Shown: piece by piece, positions 1 through 64,000 of the stretch
How positions within the stretch are numbered: position 1 is the stretch's first letter
How the letters are laid out: each line of letters opens with the position of its first letter
NCBI GenBank assembly: GCA_948144175.1
Contig: CANXME010000050.1
Coordinates: forward strand, 1-64,000
Source of the DNA: Closterium sp. NIES-65
Lineage: Eukaryota; Streptophyta; Zygnematophyceae; Desmidiales; Closteriaceae
Length of the DNA: 64,000 bases
Direction of reading: 5' to 3'
The notes under the pieces: generated by a model
Told to the model about the DNA's origin: nothing
The model's database searches: none
Seen by the model: only the letters and a program-made list of their open reading frames with translations
Translations under genes and position numbers: made by a program

Positions 1-560
1 CCAGGGCGCCAAAACAGGCGGTAGAATGGGCGAGACGCTCGCCCACCCCCCCCAGGTCCGCCGCGGCCCCCCAGGGAGCCGTGACGGCGACGGGAAAGAG
101 GGGGGGGTGCGGTGTACGGGTCCCCTCGGTGCGCCGCGCCAGGCCACGGAGCATGGCCGGGGCGGGGCCGTGGCAGGGTCGAGCAGGGCCGAAAGGGCGG
201 CGACGGGGCCGCAAGTGGCGGCGACGGGGCCGCTGGAGGCGGCGACGGGGCCGATAGGTGGCGGCGACGGGGGCGCTAGTGGGCGGCGACGGGGCCGCTC
301 GGTGGCGGCGACGGGGCCGATAGGGGCGGCGACGGGGCCGCGAAGGGGCCGCGAGGGGCCTGGAAGGGCGGCGACGGGCCGCTAGGGGCGGCGACGGGGC
401 CGCGAAGGGGCCGCGAGGGGCCTGAAAGGTCGGCGACGGGGCCGCTAGGGGCGGCGACGGGGCCGCGAAGGGGCCGCGAGGCTCCTGGAAGGGCGGCAAC
501 GGGGCCGCTAGGGGCGGCGACGGGCCGCTAATGGTCGCGCGAGGGCCGTGAGAGGGGCGT
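1..560 (-). repeat. GC-rich minisatellite leader of El-1
   Basis: Imperfect tandem repeat of a roughly 20-25 base unit with the core ggcggcgacggggccgct. Open frames here (Ala/Gly/Arg-rich) are side effects of the repeat and not genes. Every copia element in the window has a comparable leader with a different unit but a shared core, so this is probably an untranslated leader. No start codon with gag homology is present. Confidence 0.8.
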
Positions 561-586
561 CTAGGAGGGGAAGAAAAAAGTGCGTC

Positions 587-604
587 GCACGCCACAGGGC
601 GTGC
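587..604. other. Leader hairpin of El-1
   Basis: Perfect 7-bp inverted repeat (GCACGCC / GGCGTGC) with a 4-base loop, just inside the tRNA-like block. The same site in El-9 (about 41746-41763) keeps the structure with one mismatch. A role in RNA dimerisation or packaging is possible by analogy with retroelement leaders, but that is inference. Confidence 0.5.
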
Positions 605-609
605 AACAC

Positions 610-673
610 ACAGAGTAGCAGCGGAAGCAGTTAGGTGGGCCCACAGGCCAGGAGCGTAGATGCTCTGATAGCA
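610..673 (-). other. Primer-binding region with near full-length initiator tRNA-Met similarity (El-1)
   Basis: On the plus strand this 64-base block is collinear with most of plant tRNA-iMet: AGAGT-GC, AGCGGAAGC (D-arm side), GGTGGGCCCA (anticodon-stem side), CAGG, CCAGGA (T-arm side) and GCTCTGATA-CA (acceptor end). Small gaps lie between the blocks. The 3' end abuts the LTR as a PBS should. Copia elements normally need only about 12-18 bases complementary to the tRNA 3' end. Here the similarity runs on to the 5' half of the tRNA. The copy in El-9 (41770-41833) looks identical. Confidence 0.7.
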
Positions 674-804
674 TGTGAAAAAATGAGGAATGAAGAAGAG
701 GGGGTTGCACTAGCAGCAGTTGGCATACATATAGGAAACCCTAATTGGGTTGTACTTGCTATAGAGTACCCCACTGCAGGCTAGACAATTGTAACATTCT
801 GACA
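674..804 (-). repeat. 5' LTR of El-1 (131 bp)
   Basis: Starts TGTG and ends CTGACA on the plus strand. It shares its 3' half (tagcagcagttgg...accccact...acattctgaca) with the El-9 LTRs and the solo LTR El-4, defining one LTR family. The PBS sits directly to its left, so the element runs leftward. Confidence 0.82.
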
Positions 805-819
805 GCTCACTGCCCTGCT

Positions 820-1200
820 TGTGAGGGTACGACGGCTTATGCCGCTATGCTTGCTTGCCTTTACTTTATCATGCTATTTCTAGCATAGGATAATTATATG
901 CATGCATGAATTGCTTGATTTCCTAGGCTAGGTGCTTTCCTATATTTTATTATAGTTATAGCACCGAGCTAGGTTGCGTGCACCGAATTCTGGCTTTTCG
1001 GTTGCCACCGAATTGCCTTCTACCGAATTTGGTAAGGATCTGTTTGGGACGCTTCACGACCCGCGAACCTTCGCGTAACACCTGGTTACGGGGCCTTGTG
1101 TCGAGCCTATATATAGCCTCGTGTTGTACCCAGGTGGACATTCAATTCAATTCAATTCAATTTGAATCATCTTTTCTGAGCTCGATCCCAGATCCTCACA
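820..1200 (+). repeat. 5' LTR of El-2 (381 bp)
   Basis: Bounded by the inverted terminal repeat TGTGAGG...CCTCACA. It is followed after two bases by a tRNA-Met-like PBS. It contains a TATA box near 1108 and an (AATTC)n-like short repeat at 1140-1165. There is no second copy in the window, so the ends rest on the inverted repeat and the PBS position. Confidence 0.75.
1108..1115 (+). promoter_or_regulatory. Putative TATA box in the El-2 LTR
   Basis: TATATATA about 85 bases upstream of the LTR end, a usual place for the Pol II promoter of a plant LTR. Transcription would start roughly 30 bases downstream. Sequence match only. Confidence 0.45.
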
Positions 1201-1711
1201 CTTGGTATTTGAGCGGGTTTACATGCGAGGTCTTCAACCGCTTAGTTCCGGCCTTTAAAAAACCGCGGGGGCGACGACGAAAGCGCCGATACGGGTATGT
1301 AAAACCAGTTCCGCGCAATTTTTCTAAGTCCCCCTCGATTCGGTTTTCGAACACCCCTCAGATTTACTGGTGGAAAGGTTGGAGTTTCGACCGTTCGATC
1401 GAGTTTCATCTCAACGGCCCAGAGAATTTCGCCCAAAAAAGTTGGAATTTGGAGCGTCGGATCGATTTTCTCCTCAACGGCCGAGATCGGACGCGAATTT
1501 CGCTCAAGGGAGATTTACGCAACCTACAGAATTCGCGCTCGTCGATTCTACAGTCAATTTGACTCGCAGTAAGTCGACCAGCACCTAGAATTCGATTATT
1601 TTCGTCGCGCGATACGACGCGCTGACTCGAAGTCAACCCGAAACACGACGCTTCACGCCGAACCGTACATTCGGCACGGAGCGATCGGCACCCCCCACGT
1701 TCACCGAACCG
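1201..1711 (+). other. El-2 leader with no recognisable gag capsid
   Basis: About 500 bases between the LTR and the first gag-like reading frame. Open stretches here encode Arg/Ser-rich, low-complexity protein with no capsid signature. A Ty3/gypsy gag normally has a capsid region upstream of its zinc knuckle. Here the knuckle appears about 15 residues into the frame, so the capsid part seems lost or beyond recognition. Confidence 0.5.
1203..1214 (+). other. Primer-binding site of El-2
   Basis: tggtatttgagc starts two bases after the LTR and resembles the initiator tRNA-Met PBS tggtatcagagc, with two mismatches. Confidence 0.6.
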
Positions 1712-1930
1712 ATGGATATCGACAAATACGACGCGAAGCAGCAGCCGACAAAATGCGAATTTTGCGGCGCAGCAGGACATCAGTTTTTGTCGTGCTACAA
1801 AATGAAGAAAGCACGTGCGGCACTCCGGACGGAAACAATGGAGCACCCCCAAAGTAAAAAAACGGGAATCGCCAGTAGCCGCGGATCGACCTGGCGATTG
1901 CGTAAAGATCTGAAAAGCAGGAAAAGGTGA
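1712..1930 (+). pseudogene. gag remnant with CCHC zinc knuckle (El-2)
   Basis: A 72-residue frame starting at ATG 1712. It contains a canonical CX2CX4HX4C knuckle (CEFC...GH...C, about residues 16-29), the nucleic-acid-binding signature of retroelement Gag. The frame hits TGA at 1928 and again at 1970, then reopens in the same frame into the protease region. So gag and protease were probably one polyprotein broken by two in-frame stops. No capsid domain precedes the knuckle. Confidence 0.65.
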
Positions 1931-1972
1931 CAACGTGGCGACTTCGGAGCGGGTGAAAAAAGGAGAAAATGA

Positions 1973-2914
1973 TGGCGCGAATTTAAAACGTCACGACCGG
2001 CGGCGGCATCAGGGGAAATCGCCGAGGCGAATGGAGGCTCCGCGAAAAAAGACTCTGCACCGACCGGGAAACTCCAGCCGAACTCCCACGAAAGTAAGAA
2101 TTCGTTAAAAGTATCCTATAAAGATGCTCTAACGAAGAATATTGCTTCTCGTGGTTTACAAGCCTTCAAAAAATTCAGGGGAGGTCTAGAGGCCAAGAAA
2201 AAGCCTTTAGAAATTATTCAGGTACCTGAGAAGTTGGGCAAAATACTACGGAGCGTAGAAAAGGGTCGTGCGTTCCGTGGAGTTAATATTCTCTCCCCGC
2301 AGCACAGTGTTAAGGCTCCCCGTCGCCCACAGGTGAAGCCTACACAGCTGCCAAGGCTTAGAGGAGACATCCAGGCTCAGGAAAAATTATACAAGCCTCG
2401 GAAAAATCCTCCTACCCCCCAGGTGAAATTGGAAAGCGCTGAGTCAGGTATAGGAAAAAGGGAAGGTATTAAGTTTGATGTACCCTATGATCCTATTAAC
2501 GAGACCCTCTTTGGCTACTCAGCACAGCAGAAACCACTACTCCTCGAGGTGTTATGCAATGGGCGACGCCTCCAGGCACTGGTGGACAGCGGTGCATCTC
2601 ACTCGGTGTGTGACCGCGGAGCATTGGAGAAAATTGGAGAGAAGGCGGAAGAGACCCAGTTTTCAGCAACCATGGTGGACGGTACGAAGCTTTCTATCCA
2701 CGGCGAAGCATCACTGCAACTGCATATAGGTGCGTTGAGGTGGAAGCTGAAGCTACCAGTCACCAACATCAAAGGATTAGATTTTATCTTGGGGCGAGAT
2801 TTCCTGAAGCGGTTCAACCCCGAGATCGATTGGGTCAACAGCAAGGTGTGCATCTACAACAATGGGAAGCGGATAGCACTGCCGAAGCTGGACGGATACA
2901 GGGGACGTACCTGA
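1973..2914 (+). pseudogene. Aspartic protease region of the gypsy polyprotein (El-2)
   Basis: Open from 1973, after an in-frame TGA, to the stop at 2912-2914; the first ATG in frame is 2234. The retropepsin active site VDSGAS is at about 2582-2599, preceded by a hydrophobic strand (LLEVLCNGRRLQAL). A downstream FILGRDFL block fits the second conserved retropepsin motif (h-h-G-R/D). The protease cleaves the Gag-Pol precursor. The Lys/Arg-rich N-terminal part is a spacer I do not recognise. The domain itself looks intact, but the element is dead. Confidence 0.75.
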
Positions 2915-2942
2915 AACGACACTGGCACGGTTCGAACAGACG

Positions 2943-4480
2943 GTGAACGAGAGTAACACGTGTTACCTAGCACTGGTTATGGCAGCAGCAGAGGAGGAGA
3001 AGCCGAGTTCCGAGCTACCTGCAGCAGTGAAGGAGGTCTTGGAGCAGTACAAGGAGATAATGCCCGACGACCTACTGCAGGCGTACCTCCAGCACGCACC
3101 CTACGAGCACGAGATCGTGGAGGAACCAGGTGCGAAACCCGTCTCACGTGCACCATACCGACTGAGTCCGACTGAACTGACAGACATGAAAAAACAGATA
3201 GAGTATCTACTGGACAGACAACTGATCCGCCCATCCACCCTCTCCCTACGGCGCACCAGTTCTCTTCACTCCAAAACCAGACGGCAGTCTACGGATGTGC
3301 ATCGACTACCGCGCACTGAACAAACAGACAGTCAAAAAACAAATATCCCATACCGCGCATAGACGACCTACTCGATCAACTGCGTGGAGCAACAGTATTT
3401 TCGAAGCTGGGACCTACGATCGGGCTACTGGCAGATCAAGATGGCAGACAACTCCGTCCACAAGACAGCGTTCCGTACCAGATACGGCTCCTACGAATAC
3501 TTGGTGATGCCGTTCGGACTCTGCAACGCACCAGCAACGTTTCAGGCGGAGATGAATCACATCTTATGACCCCTGCTGGACGAGTGCGTGGTGGTATACC
3601 TGGACGACATTCTCATCTACTCCTAAGAACATGAAGGAGCACGTGGAGCATCTGCGGAAGGTGTTCGAGATCCTACGGAAAAACAAGTTCTACGTGAAGC
3701 TGTCAAAGAGCGACTTCGCCCTGAAGAAGGTGCAGTTTCTCGGGCACATGGTGAGTGCCGAGGGCGTACACGTGGACCCACGGAAGATCGAAGCCGCCAA
3801 GAAGTGGAAAGTACCAGAGAACGTGAAGGAGTTACAGCAGTTTCCTAGGCTTCGCCAACTACTACAACAGGTTCGTGCCGCAGTACGCTAAGATAGCAGC
3901 GCCACTAACCGACCTACTGAAAAAGGATACGCCCTACAAATGGGATACCCTTCATCAGCAAGCCATGGAGCAGCTACAGACTAGCACTGACTACAGCGCC
4001 AGTACTCATCTGCTGGATCCAGACAAGGACTACGTGGTGGAAGCAGACGCTAGTGACCAAGCAGTCGGAGCAGTACTGATGCAGGATCACGGACGCGGTT
4101 TGCAGCCCATCGCCTACCTCAGTAAGAAGATACACGGAGCAGAACTAAATTACCCCATTTACGACAAGGAAGCCTTAGCGATAGTCATAGCCTTCAAGGC
4201 GTGGAGGGTGTTACCTAGAGGGAGCCAAGACTACACTCTATACTGACCACTGCAGTCTCAAATACCTGACAGTCACAGCCGACACTCTCACGACGACAGG
4301 TGCGGTGGGTGGACTTCCTGGAAACTCACTTCCACTACGACATCGTCTACAAGCCCGGGCTACACAACAAGGCAGACGCGTTGAGCCGCCCCGGACATGT
4401 AGCAGGCATCCAGCTCGATGGGATGAACCCTCTGCTCAAGGGTCTATTCCAACATGGTACTCCGTGGATGCAGAGATTGC
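2943..4480 (+). pseudogene. Reverse transcriptase-RNase H (El-2, gypsy type)
   Basis: The parts fall in different frames. The N-terminal RT approach (EPGAKPVSRAPYRLSP, QIEYLL) ends in a frameshift near 3240. Then come [10 protein letters not shown] (3295), the GYWQI block and [12 protein letters not shown] (to 3569, stop at 3567). The catalytic box [11 protein letters not shown] is at about 3589-3624, followed by a stop. The thumb and connection (3631-3891) contain another frameshift. RNase H starts at about 4035 (VVEADASDQAVGAVL) and ends near 4400 (KADALSRP). At least four frameshifts or stops inactivate it. The YLDD box itself is unmutated. Confidence 0.85.
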
Positions 4481-5205
4481 TACAGCACAGACCAAGAAGC
4501 TATTACAGTGGGAGAAAGACTTAGCTGTAAGGAAGGGTTCAGGAAAGATTTGGGTACCGAATTACGCCCCGCTACGGCAGATCCTATTCGAGGAGTTTCA
4601 CGACGTACCTTACGCGGGACATTTCGGGAGCAACAAGACGTTAGCAAGGATAGCGAAGTATTACTACTGGCCCCGGGATGGCAGCAGACGTGCAGCAGTT
4701 CGTCACCTCTTGCGACACATGCCAGCGATGAAGAGCAGCAAGCAGAAAAAAGCAGGGTTACTTCAGCCTCTACCCGTACCGGAGCAGCCATGGCAGGTCG
4801 TTAGCCTTGACTTCATCACAGGGCTTCCTTCGACCTCACGGGGACATGATTCCATCCTCGTGGTGATCGATAAGTTCTCCAAAATGGGTCACTTCATACC
4901 GACCAACGCCACAGCTACAGCTGAAGCAACTGCTCGACTCTTCTTCGACCGCATCATCACCATCCACGGCATCCCCACTACACTCATCTCAGACAGAGAC
5001 CCCAAATTCACGAGTAAGTTCTGGAAGGAGCTCAGGGACTGTTGGGGGACAAAGCTTGCAATGTCTTCAACATACCACCCCCAGACTGACGGACAGACAG
5101 AGCGACTCAATCAAGTGGTTGAATAGTTACTGCGCATAGCTTGCAAGGACGACGTCAGCCACTGGGACACACAGTTACCAACCCTAGAGTTCGCTTACAA
5201 CACCT
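4481..5205 (+). pseudogene. Integrase, 3'-truncated (El-2, gypsy type)
   Basis: Integrase inserts the cDNA into the genome. Seen: the HHCC zinc region (FHDVPYAGHFG; the CDTC pair near 4710 lies in a shifted frame, with compensating shifts either side), then the DDE core with D in SLDFITGLP, D in LISDRDPKF and E in PQTDGQTERLNQ. A TAG follows at 5124-5126. The frame is traceable as QLPTLEFAYNT to about 5205 and is then replaced by copia gag. The C-terminal GPY/F or chromodomain part, if it existed, is gone. Confidence 0.82.
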
Positions 5206-5236
5206 GCTACTGGCGTGCTCACCTGCCTTGCCCGCG

Positions 5237-6600
5237 ATAACTACTCTCAGTGTCCTCTCGTTCGATGCAGAGGGCTGTCCGATAGAGTTCGACGCGTGGC
5301 TAGATGACCAGCAGCTGTACTTACTAAGCGATTCTAGGACGGATTCTCGCTGCTTGACCTCACGTCTGGAGCCTCTCTCGCCCCTTTCCACCACAGTTGA
5401 CGGTGCGACTCGCTCACAGTGGATTATCCGTGACGCTGCTACTCGCATAGCCGTTCGCAACCACCTGCCGTTAGCCGAACGCGCTCACTTTGGCCAGTAC
5501 AAGACAGCTAGAGCCCTGTACGACGCTGTAGCCACTTGTTACTCCTCCCCGGCCATTGCAGCTCTAAACCGCCTTATACTGCCCTACCTGTTCCCCGAGC
5601 TTTCCGCCTTTGCCACAGTCACCGACCTCATCACTCACCTTTGCGCTAGTGACACTCGCTATTGTGCCGCGCTTCCCGCCAAGTTTCTAGCCAAGAAACC
5701 CTCCTCCCATTTACATCACGCTCTACTTCATCGTCACCCGCCCCCCTAACTCTCTTAGCACAGTCTGGGAACCTCCCTCTTGCCCTTGACCCCACAGACC
5801 TCACTGTCGACCTGCTCGAGAAGCACCTCCTTGCAGCTGAGACCAGCATAGTCGCTGTAGGCGCTTCTCGTGGCACTCCTCGCACTCCCTTCTTTGTGGG
5901 GTGTTCCCCCTCCCCCCTTGTCCCATTCTGTTGCTTCTGCTGCTGCTGTTGACTTCCTTTGTGCTGAGGAGGTCGGGGCTACCTTGCTCCTAGTGGGAGG
6001 TGCCGTGGCGGCAGGGACAAGGGAGGCTATGGTGGTGGGGGTGGTGGAGGTGGTGGAGATGGCGCTGGTGGCTGTGGGAGTGGTGGTGGGAGTGGAGGCA
6101 GTGGTGGCGGCGGTGGTGGTGATAGTGGGGGTGGCGGCGGCGGTAGTGGTGGCAGCAGTGGGAGTTGTGGCAGGAGCAGTGCTGGCGGTCGGGGTGGAGG
6201 TGTTCAGAGGGGAGGTTCTGGCGGTGGCCAGAGGCAGCAGCAGCAACGCCCGAGCGAGAACCCTTCGCCCCAGCAGCTTCGTGAGTGGTTTGCTTAGCGT
6301 GGGGCGTCTAGGGGTGGTGTTCTCTGCCCGTATGGTCATTCGCACAGGTGTTCGCACTTATTAAACGTGCGGGAAGCTGCACACCCAGTACCGCTGCTTC
6401 TCCCGTCTTGACGAAGCTTTTCGCGCAGAGTTTCCTGACGCGAATGAGCTCCCCCGCTGGGCAGAGCTGCTTGGGCAGGGTGTGGATATCTTTGCTCTTA
6501 ATTATGATGCTATCCTTGCTGCCATGTATGCATGGAGTGTTAGTGCTGAGGGTGACTGTTACGTGTGTATGCCTCCCGACCCAGGTATAGAGGCTGCTGC
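5237..6600 (+). pseudogene. gag, broken (El-3)
   Basis: Homologous to gag of the other copia elements: a SVLSFDAEG...EFDAWLDDQQLYL start, then HFGQYKTARALYDAV and LPYLFPELSAFATVTDLITHL. The start codon aligned with ATG in its relatives is ATA. A one-base offset after AKKP (about 5700) shifts the frame at the same point as in El-6, El-7 and El-10. A second shift restores TDLTVDLLEKHLLAAETSIVAVGASRG. The Gly-rich tract is at about 5990-6230, then LREWF (about 6270) and a damaged Cys-His region. Confidence 0.75.
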
Positions 6601-8090
6601 TCTAGGTGCTAGTGATTCTGCTTTTTTCTGGTACTGCGCCTGCTGAGGCCTTACACACCTTCACGCTTGACTCAAGTGCTTCTCGCTGTTTCTTTCGCGT
6701 CAGTACCACACTCACACCACTCCCTGCACCGGTTGCAGTTAGACTGGCTGACCCCTCTAGGGGCCCATTTCTTGCACGTTCCACCACTGTTCTCCTGTGT
6801 CCGGCGGTTTTGTCTCGCTCACTAACAGGTCTTCACCTCCCCTCGTTCTCTACAAAGTTGGTGAGTACTGCTGCCCTCCAGGATGCGATGGTCACTACCA
6901 CCAATACTGGGGGTCAGCGTGTGGCGATCTGCACGTGTACACAGACGGGCCGTCACCTGGCCACGTTCACTCGCCGGCCTAGGTCGAGTCTGTACACATT
7001 GACTACTGAGCCTCCTCAGGTAGCTGCGTCAGCGTCCGCGTCAGGTCAGCTTGCGGCCCCTTGCTTGTGTCGAGCCCTGTCGCACCAGACTCTCCTTTGG
7101 CACCACTGCCTTGGTTACCCCTCCTTGCCACGCCTCTGTGGCATGCACTCCCGTCTCCTTTGTCTCTGGTCTTCCCAGGTCTCTGCCACCCCTCCCACCC
7201 TTGCTTGCCCCTCCTTGCCTTCCCTGTGCCACTCCTCACTCCTCCTCGTTTCCCCCGACGACTGCTCCCCTGCAGACTCTCCACATGGACGTGTGGGGCC
7301 CAGCCCGTGTCCGTGGACAGGGCCACAAGCGATAACTTCTGCTGGTTGTTGACGAAAACTCGCGTTACACCACGGTCTTCCCCTTGCGCAGCAAGGGGGA
7401 GGTCCCCTGATGTTTTGATCCCTTGGATCCGCGCTGTCAGTCTCCAGCTCCGCGAGCGGTTCAACTCAGACCTTCCTGTCATGCATCTGCACTCTGACAG
7501 AGGTGGTGAGTTCGCCTCCGACCTCTTGCAAGATTTTTGTCGTGGGGAGGGCATTCGCCAGACGTTCACACTTCGGCCTCTCCGCGGTAGAATGGGGTTG
7601 CTGAGCGCCGCATTGGCTTAGTCATGGAGGTCGCTCGTACCTCCATGATCCATGCGGCTGCCCCCCCATTTTCTATGGCGTTTTGCGGTCTGGTACGCTG
7701 CGCATCAGCTCAACCTGTGGCCCCATGGTCTCCTTGTCGGCGACCTCGCCTACACTGCGTTGGACGGGGCAGGTAGGCGATGCGTCGATGTTCCGACTCT
7801 AGGGCTCTTGTGTCTTCGTCCACGATACTTCAGCGGACTAGCTCTCCTCCCGCGCTATTCCCTGCGTCTTCCTTGGATTTCCCCTGACGCGCTTGGCTGG
7901 CAGTTTTACCACCCCACCTCGCGCCGTATCTTGCCCTCTCAGGACGTCACCTTTGACGAGTTGGTTCCCTTCTACCGTCCTCTTCCCCTACCGCACTGCC
8001 CCTCTCCCTCCCCACTTTCTCGCACCAGGTCCTCCGGTAGACACCCTCCCCCCAATAGGGTCGTGCTCCCTCAGGTGTGTCCCAGGTAGA
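6601..8090 (+). pseudogene. Protease-integrase, broken (El-3)
   Basis: The protease block HTFTLDSSASRCFF has Ser where intact copies have the catalytic-loop Gly (DSGAS). The integrase zinc region (LWHHCLGYPS, CLPC-like) and core (LHMDVWGPARV, LHSDRGGEFASDLL) are spread over several frames. TAG replaces a CAG codon in the block that reads SPQQNG in intact copies. The tail with GWQFYHPTSRR, DVTFDE and a proline run is at about 7890-8050. Non-functional. Confidence 0.75.
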
Positions 8091-8990
8091 CCCTGTCGAG
8101 CCTGTCGAGGTAGCTGTCGACTCTGGTGCTACTAGGGGTGTTGAGCTAGAGTGTGCTGAGCTTGAGCGTGCGGAGCCTGGGGGTGCTGAGCCTGGGGTTG
8201 TTGAGTCTGAGGGTGCGGAGCCAGGGGGTGTTGAGCCTGAGCGTGCGGAGCCTGGGGGTGCTGAGCTTGGGGGTGCTGAGCTTGGGGGTGCTAAGCTTGA
8301 GTGTCCTGAGCCTGGAGGTACCTTGTCTACTGGAGGTCCTTCGGGTGCCTGTCACAGCGAGAGCCTCCTCTCTCCACAGCAGCTGCGCGAGTGGTTTGCA
8401 CAGCGCTGGAGCCTTCGGAGTGGCGCTGCTAGAGCCGGGGGGCCTGCCGCTGGAGGCCCTGGACCTGGAGGTTCTGGAGCTGCTGGTCTTGGAGGTGCTG
8501 GAGTTGCTAGAGACGCTGGTCCCGTAGGTGCTCGTACTAGAGGTATTGGAGCTACTGGAGCTGGAGGTACTACAGACGCTTGGAGCTGGAGGCGCTGACG
8601 ATGGAGGTAGCGGAGGTACTGGAGCTGTTGGAGTTGAGGGTGCTGAAGGAGTTGGAGCTGGAGGCGCTGGAGCTGGAGCTGGTGGAGGTACTGGAGCTGC
8701 TGGTCGCGGAGGTGCTCATACTCGAGGTACTAGAGCTGCTAGAGCTGGTGGTGCTGCAGGCGTTGGAGCTGGAGACCCTTGGGCTGGAGGCGCTGGCCCT
8801 GGGGGTGCTGGTGTTGTTGGTGCTGGTTCTGGAGGCAGTGTGCGGTCGCGACCGTACTTCGTTCCACTCCTTCAGCAGGTTCTTGGTCTCCCGACATCTA
8901 CTGGCCTTATTCCTCCCTTACTGTGTCCACCACCTGACCAGTCGCAGTCGCAGTTACAACTAGCCTCCCCACTGCCTGCTCCTTCTCCTT
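8077..8990 (+). pseudogene. Low-complexity linker between integrase and RT (El-3)
   Basis: After VDPVEPVEVAVDSGA comes a tandem 5-10 residue repeat (variants of GAEPGG, GVEPERAEPGG) to about 8330. An LREWF motif follows (SPQQLREWFAQRW, about 8370-8410), then a Gly/Ala tract to about 8850 and RPYFVPLLQQVLG leading into the RT side. The same architecture occurs in all full copia copies here. Function unknown; a spacer, nucleic-acid binding or Gag-like role are all possible. Confidence 0.65.
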
Positions 8991-9429
8991 ACACTGAGCG
9001 GACTGCAGGTCTTACAAAGCGTCGTGAGGCTGCGTCTCCTCCTACCTCGCCTGTTCGCGCTGTTTGCACTGGCCGCCGTGTCCCGCGTCAGCGTCCTCCT
9101 CCTGTCCCCGGCACGCACCATATGGCACTTCGTCCTTCCTCTGTTCCACTACGTGTCCCTCTGCCGTCTCCTCCTGCGTCCTCCCTTGCTGACGCTCCGG
9201 ACCCCGAGTCTGACTCACTTCATGCTGCCAGCCCTACTATCACGCGTCTGCTAGCTACAGTTGTCACTGACCCTTCCTTTACGTCCACTGCTGCGTCTGC
9301 CTTAGTTGCTGAGCTTGTCGACTTTGCTGCTCGTTGTTGTCTCGCCTACGCCGCTAGGTTTTTTGCTGAGTCGGAGTCTGTCTCTCCCCCGTCTGTCGGG
9401 GGTGAGTGTGCTCTTGGCACGGACGTTCC

Positions 9430-11200
9430 TTGAGGATAGGCAGGAGAACTTTGGGTGTTTTGCAGCTGCTGTACCTCATCTCGTGTCCATGATGATTGCA
9501 CCAGAGGGAAACCCATTTGCACCAGACATTCCGACCCCACGCTCTTACGGAGAGGCGATTTCGGGTCCCTGCTCCTCTCAATGGTAGACAGCCATAGACG
9601 CAGAGATGGCATCCCGGAAGTCCACAGGCGCCTACGTCGACGCATTACCCCCTCCTGGGGTGAACATAGTTAATGGCATGTGGATTTTCAGGGTCAAGCG
9701 GTCGCCTGGTTCTCCGCCTGCCTTCGAGGCTCATTACGTTGCACGAGGCTTTAGTCAGCGACAGGGAATTGTCTTCTTTCAGACCTTCTCTTCTACCCGA
9801 AGATGACTACTCTTCGGGTACTGCTGCACGTCGCTGCTCAGCGTGACTATGAGCTTCACTCTCTTGACTACAACACATATTTCTTACAGGGAAGTCTGCA
9901 CGAGGAGATCTGGCTGCGTCGCCCAAGTGGCTTCACTGGGTTGTTTCCTGCAAGTACCTAGTGGAGCCTCCGGCGGCCAGTCTACGGTCTCCGCCAAGAA
10001 CCTCGCAGGTGGCACGACACACTAAGGACGACACTTGCGGCTCTTGGGTTTGCTCCTTTGACTGCTGACCCGTCGCTGTTTCTACGCATCGACACTTCGC
10101 TGCCGCCGTTCTACATCCTCGTGTAGGAGCTGCTGACACTTAGGGATTGGCCCTAGTGAAGTCGGAGCTGCAGAAGAGACACACGTGCACAAACCTGGGT
10201 GAGGTGCATAGATATCTTGGCTTACAGATCACCCGAGACAGAGCACGGCACACCATTACCCTGACTCAGTCACACATGGTGCAGCATGTCTTCAGCGCTT
10301 CGACTTCCAGTACTCCTCGCCACACTCCACTCCTCTGCCTACCGGTCACTCACTCTTAGCTCCACCTTTGGACAAGTCCGTAAAGTCGAGTGGCCCATAT
10401 CGAGAGCTTGTGGGTTGCTTCATGTACCTGATGACCTGCATTCGACCTGACCTTGCCTACCCTCTTAGCATCCTGGCTCACTACGTTGCGCCCGGGAGAC
10501 ACCGACCAAAGCACTGGAAGGCCGCTAAGAGGGTGTTGCGCTACTTGTGCAGTACGTCAAGCATGGGGCTCGTGCTTGGAGGACAGGGTCCTGTTGTCCT
10601 TGTGAAGATAAGAACGAGAAAAGAAGAAGAGGTGTTCACTAGCAAGCAGTTGAGTACATATAGGAAACCCTAAGTTGGGCTGTACTCAGTGTTCAGTACC
10701 CCACTGCAGGCTAGACAAACATAACATTCTGACAGTCCTCAATGGACACGCATATGCTTCTTGGGTTGACGACTTGGCTACGCAGCGGTCGTCATAGGGT
10801 TACACCTTCAGCCTTGGCTCCGGCTCTGTTTCGTGGCGGTCTACCCGCTCGTCTTCTGTTCTCAGTTCCAGTTGTGAGGCTGAGATCTACGTAGAGGCCA
10901 TGGCTGCACAGGAGTTACGCTGGCTCACCTACCTGTTGACCGAGTTGGGAGAGCCGCGTCGTTCTCCTCTAGTTCTGTACGTCGATAACAAGGCCATAAT
11001 TGCCTAATGTTAGGAGCACATCGCTCTGCATTAGTTTCTTGCTTGAGAGTTGCAGCAGCGTGGTCAGCTTTGTCTTGCTTATGTGGCCTCTCGGGCCAAC
11101 ACTGCTGATATCTTCACCAAGGCACTTCAGCCTTGTGATCATCAACGTTTCTGTACTATTTTTGGCCTTGTGCCTAGTTGGCCTCACTTGCTCACTTCTT
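9430..11200 (+). pseudogene. Reverse transcriptase-RNase H, broken (El-3)
   Basis: Seen: MWIFRVKRSPGSPPAFEAHYVARGFSQRQG (about 9680-9770), frameshifts after FQTFSS, the FYILV block, then a deletion at about 10125 that removes the catalytic YVDD and runs straight into TADT-like sequence. The thumb, the GPYRELVGCFMYLMTCIRPDLAYPLSILA block and RNase H follow. RNase H is split by solo LTR El-4 and ends with VDNKA- and FTKALQP-like remnants near 11130. Dead by several independent lesions. Confidence 0.8.
10601..10734 (-). mobile_element. El-4: solo LTR inserted in El-3 RNase H
   Basis: A 134-bp TG...CA LTR of the El-1/El-9 family, flanked by perfect 5-bp TSDs (gtcct at 10596-10600 and 10735-10739). 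Removing the LTR and one TSD restores GTTGTCCTCA, which matches the uninterrupted site in other copia copies. No PBS, PPT or internal sequence, so it is the product of LTR-LTR recombination of a former full element. Confidence 0.9.
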
Positions 11201-11436
11201 GACTTTGCTTGTACTGTGATCTATATGCTTATACATGCATGCTTACACTTGCTAGGTTTTGATCACTGTACTACTTGTTCTCATTATTTAACTCTGCATG
11301 TGAACTGGCCTTGTGGCCGTTTGATTGTGCTTAGAGTGTATGGTGACTTCGTGATCCACCCTGAGCTTGCTGTGCTTTGTTGCTTCTCTTGACGGGTCTT
11401 GTGACCATTTCTTTCTCTGGCTATCTTCCATTTCGC

Positions 11437-11510
11437 CTATGGGGGTGTGTCAAAACATATATGATGTAGGCTATATGGGTGATAGCACTAGGGGGTACAG
11501 AATTTCTTTC
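11437..11510 (+). repeat. Polypurine tract and 3' LTR remnant of El-3
   Basis: cgcctatgggggtg directly precedes TGTCAAAACATATATG (11448), matching the PPT/LTR boundary of intact copies. The LTR is recognisable for about 60 bases (to gggggtacagaattt) and then diverges. A TG...CA reading to 11572 is possible, followed by a weak PBS-like tgggatacagagctgg. Positions 11511-11635 hold nothing else I recognise. Confidence 0.55.
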
Positions 11511-11635
11511 GATGTTGTTGTTGTACCCCTCCCTTGACCTAATCCCCTCATTCCCCTTAGCTAATCTCGACAGTTCTTGGGATACAGAGCTGGTCCGAGT
11601 ATTGTGGAGCCATTCGTGTTCTCCAAATCCTATAC

Positions 11636-11770
11636 TGTTAGAATCACTGAACAGGAATGAATGAACTAAGAGTGAAGACAGTACAAATACCTAACCCTAG
11701 AATTGTGTACCCCCTACAGGCTAACCCACTGTAGCCTAAACAAGCACAACAACATATATAATGTTTGACA
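11636..11770 (-). repeat. 3' LTR of El-5 (135 bp)
   Basis: TG...CA. One difference from the partner LTR at 19108 (gaagac versus gaaaac). Immediately followed on the right by the PPT (cacccccata). Confidence 0.92.
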
Positions 11771-12004
11771 CACCCCCATAGGCGAAGTGGGGGAGAAATA
11801 GGGGTCACAAGACCAGTCAAGACAAAGCAAGACAAAACAAGCTAAGGGTGGATCTCAAGGATACCACACAAATTCCGAGCACAAGCAAGTGGCCACAAGA
11901 CTAGTTCACATGCAGGTTTATAATAGAGGCAAAAGGTACAATGATCACAACCTAGCAAGAGTAAACATGCAGGTATATATATAGAGATCACAGTACAAAC
12001 AGAC

Positions 12005-14140
12005 TCAAGAAGTCAGCAAGTGAGGTCCAGTAGGCACAAGGCCTAGAAGAGTGCAAAAGCGCTGATGGTCACAAGGCTGAAGCACCTTGGTGAACACATC
12101 AGCAGTGTTGGCCTCAGAGGCCACGTAAAGCAAGCGAAGCTGACCACGCTGCTGCAGCTCTCGAGCAAGGAAGTAACGCAGAGCAATGTGCTTCGTTCTG
12201 TGCTCCAGTCTGTGCTCCTCACACAAGGCAATGGCTGCCTTGTTGTCGACGTACAGCACTCAAGGAGAACGAGGCTGCTCTACGAGGTCGGTCAGCAAGT
12301 AGGTGAGCCAGCGTAGCTCCTGGGCCGCCATGGCTGTGGCGTAGATCTCAGCCTCACAACTGGAGCTGAGAACAGAAGAAGAGCGAGTAGAACGCCAAGA
12401 AACTGAACCAGAGCCAAGACTGAAGGAGTAGCCCTGAGACGACCGCTGAGTAGCGTGGTCGTCTGCCCAAGAAGCGTCTGAGTGCCCAGTGAGAACAACT
12501 GGGACTCGCCCTCCAAGCACTAGCCCCATGCCCGACGTACTGCACAAGTAGCGCAACACCCTCTTAGCTGCATCCATGTGCTCCTTCCGGTGACGGCCGG
12601 GAGCGACATAGCGTGCAAGAATGCTGAGAGGGTATGCAAGGTCAGGTCGAGTGCAGGTCATCAGGTACATGAGGCAACCCACAAGCTCTGGATACGGGCC
12701 ACTCGACTCTACGGACTCATCCGAAGGCAGAGCTGAGAGCGAGTGACCGGTAGGCAGAGGAGTGGGCTGAGGCAAGGAGTACGTGAAGCGGAAGCGCTGA
12801 AGGACCTGCTGCACCATGTGTGACTGAGTCAAGGTGATGGTGCGGCGTGCTCTGTCCCGGGTGATCCGCAAGCCAAGATAGCTTGTCAGTTCACCCAGGT
12901 CTGTGCACGTGTGTCTCTTCTGCAGCTCCGACTTCACGTGGGCGAGTGCCGCAGTGTCAGCAGTAGCAAAGACCAAGTCGTCGACATACACAAGGACGTA
13001 GAACGGCGGCAGTGAGGTGTCAGTGCATAGAAACAGCGACAGGTCAGCAGTAGAAGGCGCGAACCCAAGAGCCGCAAGTGTAGTCCTCAGTGTGTCGTGC
13101 CACTCACGAGGCGCCTGGCGGAGACCGTAGACTGGCCGTCGAAGGCTCAACTGGGTACCAGGAGGGAACGACCCAGTGAAGCCAGGTGGACGGAGCAGCC
13201 AGATCTCCTTGTGCAGGCTGCCCTGTAGGAAAGCGGTGCTGAAGTCAAGCGAGTGGAGCTCGTAGTCACGCTGAGCGGCGACGTGCAGCAGAACCCGAAG
13301 AGTGGTCATCTTTGGGGTCGGGGAGAAGGTCTGGAAGAAGTCAACTCCCTCTCGCTGACTGAAGCCTCGTGCAACGTAACGCGCCTTGAAGACAGGCGGA
13401 GAGCCCGGCGGCAGCTTCACCCTTAAAATCCACATGCCACTAACGATGTTCGCCCTAGGTGGGGGAACCTCGTCGACGTAGGTGCCTGTGGACTTCCAGG
13501 AAGCCATCTCTGTGTCCATGGCCGACTGCCACTGAGAGGAGTAGGGACCGGCCATCGCCTCTGCGTAAGAGCGTGGGGTCGGGATGTTTGGTGCATCCGG
13601 GTCTCCCTCAGGGGCAACAAGCATGGACACGAGATGGGGCAAAGCGGCAGCAAAACACTCAAACTCCTCCTGCCTGTCCTCAAGGACGTCAGTGCCAAGA
13701 GCACACTCACCCCCGACGGACGGAGGACAGACAGACTCAGACTCAGCAACCAGGCTAGCAGCGTAGTCTAGACGACAGGTGGCAGCAAAGTCGACAAGCT
13801 CAGCAACTAAGGCAGACGCAACAGCAGACTCAAAGGAAGGGTCAGTGACAACAGTAGCTAGGAGACGCGTGATAGTAGGACTGGCAGCACGAAGAGAGTC
13901 TGACCCAGGGTCAGCAAGAGCAGGAAGAGAGGAAGCAGGAGGAGACGGCAGTGGGACACGCTGTGGAGCAGTGGACGGACGAAGCGCCATCCAGTGAGTG
14001 CCTGGGACAGCAGGAAGAAGCTGACGCTGGACACGACTACCAGTGAGAGTAGTACAGACAGGCGACGCAGGATGAGACTCACTAGACGCAGGACGAGACT
14101 CAGGCTTACGACGCTCAGTAAGACCTCCAGTCGGACCAGT
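12005..14140 (-). pseudogene. Reverse transcriptase-RNase H (El-5)
   Basis: One frame from the TAA near 14141 down to 12005, with a single TGA at about 12260 just before YVDNKA. The main open piece (ATG 13990 to 12260, 576 aa) has SQWQSAMDTEMASWKSTGTYVDEVPPP, the MWILRVK strand, ARYVARGFSQREGVDFFQTFSPTPKMTTLR and YGLRQAPREWHDTL. The intact catalytic YVDD is at residues 335-338. RNase H follows: DASWADD, SCEAEIYA, then after the stop LYVDNKAAIALCEEH, HIALRYF and ANTADVFTK. Copies RNA to DNA and removes template RNA. Only the one stop breaks this part. Confidence 0.88.
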
Positions 14141-15397
14141 TTAAGGAGCAGGACCAGGGAGAGAGGAGGCAGACGGTAACTGCAACCGCAGCTGGACAGA
14201 CGGAGGACACGCTAAGGAGGGAGGAGGACAAGGAGGAGGGAGCTGACCAAGAACCTGCTGAAGGAGTGGAACGAAGTACGGCCGTGACCGTGCAGCGACA
14301 CCAGAACCAGCAGAGACACCCGCACCAGGGTCCGCAGCAACAGCAGCAGCTCCAACACCTGGGTCCTCAGCACCAGTAGTAGCCCCAACGCTCGGGTCCG
14401 CAGCACCAGCAGCAGCTCCAACGCCCGGGTCCGCAGCACCACCAGCAGCTCCAACATCCGGGTCCGCAGCACCAGCAGCAGCTCTAACACCCGGGTCCGC
14501 AACACCAGCAGCAGCTCCAACACCCGGGTCCGCAACACCAGTAGCAGCTCCAACGCCCGGGTCCGCAGCACCAGCAGCAGCTCCAACACCCGGGTCCGCA
14601 ACACCAGCAGCAGCTCCAACACCTGGGTCCTCAGCACCAGCAGCAGCTCCAACGCCCGGGTCCGCAGCACCAGCAGCAGCTCCAACGCCCGGGTCCGCAG
14701 CACCAGGAGCAGCTCCAACAACAGCGGGGTCCGCAATACGAGGCGCACCACTCCGAAGAGTGCAGCGCCGCTCGTACCACTCACGGATCCGCTCACGGGA
14801 GGGGAGCTCTCGACTAGGTGGAGAAGCACCAGCACCAGTCCCAGCAGCACGCCCGGCTCTAGCGGCACCTCTCCTGAGGCTGCAGTACTGTAAGTACCAC
14901 TCACGCAGCTGCTTCAAGGAGAGGGGTCCTCCAGGTGTAGGATTCCCAGGCTCACTACCTCCAGACGCAGAACCCCCAGACTCCGGACTCTGCAGCGCAG
15001 CACTCCGAAGCTCAGCACTCCCAGGCTCAGCACCCCCAGGCGCAGTACCCTCAAGCTTAGCACCCCTAGGCTCCGCACCCCCAGGCTCCGCACCCCCAGG
15101 CTCCACACCCCCAGACTCCGCACCCCTAGGCTCACCACCCCCAGGCTCCGCACCCCCAGGCTCAGCACCCCCAGGCTCAGCACCCCCAGCAGGACGAGAG
15201 TCGACAGCTACCTCAACAGGCTCAACCGGGTCTACCTGAGACACACTTGAGGGAGCGGCACCCTGAGGGGGGAGGGGGTCTGCAACGGCAGCACCTGGCG
15301 CGAGGAAGAGAGGCGGGGGGGGGAGCGGGGCAGTGCGGTAGGGGAAGAGGCGGTAGTAGGGGACGGACTCGTCAAAAGTGACGTCCTGAGAGGGCAA
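14141..15397 (-). pseudogene. Long repeat linker between integrase and RT (El-5)
   Basis: A 418-residue open piece in the same frame as the integrase (stop TGA at about 15398, from an Arg codon) and the RT (stop TAA at about 14141, from a Tyr codon). Order: PSQDVTFDESVPYYRLFPYRTAP, GAEPGG-type repeats, SLKQLREWYLQYCSLRRGAARAG, RERIREWYERRCTLRSGAP, then about a dozen 11-residue repeats (GVGAAAGAADP) at 14320-14720, then RPYFVPLLQQVLGQ. Two LREW-type motifs frame the region. Function not known. Confidence 0.75.
14322..14720 (-). repeat. 33-bp coding minisatellite in the El-5 linker
   Basis: About twelve copies of a 33-bp unit that keep the reading frame and encode (GVGAAAGAADP)n with small changes. 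Found at this size only in El-5; other copies have shorter Gly/Ala runs here. Confidence 0.8.
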
Positions 15398-15400
15398 GAC

Positions 15401-16876
15401 TCAACGCGAGGTGGCGTGGTAAAACTGCCAACTAGACGCGTCCGGGACAAAGCCGAGAAAGACGCAGGGAACAGCACGGGAGGAGAGCTTGTCCGCAGAC
15501 GTATCGCGGACAAAAGCTCGAGATCCCCAGACCCGGAAACGCGACGCATAGCCAACCTCCCCCGTCCACAGCAGTGTGGGCGAGGTCTCCGGCAAGGAGA
15601 CACGGGGCCAGAGGTTGATCTGATGCGCAGCGTACCGGACTGCAAACGGCCACAGAAAGTGGGGGGCAGCCGCATGGATCAAGGAAGTACGGGCGACCTC
15701 CATGATCAGGCCAATGCGGCGCTCCGCAACCCCATTCTGCTGTGGAGAGGCCGGAAGCGTGAACGACTGCTCAATGCCGTGCTCAGCACAGTAGGCTGCC
15801 AAGAGGTCGGAGGAGAACTCACCACCTCTGTCAGAGTGCAAGCGCATGACAGGAAAGTCCGACTGAAAACGCTCGCTGAGCTGGAGACGGGCTCTGCGGA
15901 TCCAAGGGATCAAGACATCAGGGACCTCACCCTTGGTGCGCAAGGGGAAGACCGAGGTGTAGCGCGAGTAGTCGTCAACAACTATCAGGAAGTACCGCTC
16001 CTGACCCTGACCACGGACGCGGGCTGGGCCCCACACGTCCATGTGGAGCGTCTGCAAGGGAGCAGTCGTCGGGGGAAACGAGGAGGAGTGAGGAGCGGCG
16101 CGCTGCCGTCCCTCGACATAGGGGAGACAGGTAGGAGCAGGTGAGGGTGGGAGGGGAGGAAGGACCCTGGGCAGACCAGAGACAAGGTACCGGGAGTGCA
16201 TGGCACGAAGCCGCTGCATAGACGGGTGACCAAGGCGGTGGTGCCGGAGGACAGTCTCGTGTGCCAGAGAGCGACACGAGCAGGGGGCCGACAGCTGACC
16301 TGACGCGGACGCAGACGCAGCAACCTGAGGGGACTCAGTAGTCAGTGTGTACAGGTCCGACCCCGGCTGCCGAGTGAAGGTAGCCAAGTGACGGCCCGTA
16401 CGAGCACACGTGCAGTGTTTCACGCGCTCGTAGGCAGGGGTGAACTGGTGAACACCCCCATCCTGGAGCGCATATCCTGCCACCAAGTTCGTAGAGAACG
16501 AGGGGAGGTGGAGACCTGACAGTGTGCCCGACGGGACTGCATGACAGGGAAGGACAGTGGAAGAGGTCGCAATGACCGGACCCCCAGAGGGGTCAGCAAG
16601 GGAGACAGCAACTGGCCGAGCAAGCGGCTCAAGGGCAGTGCGGTCACGAAAGAAGCAGCGAGAAGCACCTGAGTCCAGTGTGAAGGTGTGCAGTGCTGCA
16701 GTCGACTCAGTGCCAAGGGGGGCAGACACACAAGCACCTAGAGCAGCTGCCTCACCAGCACCTGGAGTAGCCGACACGCGAGTACGTGGAGCGGCAGACG
16801 CACTAGCCCTAATGCCCGGGTCTGGCGGCACACACAAGTACTCAGCACCCTCTCCACTAGTAGACATCACATACAT
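15401..16876 (-). pseudogene. Protease-integrase (El-5)
   Basis: 491 residues. The N-terminal piece (EYLCVPPDPG, Ala-rich) is the gag tail. Protease motif LDSGAS is at residues 67-72. Integrase: zinc motif HHRLGHPS with CLPYVEG (second Cys of the usual CxxC changed to Tyr), core D in LHMDVWGPARV, D in LHSDRGGEFSS, E in SPQQNGVAERRIG, and the downstream WPFAVRYAAHQINLWPR and WTGEVGYASRFRVWGSRAFV blocks. Order PR-IN before RT is diagnostic of Ty1/copia. It ends at a TGA and continues in frame into the linker. Confidence 0.86.
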
Positions 16877-16899
16877 AGCAGATAGAATAGCATCAAAGT

Positions 16900-18171
16900 C
16901 TAGAGCATAGATATCAATCCCCTTCTTCAGGAGATCAATCCAGCGGGACAGCTCAGTGGCCTGAGGGAACTGAACACGCCAAGCGTCGTCGAGACGAGCG
17001 AAGTAGCGCTGTGTGGCGTACGGTCGTCCACACTGGTGACCAGTGCGGTCACTAGTGCGAATGACATACGTGCAGCTAAGACCACCCCCACCCCCGTGCA
17101 GAGAGTACCACTCACGGACCTCCTGGGGCGAAGGAGTGTGCTGCTGGCCCTGGCCACCGCCGGTGCCTCCACGACCACCACCACCGCCGCCACCTCCTCG
17201 GCCACCCCAACCCCTGCCGCCGCCTCGTCCACCGCCACCCCAACCACCGCCTCCGCCCCTGCCACCTCCCCCGCCGCTGCCGCCACCACCCCCACCGCTG
17301 CCACTAGCCCCTCCAGTCGCGCCACCACCCCCACCGCCCCCACCGCCCCACCGCCGCCTTCCCCGCCGTCACCACCACCACCCTTGCCCCCTTTGCCCTT
17401 GCCGCTGCGGCGCCCGCTCGAAGCAGACGCAGTGCCGACCTTCTCAGCACCAAGAAGGTCGACAGCAGCAGCAGAGGCGACAGAGGGAAGAAGGGGAGAA
17501 GGAGAACACCCCTCAAAGAACGGGGTACGGGGGTCGCCACGAGAGGCACCTACAGCGACTATGCTAGTCTCAGCTGCAAGCAGTTCCTTCTCGAGGAGGG
17601 CAATGGTGAGCTCAGTGGGGCAGCGAGCTAGGAAGTGGTCCCTAACAGCACGAAGTGTGTAAGGGAGGCGAGTGACTAGGTGGTAGAGAGTGAGCCAGAG
17701 CGGGGGGGGGTTGGTGGCAAGAAACTCGTCGGGCATGGCGGCACGAAAGCGGGCCTCACTAGTACGGAGGTGCGTGATGAGGTCAGCGACTGTGTGGAAC
17801 GAGGCCAGGCCGGGAAACAAGTAGGGGAGTAAGAGACGGCCTAGCGCAGCAGAGGCAGGTGAGGAGTAGCGGGCAACGACAGCGGTGTACAGTGCCTGTG
17901 CAGTCTTGTGCTGGCCAAAGTGCTCGCGCTCGTCTAACGACAGGGAGTTGCGAATAGCGAAGCGGGCGTGGGCGTCACGAGTCTGCCACTGTGAGCGGGC
18001 AGTGCTGTCAGCAGTAGCAGTAGGAGCAGTAGCATGGCCTAGGGCGTGATCGTACAGTGAGATGTTCTCCTTGGCAGTGAGCTGTAGGAAGAGGTGTAGG
18101 TCATCTAGCCAGGTATCGAACTTCACTGGGCGGCCCTCAGCATCGAAAGCTAGCATAGGAGGGCTAGCCAT
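16900..18171 (-). pseudogene. gag (El-5)
   Basis: ATG at 18171 (MASPPMLAFDAEGRPVKFDTWLDDLHLFL). The N-terminal capsid-like region includes HFGQHKTAQALYTAVVARYSSPA and LPYLFPGLASFHTVADLITHL; the poly-Pro point (ATNPPPL) is in frame. Next come TELTIALLEKELLAAETSIVAVGASRGDP, a Gly/Val-rich low-complexity tract and an LREW-type Cys-His array. The frame shifts inside the low-complexity tract, so the Cys-His array is read in a different frame from the start. Gag coats the element RNA. Confidence 0.82.
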
Positions 18172-18224
18172 AGCAGCAGTAGTAGCAGTAATAGCACCCT
18201 AAAGACAGTAGGCAGCGAGTAAGG

Positions 18225-19060
18225 TAGGGCGGCTCGGTCCAGGACGGGCGGCGCGGCTCGGTTCAGGTAGGGCGGCTCGGCTCGGTTCAGGTGGTGCGGC
18301 TCGGTTCGGGCTGGGCGGCTCGGCTCGGGCGGCTCGGTTCGGGTCCGGCGGCTCGGTTCGGGATGGGCTGCTCGTTCTGGCGGGGCCGTGGGTGTCGCGA
18401 CGGGGTGCTAAGGGGCGGGCGCACGGGTCGACGGGGCCAGCTGGGGGCCGCTAAGGGGCGGCGCTTGGGGTCGACGGGGCCAGTGGGGCCGCTAAGGGGC
18501 GGGCGTACGGGGTCGACGGGGCCAGCGGGGCCGCTAAGGGGCAGGCGCACGAGGTCGACGGGGCCAGCGGGGCCGCTAAGGGGCAGGCGCACGGGTCGAC
18601 GGGGCCAGCGGGGCCGCTAAGGGGCGGGCGCACGGGGTCGACGGGGCCAGCGGGGCCGCTAAGGGGCGGGCGCACGGGTCGACGGGGCCAGCTGGGGCCG
18701 CTAAGGGGCGGGCGCACGGGGTCGACGGGGCCAGCGGGGCCGCTAAGGGGCGGGCGCACGGGTCGACGGGGCCAGCTGGGGCCGCTAAGGGGCGGGCGCA
18801 CGGGGTCGACGGGGCCAGCGGGGCCGCTAAGGGGCGATCGCACGGGTCGACAGGGCCAGCGGGGCCATTAAGGGGGCGGGCGCACGTGGTCGACGGGGCC
18901 AGCGGGGCTGCTAAGGGGCGGGCGCACGGGTCGACGGGGCCAGCGGGGCCGCTAAGGGGGCGGGCGCACGGGTGTACGGGGCCAGCGGGGCCGCTAAGGG
19001 GCGGGCGAGGCCGAGGCGCCCTAGGGTGCAAGCAGGTAGGTAGGTAGGTAGGTAGGTAGT
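18225..19060 (-). repeat. GC-rich minisatellite leader of El-5
   Basis: About fifteen copies of a roughly 41-base unit (gggtcgacggggccagcggggccgct...) followed by a (gtag)n run at 19032-19059. It lies between PBS and gag start. Pro/Ala/Arg-rich open frames on both strands come from the repeat. Confidence 0.85.
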
Positions 19061-19107
19061 GGTGGGCCCTTAAAAATTCGGTCCTAGGAAGGACCTGCTC
19101 TATACCA
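19059..19107 (-). other. PBS and initiator-tRNA-Met-like 3' half (El-5)
   Basis: On the plus strand gtggtgggccc, ggtcctagga, acctg and ctctatacca are collinear with the anticodon-stem-to-CCA half of plant tRNA-iMet. The minus-strand PBS tggtatagagca directly follows the LTR. Confidence 0.65.
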
Positions 19108-19242
19108 TGTTAGAATCACTGAACAGGAATGAATGAACTAAGAGTGAAAACAGTACAAATACCTAACCCTAGAATTGTGTACCCCCTACAGGCTAACCCA
19201 CTGTAGCCTAAACAAGCACAACAACATATATAATGTTTGACA
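19108..19242 (-). repeat. 5' LTR of El-5 (135 bp)
   Basis: TG...CA, near-identical partner of 11636-11770; the PBS abuts it on the left. Confidence 0.92.
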
Positions 19243-19935
19243 TATAGCATGTACTCCAGACGTGCCTTTGTCTCACACTCCTACTCTTGCACGAGTAGTA
19301 ATGACATTGACTGGATTGACATATGATCGTCCGCTCGTGTAGATGGAACGCGTGAACCGATGGAGCATCGTCACGGTCGACTCCATCGAGTATTACTTCT
19401 CGGTGGGGCAGGTCAGCGAGCTTCTGTATAAATTTATCAAGGAGATCAGTTGATGCCAGACGAGTCCTCATGGTCAATGGATCGGACTTCAACAATCCAA
19501 TGTCGCAACAATCTTTATGTCAACCTGCACTTGCACCCGACATGCAAAACAATGCTAACACAATCACTTGCAACTTCTGGTACTTAGTGTTCAACTCGTA
19601 ATGGATGCCCATAAGGTCGGCGAGGAAGTAGGCGCGAAAGTGAAACTTGAACAACATGTTGGCACTGTACATCGTATATTCTTGTGTTGCAAGAGCATTG
19701 TTGCCAGTAGTACCTTAGCGAAGAAATTCGCCTCCTACCCTCGTGACAACCACCCCACAACATAAATGCCCTCTAACTCGAGGTTCGTCTTGCACACGAT
19801 CTCCTGCACATGTTGTTACCGTTTGTGGAGTTCTATGACAGAAACTGTGTCACGGTAGGGACTGCTTGGTTAATACTATTGAAGTCTATAAGCTTACTTG
19901 GCTGCAAGAGCCTCGCCACAAACATCATACATTCA
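19243..19935. other. Spacer, no gene recognised
   Basis: About 690 bases of lower-GC sequence between El-5 and El-6. A minus-strand frame near 19250-19480 (containing DLLDKFIQKLADLP) has no motif I recognise and partly overlaps the LTR. It may be host sequence. The last five bases (attca) are the left TSD of El-6. Confidence 0.5.
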
Positions 19936-20060
19936 TGTCAGATATATATGGCATAGTGTTTGTAGGCTCTAGTGGGGTAGACACTAAGGGGTACAAGTTT
20001 CTAGGGTTTCATATTTGTATCACACACTTTCCTAGTTCATCCATTCCTCATTACTTCACA
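19936..20060 (+). repeat. 5' LTR of El-6 (125 bp)
   Basis: TGTCAGATAT...TTCACA. Two differences from the 3' LTR at 39357. Followed directly by the PBS. Confidence 0.93.
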
Positions 20061-20108
20061 TGGTCTAGAGCAGGTTCCCTAGTAGGAACGTTTTCTAGGG
20101 CCCACCAC
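20061..20108 (+). other. PBS and tRNA-Met-like leader start (El-6)
   Basis: tggtctagagcaggttcc is a variant initiator-tRNA-Met PBS. It continues to gggcccaccac at the position expected for the anticodon-stem part of the tRNA complement. Confidence 0.65.
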
Positions 20109-20149
20109 TAAAACGAAAATTTTCTTTTACCTGCCCGGAGCGCGCTTCG

Positions 20150-20274
20150 TGTGAAGAAACGAGAATGAATGAACTAGCAAACAGGTGGGTACAAGTAGGA
20201 AAACCTAGAAATGTTGTACCCCATATTGTCAACCCCACTACAGCCTACACAGACTATAGCATATAAGTTTGACA
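20150..20274 (-). repeat. 3' LTR of El-7 (125 bp)
   Basis: TG...CA, five differences from the 5' LTR at 32743. The PPT (cacccccatagg) follows on the right. Confidence 0.93.
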
Positions 20275-20499
20275 CACCCCCATAGGCAAAGTGGGGGAGA
20301 ACAAGAGGTCACAAGACTAGTCAAGTTAAGCAAAGCAAGCTCAGGGTGGATCACAACGTCACCACACAGTCCGAGCACAAGTGCAAGGCCACAAGGCCAG
20401 TTCACATGCAGGATTATATATAGAGGTAAACAAGCAAGTGCAGGTATAGAAAGATCACAGTACAAGCAAGGTCAAGAAGTGAGCAACTGAGGCCAAGTA

Positions 20500-21756
20500 G
20501 GCACAAGACCTAGCATCGTACAGAAGCGCTGATGATCACAAGGCGGAAGTGCCTTGGTAAAGATATCAGCAGTGTTGGCCTCAGAGGCCACGTAAGCAAG
20601 GCGGAGCTGACCACGCTACTGCAGCTCACGAGCAAGGAAGTAGCGAAGAGCAATGTGCTTCGTTCTGTGCTCTAGTTTGTGCTCCCAACACAAGGCCAGC
20701 ACAGCCTTGTTGTCTACGTACAGAATTGGAGGAGAACGAGGCGGCTCTCCTAGGTCAGTCAGCAGGTAGGTGAGCCAGCGTAGCTCCTGTGCAGCCATGG
20801 CCCCAGCGTAGATCTCAGCCTCACAGCTGGAGCCGAGAACAAAAGACGAGCGGGTAGACCGCCACGAAACAGAGCCGGAGCCAAGGCTGAAGGTGTAACC
20901 CTGTAACGACCGCTGCGTAGCCTGGTCGTCCACCCAAGAAGCGTGTGCGTGACCTATGAGGACCACTGGACGTCGCCCTCCAAGCACTAGCCCCATGCCC
21001 GACGTACTGCACAAGTAGCGCAACACCCTCTTCGCTGCAGCCATGTGCTATGGTCGGTGTCTCCCAGGAGCAACATAGCGCGCCAAGATGCTAAGAGGGT
21101 ATGCTAGGTCTTGTCGTGTGCAGGTCTTCAGGTACATGAGGCAGCCAACAAGCTCTGGGTACGGGCCACTCGGCTCTACGGACTCATCCGAAGGCAGAGC
21201 TGAGAGCGAGTGGCGAGTAGACAGAGGAGTGGCCTGAGGCGAGGAGTACGTGAAGTCGAAGCGCTGAAGGACCTGCTGCACCATGTGTGACCGAGTCACG
21301 GTAATGGTGCGCTGTGCTCTGTCCCGGGTGATCTGCAAGCCAAGGTAGCTGCGCAGTTCACCCAGGTCTGTGCACATGTGTCTCTTCTGCAGCTCGGACT
21401 TCACGTGGGCGAGTCCAGCAGTGTCAGCTGTGGCAAAGACCAAGTCTTCGACGTACACGAGGATGTAGAACGGCGGCAAAGAGGTGTCGGTGCGCAGAAA
21501 CAGCGAAGGGTCGGCAGTAGAAGGAGCAAACCCAAGAGCCGCAAGTGTAGTCCTCAGTGTGTCGTGCCACTCACGGGGCGCCTGGCGGAGACCGTGGACT
21601 GGCCGCCGGAGGCTCCACTGGGTACCGGGAGGAAACGACCTAGTGAAGCCAGGTGGGCGGCGCAGCCAGATCTCCTCGTGCAGGCTGCCCTGCAGGAAAG
21701 CTATGCTGAAGTCAAGAGAGTGAAGCTCGTAGTCGCGCTGAGCGGCTATGTGTAGC
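20500..21756 (-). pseudogene. RT C-terminal part and RNase H (El-7)
   Basis: The open piece 21048-21479 contains PFYILVYVEDLVFATADTAG, in which the catalytic YVDD reads YVED (GAC to GAA, 21444-21455; first Asp of the pair changed). The next piece (20616-21044) holds AAKRVLRYLCSTSGMGL, DQATQRSLQGY, SCEAEIYAGAMAAQELRW and YVDNKAVLALCWEH. A frame break lies at about 21045 and a further stop after ELQ. The upstream part of the gene resumes at 27947, beyond El-8. Confidence 0.85.
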
Positions 21757-21885
21757 TGTCATAATGAGAGAAGTGAGTGAACTACACAACATTGCAGTAC
21801 AAGTATGAAACCTTAGAATTGTGTACCGCCTAAAGGCTAACCCACTATAGCCTACACAGCAATAACACATATATAGTCTTTGACA
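21757..21885 (-). repeat. 3' LTR of El-8 (129 bp)
   Basis: TGTCATAATG...TTTGACA on the plus strand. The polypurine tract follows on the right (21886 onward). Confidence 0.92.
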
Positions 21886-22130
21886 CAATCCCATAGGCAA
21901 AGTGGGGGAGAGCAAGGGGTCACAAGACCAGTCAAGAAAGGCAAACAAGCTCAGGGTGGATTACAACGTCACCACACACTCTGAGCACAAGAAAAGGGCC
22001 TCAGGGCGAGTTTACATGCAGAGGCATATGTGCAACACAAACAGCAAAGTGATCTCAACCTAGCAAAGCAAACAGGCAGGTATATATATATATACATATA
22101 TATATATATAGATTACAGTACAGACAAAGC

Positions 22131-24209
22131 CTACAGCAAGTGAGGAAAAGTAGGCACAAGCCCTAGAAAAGTGCAGAAACGCTGATGATCACCAGACTGA
22201 AGTGCCTTGGTGAATATATCAGCGGTTTTGGCCTGAGTGGCCACGTAACGCAGACGAAGCTCACCGCGCTGCTGCAGCTCTCGAGCCAGGAAGTAATGGA
22301 GAGCAATGTGCTTTGTTCTGTGCTCCAGTCTGTGCTCCTCACACAAGGCAATGGCAGCCTTGTTGTCAACGTACAGCACTGGAGGAGAACTGGGCTGCTC
22401 TCCCAAGTCGGTCAGCAGGTAGGTGAGCCAGCGTAGCTCCTGTGTAGCCATGGTTGTGGCGTAGATCTCAGCCTCACAACTGGAGCTGAGAACAGAAGAC
22501 GAGCGAGTAGAACGCCAAGAAACAGAGCCAGAGCCAAGGCTGAAGGTGTAACCCTGTGACAACCGCTGAGTAGCCTGGTCATCAACCCAAGAAGCGTCTG
22601 AGTGCCCAGTGAGAACAATTGAGCTCCCTCCTCCAAGCACGAGCCCCATGCCCGATGTACTGCACAAGTAGCGCAATACCCTCTTTGCTGCATCCCAGTT
22701 GACCTTTCGGTGCCTGCCAGGAGCCACGTAGCGGGCCAGAAGGCCAAGAGGGTATGCAAGGTCAGGACGAGTGCAAGTCATCAGGTACATGAGGCAACCA
22801 ACTAGCTCTGGGTAAGGACCACTCGGCTCTACAGACTCATCCGAAGGCAGAGCTGAGAGCGAGTGACCTATAGCCAGAAGAGTGGCCTGTGCTGAGGACC
22901 AGGTGAAGCCGAAGCGCTGAAGGACCTGCTGCACCATGTGTGACTGAGTCAGTGTGATGGTGCGGCGTGCTCTGTCCCAGGTGATCTGCAAGCCAAGGTA
23001 GCTGCGCAGTTCACCCAGGTCTGTGCACGTGTGTCTCTTCTGCAGCTCCGACTTCACGTAGGCGAGAGCCTCAGTGTGAGCAGTGGCAAAGACCAAGTCG
23101 TCGACGTACACGAGGATGTAGAACGGCGGCAGCGAAGTGTCGGTGCGCAGAAACAGCGACGGGTCAGCAGTAGAGGGCGCGAACCCAAGTGCCGCAAGAG
23201 TAGTCCTCAGTGTGTCGTGCCACTCACGTAGTGCCTGGCGGAGACCGTAGAATGGCTGCCGGAGGCTCCACTGGGTACCAGAAGGAAACGACCCAGTGAA
23301 GCCAGGAGGGCGGCGCAGCCAAATCTCCTCGTGCAGGCTGCCCTGCAAGAAAGCTGTGCTGAAGTCAAGAGAGTGAAGCTCGTAGTCACGCTGAGCAGCA
23401 ACGTGCAGTAGCACCCGAAGAGTGGTCATCTTTGGGGTGGGGGAGAAGGTCTGAAAGAAGTCTACTCCCTCTCGCTGACTGAAGCCTCGAGCAACGTAAC
23501 GAGCCTTGAAGATAGACGGAGAACCCGACGGCCGCTTCACCCTGAAAATCCACATGCCACTGACGATGTTCGCCCCAGGAGGGGGAACCTCGTCAACGTA
23601 AGTGCCAGTGGACTTCCAGGATGCCATCTCCGCATCCATGGCTGACTGCCACTGAGAGGAGTACTCACCCGCGATCGCCTCAGCGTAAGAGTGTGGGGTC
23701 GGGATGTCTGGAGCATCCGGGTCTCCCTCAGGGGCAATCAGCATGGACACGAGATGAGGCGCAGCGGCTGCAAGACACTGAAGGTCCTCCTGTCTGTCCT
23801 CAAGGACGTTCGTGCCTAGAGCACACTCACCCCCGACGGACGGAGGACAGACAGACTCAGACTCAGCAACAAGACTGGCAGCGTAGTCTAGACGACAGTG
23901 AGCAGCAAAGTCGACAAGCTCAGCAACTAGGGCAGACGCAGCAGCAGAATCAAAGGAAGGGTCAGTGACAGTAGTGGCCAAGAGACGCGTGACAGTGGGA
24001 CTGGCAGCACGAAGAGAGTCAGACTCTGTGTCAGCAAGGACAAGAAGAGAGGACTCAAGAGGAGAAGGCAGAGGGATACGCTGCGGAGCAGTGGAAGGAC
24101 GCAGAGTCATGTAGTGTGTGCCAGACACAGGTGGAGGACGCTCACGCTGACCACGGGGACCCGTGCGAGCAGCACAAACAGGTGACACAGGACGCGACAC
24201 AGGCGACAC
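22131..24209 (-). CDS. Reverse transcriptase-RNase H, uninterrupted (El-8)
   Basis: A 692-residue open frame with no internal stop. Order: end of the linker (GTHYMTLRPSTAP), SVGGECALGTNVLEDRQ, SQWQSAMDAEMASWKSTGTYVDEVPPPGANIVSGMWIFRVK and FSTAFLQGSLHEEIWLRRPPGFTGSF. Catalytic YVDD is at residues 368-371. RNase H follows with DASWVDD, SCEAEIYATTM, YVDNKAAIALCEEH, KHIALHYFLARELQQ and TADIFTK. The first ATG is only the first Met after an upstream in-frame TAA at 24396, so the natural product is a polyprotein. All motifs are present; catalytic competence is plausible but expression is not. Confidence 0.82.
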   Translation of the reverse strand: MSPVSRPVSPVCAARTGPRGQRERPPPVSGTHYMTLRPSTAPQRIPLPSPLESSLLVLADTESDSLRAASPTVTRLLATTVTDPSFDSAAASALVAELVDFAAHCRLDYAASLVAESESVCPPSVGGECALGTNVLEDRQEDLQCLAAAAPHLVSMLIAPEGDPDAPDIPTPHSYAEAIAGEYSSQWQSAMDAEMASWKSTGTYVDEVPPPGANIVSGMWIFRVKRPSGSPSIFKARYVARGFSQREGVDFFQTFSPTPKMTTLRVLLHVAAQRDYELHSLDFSTAFLQGSLHEEIWLRRPPGFTGSFPSGTQWSLRQPFYGLRQALREWHDTLRTTLAALGFAPSTADPSLFLRTDTSLPPFYILVYVDDLVFATAHTEALAYVKSELQKRHTCTDLGELRSYLGLQITWDRARRTITLTQSHMVQQVLQRFGFTWSSAQATLLAIGHSLSALPSDESVEPSGPYPELVGCLMYLMTCTRPDLAYPLGLLARYVAPGRHRKVNWDAAKRVLRYLCSTSGMGLVLGGGSSIVLTGHSDASWVDDQATQRLSQGYTFSLGSGSVSWRSTRSSSVLSSSCEAEIYATTMATQELRWLTYLLTDLGEQPSSPPVLYVDNKAAIALCEEHRLEHRTKHIALHYFLARELQQRGELRLRYVATQAKTADIFTKALQSGDHQRFCTFLGLVPTFPHLL

Positions 24210-24395
24210 AGGACGAGACGCAGTCTCACGACGCTCTGTAAGACCGCCTGTCGGACCAGTGTAGGGAGAAGGACCAGGAAGTGGCGAGGCAGGTGAGAGT
24301 TGGGACTGCGACTGGACAGGCGGAGGACACTCTAAGGAGGGAGGAGGACTAGGAGGAGGCGGCTGACCAAGAACCTGCTGAAGGAGCGGAACGAA

Positions 24396-25088
24396 TTACG
24401 GCCGCGGCCATGAAGCGCCCCCAGAAGCAGCAGAGACAGCACCAGAACCTCCAGTCGAACCAGCACTAGTAGCACCTCCAAAAGCTCCAGAGCCTCCACC
24501 AGCACCGGCTGCACCTCCAGCAGCCCCAGAACCTCCAGCAGCACCAGCAGAACCTCCAGCCGCTCCAGGACCTCCAGCAGTAGCAGCAGTACCTCCAGGA
24601 CCTCCAGTAGCACCAGCAGCACCAGTGTCAACAGTACCTCCACTAGCAGGGCCTCCAGCGGGCGGTACCTCAACGCGAGGAGCTCCACTCCTGAGGCTGC
24701 AGCTTCGAGCGTACCACTCACGTAGCCGCTGAGGGGAGGGAGGCTCTGGCTGCGGCACTGCACCTGCGAGGCCACCAGCCCCGACTCCAGCAGACTCCCC
24801 GGCTCCAGCAGTCCCACGACGGAGGCTGTAGCGCTGAGTGTACCACTCACGCAGCTGCTGTGAAGAGGGAGCGCCACCAGGCTCAGCACCCCCAGTCTCA
24901 GCACCCCCAGTCGCAGCACCTCCAAGCTCAGTACCCAAAGTCTCCGCACCCCCAGGCTCAGCACCCCCAGTCTCAGTGCCCTCAGACCCAGCACCACTAG
25001 GCTCAGCAGACTCAGTACCTCGCGCAGTCAACAGGTACCTCGACAGGCTCGACCGGGTCAACCTGGGAAACACCTGAGGGAGCAACAC
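24396..25088 (-). pseudogene. Repeat linker (El-8)
   Basis: GAEPGG-type repeats, then SSQQLREWYTQRYSLRRGTAGAG and SPQRLREWYARSCSLRSGAPRVE, then a Gly/Ala tract. It ends at TAA where relatives have Tyr (RPYFVP). It is in the same frame as the downstream RT but one frame off the upstream integrase piece; the frameshift is near 25030. Confidence 0.75.
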
Positions 25089-27139
25089 CCTGGGGAGGGA
25101 GGGGGTCTACCGACGGGACACCTGGGGTGAGAAAGAGCGGCAGGGGGGGGAGCGGGGCAGTGTGGTAGGGGAAGAGACGGTAAAAGGGTACCAACTCGTC
25201 GAAGGTGACGTCCTGAGAGGCGAAGACACGACGCGAGGTGGGGTGGTAAAACTGCCAGCCAGGCGCGTCAGGGACAAAGCCCAGGAAGACACAGGGAACT
25301 GCACGGGAGGAAAGTTTGTCCGCGGACGTATCACGAACAAAGGCTCGACATCCCCAGACTCGGAACACCGACGCGTCGCAAACCTCCCCCGTCCAACGCA
25401 GGGTAGGCGAGGTCTCCGGAACAGAGACATGGGGCCAGAGGTTGAGCTGATGCGTGGCGTACTGCACTGCAAACGGCCACAGGAAATGGGGGGCAGCCGT
25501 ATGGATCATGGAGGTACGAGCGACCTCCATGACAAGACCAATGCGGCGCTCAGCAACCCCATTCTGCTGCGGAGAGGCCGGGAGAGTGAACGTCTGGCGG
25601 ATGCCGTGCTCCGCACAGTAGGCTACTAGGAGGTAAGAGGAAAACTTGCCACCTCTGTCAGAGTGCAGACGTAGGAGAGGAAAGTCCGACTGGAACCGCT
25701 GGCGGAGCTGGAGACAAGCAGCGCGGATCCAGGGGATCAAGACATCAAGGACCTCACCCTTGGTACGCAAGGGGAAGACCGTGGTGTAGCGCGTGTAGTC
25801 GTCGACGACCAGCAGAAAGTACCGCTCGTGGCCCTGTCCCCGGACGCGGGCGGGGCCCCACACGTCCAGGTGGAGCGTCTGCAGGGGAGCCTCTGTGGGA
25901 GGGAACGAGGAGGAGTGAGGAGCGGCGCGCTGCCGCCCCTCGACACAGGGAAGACAGGGATGAGCAGGCGAGGGTGGTAGGGGAGGGAGAACTCCGAGAA
26001 GACCAGAGACAAGGTACCTGGAGTGCATGCCACGAAGGCGCTGCACTGACGGTTGACCAAGGCGGTGGTGCCAGAGGACAGTCCTGTGCGACAGGGAGCG
26101 ACACGAGCAGGGGGCCGACAGCTGACCTGACGCAGACGCAGCGACCTGAGGGGACTCAGTGGTCAGTGTGTACAAGTCCGACCCCGGCTGCCGAGTGAAG
26201 GTAGCCAGGTGACGACCCGTCCGGGCACACGTGCAGTGCGTCACACGCTCGTAGGCCGGGGTGAACTGGTGAACACCCGCGTCCTGGAGCGCGGAACCCG
26301 CCACCAAGTTCGTAGAGAACGAGGGGAGGAAGAGGCCCGACAGCATGCCAGACGGGACACCAGGACAAGGGACGGCAGTGGTGGAGGTCGCAAGGACCGG
26401 ACCCCCTGAGGGGTCAGCCAGGGAGACACCAACCGGTCTAGGGAGCTGCTCGAGGGCAGTGCGGTCGCGAAAGAAACAGCAGGAAGCACCTGAGTCCAGT
26501 GTGAAGGTGTGAAGTGCCTCAGTAGGTGCGGTACCAGCAGACGCAGACGCACTAGCACCTAGGAGTTCCTTCTCGAGGAGGTCGACAGTGAGGTCAGTGG
26601 GGGAGAGGGCGAGAAACTGGTCCCTGACTGTGCGAAGGGAGTCAGGGAGGCGCGTGACAAGGTGGTTTAGTGTGAGGTACATCGGGGGGGGAGGGTTCTT
26701 CGCAAGGAAATCTGGGGGGAGTGCGGCACGGTAGCGGAGGTTACTAGTACGAAGGTGGGTGATGAGGTCAGCTACAGTGGCAAAGGAGGACAGGTCGGGG
26801 AAGAGGTAGGGCAGTGAGAGACGACCTATAGCAGCAGTGGCAGGGGAGGAGTAGTGCGCGACTACTAGCGGTCTTATGCTGGCCGAAGTGCTCGCGCTCA
26901 TCTAACGGCAGGTGGCTGCGAACGGCTAGGCAGGCGTGAGCATCACGGGTCTGCCACTGGGAGCGAGCAGTACTGTCAGCAGTAGCGGGAGGTGCGGGAG
27001 CAGCGCCTGACGTGTGGTCATACAGTGAGACATCGTTCTTGGCAGTGATCTGGAGGAACAGGTGGAGGTCATCTAGCCAAAATTCAAACTTAAATGGGCG
27101 GCCCTAAACGTCAAAGGTGAGAATAGAGGGAGTGGCCAT
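25030..27139 (-). pseudogene. gag-protease-integrase fusion with internal deletion (El-8)
   Basis: Gag start ATG at 27139 (ATPSILTFD), with TAG ten codons later and a small frame-shifting deletion near 26868. The 629-aa open piece (26901-25012) then holds LPYLFPDLSSFATVADLITHL, AKNPPPPMYLTL and TDLTVDLLEKELL. From there it passes directly to GASASASAGTAPTEALHTFTLDSGAS (about residues 114-140). The Gly-rich tract and Cys-His array are missing without loss of frame. Integrase follows with HHRLGQPS, CLPC, LHLDVWGP, LHSDRGGKFSS and SPQQNGVAERRIG. A Gag without its nucleic-acid-binding array would be expected to package RNA poorly. Confidence 0.8.
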
Positions 27140-27229
27140 AGTGGCTGTAGCAGTAGCAGTAATAGTAGTAGAAGCAGTAGTAGGAGCAGTAAGAGTAGTA
27201 GCAGTAGCAGTTGCAACAGTAGGTGCTGC

Positions 27230-27770
27230 AGGTGGGGCGGCGCGGCTCGGTTAGGGCGGCGGGGCTCGGGCGGCGCGGCTCGGTCAGGGCGGCGCGGCTC
27301 GGGCGGCGCGGCTCGGGCAGGTAGGGCGGCGCGACGGCGGGCCTAGTGACAGTGCGCGGCGGCGCCTAGGGTGTAGCTGCGCGTGGGCCGCTGCTGCGTT
27401 CGTGCGGGCGGCAGCGATCGTGCGGGCGGCGAGCTAGCACGAGCGGCGGCCTAAGGGGACGCGGCGGCGGCACGGGGCGGTCGACGAGCGGCTGACGGGC
27501 CGCGCTAAGGGCCGCCCGAGGCCAGAGCGGGCGGCGTGTGGGCGGCGACGACAGCACGAGCAGCTAGCGGGCCGCGCACCCAAGAAACAGGCCGCGCGCG
27601 GGCGGCTAGCGAGCGACGCGACCTAAAAACAGGCCGCGCGCGCGGGCTTCTAGCGGCTGCACACGGGCAGCTTAAGACAAAACGAAGGCGCACGAGGGCG
27701 CACTAGGAGCGAGGCGCACGAGGGCGCTAGGAAGGGACGGCGCACGAGGGCGCTTCGACCGGAAACGGTG
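27230..27770 (-). repeat. GC-rich leader of El-8
   Basis: Less regular than in the other elements: ggcggcgcggctcgg-type units, then gcgcacgagggcgct units. It lies between gag and PBS. Confidence 0.7.
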
Positions 27771-27776
27771 GGCCCT

Positions 27777-27817
27777 TAGAAACGGTCCTAGGTTCCTAAC
27801 CTAGGCTTGTAATACCA
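27777..27817 (-). other. PBS and tRNA-Met-like block (El-8)
   Basis: Plus strand ggtgggccc, ggtcctagg and atacca adjoin the LTR. This is the most diverged version in the window. Confidence 0.5.
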
Positions 27818-27946
27818 TGTCATAATGAAAGAAGTGAATGAACTACACAACATTGCAGTACAAGTATGAAACCTTAGAATTGTGTACCCCCTAAAGGCTA
27901 ACCCACTATAGCCTACACAGCAATAACACATATATAGTGTTTGGCA
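27818..27946 (-). repeat. 5' LTR of El-8 (129 bp)
   Basis: Ends TTTGGCA where the partner has TTTGACA. Preceded on the left by the PBS block and followed by ttagc. Confidence 0.92.
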
Positions 27947-28850
27947 TTAGCAGCACCCGAAGAGTGGTCATCTTCGGGGTGGGAGAGAAGGTCTGAAAGT
28001 AGTCAACTCCCTGCCGCTGACTGAAGCCTCGAGCCACGTAACGCGCCTTGAAGACAGGCGGAGAACCCGGCGGCCGCTTCACCCTGAAAATCCACATGCC
28101 ACTGACGATGTTCGCCCCAGGTGGGGGAACCTCGTCGACGTAGGTGCCTGTGGACTTCCAGGAAGCCATCTCTGCGTCCATGGCTGACTGCCACTGTGAG
28201 GAGTAGGGACCCTTGATCGCCTCAGCGTACGATCGAGGAGTCGGGATGTCTGGTGCATCTGGGTCTCCCTCAGGGGCAATCAGCGTGGACACGAGATGAG
28301 GCAAAGCAGCAGCAAAACATTGGAACTCCTCTTGCCTGTCCTCAAAGACGTCCGTGCTAAGAGCACACTCACCCCCGACGGACGGAGGACAGACAGACTC
28401 AGACTCAGCAACGAGACTAGAGCCGTAGTCTAGACAACAGCGAGCAGTAAAGTCGACAAGCTCAGCAACTAAGGTAGACGCAGCAGTGGACTCAAAGGAA
28501 GGGTCAACAAAAACTGTAGCCAGGAGACGCGTGACAGTAGGACTGGCAGCACGACGAGAGTCAGACTCCGGGTCAGCAAGAACAGGAAGAGAGGACTATG
28601 GAGGAGACGGCAACGGGACACGCAGAGGAGCAGTGGAAGGACGCAGTGTCATCTGGTGTGTGCCTGGGACCGCAGGAGGACGCAGACGCGGAGCACGAGC
28701 ACTAGTGCGAGCAGCACGAACAGGCGACGCAGGACGAGACGCAGGCGCACGACGCTCAGCAAGACCTCCAGTAGGACTAGTGTAGGGAGAAGGAGCAGGC
28801 AGGAGGGAGGCGGGCTGTAACAGTGACTGCGAATGGACAGGCAGTGGACA
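27947..28850 (-). pseudogene. RT N-terminal part (El-7, upstream of the El-8 insertion)
   Basis: The open piece 27906-28304 has PHLVSTLIAPEGDPDAPDIPTPRSYAEAIKGPYSSQWQSAMDAEMASWKSTGTYVDE, MWIFRVKRPPGSPPVFKARYVARGFSQRQGVDYFQTFSPTPKMTTLRVLL. It then runs into the El-8 LTR. Its continuation is at 21756 and below. The 28305-28850 stretch is the variable region before RT (SVGGECALSTDVFEDRQ-like) with stops. Confidence 0.82.
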
Positions 28851-28852
28851 CT

Positions 28853-29600
28853 CTAAGGGAGGAGTAGGACCAGTAGAAGACGGGAGACCAAGAACCTGCT
28901 CAAGGAGCGGAACGAAGTACGGCCGCGGCCGCGCAACGCCTCCAGAACCAGCAGGGACAGTACCAGTACCCCCACCGGCAGCACCAGCGCCAGCAGCACC
29001 TCCAGCTCCAACAGCGCCAACTCCAGCACCCTCAGAAGCACCAGCGCCAGCAGAATCACCAGCGCCAACACCCCTAGCAGCTCCAGCTCCAGGAGCTACA
29101 GCAGCACCGACTCCAGCAGGACTAACTCCAGCAGCCCCAGCAGCACCACCAGTCCCAGCAGCTCCAGTACCGCCAGTACGAGCACCTCCAGGACCAGCAG
29201 CAACAGTAGTACCTCCAGCTCCAGCAGCACCGCTCTAGCGCCGGGCAAACCACTCGCGCAGCTCCTGCGGAGAGAGTAGCTCCCGCCTCGATGAAGCACC
29301 GCGAGAGGCCACACGAGCAGACCCAGCACCCCCAGGCTCCGCACCCCCAGGCTCAGTACCCCCAGGCTCAGCACCCCCAGACTCAGCACCCCCAGGCTCA
29401 GCACCCCCAGACTCAGCACCCCCAAGCTCAGCACCCCCAAACTCAGCACCCCCAGGCTCAGCACCCCTAGACCCAGCACCCCCAGGCTCCGCAACCCCAG
29501 GCTCAGCACCTCCAGACCCGGCACCCGCAGGCTCAGCACCTCTAGCAGCACCAGAGTCAACAGCTACCTCGACAGGCTCGACTGCGTCTACCTGGGACAC
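28853..29600 (-). pseudogene. Repeat linker (El-7)
   Basis: VDAVEPVEVAVDSGAARGAEPAG, followed by about fifteen GAEPGG/GAESGG units (29300-29520), SPQELREWFARR, a stop, then Gly/Ala sequence to RPYFVPLLEQVLG. Same role and uncertainty as in the other copies. Confidence 0.72.
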
Positions 29601-30086
29601 ACCTGACGGGGCAGGATCTTGAGGGGGGGAAGGGGGTCTACCGGGGGAGGACCTGGCGCAAGGAATAGCGGCGGCGGGGGGAGCGGCGCAGTGCGGTAGG
29701 GGAAGAGACGGTAGTTAGGCACCGACTCGTCAAAGGTGACAGCCTGGGAGGACAGAACATGGCACGAGGTGGGGTGGTAAAACTGCCAACCAGGCGCGTC
29801 AGGGGGGAAGCCAAGGAAGACGCAGGGAATAGCATAGGGGGACAGCTTGTCCGCAGACAAGTCGTGAACAAACGCCCGAGATCCCCAGACACGAAACGCA
29901 GACGCATCGCCAACCTTCCCCGTCCACCACAAGGTGGGGGAGGTCTCTGGCAAGGAGACCTGGGGCTGAAGGTTGAGCTGATGCGCGGCGTACTGAACCG
30001 CAAACGGCCACAGAAAATGGGGGGGAGCCGCATGGATCATGGACGTACGAGCGACGTCCATGATCATGCCAATGCGGCGCTCAGCA
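29601..30086 (-). pseudogene. Integrase C-terminal remnant (El-7)
   Basis: Starts at IAERRIGMIMDVARTSMIHAAPPHFLWPFAVQYAAHQLNLQP and runs through WTGKVGDASAFRVWGSRAFVHD, CVFLGFPPDAPGWQFYHPTS and DVTFDE-like sequence. Upstream of AERRIG the zinc region and the two catalytic Asp blocks are missing. The junction at 30087-30090 (atcc) joins directly to the protease tail (GADLQ). Compared with El-12, about 0.77 kb is lost. Confidence 0.82.
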
Positions 30087-31809
30087 ATCCTGTAGATCAG
30101 CTCCACTCACCAAGTTCGTAGAGAACGAGGGAAGGTAGAGACCTGACAAGGTGCCAGAGGGGGCTGCCGGACACGGTAAGACAGTGGAGAAGCTAGCAAG
30201 GACAGGACCCCCAGAGGGGTCCGCCAAGGAGACCGCAACGGCCGACTAAGCGGCGTAAGCGTGGTGCGGTCTCGAAAGAAGGAGCGGGAAGCACCCGAGT
30301 CAACGGTGAAGGTGTGTAAGGCCTGAGCCGACGTGGTACCTGAGAGAGCAGACTCACCAGCACCTGGGGCAGCAGACGCACTAGCACCTAGAGCAGCAGC
30401 CTCACAAGCACCTAGAGCAGCAGCCTCAATGCGTGGGTCAGGCGGAACATACAGGTAACAGTCACCCTCATCACTAGTAGACACAAAATACATGGCAGCA
30501 AGAATAGCATCATAATCAAGGTCAAAGATAGCAACCCCCGCCCTAAGCAGCTCGCCCCAGCGAGGGATCTCAGTGGCGTCAGGGAACTGGAGACGCCAGG
30601 CGTCCGTTAGGCGGCCGAAGCAGCGCTGGGTGGTGTGCGGGCCACCGCACGGCTCACCCGTGCTGTCGCCGGTACGCAGGACGTAGGCACAGGGACCAGC
30701 ACCCCCACCCCGCTGACGCGCAGTGTACCACTCACGAAGCTGCTGGGGGGGGCGGGGTCTCACGAGTGCGCTCTCGCTGCTGGCGCTGACCACCACCGGA
30801 ACCACTCCTCTGCGCAGAGCTGCGACCAGCTCCTCCGTTGCCGCCGCCGCCTCCGCCACCTCCGCCGCCTTCGCCACCTCCGCTCCCGCCGCAGCCTCCT
30901 TCGTCTCCACTACTGCCACTGACACCTCCTCCCCCGCCACCACTCCCACCACGACCCCCACCCCCTCCACTGCCTCCACCACCACCTCCACCGCCCCTGC
31001 CAGCCCCTCCAGTGCCCTTGCCCCCCTTGCCCTTGCCGGTGCGGCGTCTCCCGCTAGGGGCAGACGCAGCGCCTACCGACTCGAAGCCAACGAGGTCGGC
31101 CGCAGCAGTAGAAGCAACAGAGGGCAAGAGGGGGGAGGGGGAACACCCCTCAAAGACTGAGGTGCGAGGGTCACCACGAGAGGCTCCTACAGCGACTATG
31201 CTCTTCTCTATTGCTAGGAGGCGCTCCTCGAGGAGGTCAACGGTGAGTGTGGTGGGGCAAACTGAGAGGAAGTGGTCCCTGACTAAGCGAAGGGAGTCAG
31301 GGAGCCAGGTGACTATGTAGTAGAGGGTGATGTACATGGGGGGGGGGGTTCTTGGCACAGAACTCAGCAGGAAGCGCAGCGCGGTAGCGAGTGTCACTAG
31401 TGTGAAGGTGCGTAATGAGGTCAGCGACTGTGGGAAAGCCAGCAAGGTCAGGGAACAGGTACGGCAGCATGAGGCGGCTAAGAGCAGTAGTGGCAGGGGA
31501 AGAGTAGCGTGCATCTACAGCGTCGTACAAGGTCTTAGCACTCTTGTACTGACTAAAGTGCGCACGCTCAGTGGTCGGTAAGTGGCGACGCACAGCAAGA
31601 TGGGCAGCAACATCGCGTGTGGCCCACTGTGAGCGAACAGTGCTGTCAGCATCAGTAGGCGGGACAGGAGAGGCCCCAGAGGTGAGATCGAACAGGGAGA
31701 GTCCGTCTGCCCTATCGCACTGTAGGAACAACTGGAGGTCATCGACCCAGACTTCAAAGTCAAGAGCACGACCCTCAGCATCATAGGTAAGGACACTAGG
31801 GGTAGCCAT
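30087..31809 (-). pseudogene. gag-protease (El-7)
   Basis: Gag ATG at 31809 (MATPSVLTYDAEGRALDFEVWVDDLQLFLQ). The frame breaks at an 11-base poly-C (AKNPPP, about 31337-31347) with a +1 offset, continues through ITLYYIVTWLPDSL, TLTVDLLEERLLAIEKSIVAVGASRGDP and the Gly-rich tract, and breaks again by +1 at an 8-base poly-C just before QQLREWYTARQRGGG. The Cys-His array is C-X13-C-X3-H-X4-C (CAYVL...CGGPHTTQRC). Protease VDSGAS is near 30295. The protease tail is frameshifted after SRP. Confidence 0.82.
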
Positions 31810-31899
31810 GACAGCAGTGGTCTAGCAGGGAGTGATCTCACCAGTCCAAGTGAGTAGGGCCGGGGCGCACTGGTAGGAACAGGGCTGTAACCGTGGTGG

Positions 31900-32691
31900 C
31901 AGCGGCTCGGCAGTGACAGTAGCGGCTCGACGGCAGGGCGGCTCGGCGGCTCGGCTGCTGGGCGGCTCGGCGGCTCGGCTGCTGGGCGGCTCGGCTGCTG
32001 GGCGGCTCGGCTGCTCGGTAGGGGCGGCGACGGGGCCAGTAGGGGCGGCGACTAGGCCGCGTAGGGGTCGGCGACGGGGCCGGTAGGGGCGGCGACGGGG
32101 CCGGTAGGGGCAGCGAAAGGGCCGCGAGGGGCGGCGACGCGGCTGCGAGGGGCGGCGACGGGGCCGCGAGGGGCGACGACGGGGCCGCTAGGGGCGGCGA
32201 CGGGACCGCTAGGGGCGGCGACGGGGCCGCGAGGGGCGGCGACGGGGCCGCGAGGGGCGGCGACGGGGCCGCTAGGGGCGGTGATGGGGCCGCGTATGGG
32301 CGGCGACGGGGCCGCTAGGGGCGGCGACGAGGCCGCGAAGGGGCGATGACGGGGCCGCGTAGGGTCGGCGACGGGGCCGCTAGGGGCGGAGACGGTGCCG
32401 CTAAGGGCGACGACGTGGCCGCGGAGGGGTGGCGACGGGGCCGGTAGGGCGGCGACGTGGCCGCTAGGGGGTGGTGATGGGGCCGCTAGGGGCGGCAACA
32501 GGGCCGCATAGGGGCCGCGAGGGGCCTGAAAGGGCAACGACGGGGCCGCTAAGGGCGGCGACGGGGATGCTAAGGGTGGCGCGAGGGGCCGTGAAAGGGG
32601 CCTCTAGGACGGCTCGACAGAAGGGGGGCCCACGGGGCGCGCCTCGCGCAGGAGCGACTGGCGCTCCGGTCAGGAAAAAAAAAAAAAAAAA
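31900..32691 (-). repeat. GC-rich minisatellite leader of El-7
   Basis: Tandem units of about 20-22 bases (ggcggcgacggggccgctag...) from about 32020 to 32560, preceded by ggctcggcggctcgg repeats. It ends in a hairpin (32651-32667) and a 17-base A run (32675-32691). Confidence 0.85.
32651..32667. other. Leader hairpin of El-7
   Basis: GGAGCG-actgg-CGCTCC: a perfect 6-bp stem with a 5-base loop. The identical 17 bases occur in El-12 at 60023-60039, at the same distance class from the PBS. Candidate packaging or dimerisation signal; inference only. Confidence 0.5.
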
Positions 32692-32694
32692 TCA

Positions 32695-32742
32695 GTGGTG
32701 GGCCCAAGGAAGGGTTCCCACTAGGGAACCTGCTCTATACCA
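32695..32742 (-). other. PBS and initiator-tRNA-Met-like block (El-7)
   Basis: Plus strand gtggtgggccca, gggttccca, gaacctg and ctctatacca. The minus-strand PBS reads tggtatagagca directly after the LTR. Confidence 0.65.
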
Positions 32743-32867
32743 TGTGAAGAAACGAGAATGAATGAACTAGCAAGCAGGTGGGTACAAGTAGGAAAACCTA
32801 GAAATGTTGTACCCCATATTGTCTACCCCACTACAACTTATACAGACTATAGCATATAAGTTTGACA
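32743..32867 (-). repeat. 5' LTR of El-7 (125 bp)
   Basis: TG...CA, followed by TSD cttcg and the continuation of the El-6 leader. Confidence 0.93.
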
Positions 32868-32872
32868 CTTCG

Positions 32873-33300
32873 CGCCTGCCCTAGTCGCGCGCCGTGCGCC
32901 TGCCCTCCCGTCGCGTCCTCTGTCCTTAGCAGCCCGTCGCGCCCTCTTAAGGCCCCTTCGTGGCCCCTCTCACGGCCCTTCGCGGCCCCTTCGCGGCTCC
33001 CTCGCGGCCCCTACGCGGCCCTTCGTGGCCCCTCTCACGGCCCCTCGCGGCCCCTCGCGGCCCCTCGCGGCCCCTTCGCGGCCCCTCGCGGCCCGTTCTC
33101 GGCCCCGTCGCTGCCCTTCGCGGCCCCTTCACGGCCCCTCGTGGCCCCTTCTCGGCCCCTTCGCCGCCCTTAGCGGCCCCTTCGCGGCCCCTCTGCGGCC
33201 CTTCGCGGCCCTTTGTGGCCCTTCGCGGCTCCTTCACGGCCCCTCCGCGGCTCCTTCGCAGCTCTTCACGGCCCTGCCGCCCCGCCGTCGCCGCCCCAGC
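32873..33300 (+). repeat. GC-rich leader of El-6 (continued)
   Basis: Repeated cggcccctcgcggcccctt units on the plus strand, the complement-style version of the leader repeats in minus-strand elements. It continues from 20149 once El-7 is removed. Between 33300 and 33635 there is a GCC/CTG-rich untranslated stretch. Confidence 0.75.
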
Positions 33301-33635
33301 AGCAGCTACCGTCGCGCGTGCTGCCACTGCTGCTTTTTCTACGACTGGTCGTCGCCGCCGCTGCTGCCGTGTCAGCCGGCGCCGCTCCTGCCGTGACGGC
33401 CGCCGCCGTCGTCCTGGCCCGGCCCTGCAGCGGAGGCGCGGCACTCCTCTGCCGCCCTGTTGCGGCCCTGTCCCTGCCGGCGCGCCTCGGCCCTGCCCCA
33501 CCCCTTGCGGACCTCTACCCACCCGCCCCTGGTAAGAGCACCGCCGAGCCGCGCCTCTCCTGCTGAGCTGCTCCTAGCCTGCTGCTACCACTGCTAGCGT
33601 GTTGCTGCTGCTGCTAGCCTGCTGCTGCTGCTATC

Positions 33636-35130
33636 ATGGCTACCCCAAGTGTTCTCACCTTTGATGCTGAGGGTCGGGCTGTCAACTTTGAGGTCTGGGT
33701 CGATGATCTGCAGCTTTTCCTGCAGTGCGATAGAAAAGATGGTCTCTCACTGTTCGATCTCACGTTTGGCGCCTCTGCTACCCCTGCTGCCGATGCTGAC
33801 AGTACTGTTCGCTCACAGTGGGTCTAACGCGATGCTGCTGCCCGTCTTGCTGTGCGTAGTCACCTGCCGTCCACTGAGCGCGCACACTTTAGTCAGTACA
33901 AGAGTGCTAAGACCTTGTACCACGCTGTAGTTGCACGCTACTCTTCCCCTCCCACTGCTGCCCTTAGTTGCCTCATGCTGCCGTTCGTGTTCCCTGACCT
34001 CGCCGCCTTTCCCACAGTCACTGACCTCATTACGCACCTTCACACTAGTGACACCCGCTACCGCGCTACGCTTCCTGCTGAGTTCTGCGCCAAGAACCCC
34101 CCCCCCCCCCCCCATGTACATCACCCTCTACTACCTAGTCACCCGGCTCCCTGACTCCCTTCGCTCGGTCAGGGACCACTTCCTCTCTGTTTGCCCCACC
34201 ACACTCACCGTTGACCTCCTCGAGGAGCGCCTCCTGGCAGCTGAGAAGAGTATAGTCGCTGTAGGAGCCTCTCGTGGTGACCCTTGTACCCCCTTCTTTG
34301 AGGGATGCTCCCCCTCCCCCCTTTTGCCCTCTGTTGCCTCTGCTGCTGCTGTCGACCTCGTTGGCACCGAGTCGGTCGGCGCTGCGTCTGCCCCTAGCGG
34401 GAGACGCCGCAACGGCAAGGCCAAGGGGGGTAAGGGCGCTGGAGGAGCTGGCGGGGGCGGTAGAGGTGGTGGTGAAGGTGGCGGTGGAGGTGACGGAGGG
34501 GGTGGGGGTGGCGGTGGGAGTGGTGGCGGGGATGGGGGCTTCGGTGGCGGCGGTGGAGGCGGAGGTGACGGCGGTAGTGGCGGTGGGAGCAGAGGAGGCG
34601 GCAGTGGCAGCGGTGGCGGCGGCGGCGGTGGAGCTAGTCGGGGTGGCTCTGTGTAGCGGGGCGGCTTCGGTGGTGGTCAGCGCTAGCAGCACCAGCGCAC
34701 TCGTGAGACCCCGCCCCCCCCAGCAGCTTCGTGAGTGGTACACTGCGCGTCAGCGGGGTGGGGGTGCTGGTCCTTGTGCCTACGTCCTGCGTACCAGCGA
34801 CCGCACGGGTGAGCTGTGCGGTGGCCCGCACACCACCTAGCGCTGCTTCGGCCGCCTGACGAACGCATGGCGTCTCCAGTTCCCTGGCGCCACTGAGATC
34901 CCTCGCTGGGGCGAGCTGCTTAGGGCGGGGGTTGCTATCTTTGATCTTGATTATGATACTATTCTTGCTGCCATGTATGTTGTGTCTACTAGTGATGACG
35001 GTGACTGTTACCTGTGTGTTCCGCCTGACCCGGGCATTGAGGCTGCTGCTCTAGGTGCTGGTGAGGCTACTGCTCCAGGTGCTAGTGCGTCTGCTGCTCT
35101 AGGTGCTGGTGAGTCTGCTGCCCCACCTGC
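33636..35130 (+). pseudogene. gag (El-6)
   Basis: ATG 33636 (MATPSVLTFDAEGRAVNFEVWVDDLQLFLQ). TAA at 33825 replaces a sense codon. The frame is +1 offset at a 17-base poly-C (about 34097-34113) and again by +1 at an 8-base poly-C before QQLREWYTARQRGGG (about 34720). A Gly-rich tract lies between (34440-34650) with two CAG-to-TAG changes. The Cys-His array C-X13-C-X3-H is present but TAG interrupts the last loop (HTT*RC). The gag tail DDGDCYLCVPPDPGIEAAALGAGE follows. Confidence 0.8.
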
Positions 35131-35139
35131 TGGTGAGTC

Positions 35140-36480
35140 TGCTCTCTCAGGTACCACGTCGGCTCAGGCTTTACACACCTTCACCCTTGACTCGGGTGCT
35201 TCCTGCTCCTTCTTTCGAGACCGCACCACACTCACGCCGCTTAGTCGGCCGGTTGCAGTCTCCTTGGCAGACCCCTCTGGGGTCCTGTCCTTGCCCACTT
35301 CTCCACTGTCTTGCCGTGTCCGACGGCCCCTTCTGGCACCCTGTCAGGTCTTTACCTCCCCTCGTTCTCTACGAACTTGGTGAGTGGTGCTGATCTACAG
35401 GATGGGGGGGGTTGACCAGTTCACTCCTGCGAGTCAGCGAGTGACCCACTGCACGTATGCTCGGACGGGCCGACACTTGGCCACGTTTACTCGTCAGCCG
35501 GGGTCGAGCCTGTACACACTTACTACTGAGTCTCCTCCGGTTGCTGCATTCTGTCAGGTAGCTGCGTCTGGTCAGGTAGCTGCGTCGGGTCAGGTGTTTG
35601 CTGCAGCGTCCAGGTCTGGTCCTGAGTCTGCCCCCTGCTCGTGTCGTCTCCTGTCTCACCAGACTCTCCTGTGGCACCACCGCCTTGGTCACCCCTCCTT
35701 GCCTCGTCTTCAAGGCATGGCCTCCCGTGTCCTTGTCTCTGCTCTTCCCCGGTCCCTCCCTCCTCTTCCTCCGGGGCCTGCCCCTACCTGCGTTCCCTTC
35801 GTCGAGGGGTGGCAGCGCGCCGCTCCTCACTCCTCCGAGTTTCCTCCGACAGAGGCTCCTCTGCAGACACTTCACCTCGACGTGTAGGGCCCCGCCCGCG
35901 TCTGTAGACAGGGTCACGAGCGATACTTCCTGCTGGTAGTTGACGACTACTCGCGTTACACCACAGTCTTCCCCTTCCGCAGCAAGGGTGAGGTGACTGA
36001 AGTGTTGATTGACTGGATCCGCGCAGCTCGTCTCCAGCTCGGAGAGAGTTCTGGCTCGGACTTTCCTGTTCTGCGTTTGCACTCCGAGAGAGGCAGAGAG
36101 TTCTCCTTTTGCGAGCCTTTTGTCGTGCACGGGGCATCTGCCAGACGTTCACGCTTTCGGCCTCTCCACAGCAAAATGAGATTGCTGAGCCACGCATTGG
36201 CATGGTCATGGACGTCGCTTGTACGTCCATGATCCATGCGGCTGCTCCCCATTTTCTGTGGCCGTTCGCGGTTCAGTACGCGGCGCATCAGATCAACCTT
36301 CAGCCCCGGGTCTCCTTGCTGGAGACCTCCCCTACTCTTCGGTGGACGGGGAAGGTTTGCGATGCGTCTGCGTTTCGTGTCTGGGGATCTCGGGCTTTTG
36401 TCCGCGACTTGTCTGCGTACAAGCTGTCCCCCCCGTGCTGTTCCCTGCGTCTTCCTTGGCTTCCCCCCTGACGCGCACGG
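35140..36480 (+). pseudogene. Protease-integrase (El-6)
   Basis: Protease HTFTLDSGASCSFFRD (about 35175-35220), a frame break after SGVLSLP, then integrase: FTPASQRVTHCTYARTGRHLATFTRQPG, LLWHHRLGHPSLPRLQGM, CVPFVEG (second Cys of CxxC changed to Phe), LHLDV followed by TAG (Trp codon), a VVDDYSRYTTVFP-like stretch, an altered LHSERGREFS block (catalytic Asp changed to Glu) and IAEPRIGMVMDVACTSMIHAAAPHFLWPFAVQ. It ends prematurely: after CVFLGFPPDAHG a deletion removes the GWQFYHPTS tail and most of the linker repeats. Confidence 0.8.
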
Positions 36481-38195
36481 GTGATTCGTCCCGGCGGGAG
36501 CTACCCTCTCTACAGGAGCTGCGCGAGTGGTTTGCTCGGCGCTGGAGCCGTGCTGCTGGAGCTGAAGGTTCTACTGCTGCTGAGGGTACTGGTGCCACGG
36601 GTCCCGGAGGTGCTCGTACTGGAGGTACTGGAGCTACTGGGCTTGGGGGTGCTCCTTGTGCTGGAGCTGCTGGCTGTGCTGGAGCTGGCGGTGCTGCTAG
36701 GGTAGGTGCTGCTGGAGCTGCTGGAGCTGGAGCTGTTGAGTCTTCCGGTGGTCCTGTTGGAGCTGGAGCTGCTGGGGGTGTTAGTGCTGGAGGTGCTGCT
36801 AGCGCTGGTGCTTCTGAGGGTGCTGGAGTTGGCGCTGCTGGGGCTAGGTGTGCTATTGGCGCTCGTGCTGCCGCTGGGGGTGCTGGTGCTGTACCTGCTG
36901 GTTCAAGAGGCGCTGTGCGGCCGCGGCCGTACTTCGTTCCGCTCCTTCAGCAGGTTCTTGGTCTCCCGCCTTCTGCTGGTCCTGCCACTTCCTTAGAGTG
37001 TCCACCACCTGTCCAGTCCGAGTCACAGTTACAGCCCGCCTCCCCACTGCCTGCTCCTTCTCCCTACACTAGTCCTACTCGAGGTCTTGCTGAGCGTCGT
37101 GTGCTTGCGTCTCGTCTTGTGTCGCCTGTTCGTGCTGCTCGCACTAGTCCTCGTGTTCCGCGTCAGCGTCCTCCTGCGGTCCAAGGCACGCACCAGATGG
37201 CACTGCGTCCTTCCACTGCTCCACTACGTGTCCCTTTGCCGTCTCCTCCGGAGACCTCTCTTCCTGCTGTTGCTGACCCGGAGTCTGACTCTCTTCGTGC
37301 TGCCAGTCCTACTGTCACGCGTCTTCTGGCTACTGTTGTCACCGACCCTTCCTTTGAGTCCACTGCTGCGTCTTCCCTAGTTGCTGAGCTTGTCGAGTTC
37401 GCTGCTCGCTGTCGTCTAGACTTCGCCGCTATTCTTGTTGCTGAGTCTGAGTCTGTCTGTCCTCCGTCCGTCGGGGGTGAGTGTGCTCTTAGCATGAACT
37501 TCCTTGAGGACAGGCAGGAGGAGTTCCAGTGTTTTGCTGCTGCTTCACCTCATCTCGTCTCCATGCTGATTGCACCTGAGGGAGACCCGGATGCACCAGA
37601 CATCCCGACTCCGCGCTCTTACGCAGAGGCGATAGAGGGTCCCTACTCCTCTCAGTGGCAGTCAGCCATGGACGTAGAGATGGCTTCCTGGAAGTCCACA
37701 GGCACCTACGTCGACGAGGCTCCCCCACCTGCGGCGAACATCGTCAGTGGCATGTGGATTTTCAGGGTGAAGCGGCCGCCGGGTTCTCCGCTTGTCTTCA
37801 AGGCGCGTTACGTGGCTCGAGGCTTCAGTCAGCGGCAGGGAGTTGACTACTTTCAGACCTTCTCTACCACCCCGAAGATGACCACTCTTCGGGTGCTGCT
37901 GCACATAGCCGCTCAGCGCGACTACGTGCTTCACTCTCTTGACTTCAGCACTGCTTTCCTACAGGGCAGCCTGCACGAGGAGATCTGGATGCGTCGCCCA
38001 CCTGGCTTCACTGGGTCATTTCCTGCATGTACCCATTGGAGCCTCCGGCGGCTAGTCTATGGTCTCCGCCAGGCGCCCCGTGAGTGGCACGACACACTGA
38101 GGACTACACTTGCGGCTCTTGGGTTTGCTCCTTCTACTGCTGACCCGTCGCTGTTTCTACGCACCGACACCTCTTTGCCGCCGCTCTACATCCTC
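36481..38195 (+). pseudogene. Linker remnant and RT N-terminal half (El-6)
   Basis: The GAEPGG repeat block is deleted. The piece starts at SLQELREWFARRWSRAAGAEG, continues through a Gly/Ala tract, RPRPYFVPLLQQVLGLPPSAG, GTHQMALRPSTAP and SVGGECALSMNFLEDRQEEFQ, then RT (SQWQSAMDVEMASWKSTGTYVDEAPPP, MWIFRVKRPPGSPLVFKARYVARGFSQRQ, FSTAFLQGSLHEEIWMRRPPGFTGSF, YGLRQAPREWHDTL). It ends at LPPLYIL with a net 17-bp deletion that removes the catalytic YVDDL. Confidence 0.85.
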
Positions 38196-39165
38196 TGTCT
38201 TTGCTACTACTGACACTGCCGGACTCGCCCACGTGAAGTCCGAGCTACAGAAGAGACACACGTGCACAGGCCTGGGTGAACTGCGCAGCTACCTTGGCTT
38301 GCAGATCACCCGGGACAGAGCACAGCGCACCATTACCGTGACTCGGTCACACATGGTGCAGCAGGTGCTTCAGCGCTTCGACTTCACGTACTCCTCGCCT
38401 CAGGCCACTCCTCTGTCTACTCGCCACTCGCTCTCAGCTCTGTCTTCGGATGAGTCTGTAGAGCCGAGTGGCCCGTACCCAGAGCTTGTTGGCCGCCTCA
38501 TGTGCGTGATGACCTGCACTCGACCTGACCTTGCATACCCTCTTAGCATCTTGGCACGCTATGTTGCTCCTTGGAGACACCGACCAGAGCACAGGCTGCA
38601 GCGAAGAGGGTGTTGCGCTACTTGTGCAGTACGTCGGGCATGGGGCTTTTGCTTGGAGGGCAGAGTCCAGTGGTCCTCACTGGTCACGCAGACGCTTCTT
38701 GGGCGGACGACCAGGCTACGCAGCGGTTGTCACAGGGTTACACCTTCAGCCTTGGTTCCGGCTCTGTTTCGTGGTGGTCTACCCGCTCGTCTTCTGTTCT
38801 CAGCTCCAGTTGTGAGGCTGAGATCTATGCAGGGGCCATGGCTGCACAGGAGTTACGCTGGCTCACCTCCCTGCTGACCGACCTAGGAGAGCCGCCTCAT
38901 TCTCCTCCAGTTCTGTACGTAGACAACAAGGCCATGCTGGCCTTGTGTCGGGAGCACAGACTAGAGCACTGAACAAAGCACATTGCTCTTCACTACTTCC
39001 TTGTTTGTGAGCTACAGCAGCGTGGTCAGCTGCGCCTTGCTTACATGGCCTCTCGGGCCAACACTGCGGATATCTTTACCAAGGCACTTCAGCCTTGTGA
39101 TCATTAGCGCTTTTGTATGATGCAAGGTCTTGTGCCTACTTGGCCTCACTTGCTCACTTCTTGAC
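38196..39165 (+). pseudogene. RT C-terminal half and RNase H (El-6)
   Basis: Resumes as VFATTDTAGLAHVKSELQKRHTCTGLGELRSYLGLQITRDRAQRTITVTRSHMVQQVLQ in a shifted frame. A one-base deletion at about 38592 (cacaggctg for cacatggctg) shifts the frame before AAKRVLRYLCSTSGMG. TGA at 38970-38972 follows LEH in the RNase H. The tail FTKALQPCDH has a further stop (cattag). The first three lesions are shared with El-14. Confidence 0.85.
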
Positions 39166-39356
39166 CTTGCTTGTACTGTGATCCTTCTATACCTGCACTT
39201 GCTTGTTTACCTTTATATATAAACCTGCATGTGAACTGGCCTTGTGGCCTTGAACTGGTGTTCGGAATGTGTGGTGACCTTGTGATCCACCCTGAGCTTG
39301 CTTTGCTTGACTGGTCTTGTGACCCCTAGTTCTCCCCCACTTTGCCTATGGGGGTG

Positions 39357-39481
39357 TGTCAGATATATATGGCATAGTGTTTGTAGGCTCTAGTGGGGTA
39401 GACACTAAGGGGTACAGGTTTCTAGGGTTTCATATTTGTATCACACACTTTCCTAGTTCATCCATTCCTCATTATTTCACA
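39357..39481 (+). repeat. 3' LTR of El-6 (125 bp)
   Basis: Preceded by the PPT (ctatgggggtg), followed by TSD attca. Confidence 0.93.
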
Positions 39482-39486
39482 ATTCA

Positions 39487-41060
39487 ATATATTTAGTTTC
39501 TGAGATGTGTTAATATCGATACCAGGGGTAAAACGTATTTGGTCCTCACCTCAAAATCAAACATTGTTCTTATTGATTGGTGATACGCTCATAAGAAACG
39601 AGGTATGGGTCCTTCGCATGCAGATGGGCGACAAGAACACATTTCTTCGATCATCAAAGCAACTGCGTCATTGCTGGTGTCGATGTCTATCGGCTGTATA
39701 TGCGTTAGCAGCACATCCTAAGCTCGCGGCATCACACGTCTCAACAGTTAGCAGCAACAGTTTTTCCGTAACGATCGCATCGCCTTGCAAATTATTATCG
39801 TACACAATAACGTGCTATACGCGCACCCGATCTGTTCTCTCACCCAACGCCATGCCAAGGTAGGGACTTATCGCGATTTATTGAAGTTGCTTTTTGCGTA
39901 GATACTGTGAAGTGGCCTTGAGCAACTCGCCAAATCCATACACATCTATGATGAGGCATTCAAAAACAGTTCGCGACAAAAAAAGGATAAATAACACATT
40001 TTTATCATTAGAATGCTTACTATGTATAATAGCTTTTCCCCTGATCGATCTAGAGACTTGGCGTTCCTACCTCTTGCATGAACCCAAACTGCAATCTTCA
40101 ATGCAGTTATGAGATGAAGGGTGATCTTGTCGAGTCCTTTTTCTCATTCAGTAACGTTTGACGCATCTTCCGTATCTACTTCACCTTCATTGAAGCGGAC
40201 ATTTATATGTGTTGTGGAGTGTTGATGGATGCGGATGCTTTGCTTCTGCATGTCACGACCACCATCTCAACTCTTGCCAGGTGTCGTGTTAGCATTGTCC
40301 TCATCATGCTCCATATAGATTTTGCAATTTTACATAGGAAATATGTTGTTAGTGTGTGAAGACAAGCCACATGAATAAACCTTCCCACGAAGTCTTGTAT
40401 CGCGTGTGGCTGTTGAAAAGGCAACTTTGAAATCGCGAGTTTTTGAAGAGGGAGGGGGGGGGGGGGGGGGGGGGGGGGAGGGGGGGGTTCCTAATCTTCA
40501 TTGGCCAATTTGTTGACGGGACTAGCCTCACACGTGAAGCATAGCTTCCATCAACGCCCTTTTGTCGCACGCCACTTTCGGGGGGCTTGCGCTTCGAGGA
40601 ACTCTAATCCCATGCAACATCCGCCGATTGAAGTGTTGGATCGGTTGCCTTGGGAGCTGGTTTCATGGCAACGGAAGGTGTTGAGGCGAGACCTCTAGTT
40701 GTGGGCAATATAGGCCCTTTGACACGCGTCTGGCCAGAGTTGACAAAAAGCTCGTTCCCCACAAGCATAGCATCTATCTTTATGAATCCGAGACACGTTT
40801 GCGGGGGAGAGCGAGGTCGTTGTTTGCGAGATGCATCATCGTCACCTTACATTGCATCTAGAATGTCTACAACTGAAAGAGTCGAACACAAGAGAGCGTG
40901 TAGGGGCGGGGGTATATGTAACATCCCATACCCTCTATAGTGCAAAACAACATAGCCTACAAAGTATACATAACAAAATGCATATGCGTACACTAACGTG
41001 GAGCCATAAATAGGGGATTGAGAGTGTGGTGGGTACGAAATTTAACTTAATGAGCTAGCG
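39487..41060. other. Spacer, no gene recognised
   Basis: About 1.6 kb of lower-GC sequence with only short, unconvincing frames. It contains a poly-G run at 40454-40478 followed by another short G run. It may be host sequence or an old unrecognisable repeat. The right end (tgcgg, 41061-41065) is the El-9 TSD. Confidence 0.5.
40454..40487 (+). repeat. Poly-G tract
   Basis: Twenty-five consecutive G, one A, then eight G. Slippage-prone and a likely assembly or length uncertainty. Confidence 0.85.
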
Positions 41061-41065
41061 TGCGG

Positions 41066-41241
41066 TGTGAGAATCGTAGGTAGAGTGAGGAGCCATAGCT
41101 AGGGTTAGCTAGCTAGGCAAGAGAGAAATGAAGAAAGGAGGAGGTTTCACTAGCAGCAGTTGGGATACATATAGCAAACCCTAACAGGGCTGTACTCGCT
41201 ATAGTGCACCCCACTACAGGCTAGATAATAACATTCTGACA
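41066..41241 (-). repeat. 3' LTR of El-9 (176 bp)
   Basis: TGTGAGAATC...ATTCTGACA. About 45 bases longer than the El-1 LTR because of an extra block (gtaggtagagtgagg...gctagctagg). Confidence 0.9.
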
Positions 41242-41769
41242 CACCCCCATAGCCAAAGTGGGGTGTAATCAGCAGAGCACACAGTCATAGAGCAGGTTCA
41301 CAATGGAAAGCAAAGCTAGAGGCTATCACAGAGGGCAAGTGAGGAGGAGGAGAGCACTTTGGACGGATAGAAGATGGGAGGCAACGACGGAAGCTGCAGA
41401 GGCACGGGCACAGGAACGACTGACTCAGTGGCTACCGAAGCAAGGGCGACGGACTACTGGAGTGACTGGCTCCACGGCTATAGACGAGCGGCAAGAGCAA
41501 CGGACCCACTGGCGACTGGTGCAACAGGCTCACTGGCTACCGAAGCAAGGGCGACGGACTACAGGCGCTGCAGGCGACACGACAGCTACCTCCACACAAC
41601 CTCCTCCAACTGACCCACACCCTTGACACACACCCCCTGCTGAACCCCTAACTCCACTCCCACGTAACCCCCCTAGCACCACTCCTTCACCGCGCCTCGA
41701 GCGCACGGCGGAAAGAAAAACCAAAAAAAAAAAAAAAAAAAAAATCGCACGCCACGGGGCATGCAACAG

Positions 41770-41833
41770 ACAGAGTAGCAGCGGAAGCAGTTAGGTGGGC
41801 CCACAGGCCAGGAGCGTAGATGCTCTGATAGCA
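41770..41833 (-). other. PBS region with near full-length initiator tRNA-Met similarity (El-9)
   Basis: Appears identical to 610-673 of El-1: cagagtagc, agcggaagc, ggtgggccca, ccagga, gctctgata and gca in tRNA order. It abuts the LTR. Confidence 0.7.
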
Positions 41834-42009
41834 TGTGAGAATCGTAGGTAGAGTGAGGAGCCATAGCTAGGGTTAGCTAGCTAGGTAAGAGAGAAATGAA
41901 GAAAGGAGGAGGTTTCACTAGCAGCAGTTGGGATACATATAGCAAACCCTAACAGGGTTGTACTCGCTATAGAGCACCCCACTACAGGCTAGATAATAAC
42001 ATTCTGACA
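41834..42009 (-). repeat. 5' LTR of El-9 (176 bp)
   Basis: Three differences from 41066-41241. Followed by TSD tgcgg. Confidence 0.9.
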
Positions 42010-42334
42010 TGCGGAGGGAGGAGTTGGGAGGCTACAGCCAGAGCTAGGGTAGATGAATCATGAAACTGAAGTCTATGTGAAAAAAGTGGAAGACGAGATA
42101 ATCTTATATCGTGCTTGTGCCTGTTTGCAGCTATTATGTATCTTGGCGGTCGGGGGTCAGGACGTAAAGGAGACGCGCACAATCACAAAATACAATATTT
42201 TGCTAATGATTGTTGCAAAAAGGTCAGCGATGTGTGTGCTATAACCCCCGTCATCCCGATGTATTCATTAGTGTTAGATTCAATCCTACCCATCCGCATC
42301 AACCCAATAGCATGCGACCATACCAATTATTAGG

Positions 42335-43745
42335 CCTGTATGAAATATTGTTTTTTCAAACGGACCTACACTAAACAAGTCTATCGAAAAAAGGAGTAGA
42401 GACCCCTACCCTGCTTTATTGTAAGGGTCATAAGGGTGATTCACCATGTTAGCAAGCAGAAGTGGGCCTTAAGCGCGGTCCACAGCGAGATGACTCAGTG
42501 GTGCCGCGCGCGCATGGTTCAGGTCTTCCGCGAAATCCCCACCTTGATGCCTCTTCATACGTACAACACCGCCCAATGGCTTTGGAAGATACACCGGTTG
42601 AACAGTGTTGTATATGTATAGCAGGAGGAGGGCGAGGAGGAGGGAAAAGAGGAGGGCGAGGAGGGATTGGGCAAGGTGAGGGCGAGGAGGAGGGAAAGGA
42701 GGGAGGCGAGGAGGGATTGGGCGAGGAGGAGGGCGAGGAGGGCAAGGAGGATGGCAAGGAGGAGAACAAGGAGGAGAGAAAGGAAGAGTGCGAGACGGAG
42801 GCCTGTATGAAAGATTGTTTTTTTTTTTTTTTTTTTAAGAAGGACCTACACCAAACATGTCTATCGAAAAAGGATAGAGGCCCCTACCCTGCCTTATTGT
42901 AAGGGTCACAAGGGTGATTCACCATGTTTGCAAGCAGGAGCGGGCCTTAAGCGTGGTCCAGAGCAAAATGACTCGGTGGTGCCGCGCGCGCATTGTTCAG
43001 GTCTTCTGCGAAAACCCTACCGTGACGCCTCTTCAGGCGTACAACGCCGTCCAATGGCTCTGGAAGATACACCGGTTGAGCACTGTTGTATAGGTAAAGC
43101 AGGAGGAGGAGGGCGGGGAAGAGGGAAAAGAGGAGGGCGAAGAGGGATTGGGCAAGGAGGACGACGAGGAGGACGGAAAGGAGGAGGGCGAGGAGGGAAA
43201 GGAGGGCGAGTAGCGCGATGAGGATGGCAAGGAGGAGGGCAAGGAGGAGAGAGAAGAAGAGTGTGAGGAGGAGGAGGCATGTATGAAAGATTGTTTTCTT
43301 CAAAAGAAGGACCTGCACCAAACAAGTCTATCAAACAATGTAAAGAATCCCCTACCCTGCCTTATTGTAAGGGGCATAAGGGCGATTCACCATGTTACCA
43401 AGCAGAAGCGGGCCTTAAGCGCGGTCCAGAACGAGATGACTCGGTGGTGCCGCGCGCATGGCTCAGGTCTTTTGCGAAAAACCCACCTTGACGCCTCTTC
43501 AGGCGTACAATGCCTCCCAATGGCTCTGGAAGATACACCGGTTGAACAGTGATGTACATGTAAAGCAGGAGGAGCAGGGCGGGGAGGAGGGAAAAGAGGA
43601 GGGCGAGGAGGGATTGGGCAAGGAGGAGGGCGAAGAGGGTGAGGAGGATGGCAAGGAGGAGGGCAAGGAGGAGAGAGAGGAAGAGTGCGAGGAGGAGGGC
43701 TGCGGGGAGGGGGAGGAGGAGGGCAGGGAGGAGAGCGACAAGGAG
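42335..43745 (+). repeat. Three tandem repeats of about 470 bp
   Basis: Units begin at 42335, 42802 and 43279 (each starting at a c(c/a)tgtatgaaa block). Each has a unique-looking front (ggacctacac(c/t)aaac, ccctaccctgc, gccttaagcg, gtgccgcgcgc, ccaatggct(c/t)tggaagatacaccggttga) and a GA-rich tail (ggaggaggg...). In units 1 and 2 one frame gives a conserved peptide (GLKRGP..DDSVVPRAH.SGL, PMALEDTPVEQCC). Unit 3 is frame-shifted there. I do not recognise a family. Positions 42015-42330 hold nothing I can name. Confidence 0.8.
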
Positions 43746-43885
43746 GGTGCGGAAGAGGGTGAGGAGAATGTAGAGGGGGGTGAGGATGAAGAAGGTGTAC
43801 AAGGTGATGACGATGTTCAGGAGGTGCAGCTCGTACGAGTGGCGGGTGATGGAGATGTGAGGGTGCGAAAATTGTGGAGATGAAA
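43564..43885 (+). repeat. GA-rich minisatellite tail of the third unit
   Basis: Extended (ggaggagggc)n-type tract encoding Glu/Gly runs in one frame. Strongly purine-biased on the plus strand. The Glu-rich frame 43458-43883 is probably an artefact of the repeat. Confidence 0.7.
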
Positions 43886-44002
43886 GGGGGTGGTAGTGCA
43901 AGCAACATTTGGCACGCGTGGTAGAGGCAGAAAAGTGAGGGCAGTGGAGACTCGCATAAGTGAGGCACAGGTGGATGCGAGTCAGACGTAGACTCAACTT
44001 CA

Positions 44003-44124
44003 TGAGGAAAGTAGAACGAGAATGAATTGACTAAGGAATGGGAGTGATACAAATATGCAACCCTAGAAATGTGTACCCCATACGGACTACCCCACTATAG
44101 CCTACACAATATTATAATTTGACA
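44003..44124 (-). repeat. 3' LTR of El-10 (122 bp)
   Basis: TGAGGAAAG...TTTGACA on the plus strand. PPT follows on the right. Confidence 0.94.
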
Positions 44125-44336
44125 CACCCCCATAGGCAAAGTGGGGGAGAACAAGGGGTCACAAGACCAGTCAAGCAAAGCAAAGCAAATCTCAGGGTGG
44201 ATCACAACGTCACCAGACAGTCCGAGCATAAGGTCAAGGCCACAAGGCCAGTTCACATGCAGGAGTGCACATATATATATATATAAGACTAAACAAGCAA
44301 GAGCAGGTTTGTATATATGTAAACGTACAAGCAAGA

Positions 44337-46322
44337 TCAAGAGGTGAGCAAGTGAGGGAAGACAGGCACAAGACCCAGCTGAGTGCAGAAGCGCTGATGA
44401 TCACAAGGCGGAAGTGCCTTGGTGAAAACATCAGCAGTGTTGGCCTCAGAGGCCACGTACGCAAGTCGCAACTGACCACGCTGCTGCAGCTCACGAGCAA
44501 GAAAGTAGCGGAGAGCAATGTGCTTTGTTCTGTGCTCCAGACGCTGCTCCCGACACAAGGCTAGCATGGCCTTGTTGTCTACGTACAGCACCGGAGGAGA
44601 ACGAGGCGGCTCTCCGAGGTCAGTCAGCAGGTAGGTAAGCCAGCGAAGCTCCTGTGCAGCCATGGCCCCGGCGTAGATCTCAGCCTCACAACTGGAGCCG
44701 AGAACAGAAGACGAGCGAGTAGCCCGCCACAAAACAGAGCCGGAACCAAGGCTGAAGGTGTAACCCTGTGACGACCGCTGCGTAGCCTGGTCGTCTGCCC
44801 AAGAAGCGTCCACGTGCCCAGTGAGGACCACTGGACTCCGCCCTCCAAGCACTAGCCCCATGCCCGACGTACTGCACAAGTAGCGCAACACCCTCTTCGC
44901 TGCAGCCATGTGCTCTGGTCTGTGTCTCCCAGGAGCAACATACCGTGCAAGAATGCTAAGAGGGTATGCAAGGTCAGGTCGTGTGCAGGTCATCAGGTAC
45001 ATGAGGCAGCCAACAAGCTCTGGGTACGGGCCACTCGACTCTACGGACTCATCCGAAGGCAGAGCTGAGAGCGAGTGGCGAGTAGACAGAGGAGTGGCCT
45101 GAGGCGAGGAGTACGTGAAGCCGAGGCGCTGAAGGACCTGCTGCACCATGTGTGACTGGGTCAGGGTAATGGTGCGGCGTGCTCTGTCCCGGGTGATCTG
45201 CAAGCCAAGGTAGCTGCGCAGTTCACCCAGGTCTGTGCACGTGTGTCTCTTCTGCAGCTCAGACTTCACGTGGGCGAGTCCACCAGTGTCAGCTGTGGCA
45301 AAGACCAAGTCGTCGACGTACACGAGGATGTAGAACGGCGGCAGAGAGGTGTCGGTGCGTAGAAACAGCGACGGGTCAGCAGTAGAGGGAGCAAACCCAA
45401 GAGCCGCAAGTGTAGTCCTCAGTGTATCGTGCCACTCGCGCGGTGCCTGGCAGAGACCGTAGACTGGCCGTCGGAGGCTCCACAGGGTGCCACGAGGGAA
45501 ACTCCCAGTGAAGCCAGGTGGACGGCGCAACCAGATCTCCTCGTGCAGGCTACCCTACAGGAAAGAAGTGCTGAAGTCAAGGGAGTGAAGCTCGTAGTCA
45601 CGCTGAGCGGCTATGTGTAGCAGCACCCAAAGAGTGGTCATCTTCGGGGTGGAAGAGAAGGTCTGAAAGTAGTCAACTCCCTGCCGCTAACTGAAGCCAC
45701 GAGCCACGTACCGCGCCTTGAAGACAGGTGGAGAGCCCGGCGGCCGCTTCACCCTGAAGATCCACATCCCACTGACGATGTTCGCCCCAGGAGGGGGAAC
45801 CGCGTCAACGTAGGTGCCTGTGGACTTCCAGGAAGCCATCTCTGCATCCATAGCTGCCTGCCACTGAGAGGAGTAGGGACCCTCTATCGCCTCCGCGTAA
45901 GAGCGCGAAATCGGGATGTCTAGTTTATCCGGGTCTCCCTCAGGGGTAAGCAGTACGGACACGAGATGAGGTGAAGCAGCAGCCAGACACTGGAACTCCT
46001 CCTGCCTGTCCTCAAGGACGTCCGTGCTAAGAGCACACTCACCCCCGACGGACGAAGGACAGACAGACGCAGCCTCGGCAACAAGACTAGCAGCGTAGTC
46101 TAGACGACAGCGAGCAGCAAAGTCGACGAGCTCAGCAACAAGAGCAGACGGGGCAGTGGACTCAAAGGAGGGGTCACTGACGACAGTAGCAAGGAGACGC
46201 GTGACAGTAGGACTGGCAGCACGAAGAGAGTCCGACTCAGGGTCGGCAAGCGCAGAAAGAGAGGACTCAGGAGGAGAGGGCAAAGGGGCATGCACAGGAG
46301 CAGTGGACGGACGCAGAGACAT
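44337..46322 (-). pseudogene. Reverse transcriptase-RNase H (El-10)
   Basis: Two large open pieces. 45687-46322 has MSLRPSTAPVHAPLP, SVGGECALSTDVLEDRQEEFQ, MAS/WKSTGTYVDAVPPPGANIV and MWIFRVKRPPGSPPVFKARYVARGFS, then TAA in place of the next Gln. 44337-45530 has the FTGSF block, YGLCQAPREWHDTL, catalytic YVDD at residues 71-74, VQQVLQRLGFTY and the full RNase H (DASWADDQATQRSSQGY, SCEAEIYAGAM, YVDNKAMLALCREQ, HIALRYFLARELQQ, ANTADVFTKAL). A second break lies near 45550-45560, where a Gln codon is TAG. Active-site residues intact. Confidence 0.88.
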
Positions 46323-46451
46323 CCGGTGCGTGCCAGGGACAGGAGGAGGACGCTGACGCGAACTGCGACCACTAGTGCGAGCAGCACTAACAAGCGACGC
46401 AGGACGAGACGCAGGCTCACGACGCTCAGCAAGACCTCCAGTAGGACCAGT

Positions 46452-47351
46452 CTACGGAGAAGGAGAAGACAGTGGGGAGGCCGGCGGTAACTGTGACTGT
46501 GACTGGACAGGCGGTGGACACTCTAAGGGAGGAGGAAGACCAAGAACCTGCTGAAGGAATGGAACGAAGTACGGCCGAGGCCGCGCGGCGACTCTAGACA
46601 CACCAGAGACAGCACCAGCACCCCCAGCGGCTGCACCAGCGTCAACACCACCTCCAGCTCCAGTACCTCCAGCAGCACCAGCAGCACCTGCAGCAGGACT
46701 GCCGCCAGGACTGACAGCAGTAGCCTCAGTGCCAACACCCTCAGCAGCTCCGACTCCAGTAGCACTCGCAGAACTAGCACCTCCGAGACCGGCGGCACCA
46801 GCACCCTCAGCAGCCGAAGAAGCACCAGCTCCAGTAGTACGCCTCCAGCGTCGGGCAAACCACTCGCGCAGCTCCTGTGGAGAGAGTGGCTCCCGCCGAG
46901 ACGAAGCACCCGGAGAACCACCAGGCCCAGTACCGCCAGACGCCACACGAGCAGGTCCAGCGGCCACTGGCTCCGCACCCCCAGGCTCAGTAGCTCCAGA
47001 CTCAGCACCCCCAGGCTCAGCAGCTCCAGACGCAGTACCCCCAGGCGAAGGACCCCCAGGCTCAGCACCCCCAGTCGTAGCACCCCCAGGCTCAGCACCC
47101 CCAGTCGTAGCACCCCCAGGCTCAGCACCCCCAGTCGCAGTACCTCCAGGCTCAGCACCCCCAGTCTCAGCACCCCCAGGCTCATCACCCCCTCGTGGAT
47201 CACCCCCAGAGTCAGCACCCCTAGGCTCAGCACCCGCAGCAGTACCAGAGTCACCAGCAACCTCGACCGGCTCGACTGCGTCTACCTGGGACACACCTGA
47301 AGGGGCAGGACCCTGAGGGGGGAGGGGGTCTACCTGTGGGGGACCTGGCAC
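46452..47351 (-). pseudogene. Repeat linker (El-10)
   Basis: 299 residues: VDAVEPVEVAGDSGTAAGAEPRG, about fifteen GAEPGG/GATTGG units, SPQELREWFARRWRRTTGAG (46860-46885), Gly/Ala tract and RPRPYFVPFLQQVLGLPP. It ends at TAG where relatives have the Tyr of SPYTG. The clearest example of this region; no known domain. Confidence 0.75.
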
Positions 47352-47402
47352 AAGGAAGTGCGGCGGCGGGGGGAGGGAAGGAGTGCGGTAGGGGAAGAGA
47401 CG

Positions 47403-48770
47403 CTAGTAGGGGACTGACTCGTCGAACGTGACGTCCTGGGAGGACAGAACACGACGAGAGGAGGGGTGGTAGAACTGCCACCCTGGGGCGTCAGGGGGGA
47501 AGCCAAGGAAGACACAGGGAGCAGCACGAGGGGACAGCTTGTCCGCAGACAAGTCGCGGACAAACGCCCGAGATCCCCAGACACGGAACGCAGACGCATC
47601 GCCGACCTTCCCCGTCCACAGCAAGGCTAGGGAGGTCTCCGGCCTGGAGACCCTGGGGTGAAGGTTGATCTGATGCGCCGCGTACCGAACCGCAAACGGC
47701 CACAGAAAATGGGGGGCAGCCGCATGCATCATGGACGTACGAGCGACGTCCATGACCATGCCAATGCGGCGCTCAGCAATCCCATTTTGCTGTGGAGGGT
47801 CCGGAAGCGTAAAGGTCTGGCGGATGCGTCGCGCACGACAGTAGGCTCGCAGAAGGCCAGAGGAGAACTCTCCACCTCGGTCAGAGTGCAGACGCAGAAC
47901 AGGAAAGTCCGAGCCGAAGCTCCTCCTGAGCTGGAGACGAGCTGCGCGGATCCAGTCGATCAACACCTCAGTAACATCACCCTTGCTGCGCAAGGGGAAG
48001 ACTGTGGTGTATCGCGAGTAGTCGTCAACCACCAGCAGGAAGTAGTGCTCGTGACCCTGTCCACGGACGCGGGCCGGGCCCCACACGTCCATGTGAAGCG
48101 TCTGCAGCGGGGCCTCTGTCGGGGGAAACTGAGAGGAGTGAGGGGTAGCCCGGAGCCGCCCCTCGACACAGGGGACACAGGAAGGACCAGGCCCTGGAGG
48201 AAGGGGAGGGAGGGACGGGGGGAGACCAGAGACAAGGACACGGGAAGCCATGCCTCGGAGACGAGGCAGAGAGGGGAAACCAAGACGGTGGTGCCACAGG
48301 AGAGTCTCGTGAGACAGGAGGCGACACGAGCAGGGGGCAGACTCAGGACCAGACCTGGACGCTGCAGCAAACACCTGACCCAACGCAGCTACCTAGCCAG
48401 ACGCAGGGACAGGAGGGGACCCAGTGGTCAGGGTGTAGAGACTCAACCCCGGCCGACGCGAGAACGTGGCCAGGTGCCGGCCCGTGCGGGCGTCCGAGCA
48501 GTGGGTCACCCGCTGACTCGCAGGAGTAAACTGGTGAGCCCCTGCATCCTGCAGGTCAGCACCACTCACCAAGTTCGTCGAGAACGAGGGGAGGTAAAGA
48601 CCAGACAAGGTGCCTGAGGGGGCAGCCGGACACGGGAGGACAGTGGAGAAGTGAGAGAGGACAGGACCCCCAGAGGGGTCTGCCAGGGAGACTGCAACCG
48701 GCCGACCAAGCGGCGTGAGTGTGGTGCGGTCTCGAAAGAAGGAGCGAGAAGCCCCTGAGTCAAGTGTGAA
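47403..48770 (-). pseudogene. Protease-integrase (El-10)
   Basis: The protease region is damaged: the motif reads LTQGLLAPSFE instead of LDSGASRSFF because of a frameshift near 48755. The tail continues as LSGLYLPSFSTNLVSGADLQDAGAHQFTPASQRVTHCSDARTGRHLATFSRRPG. After a stop at about 48390 the 326-aa integrase piece has LLWHHRLGFPS (second His position changed), CVPCVEG, D in LHMDVWGPARV, D in LHSDRGGEFSS, E in PPQQNGIAERRIG and the complete C-terminal blocks to SSQDVTFDESVPY, then TAG. Confidence 0.84.
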
Positions 48771-48914
48771 GGTGAGGGAGGCCGAAGCCGACGTGGTACC
48801 TAAGAGCGCAGACTCACCCGTACCTGAGGGCGCAGACGCACTGGCACCTAGAGCAGCAGCCTCACCAGCACCTGGAGCAGCAGGACCAATGCCCGGGTCG
48901 GGCGGGAAACACCG

Positions 48915-50287
48915 CTAGCAGTCACCCTCATCACTAATAGTCACAGCATACATGGCAGCAAGGATAGCATCAAAGTCAAGATCATAGATAGCTACGCCTG
49001 CCCTAGACAGCTCTCCCCAGCGGGGGATCTCACTAGCCTCCGGGAACTGCTGACGCCAAGCGTCCGTCAGGCGGCCAAAGCAGCGCTGGGTGGGGTGGGC
49101 ACCCCCACACTGCTCACCCGCGCGGTTGCTGGAGCAAAGGACGTAGGTGCACGGGCCAAAACCCCCACCACGCTGACGCTGCGTGTACCACTCACGAAGC
49201 TGCTGAGGAGGGGGGATGTCCCGAGAACGCTGCTGCTGCTGCTGCTGCTGGCGCTGACCACCCCCGGAGCCGCTCCGCTGCAAAGCACCACCCCGACCAG
49301 CTCCACCTCCTCCACCACCGCCGCCTCCACCTCCGCCACCACCGCCGCCTACGCTCCCACCGCTACCACCGCCGCTGCCTCTGCCTCCGCTGCTGCCACC
49401 GCCACGTCCACCCCCGCCACCACTCCCAGCGTCACCCCCACTCCCTCCGCCGCCTCCACCGCCACCTCCAGCACCCCTGCTAGCTCCACCCGCGCCCTTG
49501 CCCCCCTTGCCCTTGCCAGAGCGGCGTCTCCCGCTAGGGGCAGACGCCGCACCGACCGACTCAAGACCAACGAGGTCGGCCACAGCGGCAGAGGCGACAG
49601 AGGGCAACAGGGGGGAAGGGGAACACCCCTCAAAGATGGGGGTGCGAGGGTCACCACGAGAGGCTCCTAGAGCGACTATGCTCTTCTCTGCTGCTAGGAG
49701 GGCCTTCTCTAGGAGGTCAACAGTGAGAGTGGTGGGACAGACTGAGAGGAAGTGGTCCCTGACTACGCGAAGGGGGTCAAGGAGGCGGGTGACTATATAA
49801 TAGAGAGTGATGTACATTGGGGGGGGGGTTCTTGGCGCAGAACTCAGCAGGAAGCGCGGCGCGGTAGCGAGTGTCACTAGTGCGGAGGTGCGTAATGAGG
49901 TCAGCGACTGTGGGAAAGGCAGCAAGGTCAGGAAAGAGGTACGGTAGCATGAGGCGGCTCAGTGCAGCAGTGGCAGGGGAAGAGTAGCGTGCAACTACAG
50001 TCGTACAAGGTCTGAGCACTCTTGTACTGACTAAAGTGCGCGCGCTCAGTGGTAGGCAGGTGGCGACGCACAGCAAGACGTGCAGCAGCATCGCGAGTGG
50101 CCCACTGGGAGCGAACAGTGGCGTCAGCATCGGCAGCAGGGGCAGGGGAAGCACCAGAGGTGAGGTCAAAGAGGGAGAGACCGTCTGCCCTATCGTACTG
50201 TAGGAAAAGCTGCAGGTCATCTACCCAAACCTCAAAGTCAATGGCTCGACCCTCAGCGTCAAAAGCGAGAACACTGGGGGTAGCCAT
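48915..50287 (-). pseudogene. gag (El-10)
   Basis: ATG 50287 (MATPSVLAFDAEGRAIDFEVWVDDLQLFLQ). A two-base loss at LYD-AVVA shifts the frame near 50000. At the poly-C (10 C plus an extra A, about 49818-49829) there is a further +1 offset. The C-terminal 336-aa piece is continuous: ITLYYIVTRLLDPL, TLTVDLLEKALLAAEKSIVALGASRGDP, a long Gly tract, PPPQQLREWYTQRQRGGGFGP and the Cys-His array C-X13-C-X3-H-X4-C (CTYVL...CGGAHPTQRC). Then comes FGRLTDAWRQQFPEASEIPRWGELSRAGVAIYDLDFDAILAAMYAV. Confidence 0.82.
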
Positions 50288-50399
50288 GACAGCAGTAGAC
50301 CAGCAGGACCAACTATAGGACAGGGGCAGTGCAGGGACAGAAGCGCTGCTCTCACCAGGCAGGGCGTGTCGGGCAGCTCAGCGGTACAGCAGCACGGCA

Positions 50400-51180
50400 A
50401 CACGGCTGCTCGGACGGCACAGCAGCAACTGCAGCTCCGTGGCACCAGCGGCTCGGCTCCTTAGGCGGCTCGGGCAGCTCAGGCGGCTCGGGTGGCTCGG
50501 GCGGCTCGGGCGGCTCGGGCGGTTCGGGCGGCTCGGGCGGCGCGGGCGGTGTAGGGCGGCAGGGCCGCTGGTGCGAGGGGCGGCGGGGCCGCTGAGAAGG
50601 GCGGCGGGGCCGCTGAGTAGGGCGGCGTGGCCGCTGAGTAGGGCGGCGAGGCCGCAGTTGAAGGGCGGCGGGGCCGCTGAGTAGGGCGGCGGGGCCGCTG
50701 AGAAGGGCGGCGGGGCCGCTGCGGAAGGGCGGCGGGGCCTCAGTAGAAGGGCGGCGGGGCCGCAGTAGAAAGGCGGCGGGGCCGCTGATTAGGGCGGCGG
50801 GGCCGCTGAGTAGGGCGGCGGGGCTGCCGAGTAGGGCGGCGGGGCCGCTGAGTAGGGCGGCAGGGCCGCTGAGTAGAAGGGCGGCGGGGCCGCTGAGTAG
50901 GGCAGCGGGGCCGAAGCGACGGGTGGCGGGGCCGCAATGCGGGGCGACGGGGTCGCTGAGAAGGGCGGGGCCCGCTGAGAAGGGCGGCGGGGCCGTTGAG
51001 ACGGGCGGCGGGGCCGCACTAAAGGGCGGCGGGGCCGAATCGACGGGCGGCGGGGCCGCTAGGGGAAGGGGCCGCTAGGGCGATAGGGCGATAGGGCCGC
51101 TAGGGCGATAGGGCCGCTAGGGCGTAGGGGCCGCTAGGGCGGCTCGGCGAGATGAGAGCCCGGAGCGCGACTCGGGTGGA
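50400..51180 (-). repeat. GC-rich minisatellite leader of El-10
   Basis: Units of about 20-22 bases (gggcggcggggccgctgagta) at 50570-51060, with ggctcgggc repeats toward gag. Confidence 0.85.
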
Positions 51181-51218
51181 GCGCGCTTCGGGCAGAAAAA
51201 AATAATTTGAAACTCGAT

Positions 51219-51266
51219 GTGGTGGGCCCTAGGCACAGTTCCCAAGGGGGAACCTGGTCGATACCA
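51219..51266 (-). other. PBS and the clearest initiator-tRNA-Met 3'-half similarity (El-10)
   Basis: Plus strand gtggtgggccc, cacag, tcccaagg, gaacctgg and gatacca are collinear with the tRNA-iMet stretch from anticodon stem to CCA, with only small gaps and scattered changes over about 48 bases. The minus-strand PBS reads tggtatcgaccagg directly after the LTR. Confidence 0.7.
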
Positions 51267-51388
51267 TGAGGAAAGTAGAACGAGAATGAATTGACTAAGG
51301 AATGGGAGTGATACAAATATGCAACCCTAGAAATGTGTACCCCATACGGACTACCCCACTATAGCCTACGCAATATTATAATTTGACA
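51267..51388 (-). repeat. 5' LTR of El-10 (122 bp)
   Basis: One difference from the 3' LTR. Followed by TSD cttca. Confidence 0.94.
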
Positions 51389-51393
51389 CTTCA

Positions 51394-52169
51394 TGCGTCT
51401 CAGATCATCGGGACGCAATTACTTGCGCCCTCCATTGTTGATGATAGTGTTTTTTTTTAAGTCTCGAGGGTGATTAAGGCAAGTGGAAGCGTAGCGCGGG
51501 CCAGACCATCGCCACTCAAGCAAAATAAGTCTGTACAGTAAGTGGTAACCGAGGGGTATTTTCCTCTCTTCAACCTCTCCCCCCTCTTTGTTGCACGTGA
51601 CCCCTCTACCCCTTTCGTTTGTCCTTCCTCTTTGTTGTGTACGGTATGGCATCTCCTTTTTTTTTACTCTTGTGACTTGTTCTACTCATCTCTTTTGCAC
51701 AATCTCTCTTGCGCTATTTTTTTCTCCCCTTCACCCCTTCCCTCCTCTTTCCTTATATTCCGCCTCCCTTGCATATCCTTCCACCCCCTCCTCCTCTTCC
51801 TCCTCCCTCCATTCTACCCCTTCCAATTATCGCTCGCCCTTTCTACTGTTCTTTCCTTCTAGGTTATTCTACTCTAGGGCCCATCAATAAGAGTGAGAGT
51901 AGTGTTAAACAAAGGTCATGTTAAGAGTTTACGGTACAATCAATATCCAGACTTGCATATTCACCAACAGGCCCTAAGATTGAACTTAACTTATATTGTC
52001 CAAAGATGTTGGGATACATCCAAGGTACGTACAATGTGTCCACGACCAACGCGCGGAGGCATGTCATGTGTGGTCCATGTCAATTACAGACAATGTGTCA
52101 ATGCCCCGATAATAGCATGTCCCGATAATAGCTCTGTTGTTTACAGTAAACATTGTAAGTACACGACTT
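51394..52169. other. Spacer with a pyrimidine-rich tract, no gene recognised
   Basis: About 51557-51875 is strongly C/T-rich on the plus strand. The rest is mixed. Frames here are low-complexity Ser/Leu/Pro and not credible genes. Confidence 0.5.
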
Positions 52170-52174
52170 GCATA

Positions 52175-52315
52175 TGTCAGTAGATCTGCACTGTGGATGC
52201 CCGATTGATCCTGGAGAGGGTTACAGGCGCGTTTGCCTGGGGGGTTATGGGCGCACTGACCCGCTACTGAAACAAGCCCTTCTATCCCAATGGTCTAGTG
52301 GTTGGGATTCTGACA
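52175..52315 (+). repeat. 5' LTR of El-11 (141 bp)
   Basis: Identical by eye to 52409-52549. Contains a hairpin tcccaa...ttggga near its end and, at 52243-52256, ggttatgggcgcac, close to the antisense of the tRNA-iMet anticodon arm. Confidence 0.93.
52291..52301 (+). promoter_or_regulatory. Pol III A-box-like element
   Basis: tggtctagtgg, matching the tRNA A-box consensus in an equivalent position. A second copy is in the 3' LTR at 52525-52535. Confidence 0.55.
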
Positions 52316-52334
52316 TGGTATCAGAGCGGTCTCG

Positions 52335-52345
52335 GGTTCGAATCC
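52335..52345 (+). promoter_or_regulatory. Pol III B-box-like element
   Basis: ggttcgaatcc is an exact B-box consensus match 33 bases after the A box, a normal tRNA-gene spacing. No run of four T occurs inside the element; the first is at 52563-52566 just outside. Confidence 0.6.
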
Positions 52346-52408
52346 CGGTGTATGCACATGTAGGCCGGTGCCGCTGTGCTTAGTCCTAGGCCTCCCAGTG
52401 TGGGGGGG

Positions 52409-52549
52409 TGTCAGTAGATCTGCACTGTGGATGCCCGATTGATCCTGGAGAGGGTTACAGGCGCGTTTGCCTGGGGGGTTATGGGCGCACTGACCCGCTA
52501 CTGAAACAAGCCCTTCTATCCCAATGGTCTAGTGGTTGGGATTCTGACA
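52409..52549 (+). repeat. 3' LTR of El-11 (141 bp)
   Basis: Preceded by the PPT, followed by TSD gcata. Confidence 0.93.
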
Positions 52550-52554
52550 GCATA

Positions 52555-54050
52555 CATATTAATTTTGTACTGCATTTTCATTGGTGCACGATTAGGCAAA
52601 AATATTGCCGCAATAAACAAACTTACAAAACATTACATGGCTTCACGTTTGGGGCTATTGCATAACATGCAATACATTGTAGGGAAAAAAAAAGATTGCA
52701 TCCACTTTGGATGATAGATAAGAAAATAAGGACAGAAATCACACGTAGTCGCAAAGGCCTACGACAATGATTAGAAGCATGTGTCATATGCAGCATGTAG
52801 TTGAGATGCTCAAATGCCCTGCGCGATGGTACAGATGGAGGTGTTACTGGAGAGGAAAATGGTAGAAGATGAGAAAGAAATGTGCGTGTTGAGAATTTAG
52901 GTGCAAAGGCTGATTTTTTAAGGAAGCAAGGGCATAACAAAAAACAAGCAGCAACAGAGGGATGCGAGCAGTTGACCATAGCCTAAGTCTCGATGTCAAT
53001 GACGACTGATGCACAGACTAGAGCGAAGCCATGGCATCCATGTGCTGCCCTGTAGGGAACTGGAGGGGGTGATTGACGAAAACCCATAGAGATAGAGGAA
53101 CATAAGGTGTAAATAAGAAATGTTTAACATGGAAAAAAAGGACGAAGATCAAATGGGAAATGAAAAGGGGGGTTTTGCTTATAATTCGTTACTACGAGGG
53201 TTGAAAGTACTCGTAACAGCATCACGAGCGACGTGTCTACCGTCGGTCGGAGCGAAATGCGTCGTTGTTGTTGCGTCATGCGTAGCTGATGCGGAGTTTA
53301 GTACTCGTTGTTGCCGCATCGACTGTCGCTGTGGAGCAAATCCATTCGTGCGGAGCAAATGTACATGGGGAGGTAGGAGAACAAGGGGAGGGGGGCTTTA
53401 AGGAGGCGTCTAGTGAATACGAGCCATTATTGCAAAGGGAGGGACGATTGTGCCTACGATCCCATGAGAAACCTGGTCTCGATAAAAGTCGGTACTACAC
53501 ATGGGATGCATGGTGTGCAGGTTGAGTTGAGCGCGACAGTGAATCTATCGATGTAATACGTGTGACACACTTGGTGATAGTTTGGATCAGTCCAGGACAA
53601 CACAAGCGGATTGCATGAAGGCAAATACATGCACGAAGTGGAGTGACGCATCACTATGTGGGAAGACCAAAGTCGGAAATCTTGCGAAATACTTTGCTCT
53701 GCAATATCATAAACATCAATGACATTTTGGGAATGGTGGAAAATACTGAAATATTGCAACAACCGATGTCGATTTCATTACAATATCGTAGTCGAATGAC
53801 AATAGAGCAGGCCACGATATGAGCCATTGCGCAAACTAAGTGGGCAGGCGGCTTCGAGGATATTTCTTCGTCTGCGATCGGCATTGGCATCGAATAAGTA
53901 AATGCCCTAAGGAAAACAAGCATTAGGTAGACGTGAAGTGGAATAGTATGAGAAGTAGGAAAACGCTAGATGTCAGTAGGAAGACTTGACGCGCCCAACC
54001 CAACCAACCCTTTAGTAGGGTTTATGATGATTCGTGCAGGTATAGCTTAT
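52555..54050. other. Spacer, no gene recognised
   Basis: About 1.5 kb of lower-GC sequence with short frames only. I see no known motif. Confidence 0.5.
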
Positions 54051-54168
54051 GGAGAAGAAGAAAAAGAAGAAGAAGAAGAAGAAGAAGAAGAAGAAGAAGA
54101 AGAAGAAGAAGAAGAAGAAGAAGAAGAAGAAGAAGAAGAAGAAGAAGAAGAAGAAGAAGAAGAAGAAG

Positions 54169-54224
<56 letters not shown>

Positions 54225-54225
54225 C
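54051..54225 (+). repeat. Compound microsatellite (GAA)n(CAA)n
   Basis: About 118 bases of mostly pure (gaa)n passing into about 55 bases of (caa)n. El-12 inserted into the CAA part, so acaac flanks both its ends and a few CAA units continue at 60233-60246. Confidence 0.95.
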
Positions 54226-54349
54226 TGTGAAGAATGAGGAATGAATGAACTAGCAAGCAAGTGGGTACAAGTAGGAAAACCTAGAAGTGTTGTACCCATA
54301 TAGTCTACCCCACTACGGCCTACACAGACTATAGTATAAGAGTTTGACA
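54226..54349 (-). repeat. 3' LTR of El-12 (124 bp)
   Basis: TGTGAAGAATG...TTTGACA; PPT follows. Confidence 0.92.
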
Positions 54350-54549
54350 CACCCCATAGGCAAAGTGGGGGAGAACAAGAGGTCACAAGACCAGTCAAGC
54401 AAAGCAAAGAAAGCTCAGGGTGGATTACAACGTCACCACACAGTCCGAGCACAAGAGCAAGGACAAAAGGCCAGTTCACATGCAAGATCATATACATATA
54501 TAGGTAAACAAGCAAGTGCAGGTATAGAAAGATCACAGTACAAGCAAGG

Positions 54550-56064
54550 TCAAGAAGTGAGCAAGTGAGGCCAAGTAGGCACAAGACCTAGCAACATACA
54601 AAAGCGCTGATGATCACAAGGCGGAAGTGCCTTGGTAAAGATATCAGCAGTGTTGGCCTCATAGGCCACGTAAGCAAGGCGTAGCTGACCACGCTGCTGC
54701 AGCTCACAAGCAAGGAAGTAGCGAAGAGCAATGTGCTTCGTTCTGTGCTCTAGTCTGTGCTCCCAACACAAGGCCGGCATGGCCTTGTTGTCTACGTACA
54801 GAACTGGAGGAGAACGAGGCGCCTCTCCTAGGTCACTCAGCAGGTAGGTGAGCCAGCGTAGCTCCTGTGCAGCCATGGCCCCCGCGTAGATCTCAGCCTC
54901 ACAACTGGAGGTGAGAACAGAAGACGAGCGGGTAGACCGCCACGGAACAGAGCCGGAGCTAAGGCTGAAGGTGTAACCCTGTGACGACCGCTGCGTAGCC
55001 TGGTCGTCAGCCCAAGAAGCGTCTGCGTGACCTGTGAGGACCACTAGACGTCGCCCTCCAAGCACTAGCCCCATGCCCGACGTACTGCACAAGTAGCGCA
55101 ACACCCTCTTCGCTGCAGCCATGTGCTCTGGTCGGTGTCTCCCAGGAGCAACATAGCATGCCAAGATGCTAAGAGGGTATGCAAGGTCAGGTCGTGTGCA
55201 GGTCATCACGTACATGAGGCAGCCAACAAGCTCTGGGTACGGGCCACTCGGCTCTACGGACTCATCCGAAGGCAGAGCAGAGAGTGAGTGGCGAGTAGAC
55301 AGAGGAGTGGCCTGAGGCGAGGAGTACGTGAAGTCGAAGCGCTGAAGGACCTGCTGCACCATGTGTGACTGAGTCACGGTAATGGTGCGGCGTGCTCTGT
55401 CCCGGGTGATCTGCAAGCCAAGGTAGCTGCGCAGTTCACCCAGGTCTGTGCACGTGTGTCTCTTCTGCAGCTCGGACTTCACGTGGGCTAGTCCAGCAGT
55501 GTCAGCAGTGGTAAAGACCAAGTCGTCGACGTACACGAGGATGTAGAACGGCCGCAAAGAGGTGTCGGTGCGCAGAAACAGCAACGGGTCGGCAGTAGAA
55601 GGAGCAAACCCAAGAGCCGCAAGTGTAATCCTCAGTGTGTCGTGCCACTCACAGGGCGCCTGGCGGAGAACGTAGACTGGCCGCCGGAGGCTCCACTGGG
55701 TACAAGGGGGAAACGACCCAGTGAAGCCATGTGGGCGGCGCAGCCAGATCTCCTCGTGCAGGCTGCTCTGCAGGAAAGCTGTGCTGAAGTCAAGAGAGTG
55801 AAGCTCGTAGTCGCGCTGAGCGGCTATGTGCAACAGCACCCGAAGAGTGGTCATCTTCGAGGTGGGAGAGAAGGTCTGAAATTAGTCAACTCCTTGCCGC
55901 TGACTGAAGCCTTGAGCAACGTAACGCGCCTTGAAGACAGGCGGAGAACCCGGCGACCGCTTCACCCTGAAAATCCACATGCCACTGACGATGTTCGCCC
56001 TAGGTGGGGGGACCTCGTCAACGTAGGTGCCTGTGGACTTCCAGGAAGACATCTCTGCGTCCAT
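54550..56064 (-). pseudogene. Reverse transcriptase-RNase H (El-12)
   Basis: 56064-55882 has MSSWKSTGTYVDEVPPPRANIVSGMWIFRVKRSPGSPPVFKARYVAQGFSQRQGVD, then TAA (Tyr codon). From 55854 a 434-residue open piece runs through FSTAFLQSSLHEEIWLRRPHGFTGSF and YVLRQAPCEWHDTL, catalytic YVDD at residues 108-111, and the complete RNase H (DASWADD, SCEAEIYAGAM, YVDNKAMPALCWEH, HIALRYFLACELQQ, ANTADIFTKAL) to PHLLTS. Active-site residues are intact. The Gly to Val change in Y(G)LRQAP is unusual. Confidence 0.88.
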
Positions 56065-56070
56065 GGTTGA

Positions 56071-57450
56071 CTACCACAGAGAGGAGTAGGGACCCTTGAT
56101 CACCTCAGCGTACGATCGAGGAGTCGGGATGTCTGGTGCATTGGGGTTTTTCTCAGGGGCAATCAACGTGGACACGAGATGAGGCAAAGCAGCAGCAGAA
56201 GACTGGAACTCCTCCTGCCTGTCCTCAAGGACGTCCATGCTAAGAGCACACTCACCCCCGACGGACGGAGGACAGACAGACTCAGACTCAGCAACAAGAC
56301 TAGCGGCGTAGTCGAGACGACAGCGGGCAGCAAAGTCGACAAGCTGAGCCACCAAGGCAGACGCAGCACTGGACTCAAAGGAAGGGTCAGTGACAGCAGT
56401 TGCCAGGAGACGCGTGACAGTAGGACTGGCAGCACGAAGAGAGTCTGACTCCGGGTCAGCAAGAACAGGAAGAGAGGACTCTGGAGGAGACGGCAACGGG
56501 ACACGCAGAGGAGCAGTGGAAGGACGCAGTGCCATCCGGTGTGTGCCTGGGATAGTAGGAGGACGCGGACGCGGAACACGACGACTGGTGCGAGCAGCAC
56601 GAACAGGCGACGCACGACGAGACGCAGGCTCACGTCGCTCAGCAAGACCTACAGTGGGACCAGTGTAGGGAGAAGGAGCAGGAAGAGGGGAGGTGGGCTG
56701 TAACTGTGACTGCGACTGGACAAGCTGTGGACACTCTAAGGTAGGAGCAGGACCAGCAGAGGGCGGGAGACCATGAACCTGTTCAAGGAGCGGAACGAAG
56801 TGCGGCCGTGGCCGCGCAGCGCCTCCAGAATCAGCAGGGACAGAACGAGTACCCTCAGCGGCAGCACCAGCGCCAACAGCACCTCTAGCTCCAACAACGC
56901 CAGCTCCAGCACCCTCACACGCACCAGCGCCAGCAGAACCACCAGTGCCAACACCCCCAGCAGCTCCAGCTCTAGTAGCACCAGTAGCTCCAGTAGGACC
57001 GGCAGCTCCAGTACCGTCAGCAGCTCTAGCAGTACCTCTAGCAGGACTAATTCCAGCAGCCTCAGCAGCACCCCCAGCCCCAGCAGCTCCAGCACCGCCA
57101 GTACGAGCACCTATGGGACCAGCAGCAACAGTAGTACCTCCAGCTCCAGCAGCACAGCTCCAGCGCCGTGCAAACCACTCGCGCAGCTCCTGTCGAGAGA
57201 GCGGCTCCCGCGTCCACGAAGCACCGTCAGCGGCCACACGAGCAGACCCAAGAACCCCAGGCTCCGCACCCCCAGGCTCCACACCCCCAGGCTCCGCACC
57301 CCCAGACTCAGCACCCCCAGGCTCAGCACCACCAGACGCAGCACCCCAAGTCGCAAGAACCCCATACTCAGCACCCGCAAGCTCAGCACCTCCTACAGCA
57401 CCAGAGTCAACAGCTACCTCGACAGGCTCGATTGCGTCTACCTGGGACAC
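56071..57450 (-). pseudogene. Repeat linker and RT approach region (El-12)
   Basis: 459 residues open from VDAIEPVEVAVDSGAVGGAELAG. GAEPGG-type repeats, LSRQELREWFARRWSCAAGAGG, Gly/Ala tract, RPRPHFVPLLEQVHGLPPSAG, SPYTGPTVGLAERREPASR, GTHRMALRPSTAP and SVGGECALSMDVLEDRQEEFQ, ending at TAG replacing the Gln of SSLWQS. Shows that linker and RT are one reading frame in this family. Confidence 0.8.
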
Positions 57451-57499
57451 ACCTGACGGGGCAGGACCCTGAGGGGGGAGGGGGTCTACCGGGGGAGGA

Positions 57500-58560
57500 C
57501 CTGGCGCAAGGAAGAGTGGCGGTGGGGGGAGGGGCGCAGTGCGTTAAGGGAAGAGACGGTAGTAAGGTACCGACTCGTCAAAGGTGACGTCCTGCGAGAA
57601 CAGAACACAGCGCAAGGTGGGGTGGTAAAACTGCCAACCAGGCGCGTCAGGGGGGAAGCCAAGGAAGATGCAGGGAACAACACGGGGGGACAGCTTGTCC
57701 GCAAACAAATCGCGGACAAACGCCCGAGATCCCTAGACCCGAAACGCAGACGCATCGCCAACCTTCCCCGTCCACCGCAGGGTGGGGGAGGTCTCTGGTA
57801 AGGAGACCCGGGGCTGAAGGTTCAGCTGATGTGCGGCGTACTGAACCGCAAACGGCCACAAAAAATGGGGGGCAGTCGCATGGATCATGGACGTACGAGC
57901 GACGTCCATGACCATGCCAATGCGGCGCTCACCAATCCCATTTTGCTGTGGAGAGGCCGGAAGCGTGAAGGTCTGGCGGATGCCCTGTGCACGTCAGAAG
58001 GCTCCCAGACGGGCAGAGGAAAACTCCCCGCCTCTGTCAGAGTGCAGACGCAGAACAGGAAAGTCCGAGCCGAAACTCTCTTTGAGGTGGAGACGAGCTG
58101 CGCGGATCCATTCGATCAACACCTCAATGACGTCACACTTGCTGCGCAAGGGGAAGAGTGTGGTGTAACACGAGTAGTCGTCAACCACCAACAGGAAGTA
58201 ACGCTCGTGCCCCTGTCCACGGACGCGGGCGGGGCCCCATACGTCCATGTGGAGAGTCTGCAGCGGAGCCTCTGTCGGAGGAAACACGGAGAAGTGAGGG
58301 GCGTCGCGCTGTCGCCCTTCGACGCAGGGGACGCAGGTAGGGGCAGGCCCCGGAGGTAGGGGAGGGAGAGACCGGGGGAGACCAGAGACAAAGACACGGG
58401 AGGCCATGCCTCGGAGACGAGGCAGGGAGGGGTGACCAAGACGGTGGTGCCAACGGAGAGTCTGGTGGGACAGGAGACGACACGAGCAGGGAGCAGACTC
58501 AGGACCAGACCTGGACGCTGCAGCAAACACCTGACTCGAGGCAGCTACCTGGCCACACTC
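57500..58560 (-). pseudogene. Integrase (El-12)
   Basis: Piece 57994-58530: LRWHHRLGHPSLPRLRGM, CVPCVEG, D in LHMDVWGPARVRGQGHERYFLLVVDDYS, D in LHSDRGGEFSSARLGAF, then a stop. Downstream: an E-block equivalent (PQQNGIGERRIG, Ala to Gly), MVMDVARTSMIHATAPHFLWPFAVQYAAHQLNLQPR and WTGKVGDASAFRV followed by TAG, then CVFLGFPPDAPGWQFYHPT. All three catalytic residues can be placed, but stops split it. Confidence 0.84.
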
Positions 58561-58599
58561 AGCAGCCGGAGGAGACTCAGTAGTAAATGTGTACAGGCT

Positions 58600-59295
58600 C
58601 TACCCTGGCCGACGGGTGAACGTGGCCAAGTGTCGGCCTGTCCGAGCGCACGTGCAGTGTGTCACCCGCTGACTCGCAGGAGTGAACTTGTCGACCCCCC
58701 TATCCTGTAGGTCAGCTCCACTCACCAAGTTCGTAGAGAACGAGGGGAGGTAGAGACCTGACAGGCTGCCAGAGGGGGCTGCCGGCCACGGTAAGACAGT
58801 GGAGAAGCTAGCAAGGACAGGACCCCCAGAGGGGTCCGCCAGGGAGACTGCAACCGGCCGACTAAGCGGCGTAAGCGTGGTGCGGTCTCGAAAGAAGGAG
58901 CGGGAAGCACCCGAGTCAAGGGTGAAGGTGTGTAGGGCCTGAGCCGACGAAGTACGTGAGAGAGCGGACTCACCAGCACCTGGGGCAGCAGACACACTAG
59001 CACCTGGGGCAGCAGACGCACTAGCACCTGGAGCAGCAGCCTCAGAAGCAGCTACAGCAGCAGCCTCAATGCCCAGGTCAGGCGGAACACAGAGGTAGCA
59101 GTCACCCTCAACACTAACAGTAACAGTATACATGGCAGCAAGAATAGCATCATAGTCAAGATCAAAGATGGCAACCCCCGCCCTAGACAGATCTCCCCAG
59201 CGAGGGATCTCTGACGCCTCTGGGAACCGGTGACGCCACGCGTCCGTCAGGCGGCCGAAGCAGCGCTGGGTGGAGTGCGGGCCCCCGCACTGCAA
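58600..59295 (-). pseudogene. Gag C-terminal remnant and protease (El-12)
   Basis: 231 residues. The first 12 (MQCGGPHSTQRC) are the end of the Cys-His array, then FGRLTDAWRHRFPEASEIPRWGDLSRAGVAIFDLDYDAILAAMYTV, CYLCVPPDLGIEAA, Ala-rich repeats, and protease HTFTLDSGASRSFFRDRTTL with PLSRPVAVSLADPSGGPVL and LSGLYLPSFSTNLVSGADLQD. The protease looks complete. It ends at TAG replacing the residue after RRPG. Confidence 0.84.
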
Positions 59296-60010
59296 GGCGG
59301 CTCGGCGGGGGCGGTGGTGGGCGGCTCGGCGGCTCTGCTGCTCGGCGGCTCGGCGGCTCTGCTGCTGGGCTGCTCGTAGAGGCGGCGTTGGGGCCGCTAG
59401 GGGCAGCGACGGGGCCGCGTAGGGAGGGGAGCGGCGACGGGGCCGCTAGGGGCGGCGACAGGGCCGCATTGAGGCGGCGTCGGGGCCGCTTAGGGGCGGC
59501 GACGGGGCCGCTTAGGAGCGGCAGCGGGGCCGCTTAGGGGCGGCGACGGGGCCGCGTAGGGTGAGAGGCGGCGACGGGGCCGCTAGGGTCGGCGACGGGG
59601 CCGCTAGGGGCGGCGACGGGGCCGCGTAAGGGCGGCGACGGGGCCGCGTAGGGGCGGCGACGGGGCCGCCTAGGGTGAGAAGTGGCGACGGGGCCGATAG
59701 GGGCGGCGACGGGGCCGCCAGGGGCGGCGACGGGGCCGCGTAGGGGCGGCGACGGGGCCGCCTAGGGTGAGAGGCGGCGACGGGGCCGCTAGGGGGCGGC
59801 AACGGGGCCGCTAGGGGGGGCGACGGGGCCGCGTAGGGGCGGCGACGGGGCCGCGTAGGGTAAGGGGCGGCGACGGGGCTGCTAGGGGCGGCGACGGGGC
59901 CGCTTAGGGGCGGCGACGGGGCCGCTAGGGGCGGCAACGGGGCCGCGTGGGGGGGCGGCCACGAGGCCGCTAGGGGCCACTAGGGGCCTGGAAAGGGCGG
60001 CGAAAAAGGC
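59296..60010 (-). repeat. GC-rich minisatellite leader of El-12
   Basis: About thirty units of ggcggcgacggggccgct(a/t)ag with insertions (gggtgaga). It directly follows the truncated gag. Confidence 0.88.
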
Positions 60011-60022
60011 GCGCCTCGGGCA

Positions 60023-60039
60023 GGAGCGACTGGCGCTCC
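60023..60039. other. Leader hairpin of El-12
   Basis: Same 17 bases as 32651-32667 in El-7: GGAGCG-actgg-CGCTCC. Confidence 0.5.
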
Positions 60040-60059
60040 GGTCAGAAAGGAAGATTTCA

Positions 60060-60107
60060 GTGGTGGGCCCAAGGAAGCGTTCCCACTAGGGAACCTGCTC
60101 TATACCA
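60060..60107 (-). other. PBS and initiator-tRNA-Met-like block (El-12)
   Basis: Plus strand gtggtgggccca, gttccca, gaacctg, ctctatacca, next to the LTR. Confidence 0.65.
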
Positions 60108-60232
60108 TGTGAAGAATGAGGAATGAATGAACTAGCAAGCAGGTGGGTACAAGTAGGGAAACCTAGAAGTGTTGTACCCTATATAGTCTACCCCACTATA
60201 GCCTACACAAACTAAAGTATAAGAGTTTGACA
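60108..60232 (-). repeat. 5' LTR of El-12 (125 bp)
   Basis: TG...CA, followed by acaac. Confidence 0.92.
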
Positions 60233-60237
60233 ACAAC

Positions 60238-61044
60238 AACAACAACATTAAACTTTTTGCCAACAAAGGAACAAGTCACAACATTTTATTAACAAAGTAG
60301 AAGCTTTTATGAAATTGCCAAACGGATAGTCGCCGGCACACCGCTTGCCATATAGGAATGAGTTTGTTGTGGGTGACTTTGCATGTACCCAAGGAATACT
60401 TAGGGCGACACTTGATAAACCATAAACCCTTCCACTCAACGATGGCACGAAAAGAGGATCCAACTTGAACGAACAGTACGTGACACTTTCGACTGCACGA
60501 GCAGAATTTGACAAACTACGGCAATTATAGGACTACTTGCACCCACTACAGCTCATTCAAGTACACAGTGATGCCTTTGAACTGACCAATACACCAACCT
60601 TGTATAAGATGATGATGATGAACAAGACCTTTTGATCAAACTTGAAGCATATAATGGCTTACTATTGTTATATCAAATTTTGCCAACACCTACATACTGG
60701 CCAAAGCTTACAAGTGAGAGTTTTTACAAGGCAAACTTTGAAAAAACATGCAAATCTAGAGAGTGTAGTAAGAGACTAAGCCTGCCGACCTCAACGGACC
60801 ATTACGTGCAGCTCGCTTATCTTAATCTTATGAGCAAGTATGTGTAAATATCTACTTTCTAGAATGATAAAGCACACATTCAACCAAGATCTAGGCCAAT
60901 CACTATCGCAATTTGAGTGCGATGGGGTATCCTAGCGGAATCACTTGGAAGCCATGCATTATATCTACAATTTTTGGTTTAGGCATTGATCGCGTCATTG
61001 TTGTTTGGGCATAAACTGCCGCCTTCGTATTCCTTTGTTATGCC
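60238..61044. other. Spacer, no gene recognised
   Basis: About 800 bases of lower-GC sequence. The plus-strand frame 60632-60847 (71 aa) has no recognisable motif. Possibly host DNA. Confidence 0.5.
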
Positions 61045-61164
61045 TGTCAGAACTATGCTCTAGGCTGTAGTGGGGCACTCCTTATGGGGTACAGCCCAAT
61101 TAGGTTTTGCTATACAACCCTGTACTGCTGTCTTCCTAGTCATTCTTCATTCCTAATTCTAACA
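61045..61164 (+). repeat. 5' LTR of El-13 (120 bp)
   Basis: TGTCAGAACT...ATTCTAACA, followed by the PBS tagtttcagagtagg (diverged initiator-tRNA-Met type). A gtagtggggcac...ggggtaca core is shared with the other copia LTRs. Confidence 0.75.
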
Positions 61165-61216
61165 TAGTTTCAGAGTAGGTTCCCTAGTGGGAACAATTTT
61201 TTTTATAGGGCCCAAC

Positions 61217-61800
61217 AAAAAAAAAAAAAAAAAAAAAAAAAAATCCTGCCCTGCCCGAAGCACGCCTCGCGCCTGCCTCACCTGCGCCGTCGCGCGCCCC
61301 GCCCTACTGCCGCCCGTAGCGGCCCTGCCCTCCTGGCCCGTCGCAGCCCTGCCTTAACGGAACGTCGCGGCCCTGCCCTATCGCTGCCCGTCGCGGCCCT
61401 GACCTAGCCGCCCTTTGCGGCCCTGCTCTGTCGCCGCCCGTCGCGGCCTGACCTAGCCACCCGTCGCCGCCCTGCCTTGCCGCCACCCGTCGCGGCCCTA
61501 CTCTCAACCGCTCGTCGCGGCTCTGCTCTACCGCCGCCCCGTCGCGGCCCTACCCTGCACCCGCCCTGTCGTGGCCCTGCCCTACTGCCACCCTGTCGTG
61601 GCCCTGCTCTACCGCCGCCCCATTGCGACCCTGCCTTTCAGCCGCCCTGTCGCGGCCCTGCCCTGCCGCCGCCCCATCGCGGCCCTGTTCTACCGCCGCC
61701 CCGTTGCGGCCCTGCCCTGCTGCCGCCCCGTCTCGGCCCTGCTCTACCGCTGCCTCGTCGCGGCCCTGCCGTGCTGCCACCCTATCGCGGCCCTGCCCTA
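61217..61800 (+). repeat. Poly-A run and GC-rich leader of El-13
   Basis: About 24 A at 61219-61242, then roughly 20-25 base units (gccctgccctgccgccgcccc, cgtcgcggccctg) to 61800. The open Pro/Ala/Arg frames are repeat artefacts. Confidence 0.8.
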
Positions 61801-61805
61801 CCCGC

Positions 61806-61930
61806 TGTGAAATAATGAGGAGTGGATGAACTAGGAAAGTGTGTCATACAAATATGAAACCCTAGAAACCTGTACCCCTTAGTGTCTACCCCATTAAAAC
61901 CTACAAACACTATGTCATATGTATCTGACA
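61806..61930 (-). repeat. 3' LTR of El-14 (125 bp)
   Basis: On the minus strand TGTCAGATACATATG...TTCACA, closely similar to the El-6 LTR throughout. Confidence 0.85.
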
Positions 61931-62129
61931 CACCCCCACAGGCAAAGTGGGGGAGAACTAGGGGTTACAAGACCATTCAAGCAAAGCAAGCTCAGGGTGG
62001 ATCACAAGGTCACCACACATTCCGAACACCAGTTCAAGGCCACAAGGCCAGTTCACATGCAGGATTATATATAAAGGTAAACAAGCAAGTGCAGGTATAG
62101 ATAGATCACAGTACAAGCAAGGTCAAGAA

Positions 62130-63092
62130 GTGAGCAAGTGAGGCCAAGTAGGCACAAGACCTTGCATCATACAAAAGCGCTGATGATCACAAGGCTGAAG
62201 TGCCTTGGTAAAGATATCAGCAGTGTTGGCCCGAGAGGCCATGTAAGCAAGGCGCAGCTGACCACGCTGCTGTAGCTCACAAACAAGGAAGTAGTGAAGA
62301 GCAATGTGCTTCGTTCAGTGCTCTAGTCTGTGCTCCCGACACAAGGCCAGCATGGCCTTGTTGTCTACGTACAGAACTGGAGGAGAATGAGGCGGCTCTC
62401 CTAGGTCGGTCAGCAGGGAGGTGAGCCAGCGTAACTCCTGTGCAGCCATGGCCCCTGCGTAGATCTCAGCCTCACAACTGGAGCTGAGAACAGAAGACGA
62501 GCGGGTAGACCGCCACGAAACAGAGCCGGAACCAAGGCTGAAGGTGTAACCCTGTCACAACCGCTGCGTAGCCTGGTCGTCCGCCCAAGAAGCGTCTGCG
62601 TGACCAGTGAGGACCACTGGACTCTGCCCTCCAAGCAAAAGCCCCATGCCCGACGTACTGCACAAGTAGCGCAACACCCTCTTCGCTGCAGCCTGTGCTC
62701 TGGTCGGTGTCTCCCAGGAGCAACATAGCGTGCCAAGATGCTAAGAGGGTATGCAAGGTCAGGTCGAGTGCAGGTCATCACGCACATGAGGCGGCCAACA
62801 AGCTCTGGGTACGGGCCACTCGGCTCTACAGACTCATCCGAAGACAGAGCTGAGAGCGAGTGGCGAGTAGACAGAGGAGTGGCCTGAGGCGAGGAGTACG
62901 TGAAGTCGAAGCGCTGAGGCACCTGCTGCACCATGTGTGACCGAGTCACGGTAATGGTGCGGCGTGCTCTGTCCCGGGTGATCTGCAAGCCAAGGTAGCT
63001 GCGCAGCTCACCCAGGCCTGTGCACGTGTGTCTCTTCTGTAGCTCGGACTTCACGTGGGCGAGTCCAGCAGTGTCAGTAGTAGCAAAGACCG
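62130..63092 (-). pseudogene. RT C-terminal half and RNase H (El-14)
   Basis: VFATTDTAGLAHVKSELQKRHTCTGLGELRSYLGLQITRDRARRTITVTRSHMVQQVPQ and the thumb, then a one-base deletion at about 62693. It continues as AAKRVLRYLCSTSGMGLLLGG in a new frame, DASWADDQATQRL, SCEAEIYAGAM and YVDNKAMLALCREHRLEH, then TGA (62315-62317 on the plus strand as tca). Same lesions as El-6. Confidence 0.85.
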
Positions 63093-64000
63093 AGGACGTA
63101 GAGCGGCGGCAAAGAGGTGTCGGTGCGTAGAAAAAGCGACGGGTCAGCAGTAGAAAGAGCAATCCCAAGAGCCGCAAGTGTAGTCCTCAGTGTGTCGTGC
63201 CACTCACGGGGCGCCTGGCGGAGACCGTAGACTGGCCGCCGGAGGCTCAACTGGGTACATGCAGGAAATGACCCAGTGAAGCCAGGTGGGGGACGCATCC
63301 AGATCTCCTCGTGCAGGCTGCCCTGTAGGAAAGCAGTGCTGAAGTTAAGAGAGTGAAGCTCGTAGTCGCGCTGAGAGGCTATGTGCAGCAGCACCCGAAG
63401 AGTGGTCATCTTCGGGGTGGGAGAGAAGGTCTGAAAGTAGTCAACTCCCTGTGACTGACTGAAGCCTCGAGCCACGTACCGCGCCTTGAAGACAGGCGGA
63501 GAACCCGGCGGCCGCTTCACCCTGAAAATCTACATGCCACTGACGATGATCGCCCCAGGTGGGGGAACCTCGTCGACGTAGGTGCCTGTGGACTTCCAGA
63601 AAGCCATCTCTGCATCCATGGCTGACTGCCACTGAGAGGAGTAGGGACCCTCTATCGCCTCCGCATAAGAGCGCGGAGTTGGGATGTCTGGTGCATCCGG
63701 GTCTCCCTCAGGGGCAATCAGCATGGACACGAGATGTGGTAAAGCAGCAGCAAAACACTGGAACTCCTCTTGCCTGTCCTCAAGGACGTCCGTGCTAAGA
63801 GCACACTCACCCCCGACGGACATAGGACAGACAGACTCAGACTCAGCAACAAGACTAGCGGCGAAGTCTAGACAACCGCGAGCAGCGAAGTCGACAAGCT
63901 CAGCAACTAGGGAAAACGCAGCAGTGGACTCAAAGGAAGGGCCAGTGACAACAGTAGCCAGAAGACGCGTGACAGTAGGACTCGTAGCACGAAGCGAGTC
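63090..64000 (-). pseudogene. RT N-terminal half (El-14), running off the window
   Basis: SVGGECALSTDVLEDRQEEFQ, SQWQSAMDAEMAFWKSTGTYVDEVPPPGAIIVSGM followed by TAG (Trp codon), then MKRPPGSPPVFKARYVARGFSQSQGVDYFQTFSPTPKMTTLR, FSTAFLQGSLHEEIWMRPPPGFTGSF, YGLRQAPREWHDTL, LPPLYVL. At 63090-63093 the YVDDL codons are missing. Confidence 0.85.

Follow-up and report, generated by a model that had tools for sequence, protein, structure and literature searches.

A high-copy TRIM of Closterium sp. NIES-65 with a candidate tRNA-type Pol III promoter divided at the LTR/PBS border

The element and its box pair

The window, by which we mean the whole 64-kb stretch of DNA that was analysed, contains a 375-bp LTR element on its plus strand. 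The two 141-bp LTRs, located at 52175-52315 and 52409-52549, are identical when compared with each other, and the element is flanked by the 5-bp TSD GCATA, present at 52170-52174 and again at 52550-52554. Between the LTRs lies a non-coding interior of 93 bp (52316-52408), in which the PBS, TGGTATCAGAGC, directly follows the 5′ LTR (52316-52327) and a polypurine tract of seven G residues directly precedes the 3′ LTR (52402-52408). With two short LTRs, a PBS, a polypurine tract, no coding sequence and a size below 1 kb, the element has the make-up of a TRIM. The preliminary description, made from the sequence alone, had called it a genuine TRIM on the basis of these LTRs, TSDs and LTR borders, and all of them are confirmed.

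With CCA added, the 3′ end of the one host initiator tRNA-Met gene that was compared (L096) pairs with the PBS at all 12 of its positions; we take this tRNA to be of land-plant type, which points to a streptophyte host. Downstream of this gene, the first run of four or more T residues is exactly TTTT. The initiator tRNA-Met pattern was found at 33 places in the genome when up to three mismatches were allowed.

Two boxes lie on either side of the LTR/PBS junction. The A box, TGGTCTAGTGG, is found in the end of the 5′ LTR (52291-52301), and the B box, GGTTCGAATCC, in the interior (52335-52345), where it starts 20 nt past the LTR end. Both match exactly what we take to be the consensus sequences, TRGYNNARNNG and GGTTCGANTCC, respectively. 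Their starts are 44 nt apart, which is the ordinary spacing of a tRNA gene, and, over both strands of the 64-kb window, they form the only A-B pair whose gap falls between 25 and 60 nt. The 3′ LTR also contains the A box, with no B box downstream of it. If the A box is counted as tRNA position 8, the LTR would end at about position 32, within the anticodon loop.

Boxes of this kind are short, which speaks for a chance resemblance around a Met-tRNA PBS. We nevertheless consider such a coincidence very improbable: when the 375 bp were dinucleotide-shuffled 20,000 times, no A-B pair arose and a B box arose four times, the spacing is canonical, and the boxes are retained at thousands of places and in two subfamilies, as described below. 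The A and B boxes proposed in the preliminary description are borne out by these results, and a tRNA-type box pair spanning the LTR/PBS junction of a real TRIM is supported.

At the RNA level, default models do not recognise the segment as a tRNA. ARAGORN found no tRNA in the segment with default settings or at a 90% threshold, and no Rfam family, tRNA included, matched it at the gathering score. A permissive Rfam scan returned a weak match within the tRNA clan, to tmRNA (12.5 bits, E 0.0073, gathering score 47), that covers the T arm and the last part of the D arm; a shorter stretch matched over the T arm alone. At a 70% threshold, ARAGORN called a tRNA-Val-like structure at 52279-52355 together with a second one on the opposite strand, both being calls on the native sequence alone, and its relaxed search with introns gave more than 1,000 calls and is meaningless. 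The RNA fold is no more stable than that of shuffled sequence (z -0.93, 30 of 200 shuffles being at least as stable). A functional split tRNA gene is thus rejected, since default tRNA models find none and the fold equals shuffles. What had been announced as a tRNA gene split over LTR and PBS survives as a tRNA-type promoter that is split. A tRNA model score no better than that of shuffled sequence had been named in the preliminary description as speaking against the match, and this has come about in part: the default tRNA models stay below their cut-off, and the fold is that of shuffles. The isotype Glu given to the segment is an assumption: one pattern for a host tRNA-Glu gene matched two places in the genome, both of them in TRIM LTRs, and another pattern matched none. 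In the genome, 63 places were picked out with the Rfam tRNA model.

The folding results also bear on a different reading, in which the segment works as RNA, a hairpin or tRNA-like fold beside the PBS aiding primer annealing or packaging. Pairing is indeed available, as the LTR end and the PBS can pair through TCTGA/TCAGA and TCCCAAT can pair with GTTGGGA within the LTR end, and one LTR end carries a paired A to G and T to C change in the latter stem. However, the fold energies are those of shuffles (z -0.93, 0.00 and 0.14), there is no default tRNA model match, and very few double changes are seen among 155 LTR ends, and we hold this reading to be improbable. As a separate observation, the upstream LTR end of locus L095 has an altered A box and a flanking stem that still pairs, TCCCAGT/ACTGGGA replacing TCCCAAT/GTTGGGA.

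Copies in the genome and retention of the boxes

The genome assembly searched comprises 874 Mb in 2,400 contigs. All genome-wide counts allow up to three mismatches, and the reversed-sequence controls gave zero every time. LTR-end tiles were found 10,544 times and LTR-end/PBS junctions 4,594 times. PBS/B-box units occur 3,177 times at the spacing of the window copy and 2,213 times at a spacing 3 nt longer; the two types should not cross-match within three mismatches, and their sum would then be 5,390, that is, about one unit for every two LTR ends. Interior tiles numbered 2,555, for a query that contains a letter not common to most sampled copies. Because the assembly includes duplicate or haplotype contigs, the raw counts are inflated and the true number is lower. 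The same insertion with its flanks was observed on several contigs for L001-L003, for L004, L010, L013 and L023, and for L012 and L017.

Perfect 5-bp TSDs surround 29 of the 30 best full-length loci, which correspond to about 24 separate sites as judged by their flanks and include the window's own site three times. In the set L031-L093, a full-length match was obtained in 45 of 63 loci (five of the 45 being also among the first 30, and 18 loci lacking such a match), and 32 of these 45 have perfect TSDs. The family therefore shows TRIM dispersal, with dispersed copies and TSDs. A short-interior subfamily of about 345-349 bp, represented by L074, L080, L085 and L086, has three extra bases between the PBS and the B box, and its longer spacing is the one carried by the 2,213 units mentioned above. 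Tandem TRIM arrays with common LTRs and a period of about 210-235 bp were observed at L049, L061, L079 and L090 and at G000:C2069:673821-674643. A scan of IMG/VR with the PBS/B-box core gave no match, in a collection that may not include records close to this genome.

The fairest sample in which to follow the boxes consists of 30 loci selected through an interior pattern that includes neither of them; these loci, the first 30 to match exactly out of 2,555 places, were not drawn at random, and three of them are the window's own site. The family LTR is present in 28 of the 30, with the A-box consensus in 28 of 28 and the exact B box in 25 of 28, and in the other two loci the LTR is foreign and lacks an A box. 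A larger sample pools loci selected in different ways: among its 155 LTR ends, 148 have the A-box consensus, 146 a CAA triplet and 140 a TTTT, and in the 61 that are followed by an exact PBS core the A box is always found (61/61) and both boxes occur in 49, the exact B box being absent from 12. In these 49 two-box copies the start distance is 44 nt in 44 cases and 47 nt in five. The preliminary description had proposed that other copies be checked for the boxes, whose loss there would make the match coincidental; the boxes recur.

Sequence divergence was compared in three sets from which duplicates and loci without a full-length match had been removed: set A (23 of 30 loci), set B, which is interior-selected (26 of 30), and set C, which is junction-selected and was chosen by the 5′ junction (17 of 20). 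LTR columns 97-141 vary less than columns 1-96 in set B (p 0.0016 for the 5′ LTR and 0.058 for the 3′ LTR) and in set C (p 0.007 and 0.0001). Columns 97-141 contain no CpG. When CpG columns were removed and columns 97-141 were compared with 13-96, the p values were 0.011 and 0.07 for the 5′ and 3′ LTRs of set B and 0.16 and 0.004 for those of set C, and no effect was found in set A (p 0.53 and 0.25). With CpG columns removed, the B box shows no significant excess conservation in sets A, B or C. The B-box stretch 154-181 varies more than stretch 182-227 in set B (0.025 vs 0.011), where the latter stretch overlaps the pattern by which the set was selected, and varies less than it in set C. Counted over the whole genome, the LTR-end tile occurs no more often than tile 61-90 of the LTR body (10,544 vs 10,493). 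The evidence for selection on the promoter is mixed, and the idea of strong selection is weakened by the tile counts and the CpG-filtered columns.

These data are what could be expected if the element were an ordinary Pol II-transcribed TRIM and the boxes a passive relic of a captured tRNA-derived sequence such as a SINE, as the LTR end lacks extra conservation in the genome-wide tile counts, much of the regional difference is lost without CpG columns and the B-box excess is not significant. Retention of the boxes in copies that were not selected for them (28/28 and 25/28) argues against a passive relic, as does the presence of the B box in the second subfamily in spite of the three extra bases. 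On balance, we regard this explanation as rather unlikely.

Candidate start, terminator and transcript

Terminators were scored in 57 copies, out of 63 distinct ones from which six were dropped for absence of two GGTCTA motifs. None of the 57 has a TATAWA or an AATAAA in its 5′ LTR, which also counts against ordinary Pol II transcription. A TTTT lies in the 3′ LTR, 12 nt upstream of GGTCTA, in 51 of the 57 copies and is missing from six. In 50 of these 51, no other TTTT lies between the 5′ A box and this one, and the remaining copy has an earlier TTTT in the body of its 3′ LTR. This absence of TTTT from the intervening segment in 56 of 57 copies is slightly telling at most, because AAAA, taken as a control, is also absent from 47 of the same 57 segments and present in 10.

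The window copy differs from most sampled copies at LTR positions 106-109, where TTCT replaces TTTT at 52280-52283 in the 5′ LTR and at 52514-52517 in the 3′ LTR. Its first downstream TTTT is at 52563-52566, 14-17 nt outside the element, and transcription of this copy would read through to it because of the TTCT. The preliminary description had made this outside TTTT the first one available; that is right for the window copy and a few others and wrong for most of the family, in which the TTTT is inside the 3′ LTR in 51 of 57 copies. Read-through to a flanking TTTT as a general mode is rejected on the same count.

A candidate Pol III start is the CAA triplet at 52273-52275 (LTR 99-101), which precedes TCCC by 10-12 nt and the A box by 16-18 nt. 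In flowering plants, according to a published study, a CAA within 10 nt upstream can act as the start of a tRNA gene, and a run of four or more T residues lies downstream of most tRNA genes (PMC11700998). With its 10-12 nt, the CAA of the TRIM is just on the border of this customary 10-nt range, which speaks against such a start. A start at CAA and a stop at the 3′-LTR TTTT would predict a Pol III RNA of about 244 nt with terminal repeats of about 10 nt. One weakness is that Pol III would have to pass the 5′-LTR TTTT, which would come about 7-10 nt into the transcript.

A Pol III transcription route for the element is plausible. We consider it fairly likely that this high-copy TRIM has a type-2 promoter, put together over the LTR/PBS border, from which Pol III transcribes it, and that it is primed by initiator tRNA-Met and helped by a Copia element. 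TFIIIC would contact two sites, the A box within the final 25 nt of the 5′ LTR and the B box some 20 nt inside the interior, with the PBS sitting between them at the place of the anticodon arm in a tRNA gene. The transcript would begin around the CAA (LTR 99-101) and end in the TTTT at LTR 106-109 of the 3′ LTR; its length would be about 244 nt, and the roughly 10 nt shared by its two ends could in principle suffice for the first strand transfer. Initiator tRNA-Met would then prime the synthesis, and a Copia element with a like primer site would supply the proteins.

In this scheme the whole promoter would be present only where a 5′ LTR is joined to the interior, 3′ LTRs and solo LTRs carrying half of it. 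The stricter version, in which the promoter exists only as an integration product, 3′ and solo LTRs are silent, a Pol III start and a TTTT terminator within the LTR delimit an R region of about 10 nt, and a full Pol III cycle serves an LTR element found about 5,000 times in the assembly, could equally well hold or fail. If the split is real, only templates of use to the element would be transcribed, and the promoter, the primer site and the repeat for strand transfer would be linked in a single module of about 75 nt.

Relation to known elements and to Copia sequences

Helenus is the name given to TRIMs whose LTRs contain a tRNA-like sequence, and the name TRIMp3 has been proposed for TRIMs with a Pol III promoter (Kojima 2024, PMC10886601). 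As far as the available text of that paper goes, Selaginella moellendorffii is the only plant species with Helenus, its Helenus-1_SMo having an LTR of 120 bp and an interior of 85 bp; fungal and plant Helenus have 5-bp TSDs, and the fungal ones appear to be Copia-driven (PMC10886601). The Closterium TRIM shares with them the short LTRs, the tRNA-type A and B boxes, the PBS, the polypurine tract and the 5-bp TSDs. It is set apart from the Helenus families by their published description rather than by their sequences (PMC10886601): there, the tRNA-like sequence lies within the LTRs, whereas the PBS of the Closterium TRIM separates an A box in the LTR from a B box in the interior.

The preliminary description knew of no TRIM with a tRNA gene divided in this way. 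Helenus precedes the element as a TRIM with tRNA-like sequence, although that sequence is described as being within the LTRs (PMC10886601). No split arrangement of A and B boxes was found in the literature, as covered by the titles and abstract openings among the matches listed and by the text of PMC10886601. On these sources, tRNA-promoter TRIMs are already known, and the split across LTR and PBS is the new part.

Cassandra offers a second comparison. Its RNA has an 18-bp terminal repeat and a Pol III promoter and terminator (PMC10886601, available text), and Cassandra tandem arrays have been reported (PMC7215508, available text). The Closterium TRIM resembles it in its Pol III promoter and terminator, which are candidates here, in the short terminal repeat predicted for its RNA, and in its tandem arrays. 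The Cassandra promoter, however, is 5S-derived and located inside each LTR, whereas that of the Closterium TRIM would be of tRNA type and split; default and permissive Rfam scans gave no 5S match in the element. Since the promoter is inside each LTR in Helenus and Cassandra, as the available descriptions have it, their 3′ LTRs could fire into flanking DNA. SMARTs and ordinary TRIMs have the same size and the same non-coding layout of LTR, PBS and polypurine tract. SMARTs are reported to be probably Copia-driven, and the available text mentions no tRNA-type promoter for either group (PMC10886601). A type-2 Pol III promoter, here a candidate one, in a small element that codes for nothing recalls tRNA-derived SINEs, unlike which the Closterium TRIM has LTRs, a PBS, a polypurine tract and 5-bp TSDs that show mobilisation as an LTR retrotransposon. 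A split-promoter TRIM would offer a concrete test of LTR-element replication through Pol III RNAs.

Hybrid copies connect the family to Copia elements. At 13 places in the genome, an LTR end of another kind precedes the PBS and B box. With L055, L066 and L083 added, there are 16 hybrid loci (L031-L043, L055, L066 and L083) in which foreign sequence, in several cases a Copia-type LTR, is joined at the PBS and continues into the TRIM PBS, interior and 3′ LTR. Several of these are copies of single events, namely L041/L043, L032/L037 and L031/L039/L040, and the foreign LTR is reversed in L031, L039 and L040. The foreign part matches window repeats in seven of the nine loci L031-L039, L033 and L038 being without a match. 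In L032 and L037, the 5′ LTR shares 88.5-90.2% identity, along 121 nt, with the window LTRs at 44003-44124 and 51267-51388, which flank RVT_2 (reverse transcriptase) and rve (integrase) domains. After the TRIM 3′ LTR, a second PBS-like sequence is present in 10 of the 16 hybrids (that of L038 being one base off), and in eight of those 10 it runs into non-TRIM sequence. In L032 this sequence, by our reading, appears to code for a peptide that the Copia ORF at 45687-46451 of the window also encodes.

Recombination with a Copia element at a common primer site is thus seen in these loci, and they show the exchange point between helper and parasite sequence. Template switching at the common PBS within one particle would explain both hybrid borders. 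The hybrids may also have arisen by recombination after integration. A search for TSDs around them gave no convincing match. That the hybrids are joined exactly at the PBS points to a Copia helper. In the window, variant primer sites of Copia-type elements reading TGGTATCGACC and TGGTATAGAGC, for comparison with TGGTATCAGAGC of the TRIM, were observed at about 51256-51266, 60097-60107, 32732-32742 and 19097-19107 (minus strand), and two further ones, at 662-673 and 41822-41833, read TGCTATCAGAGC.
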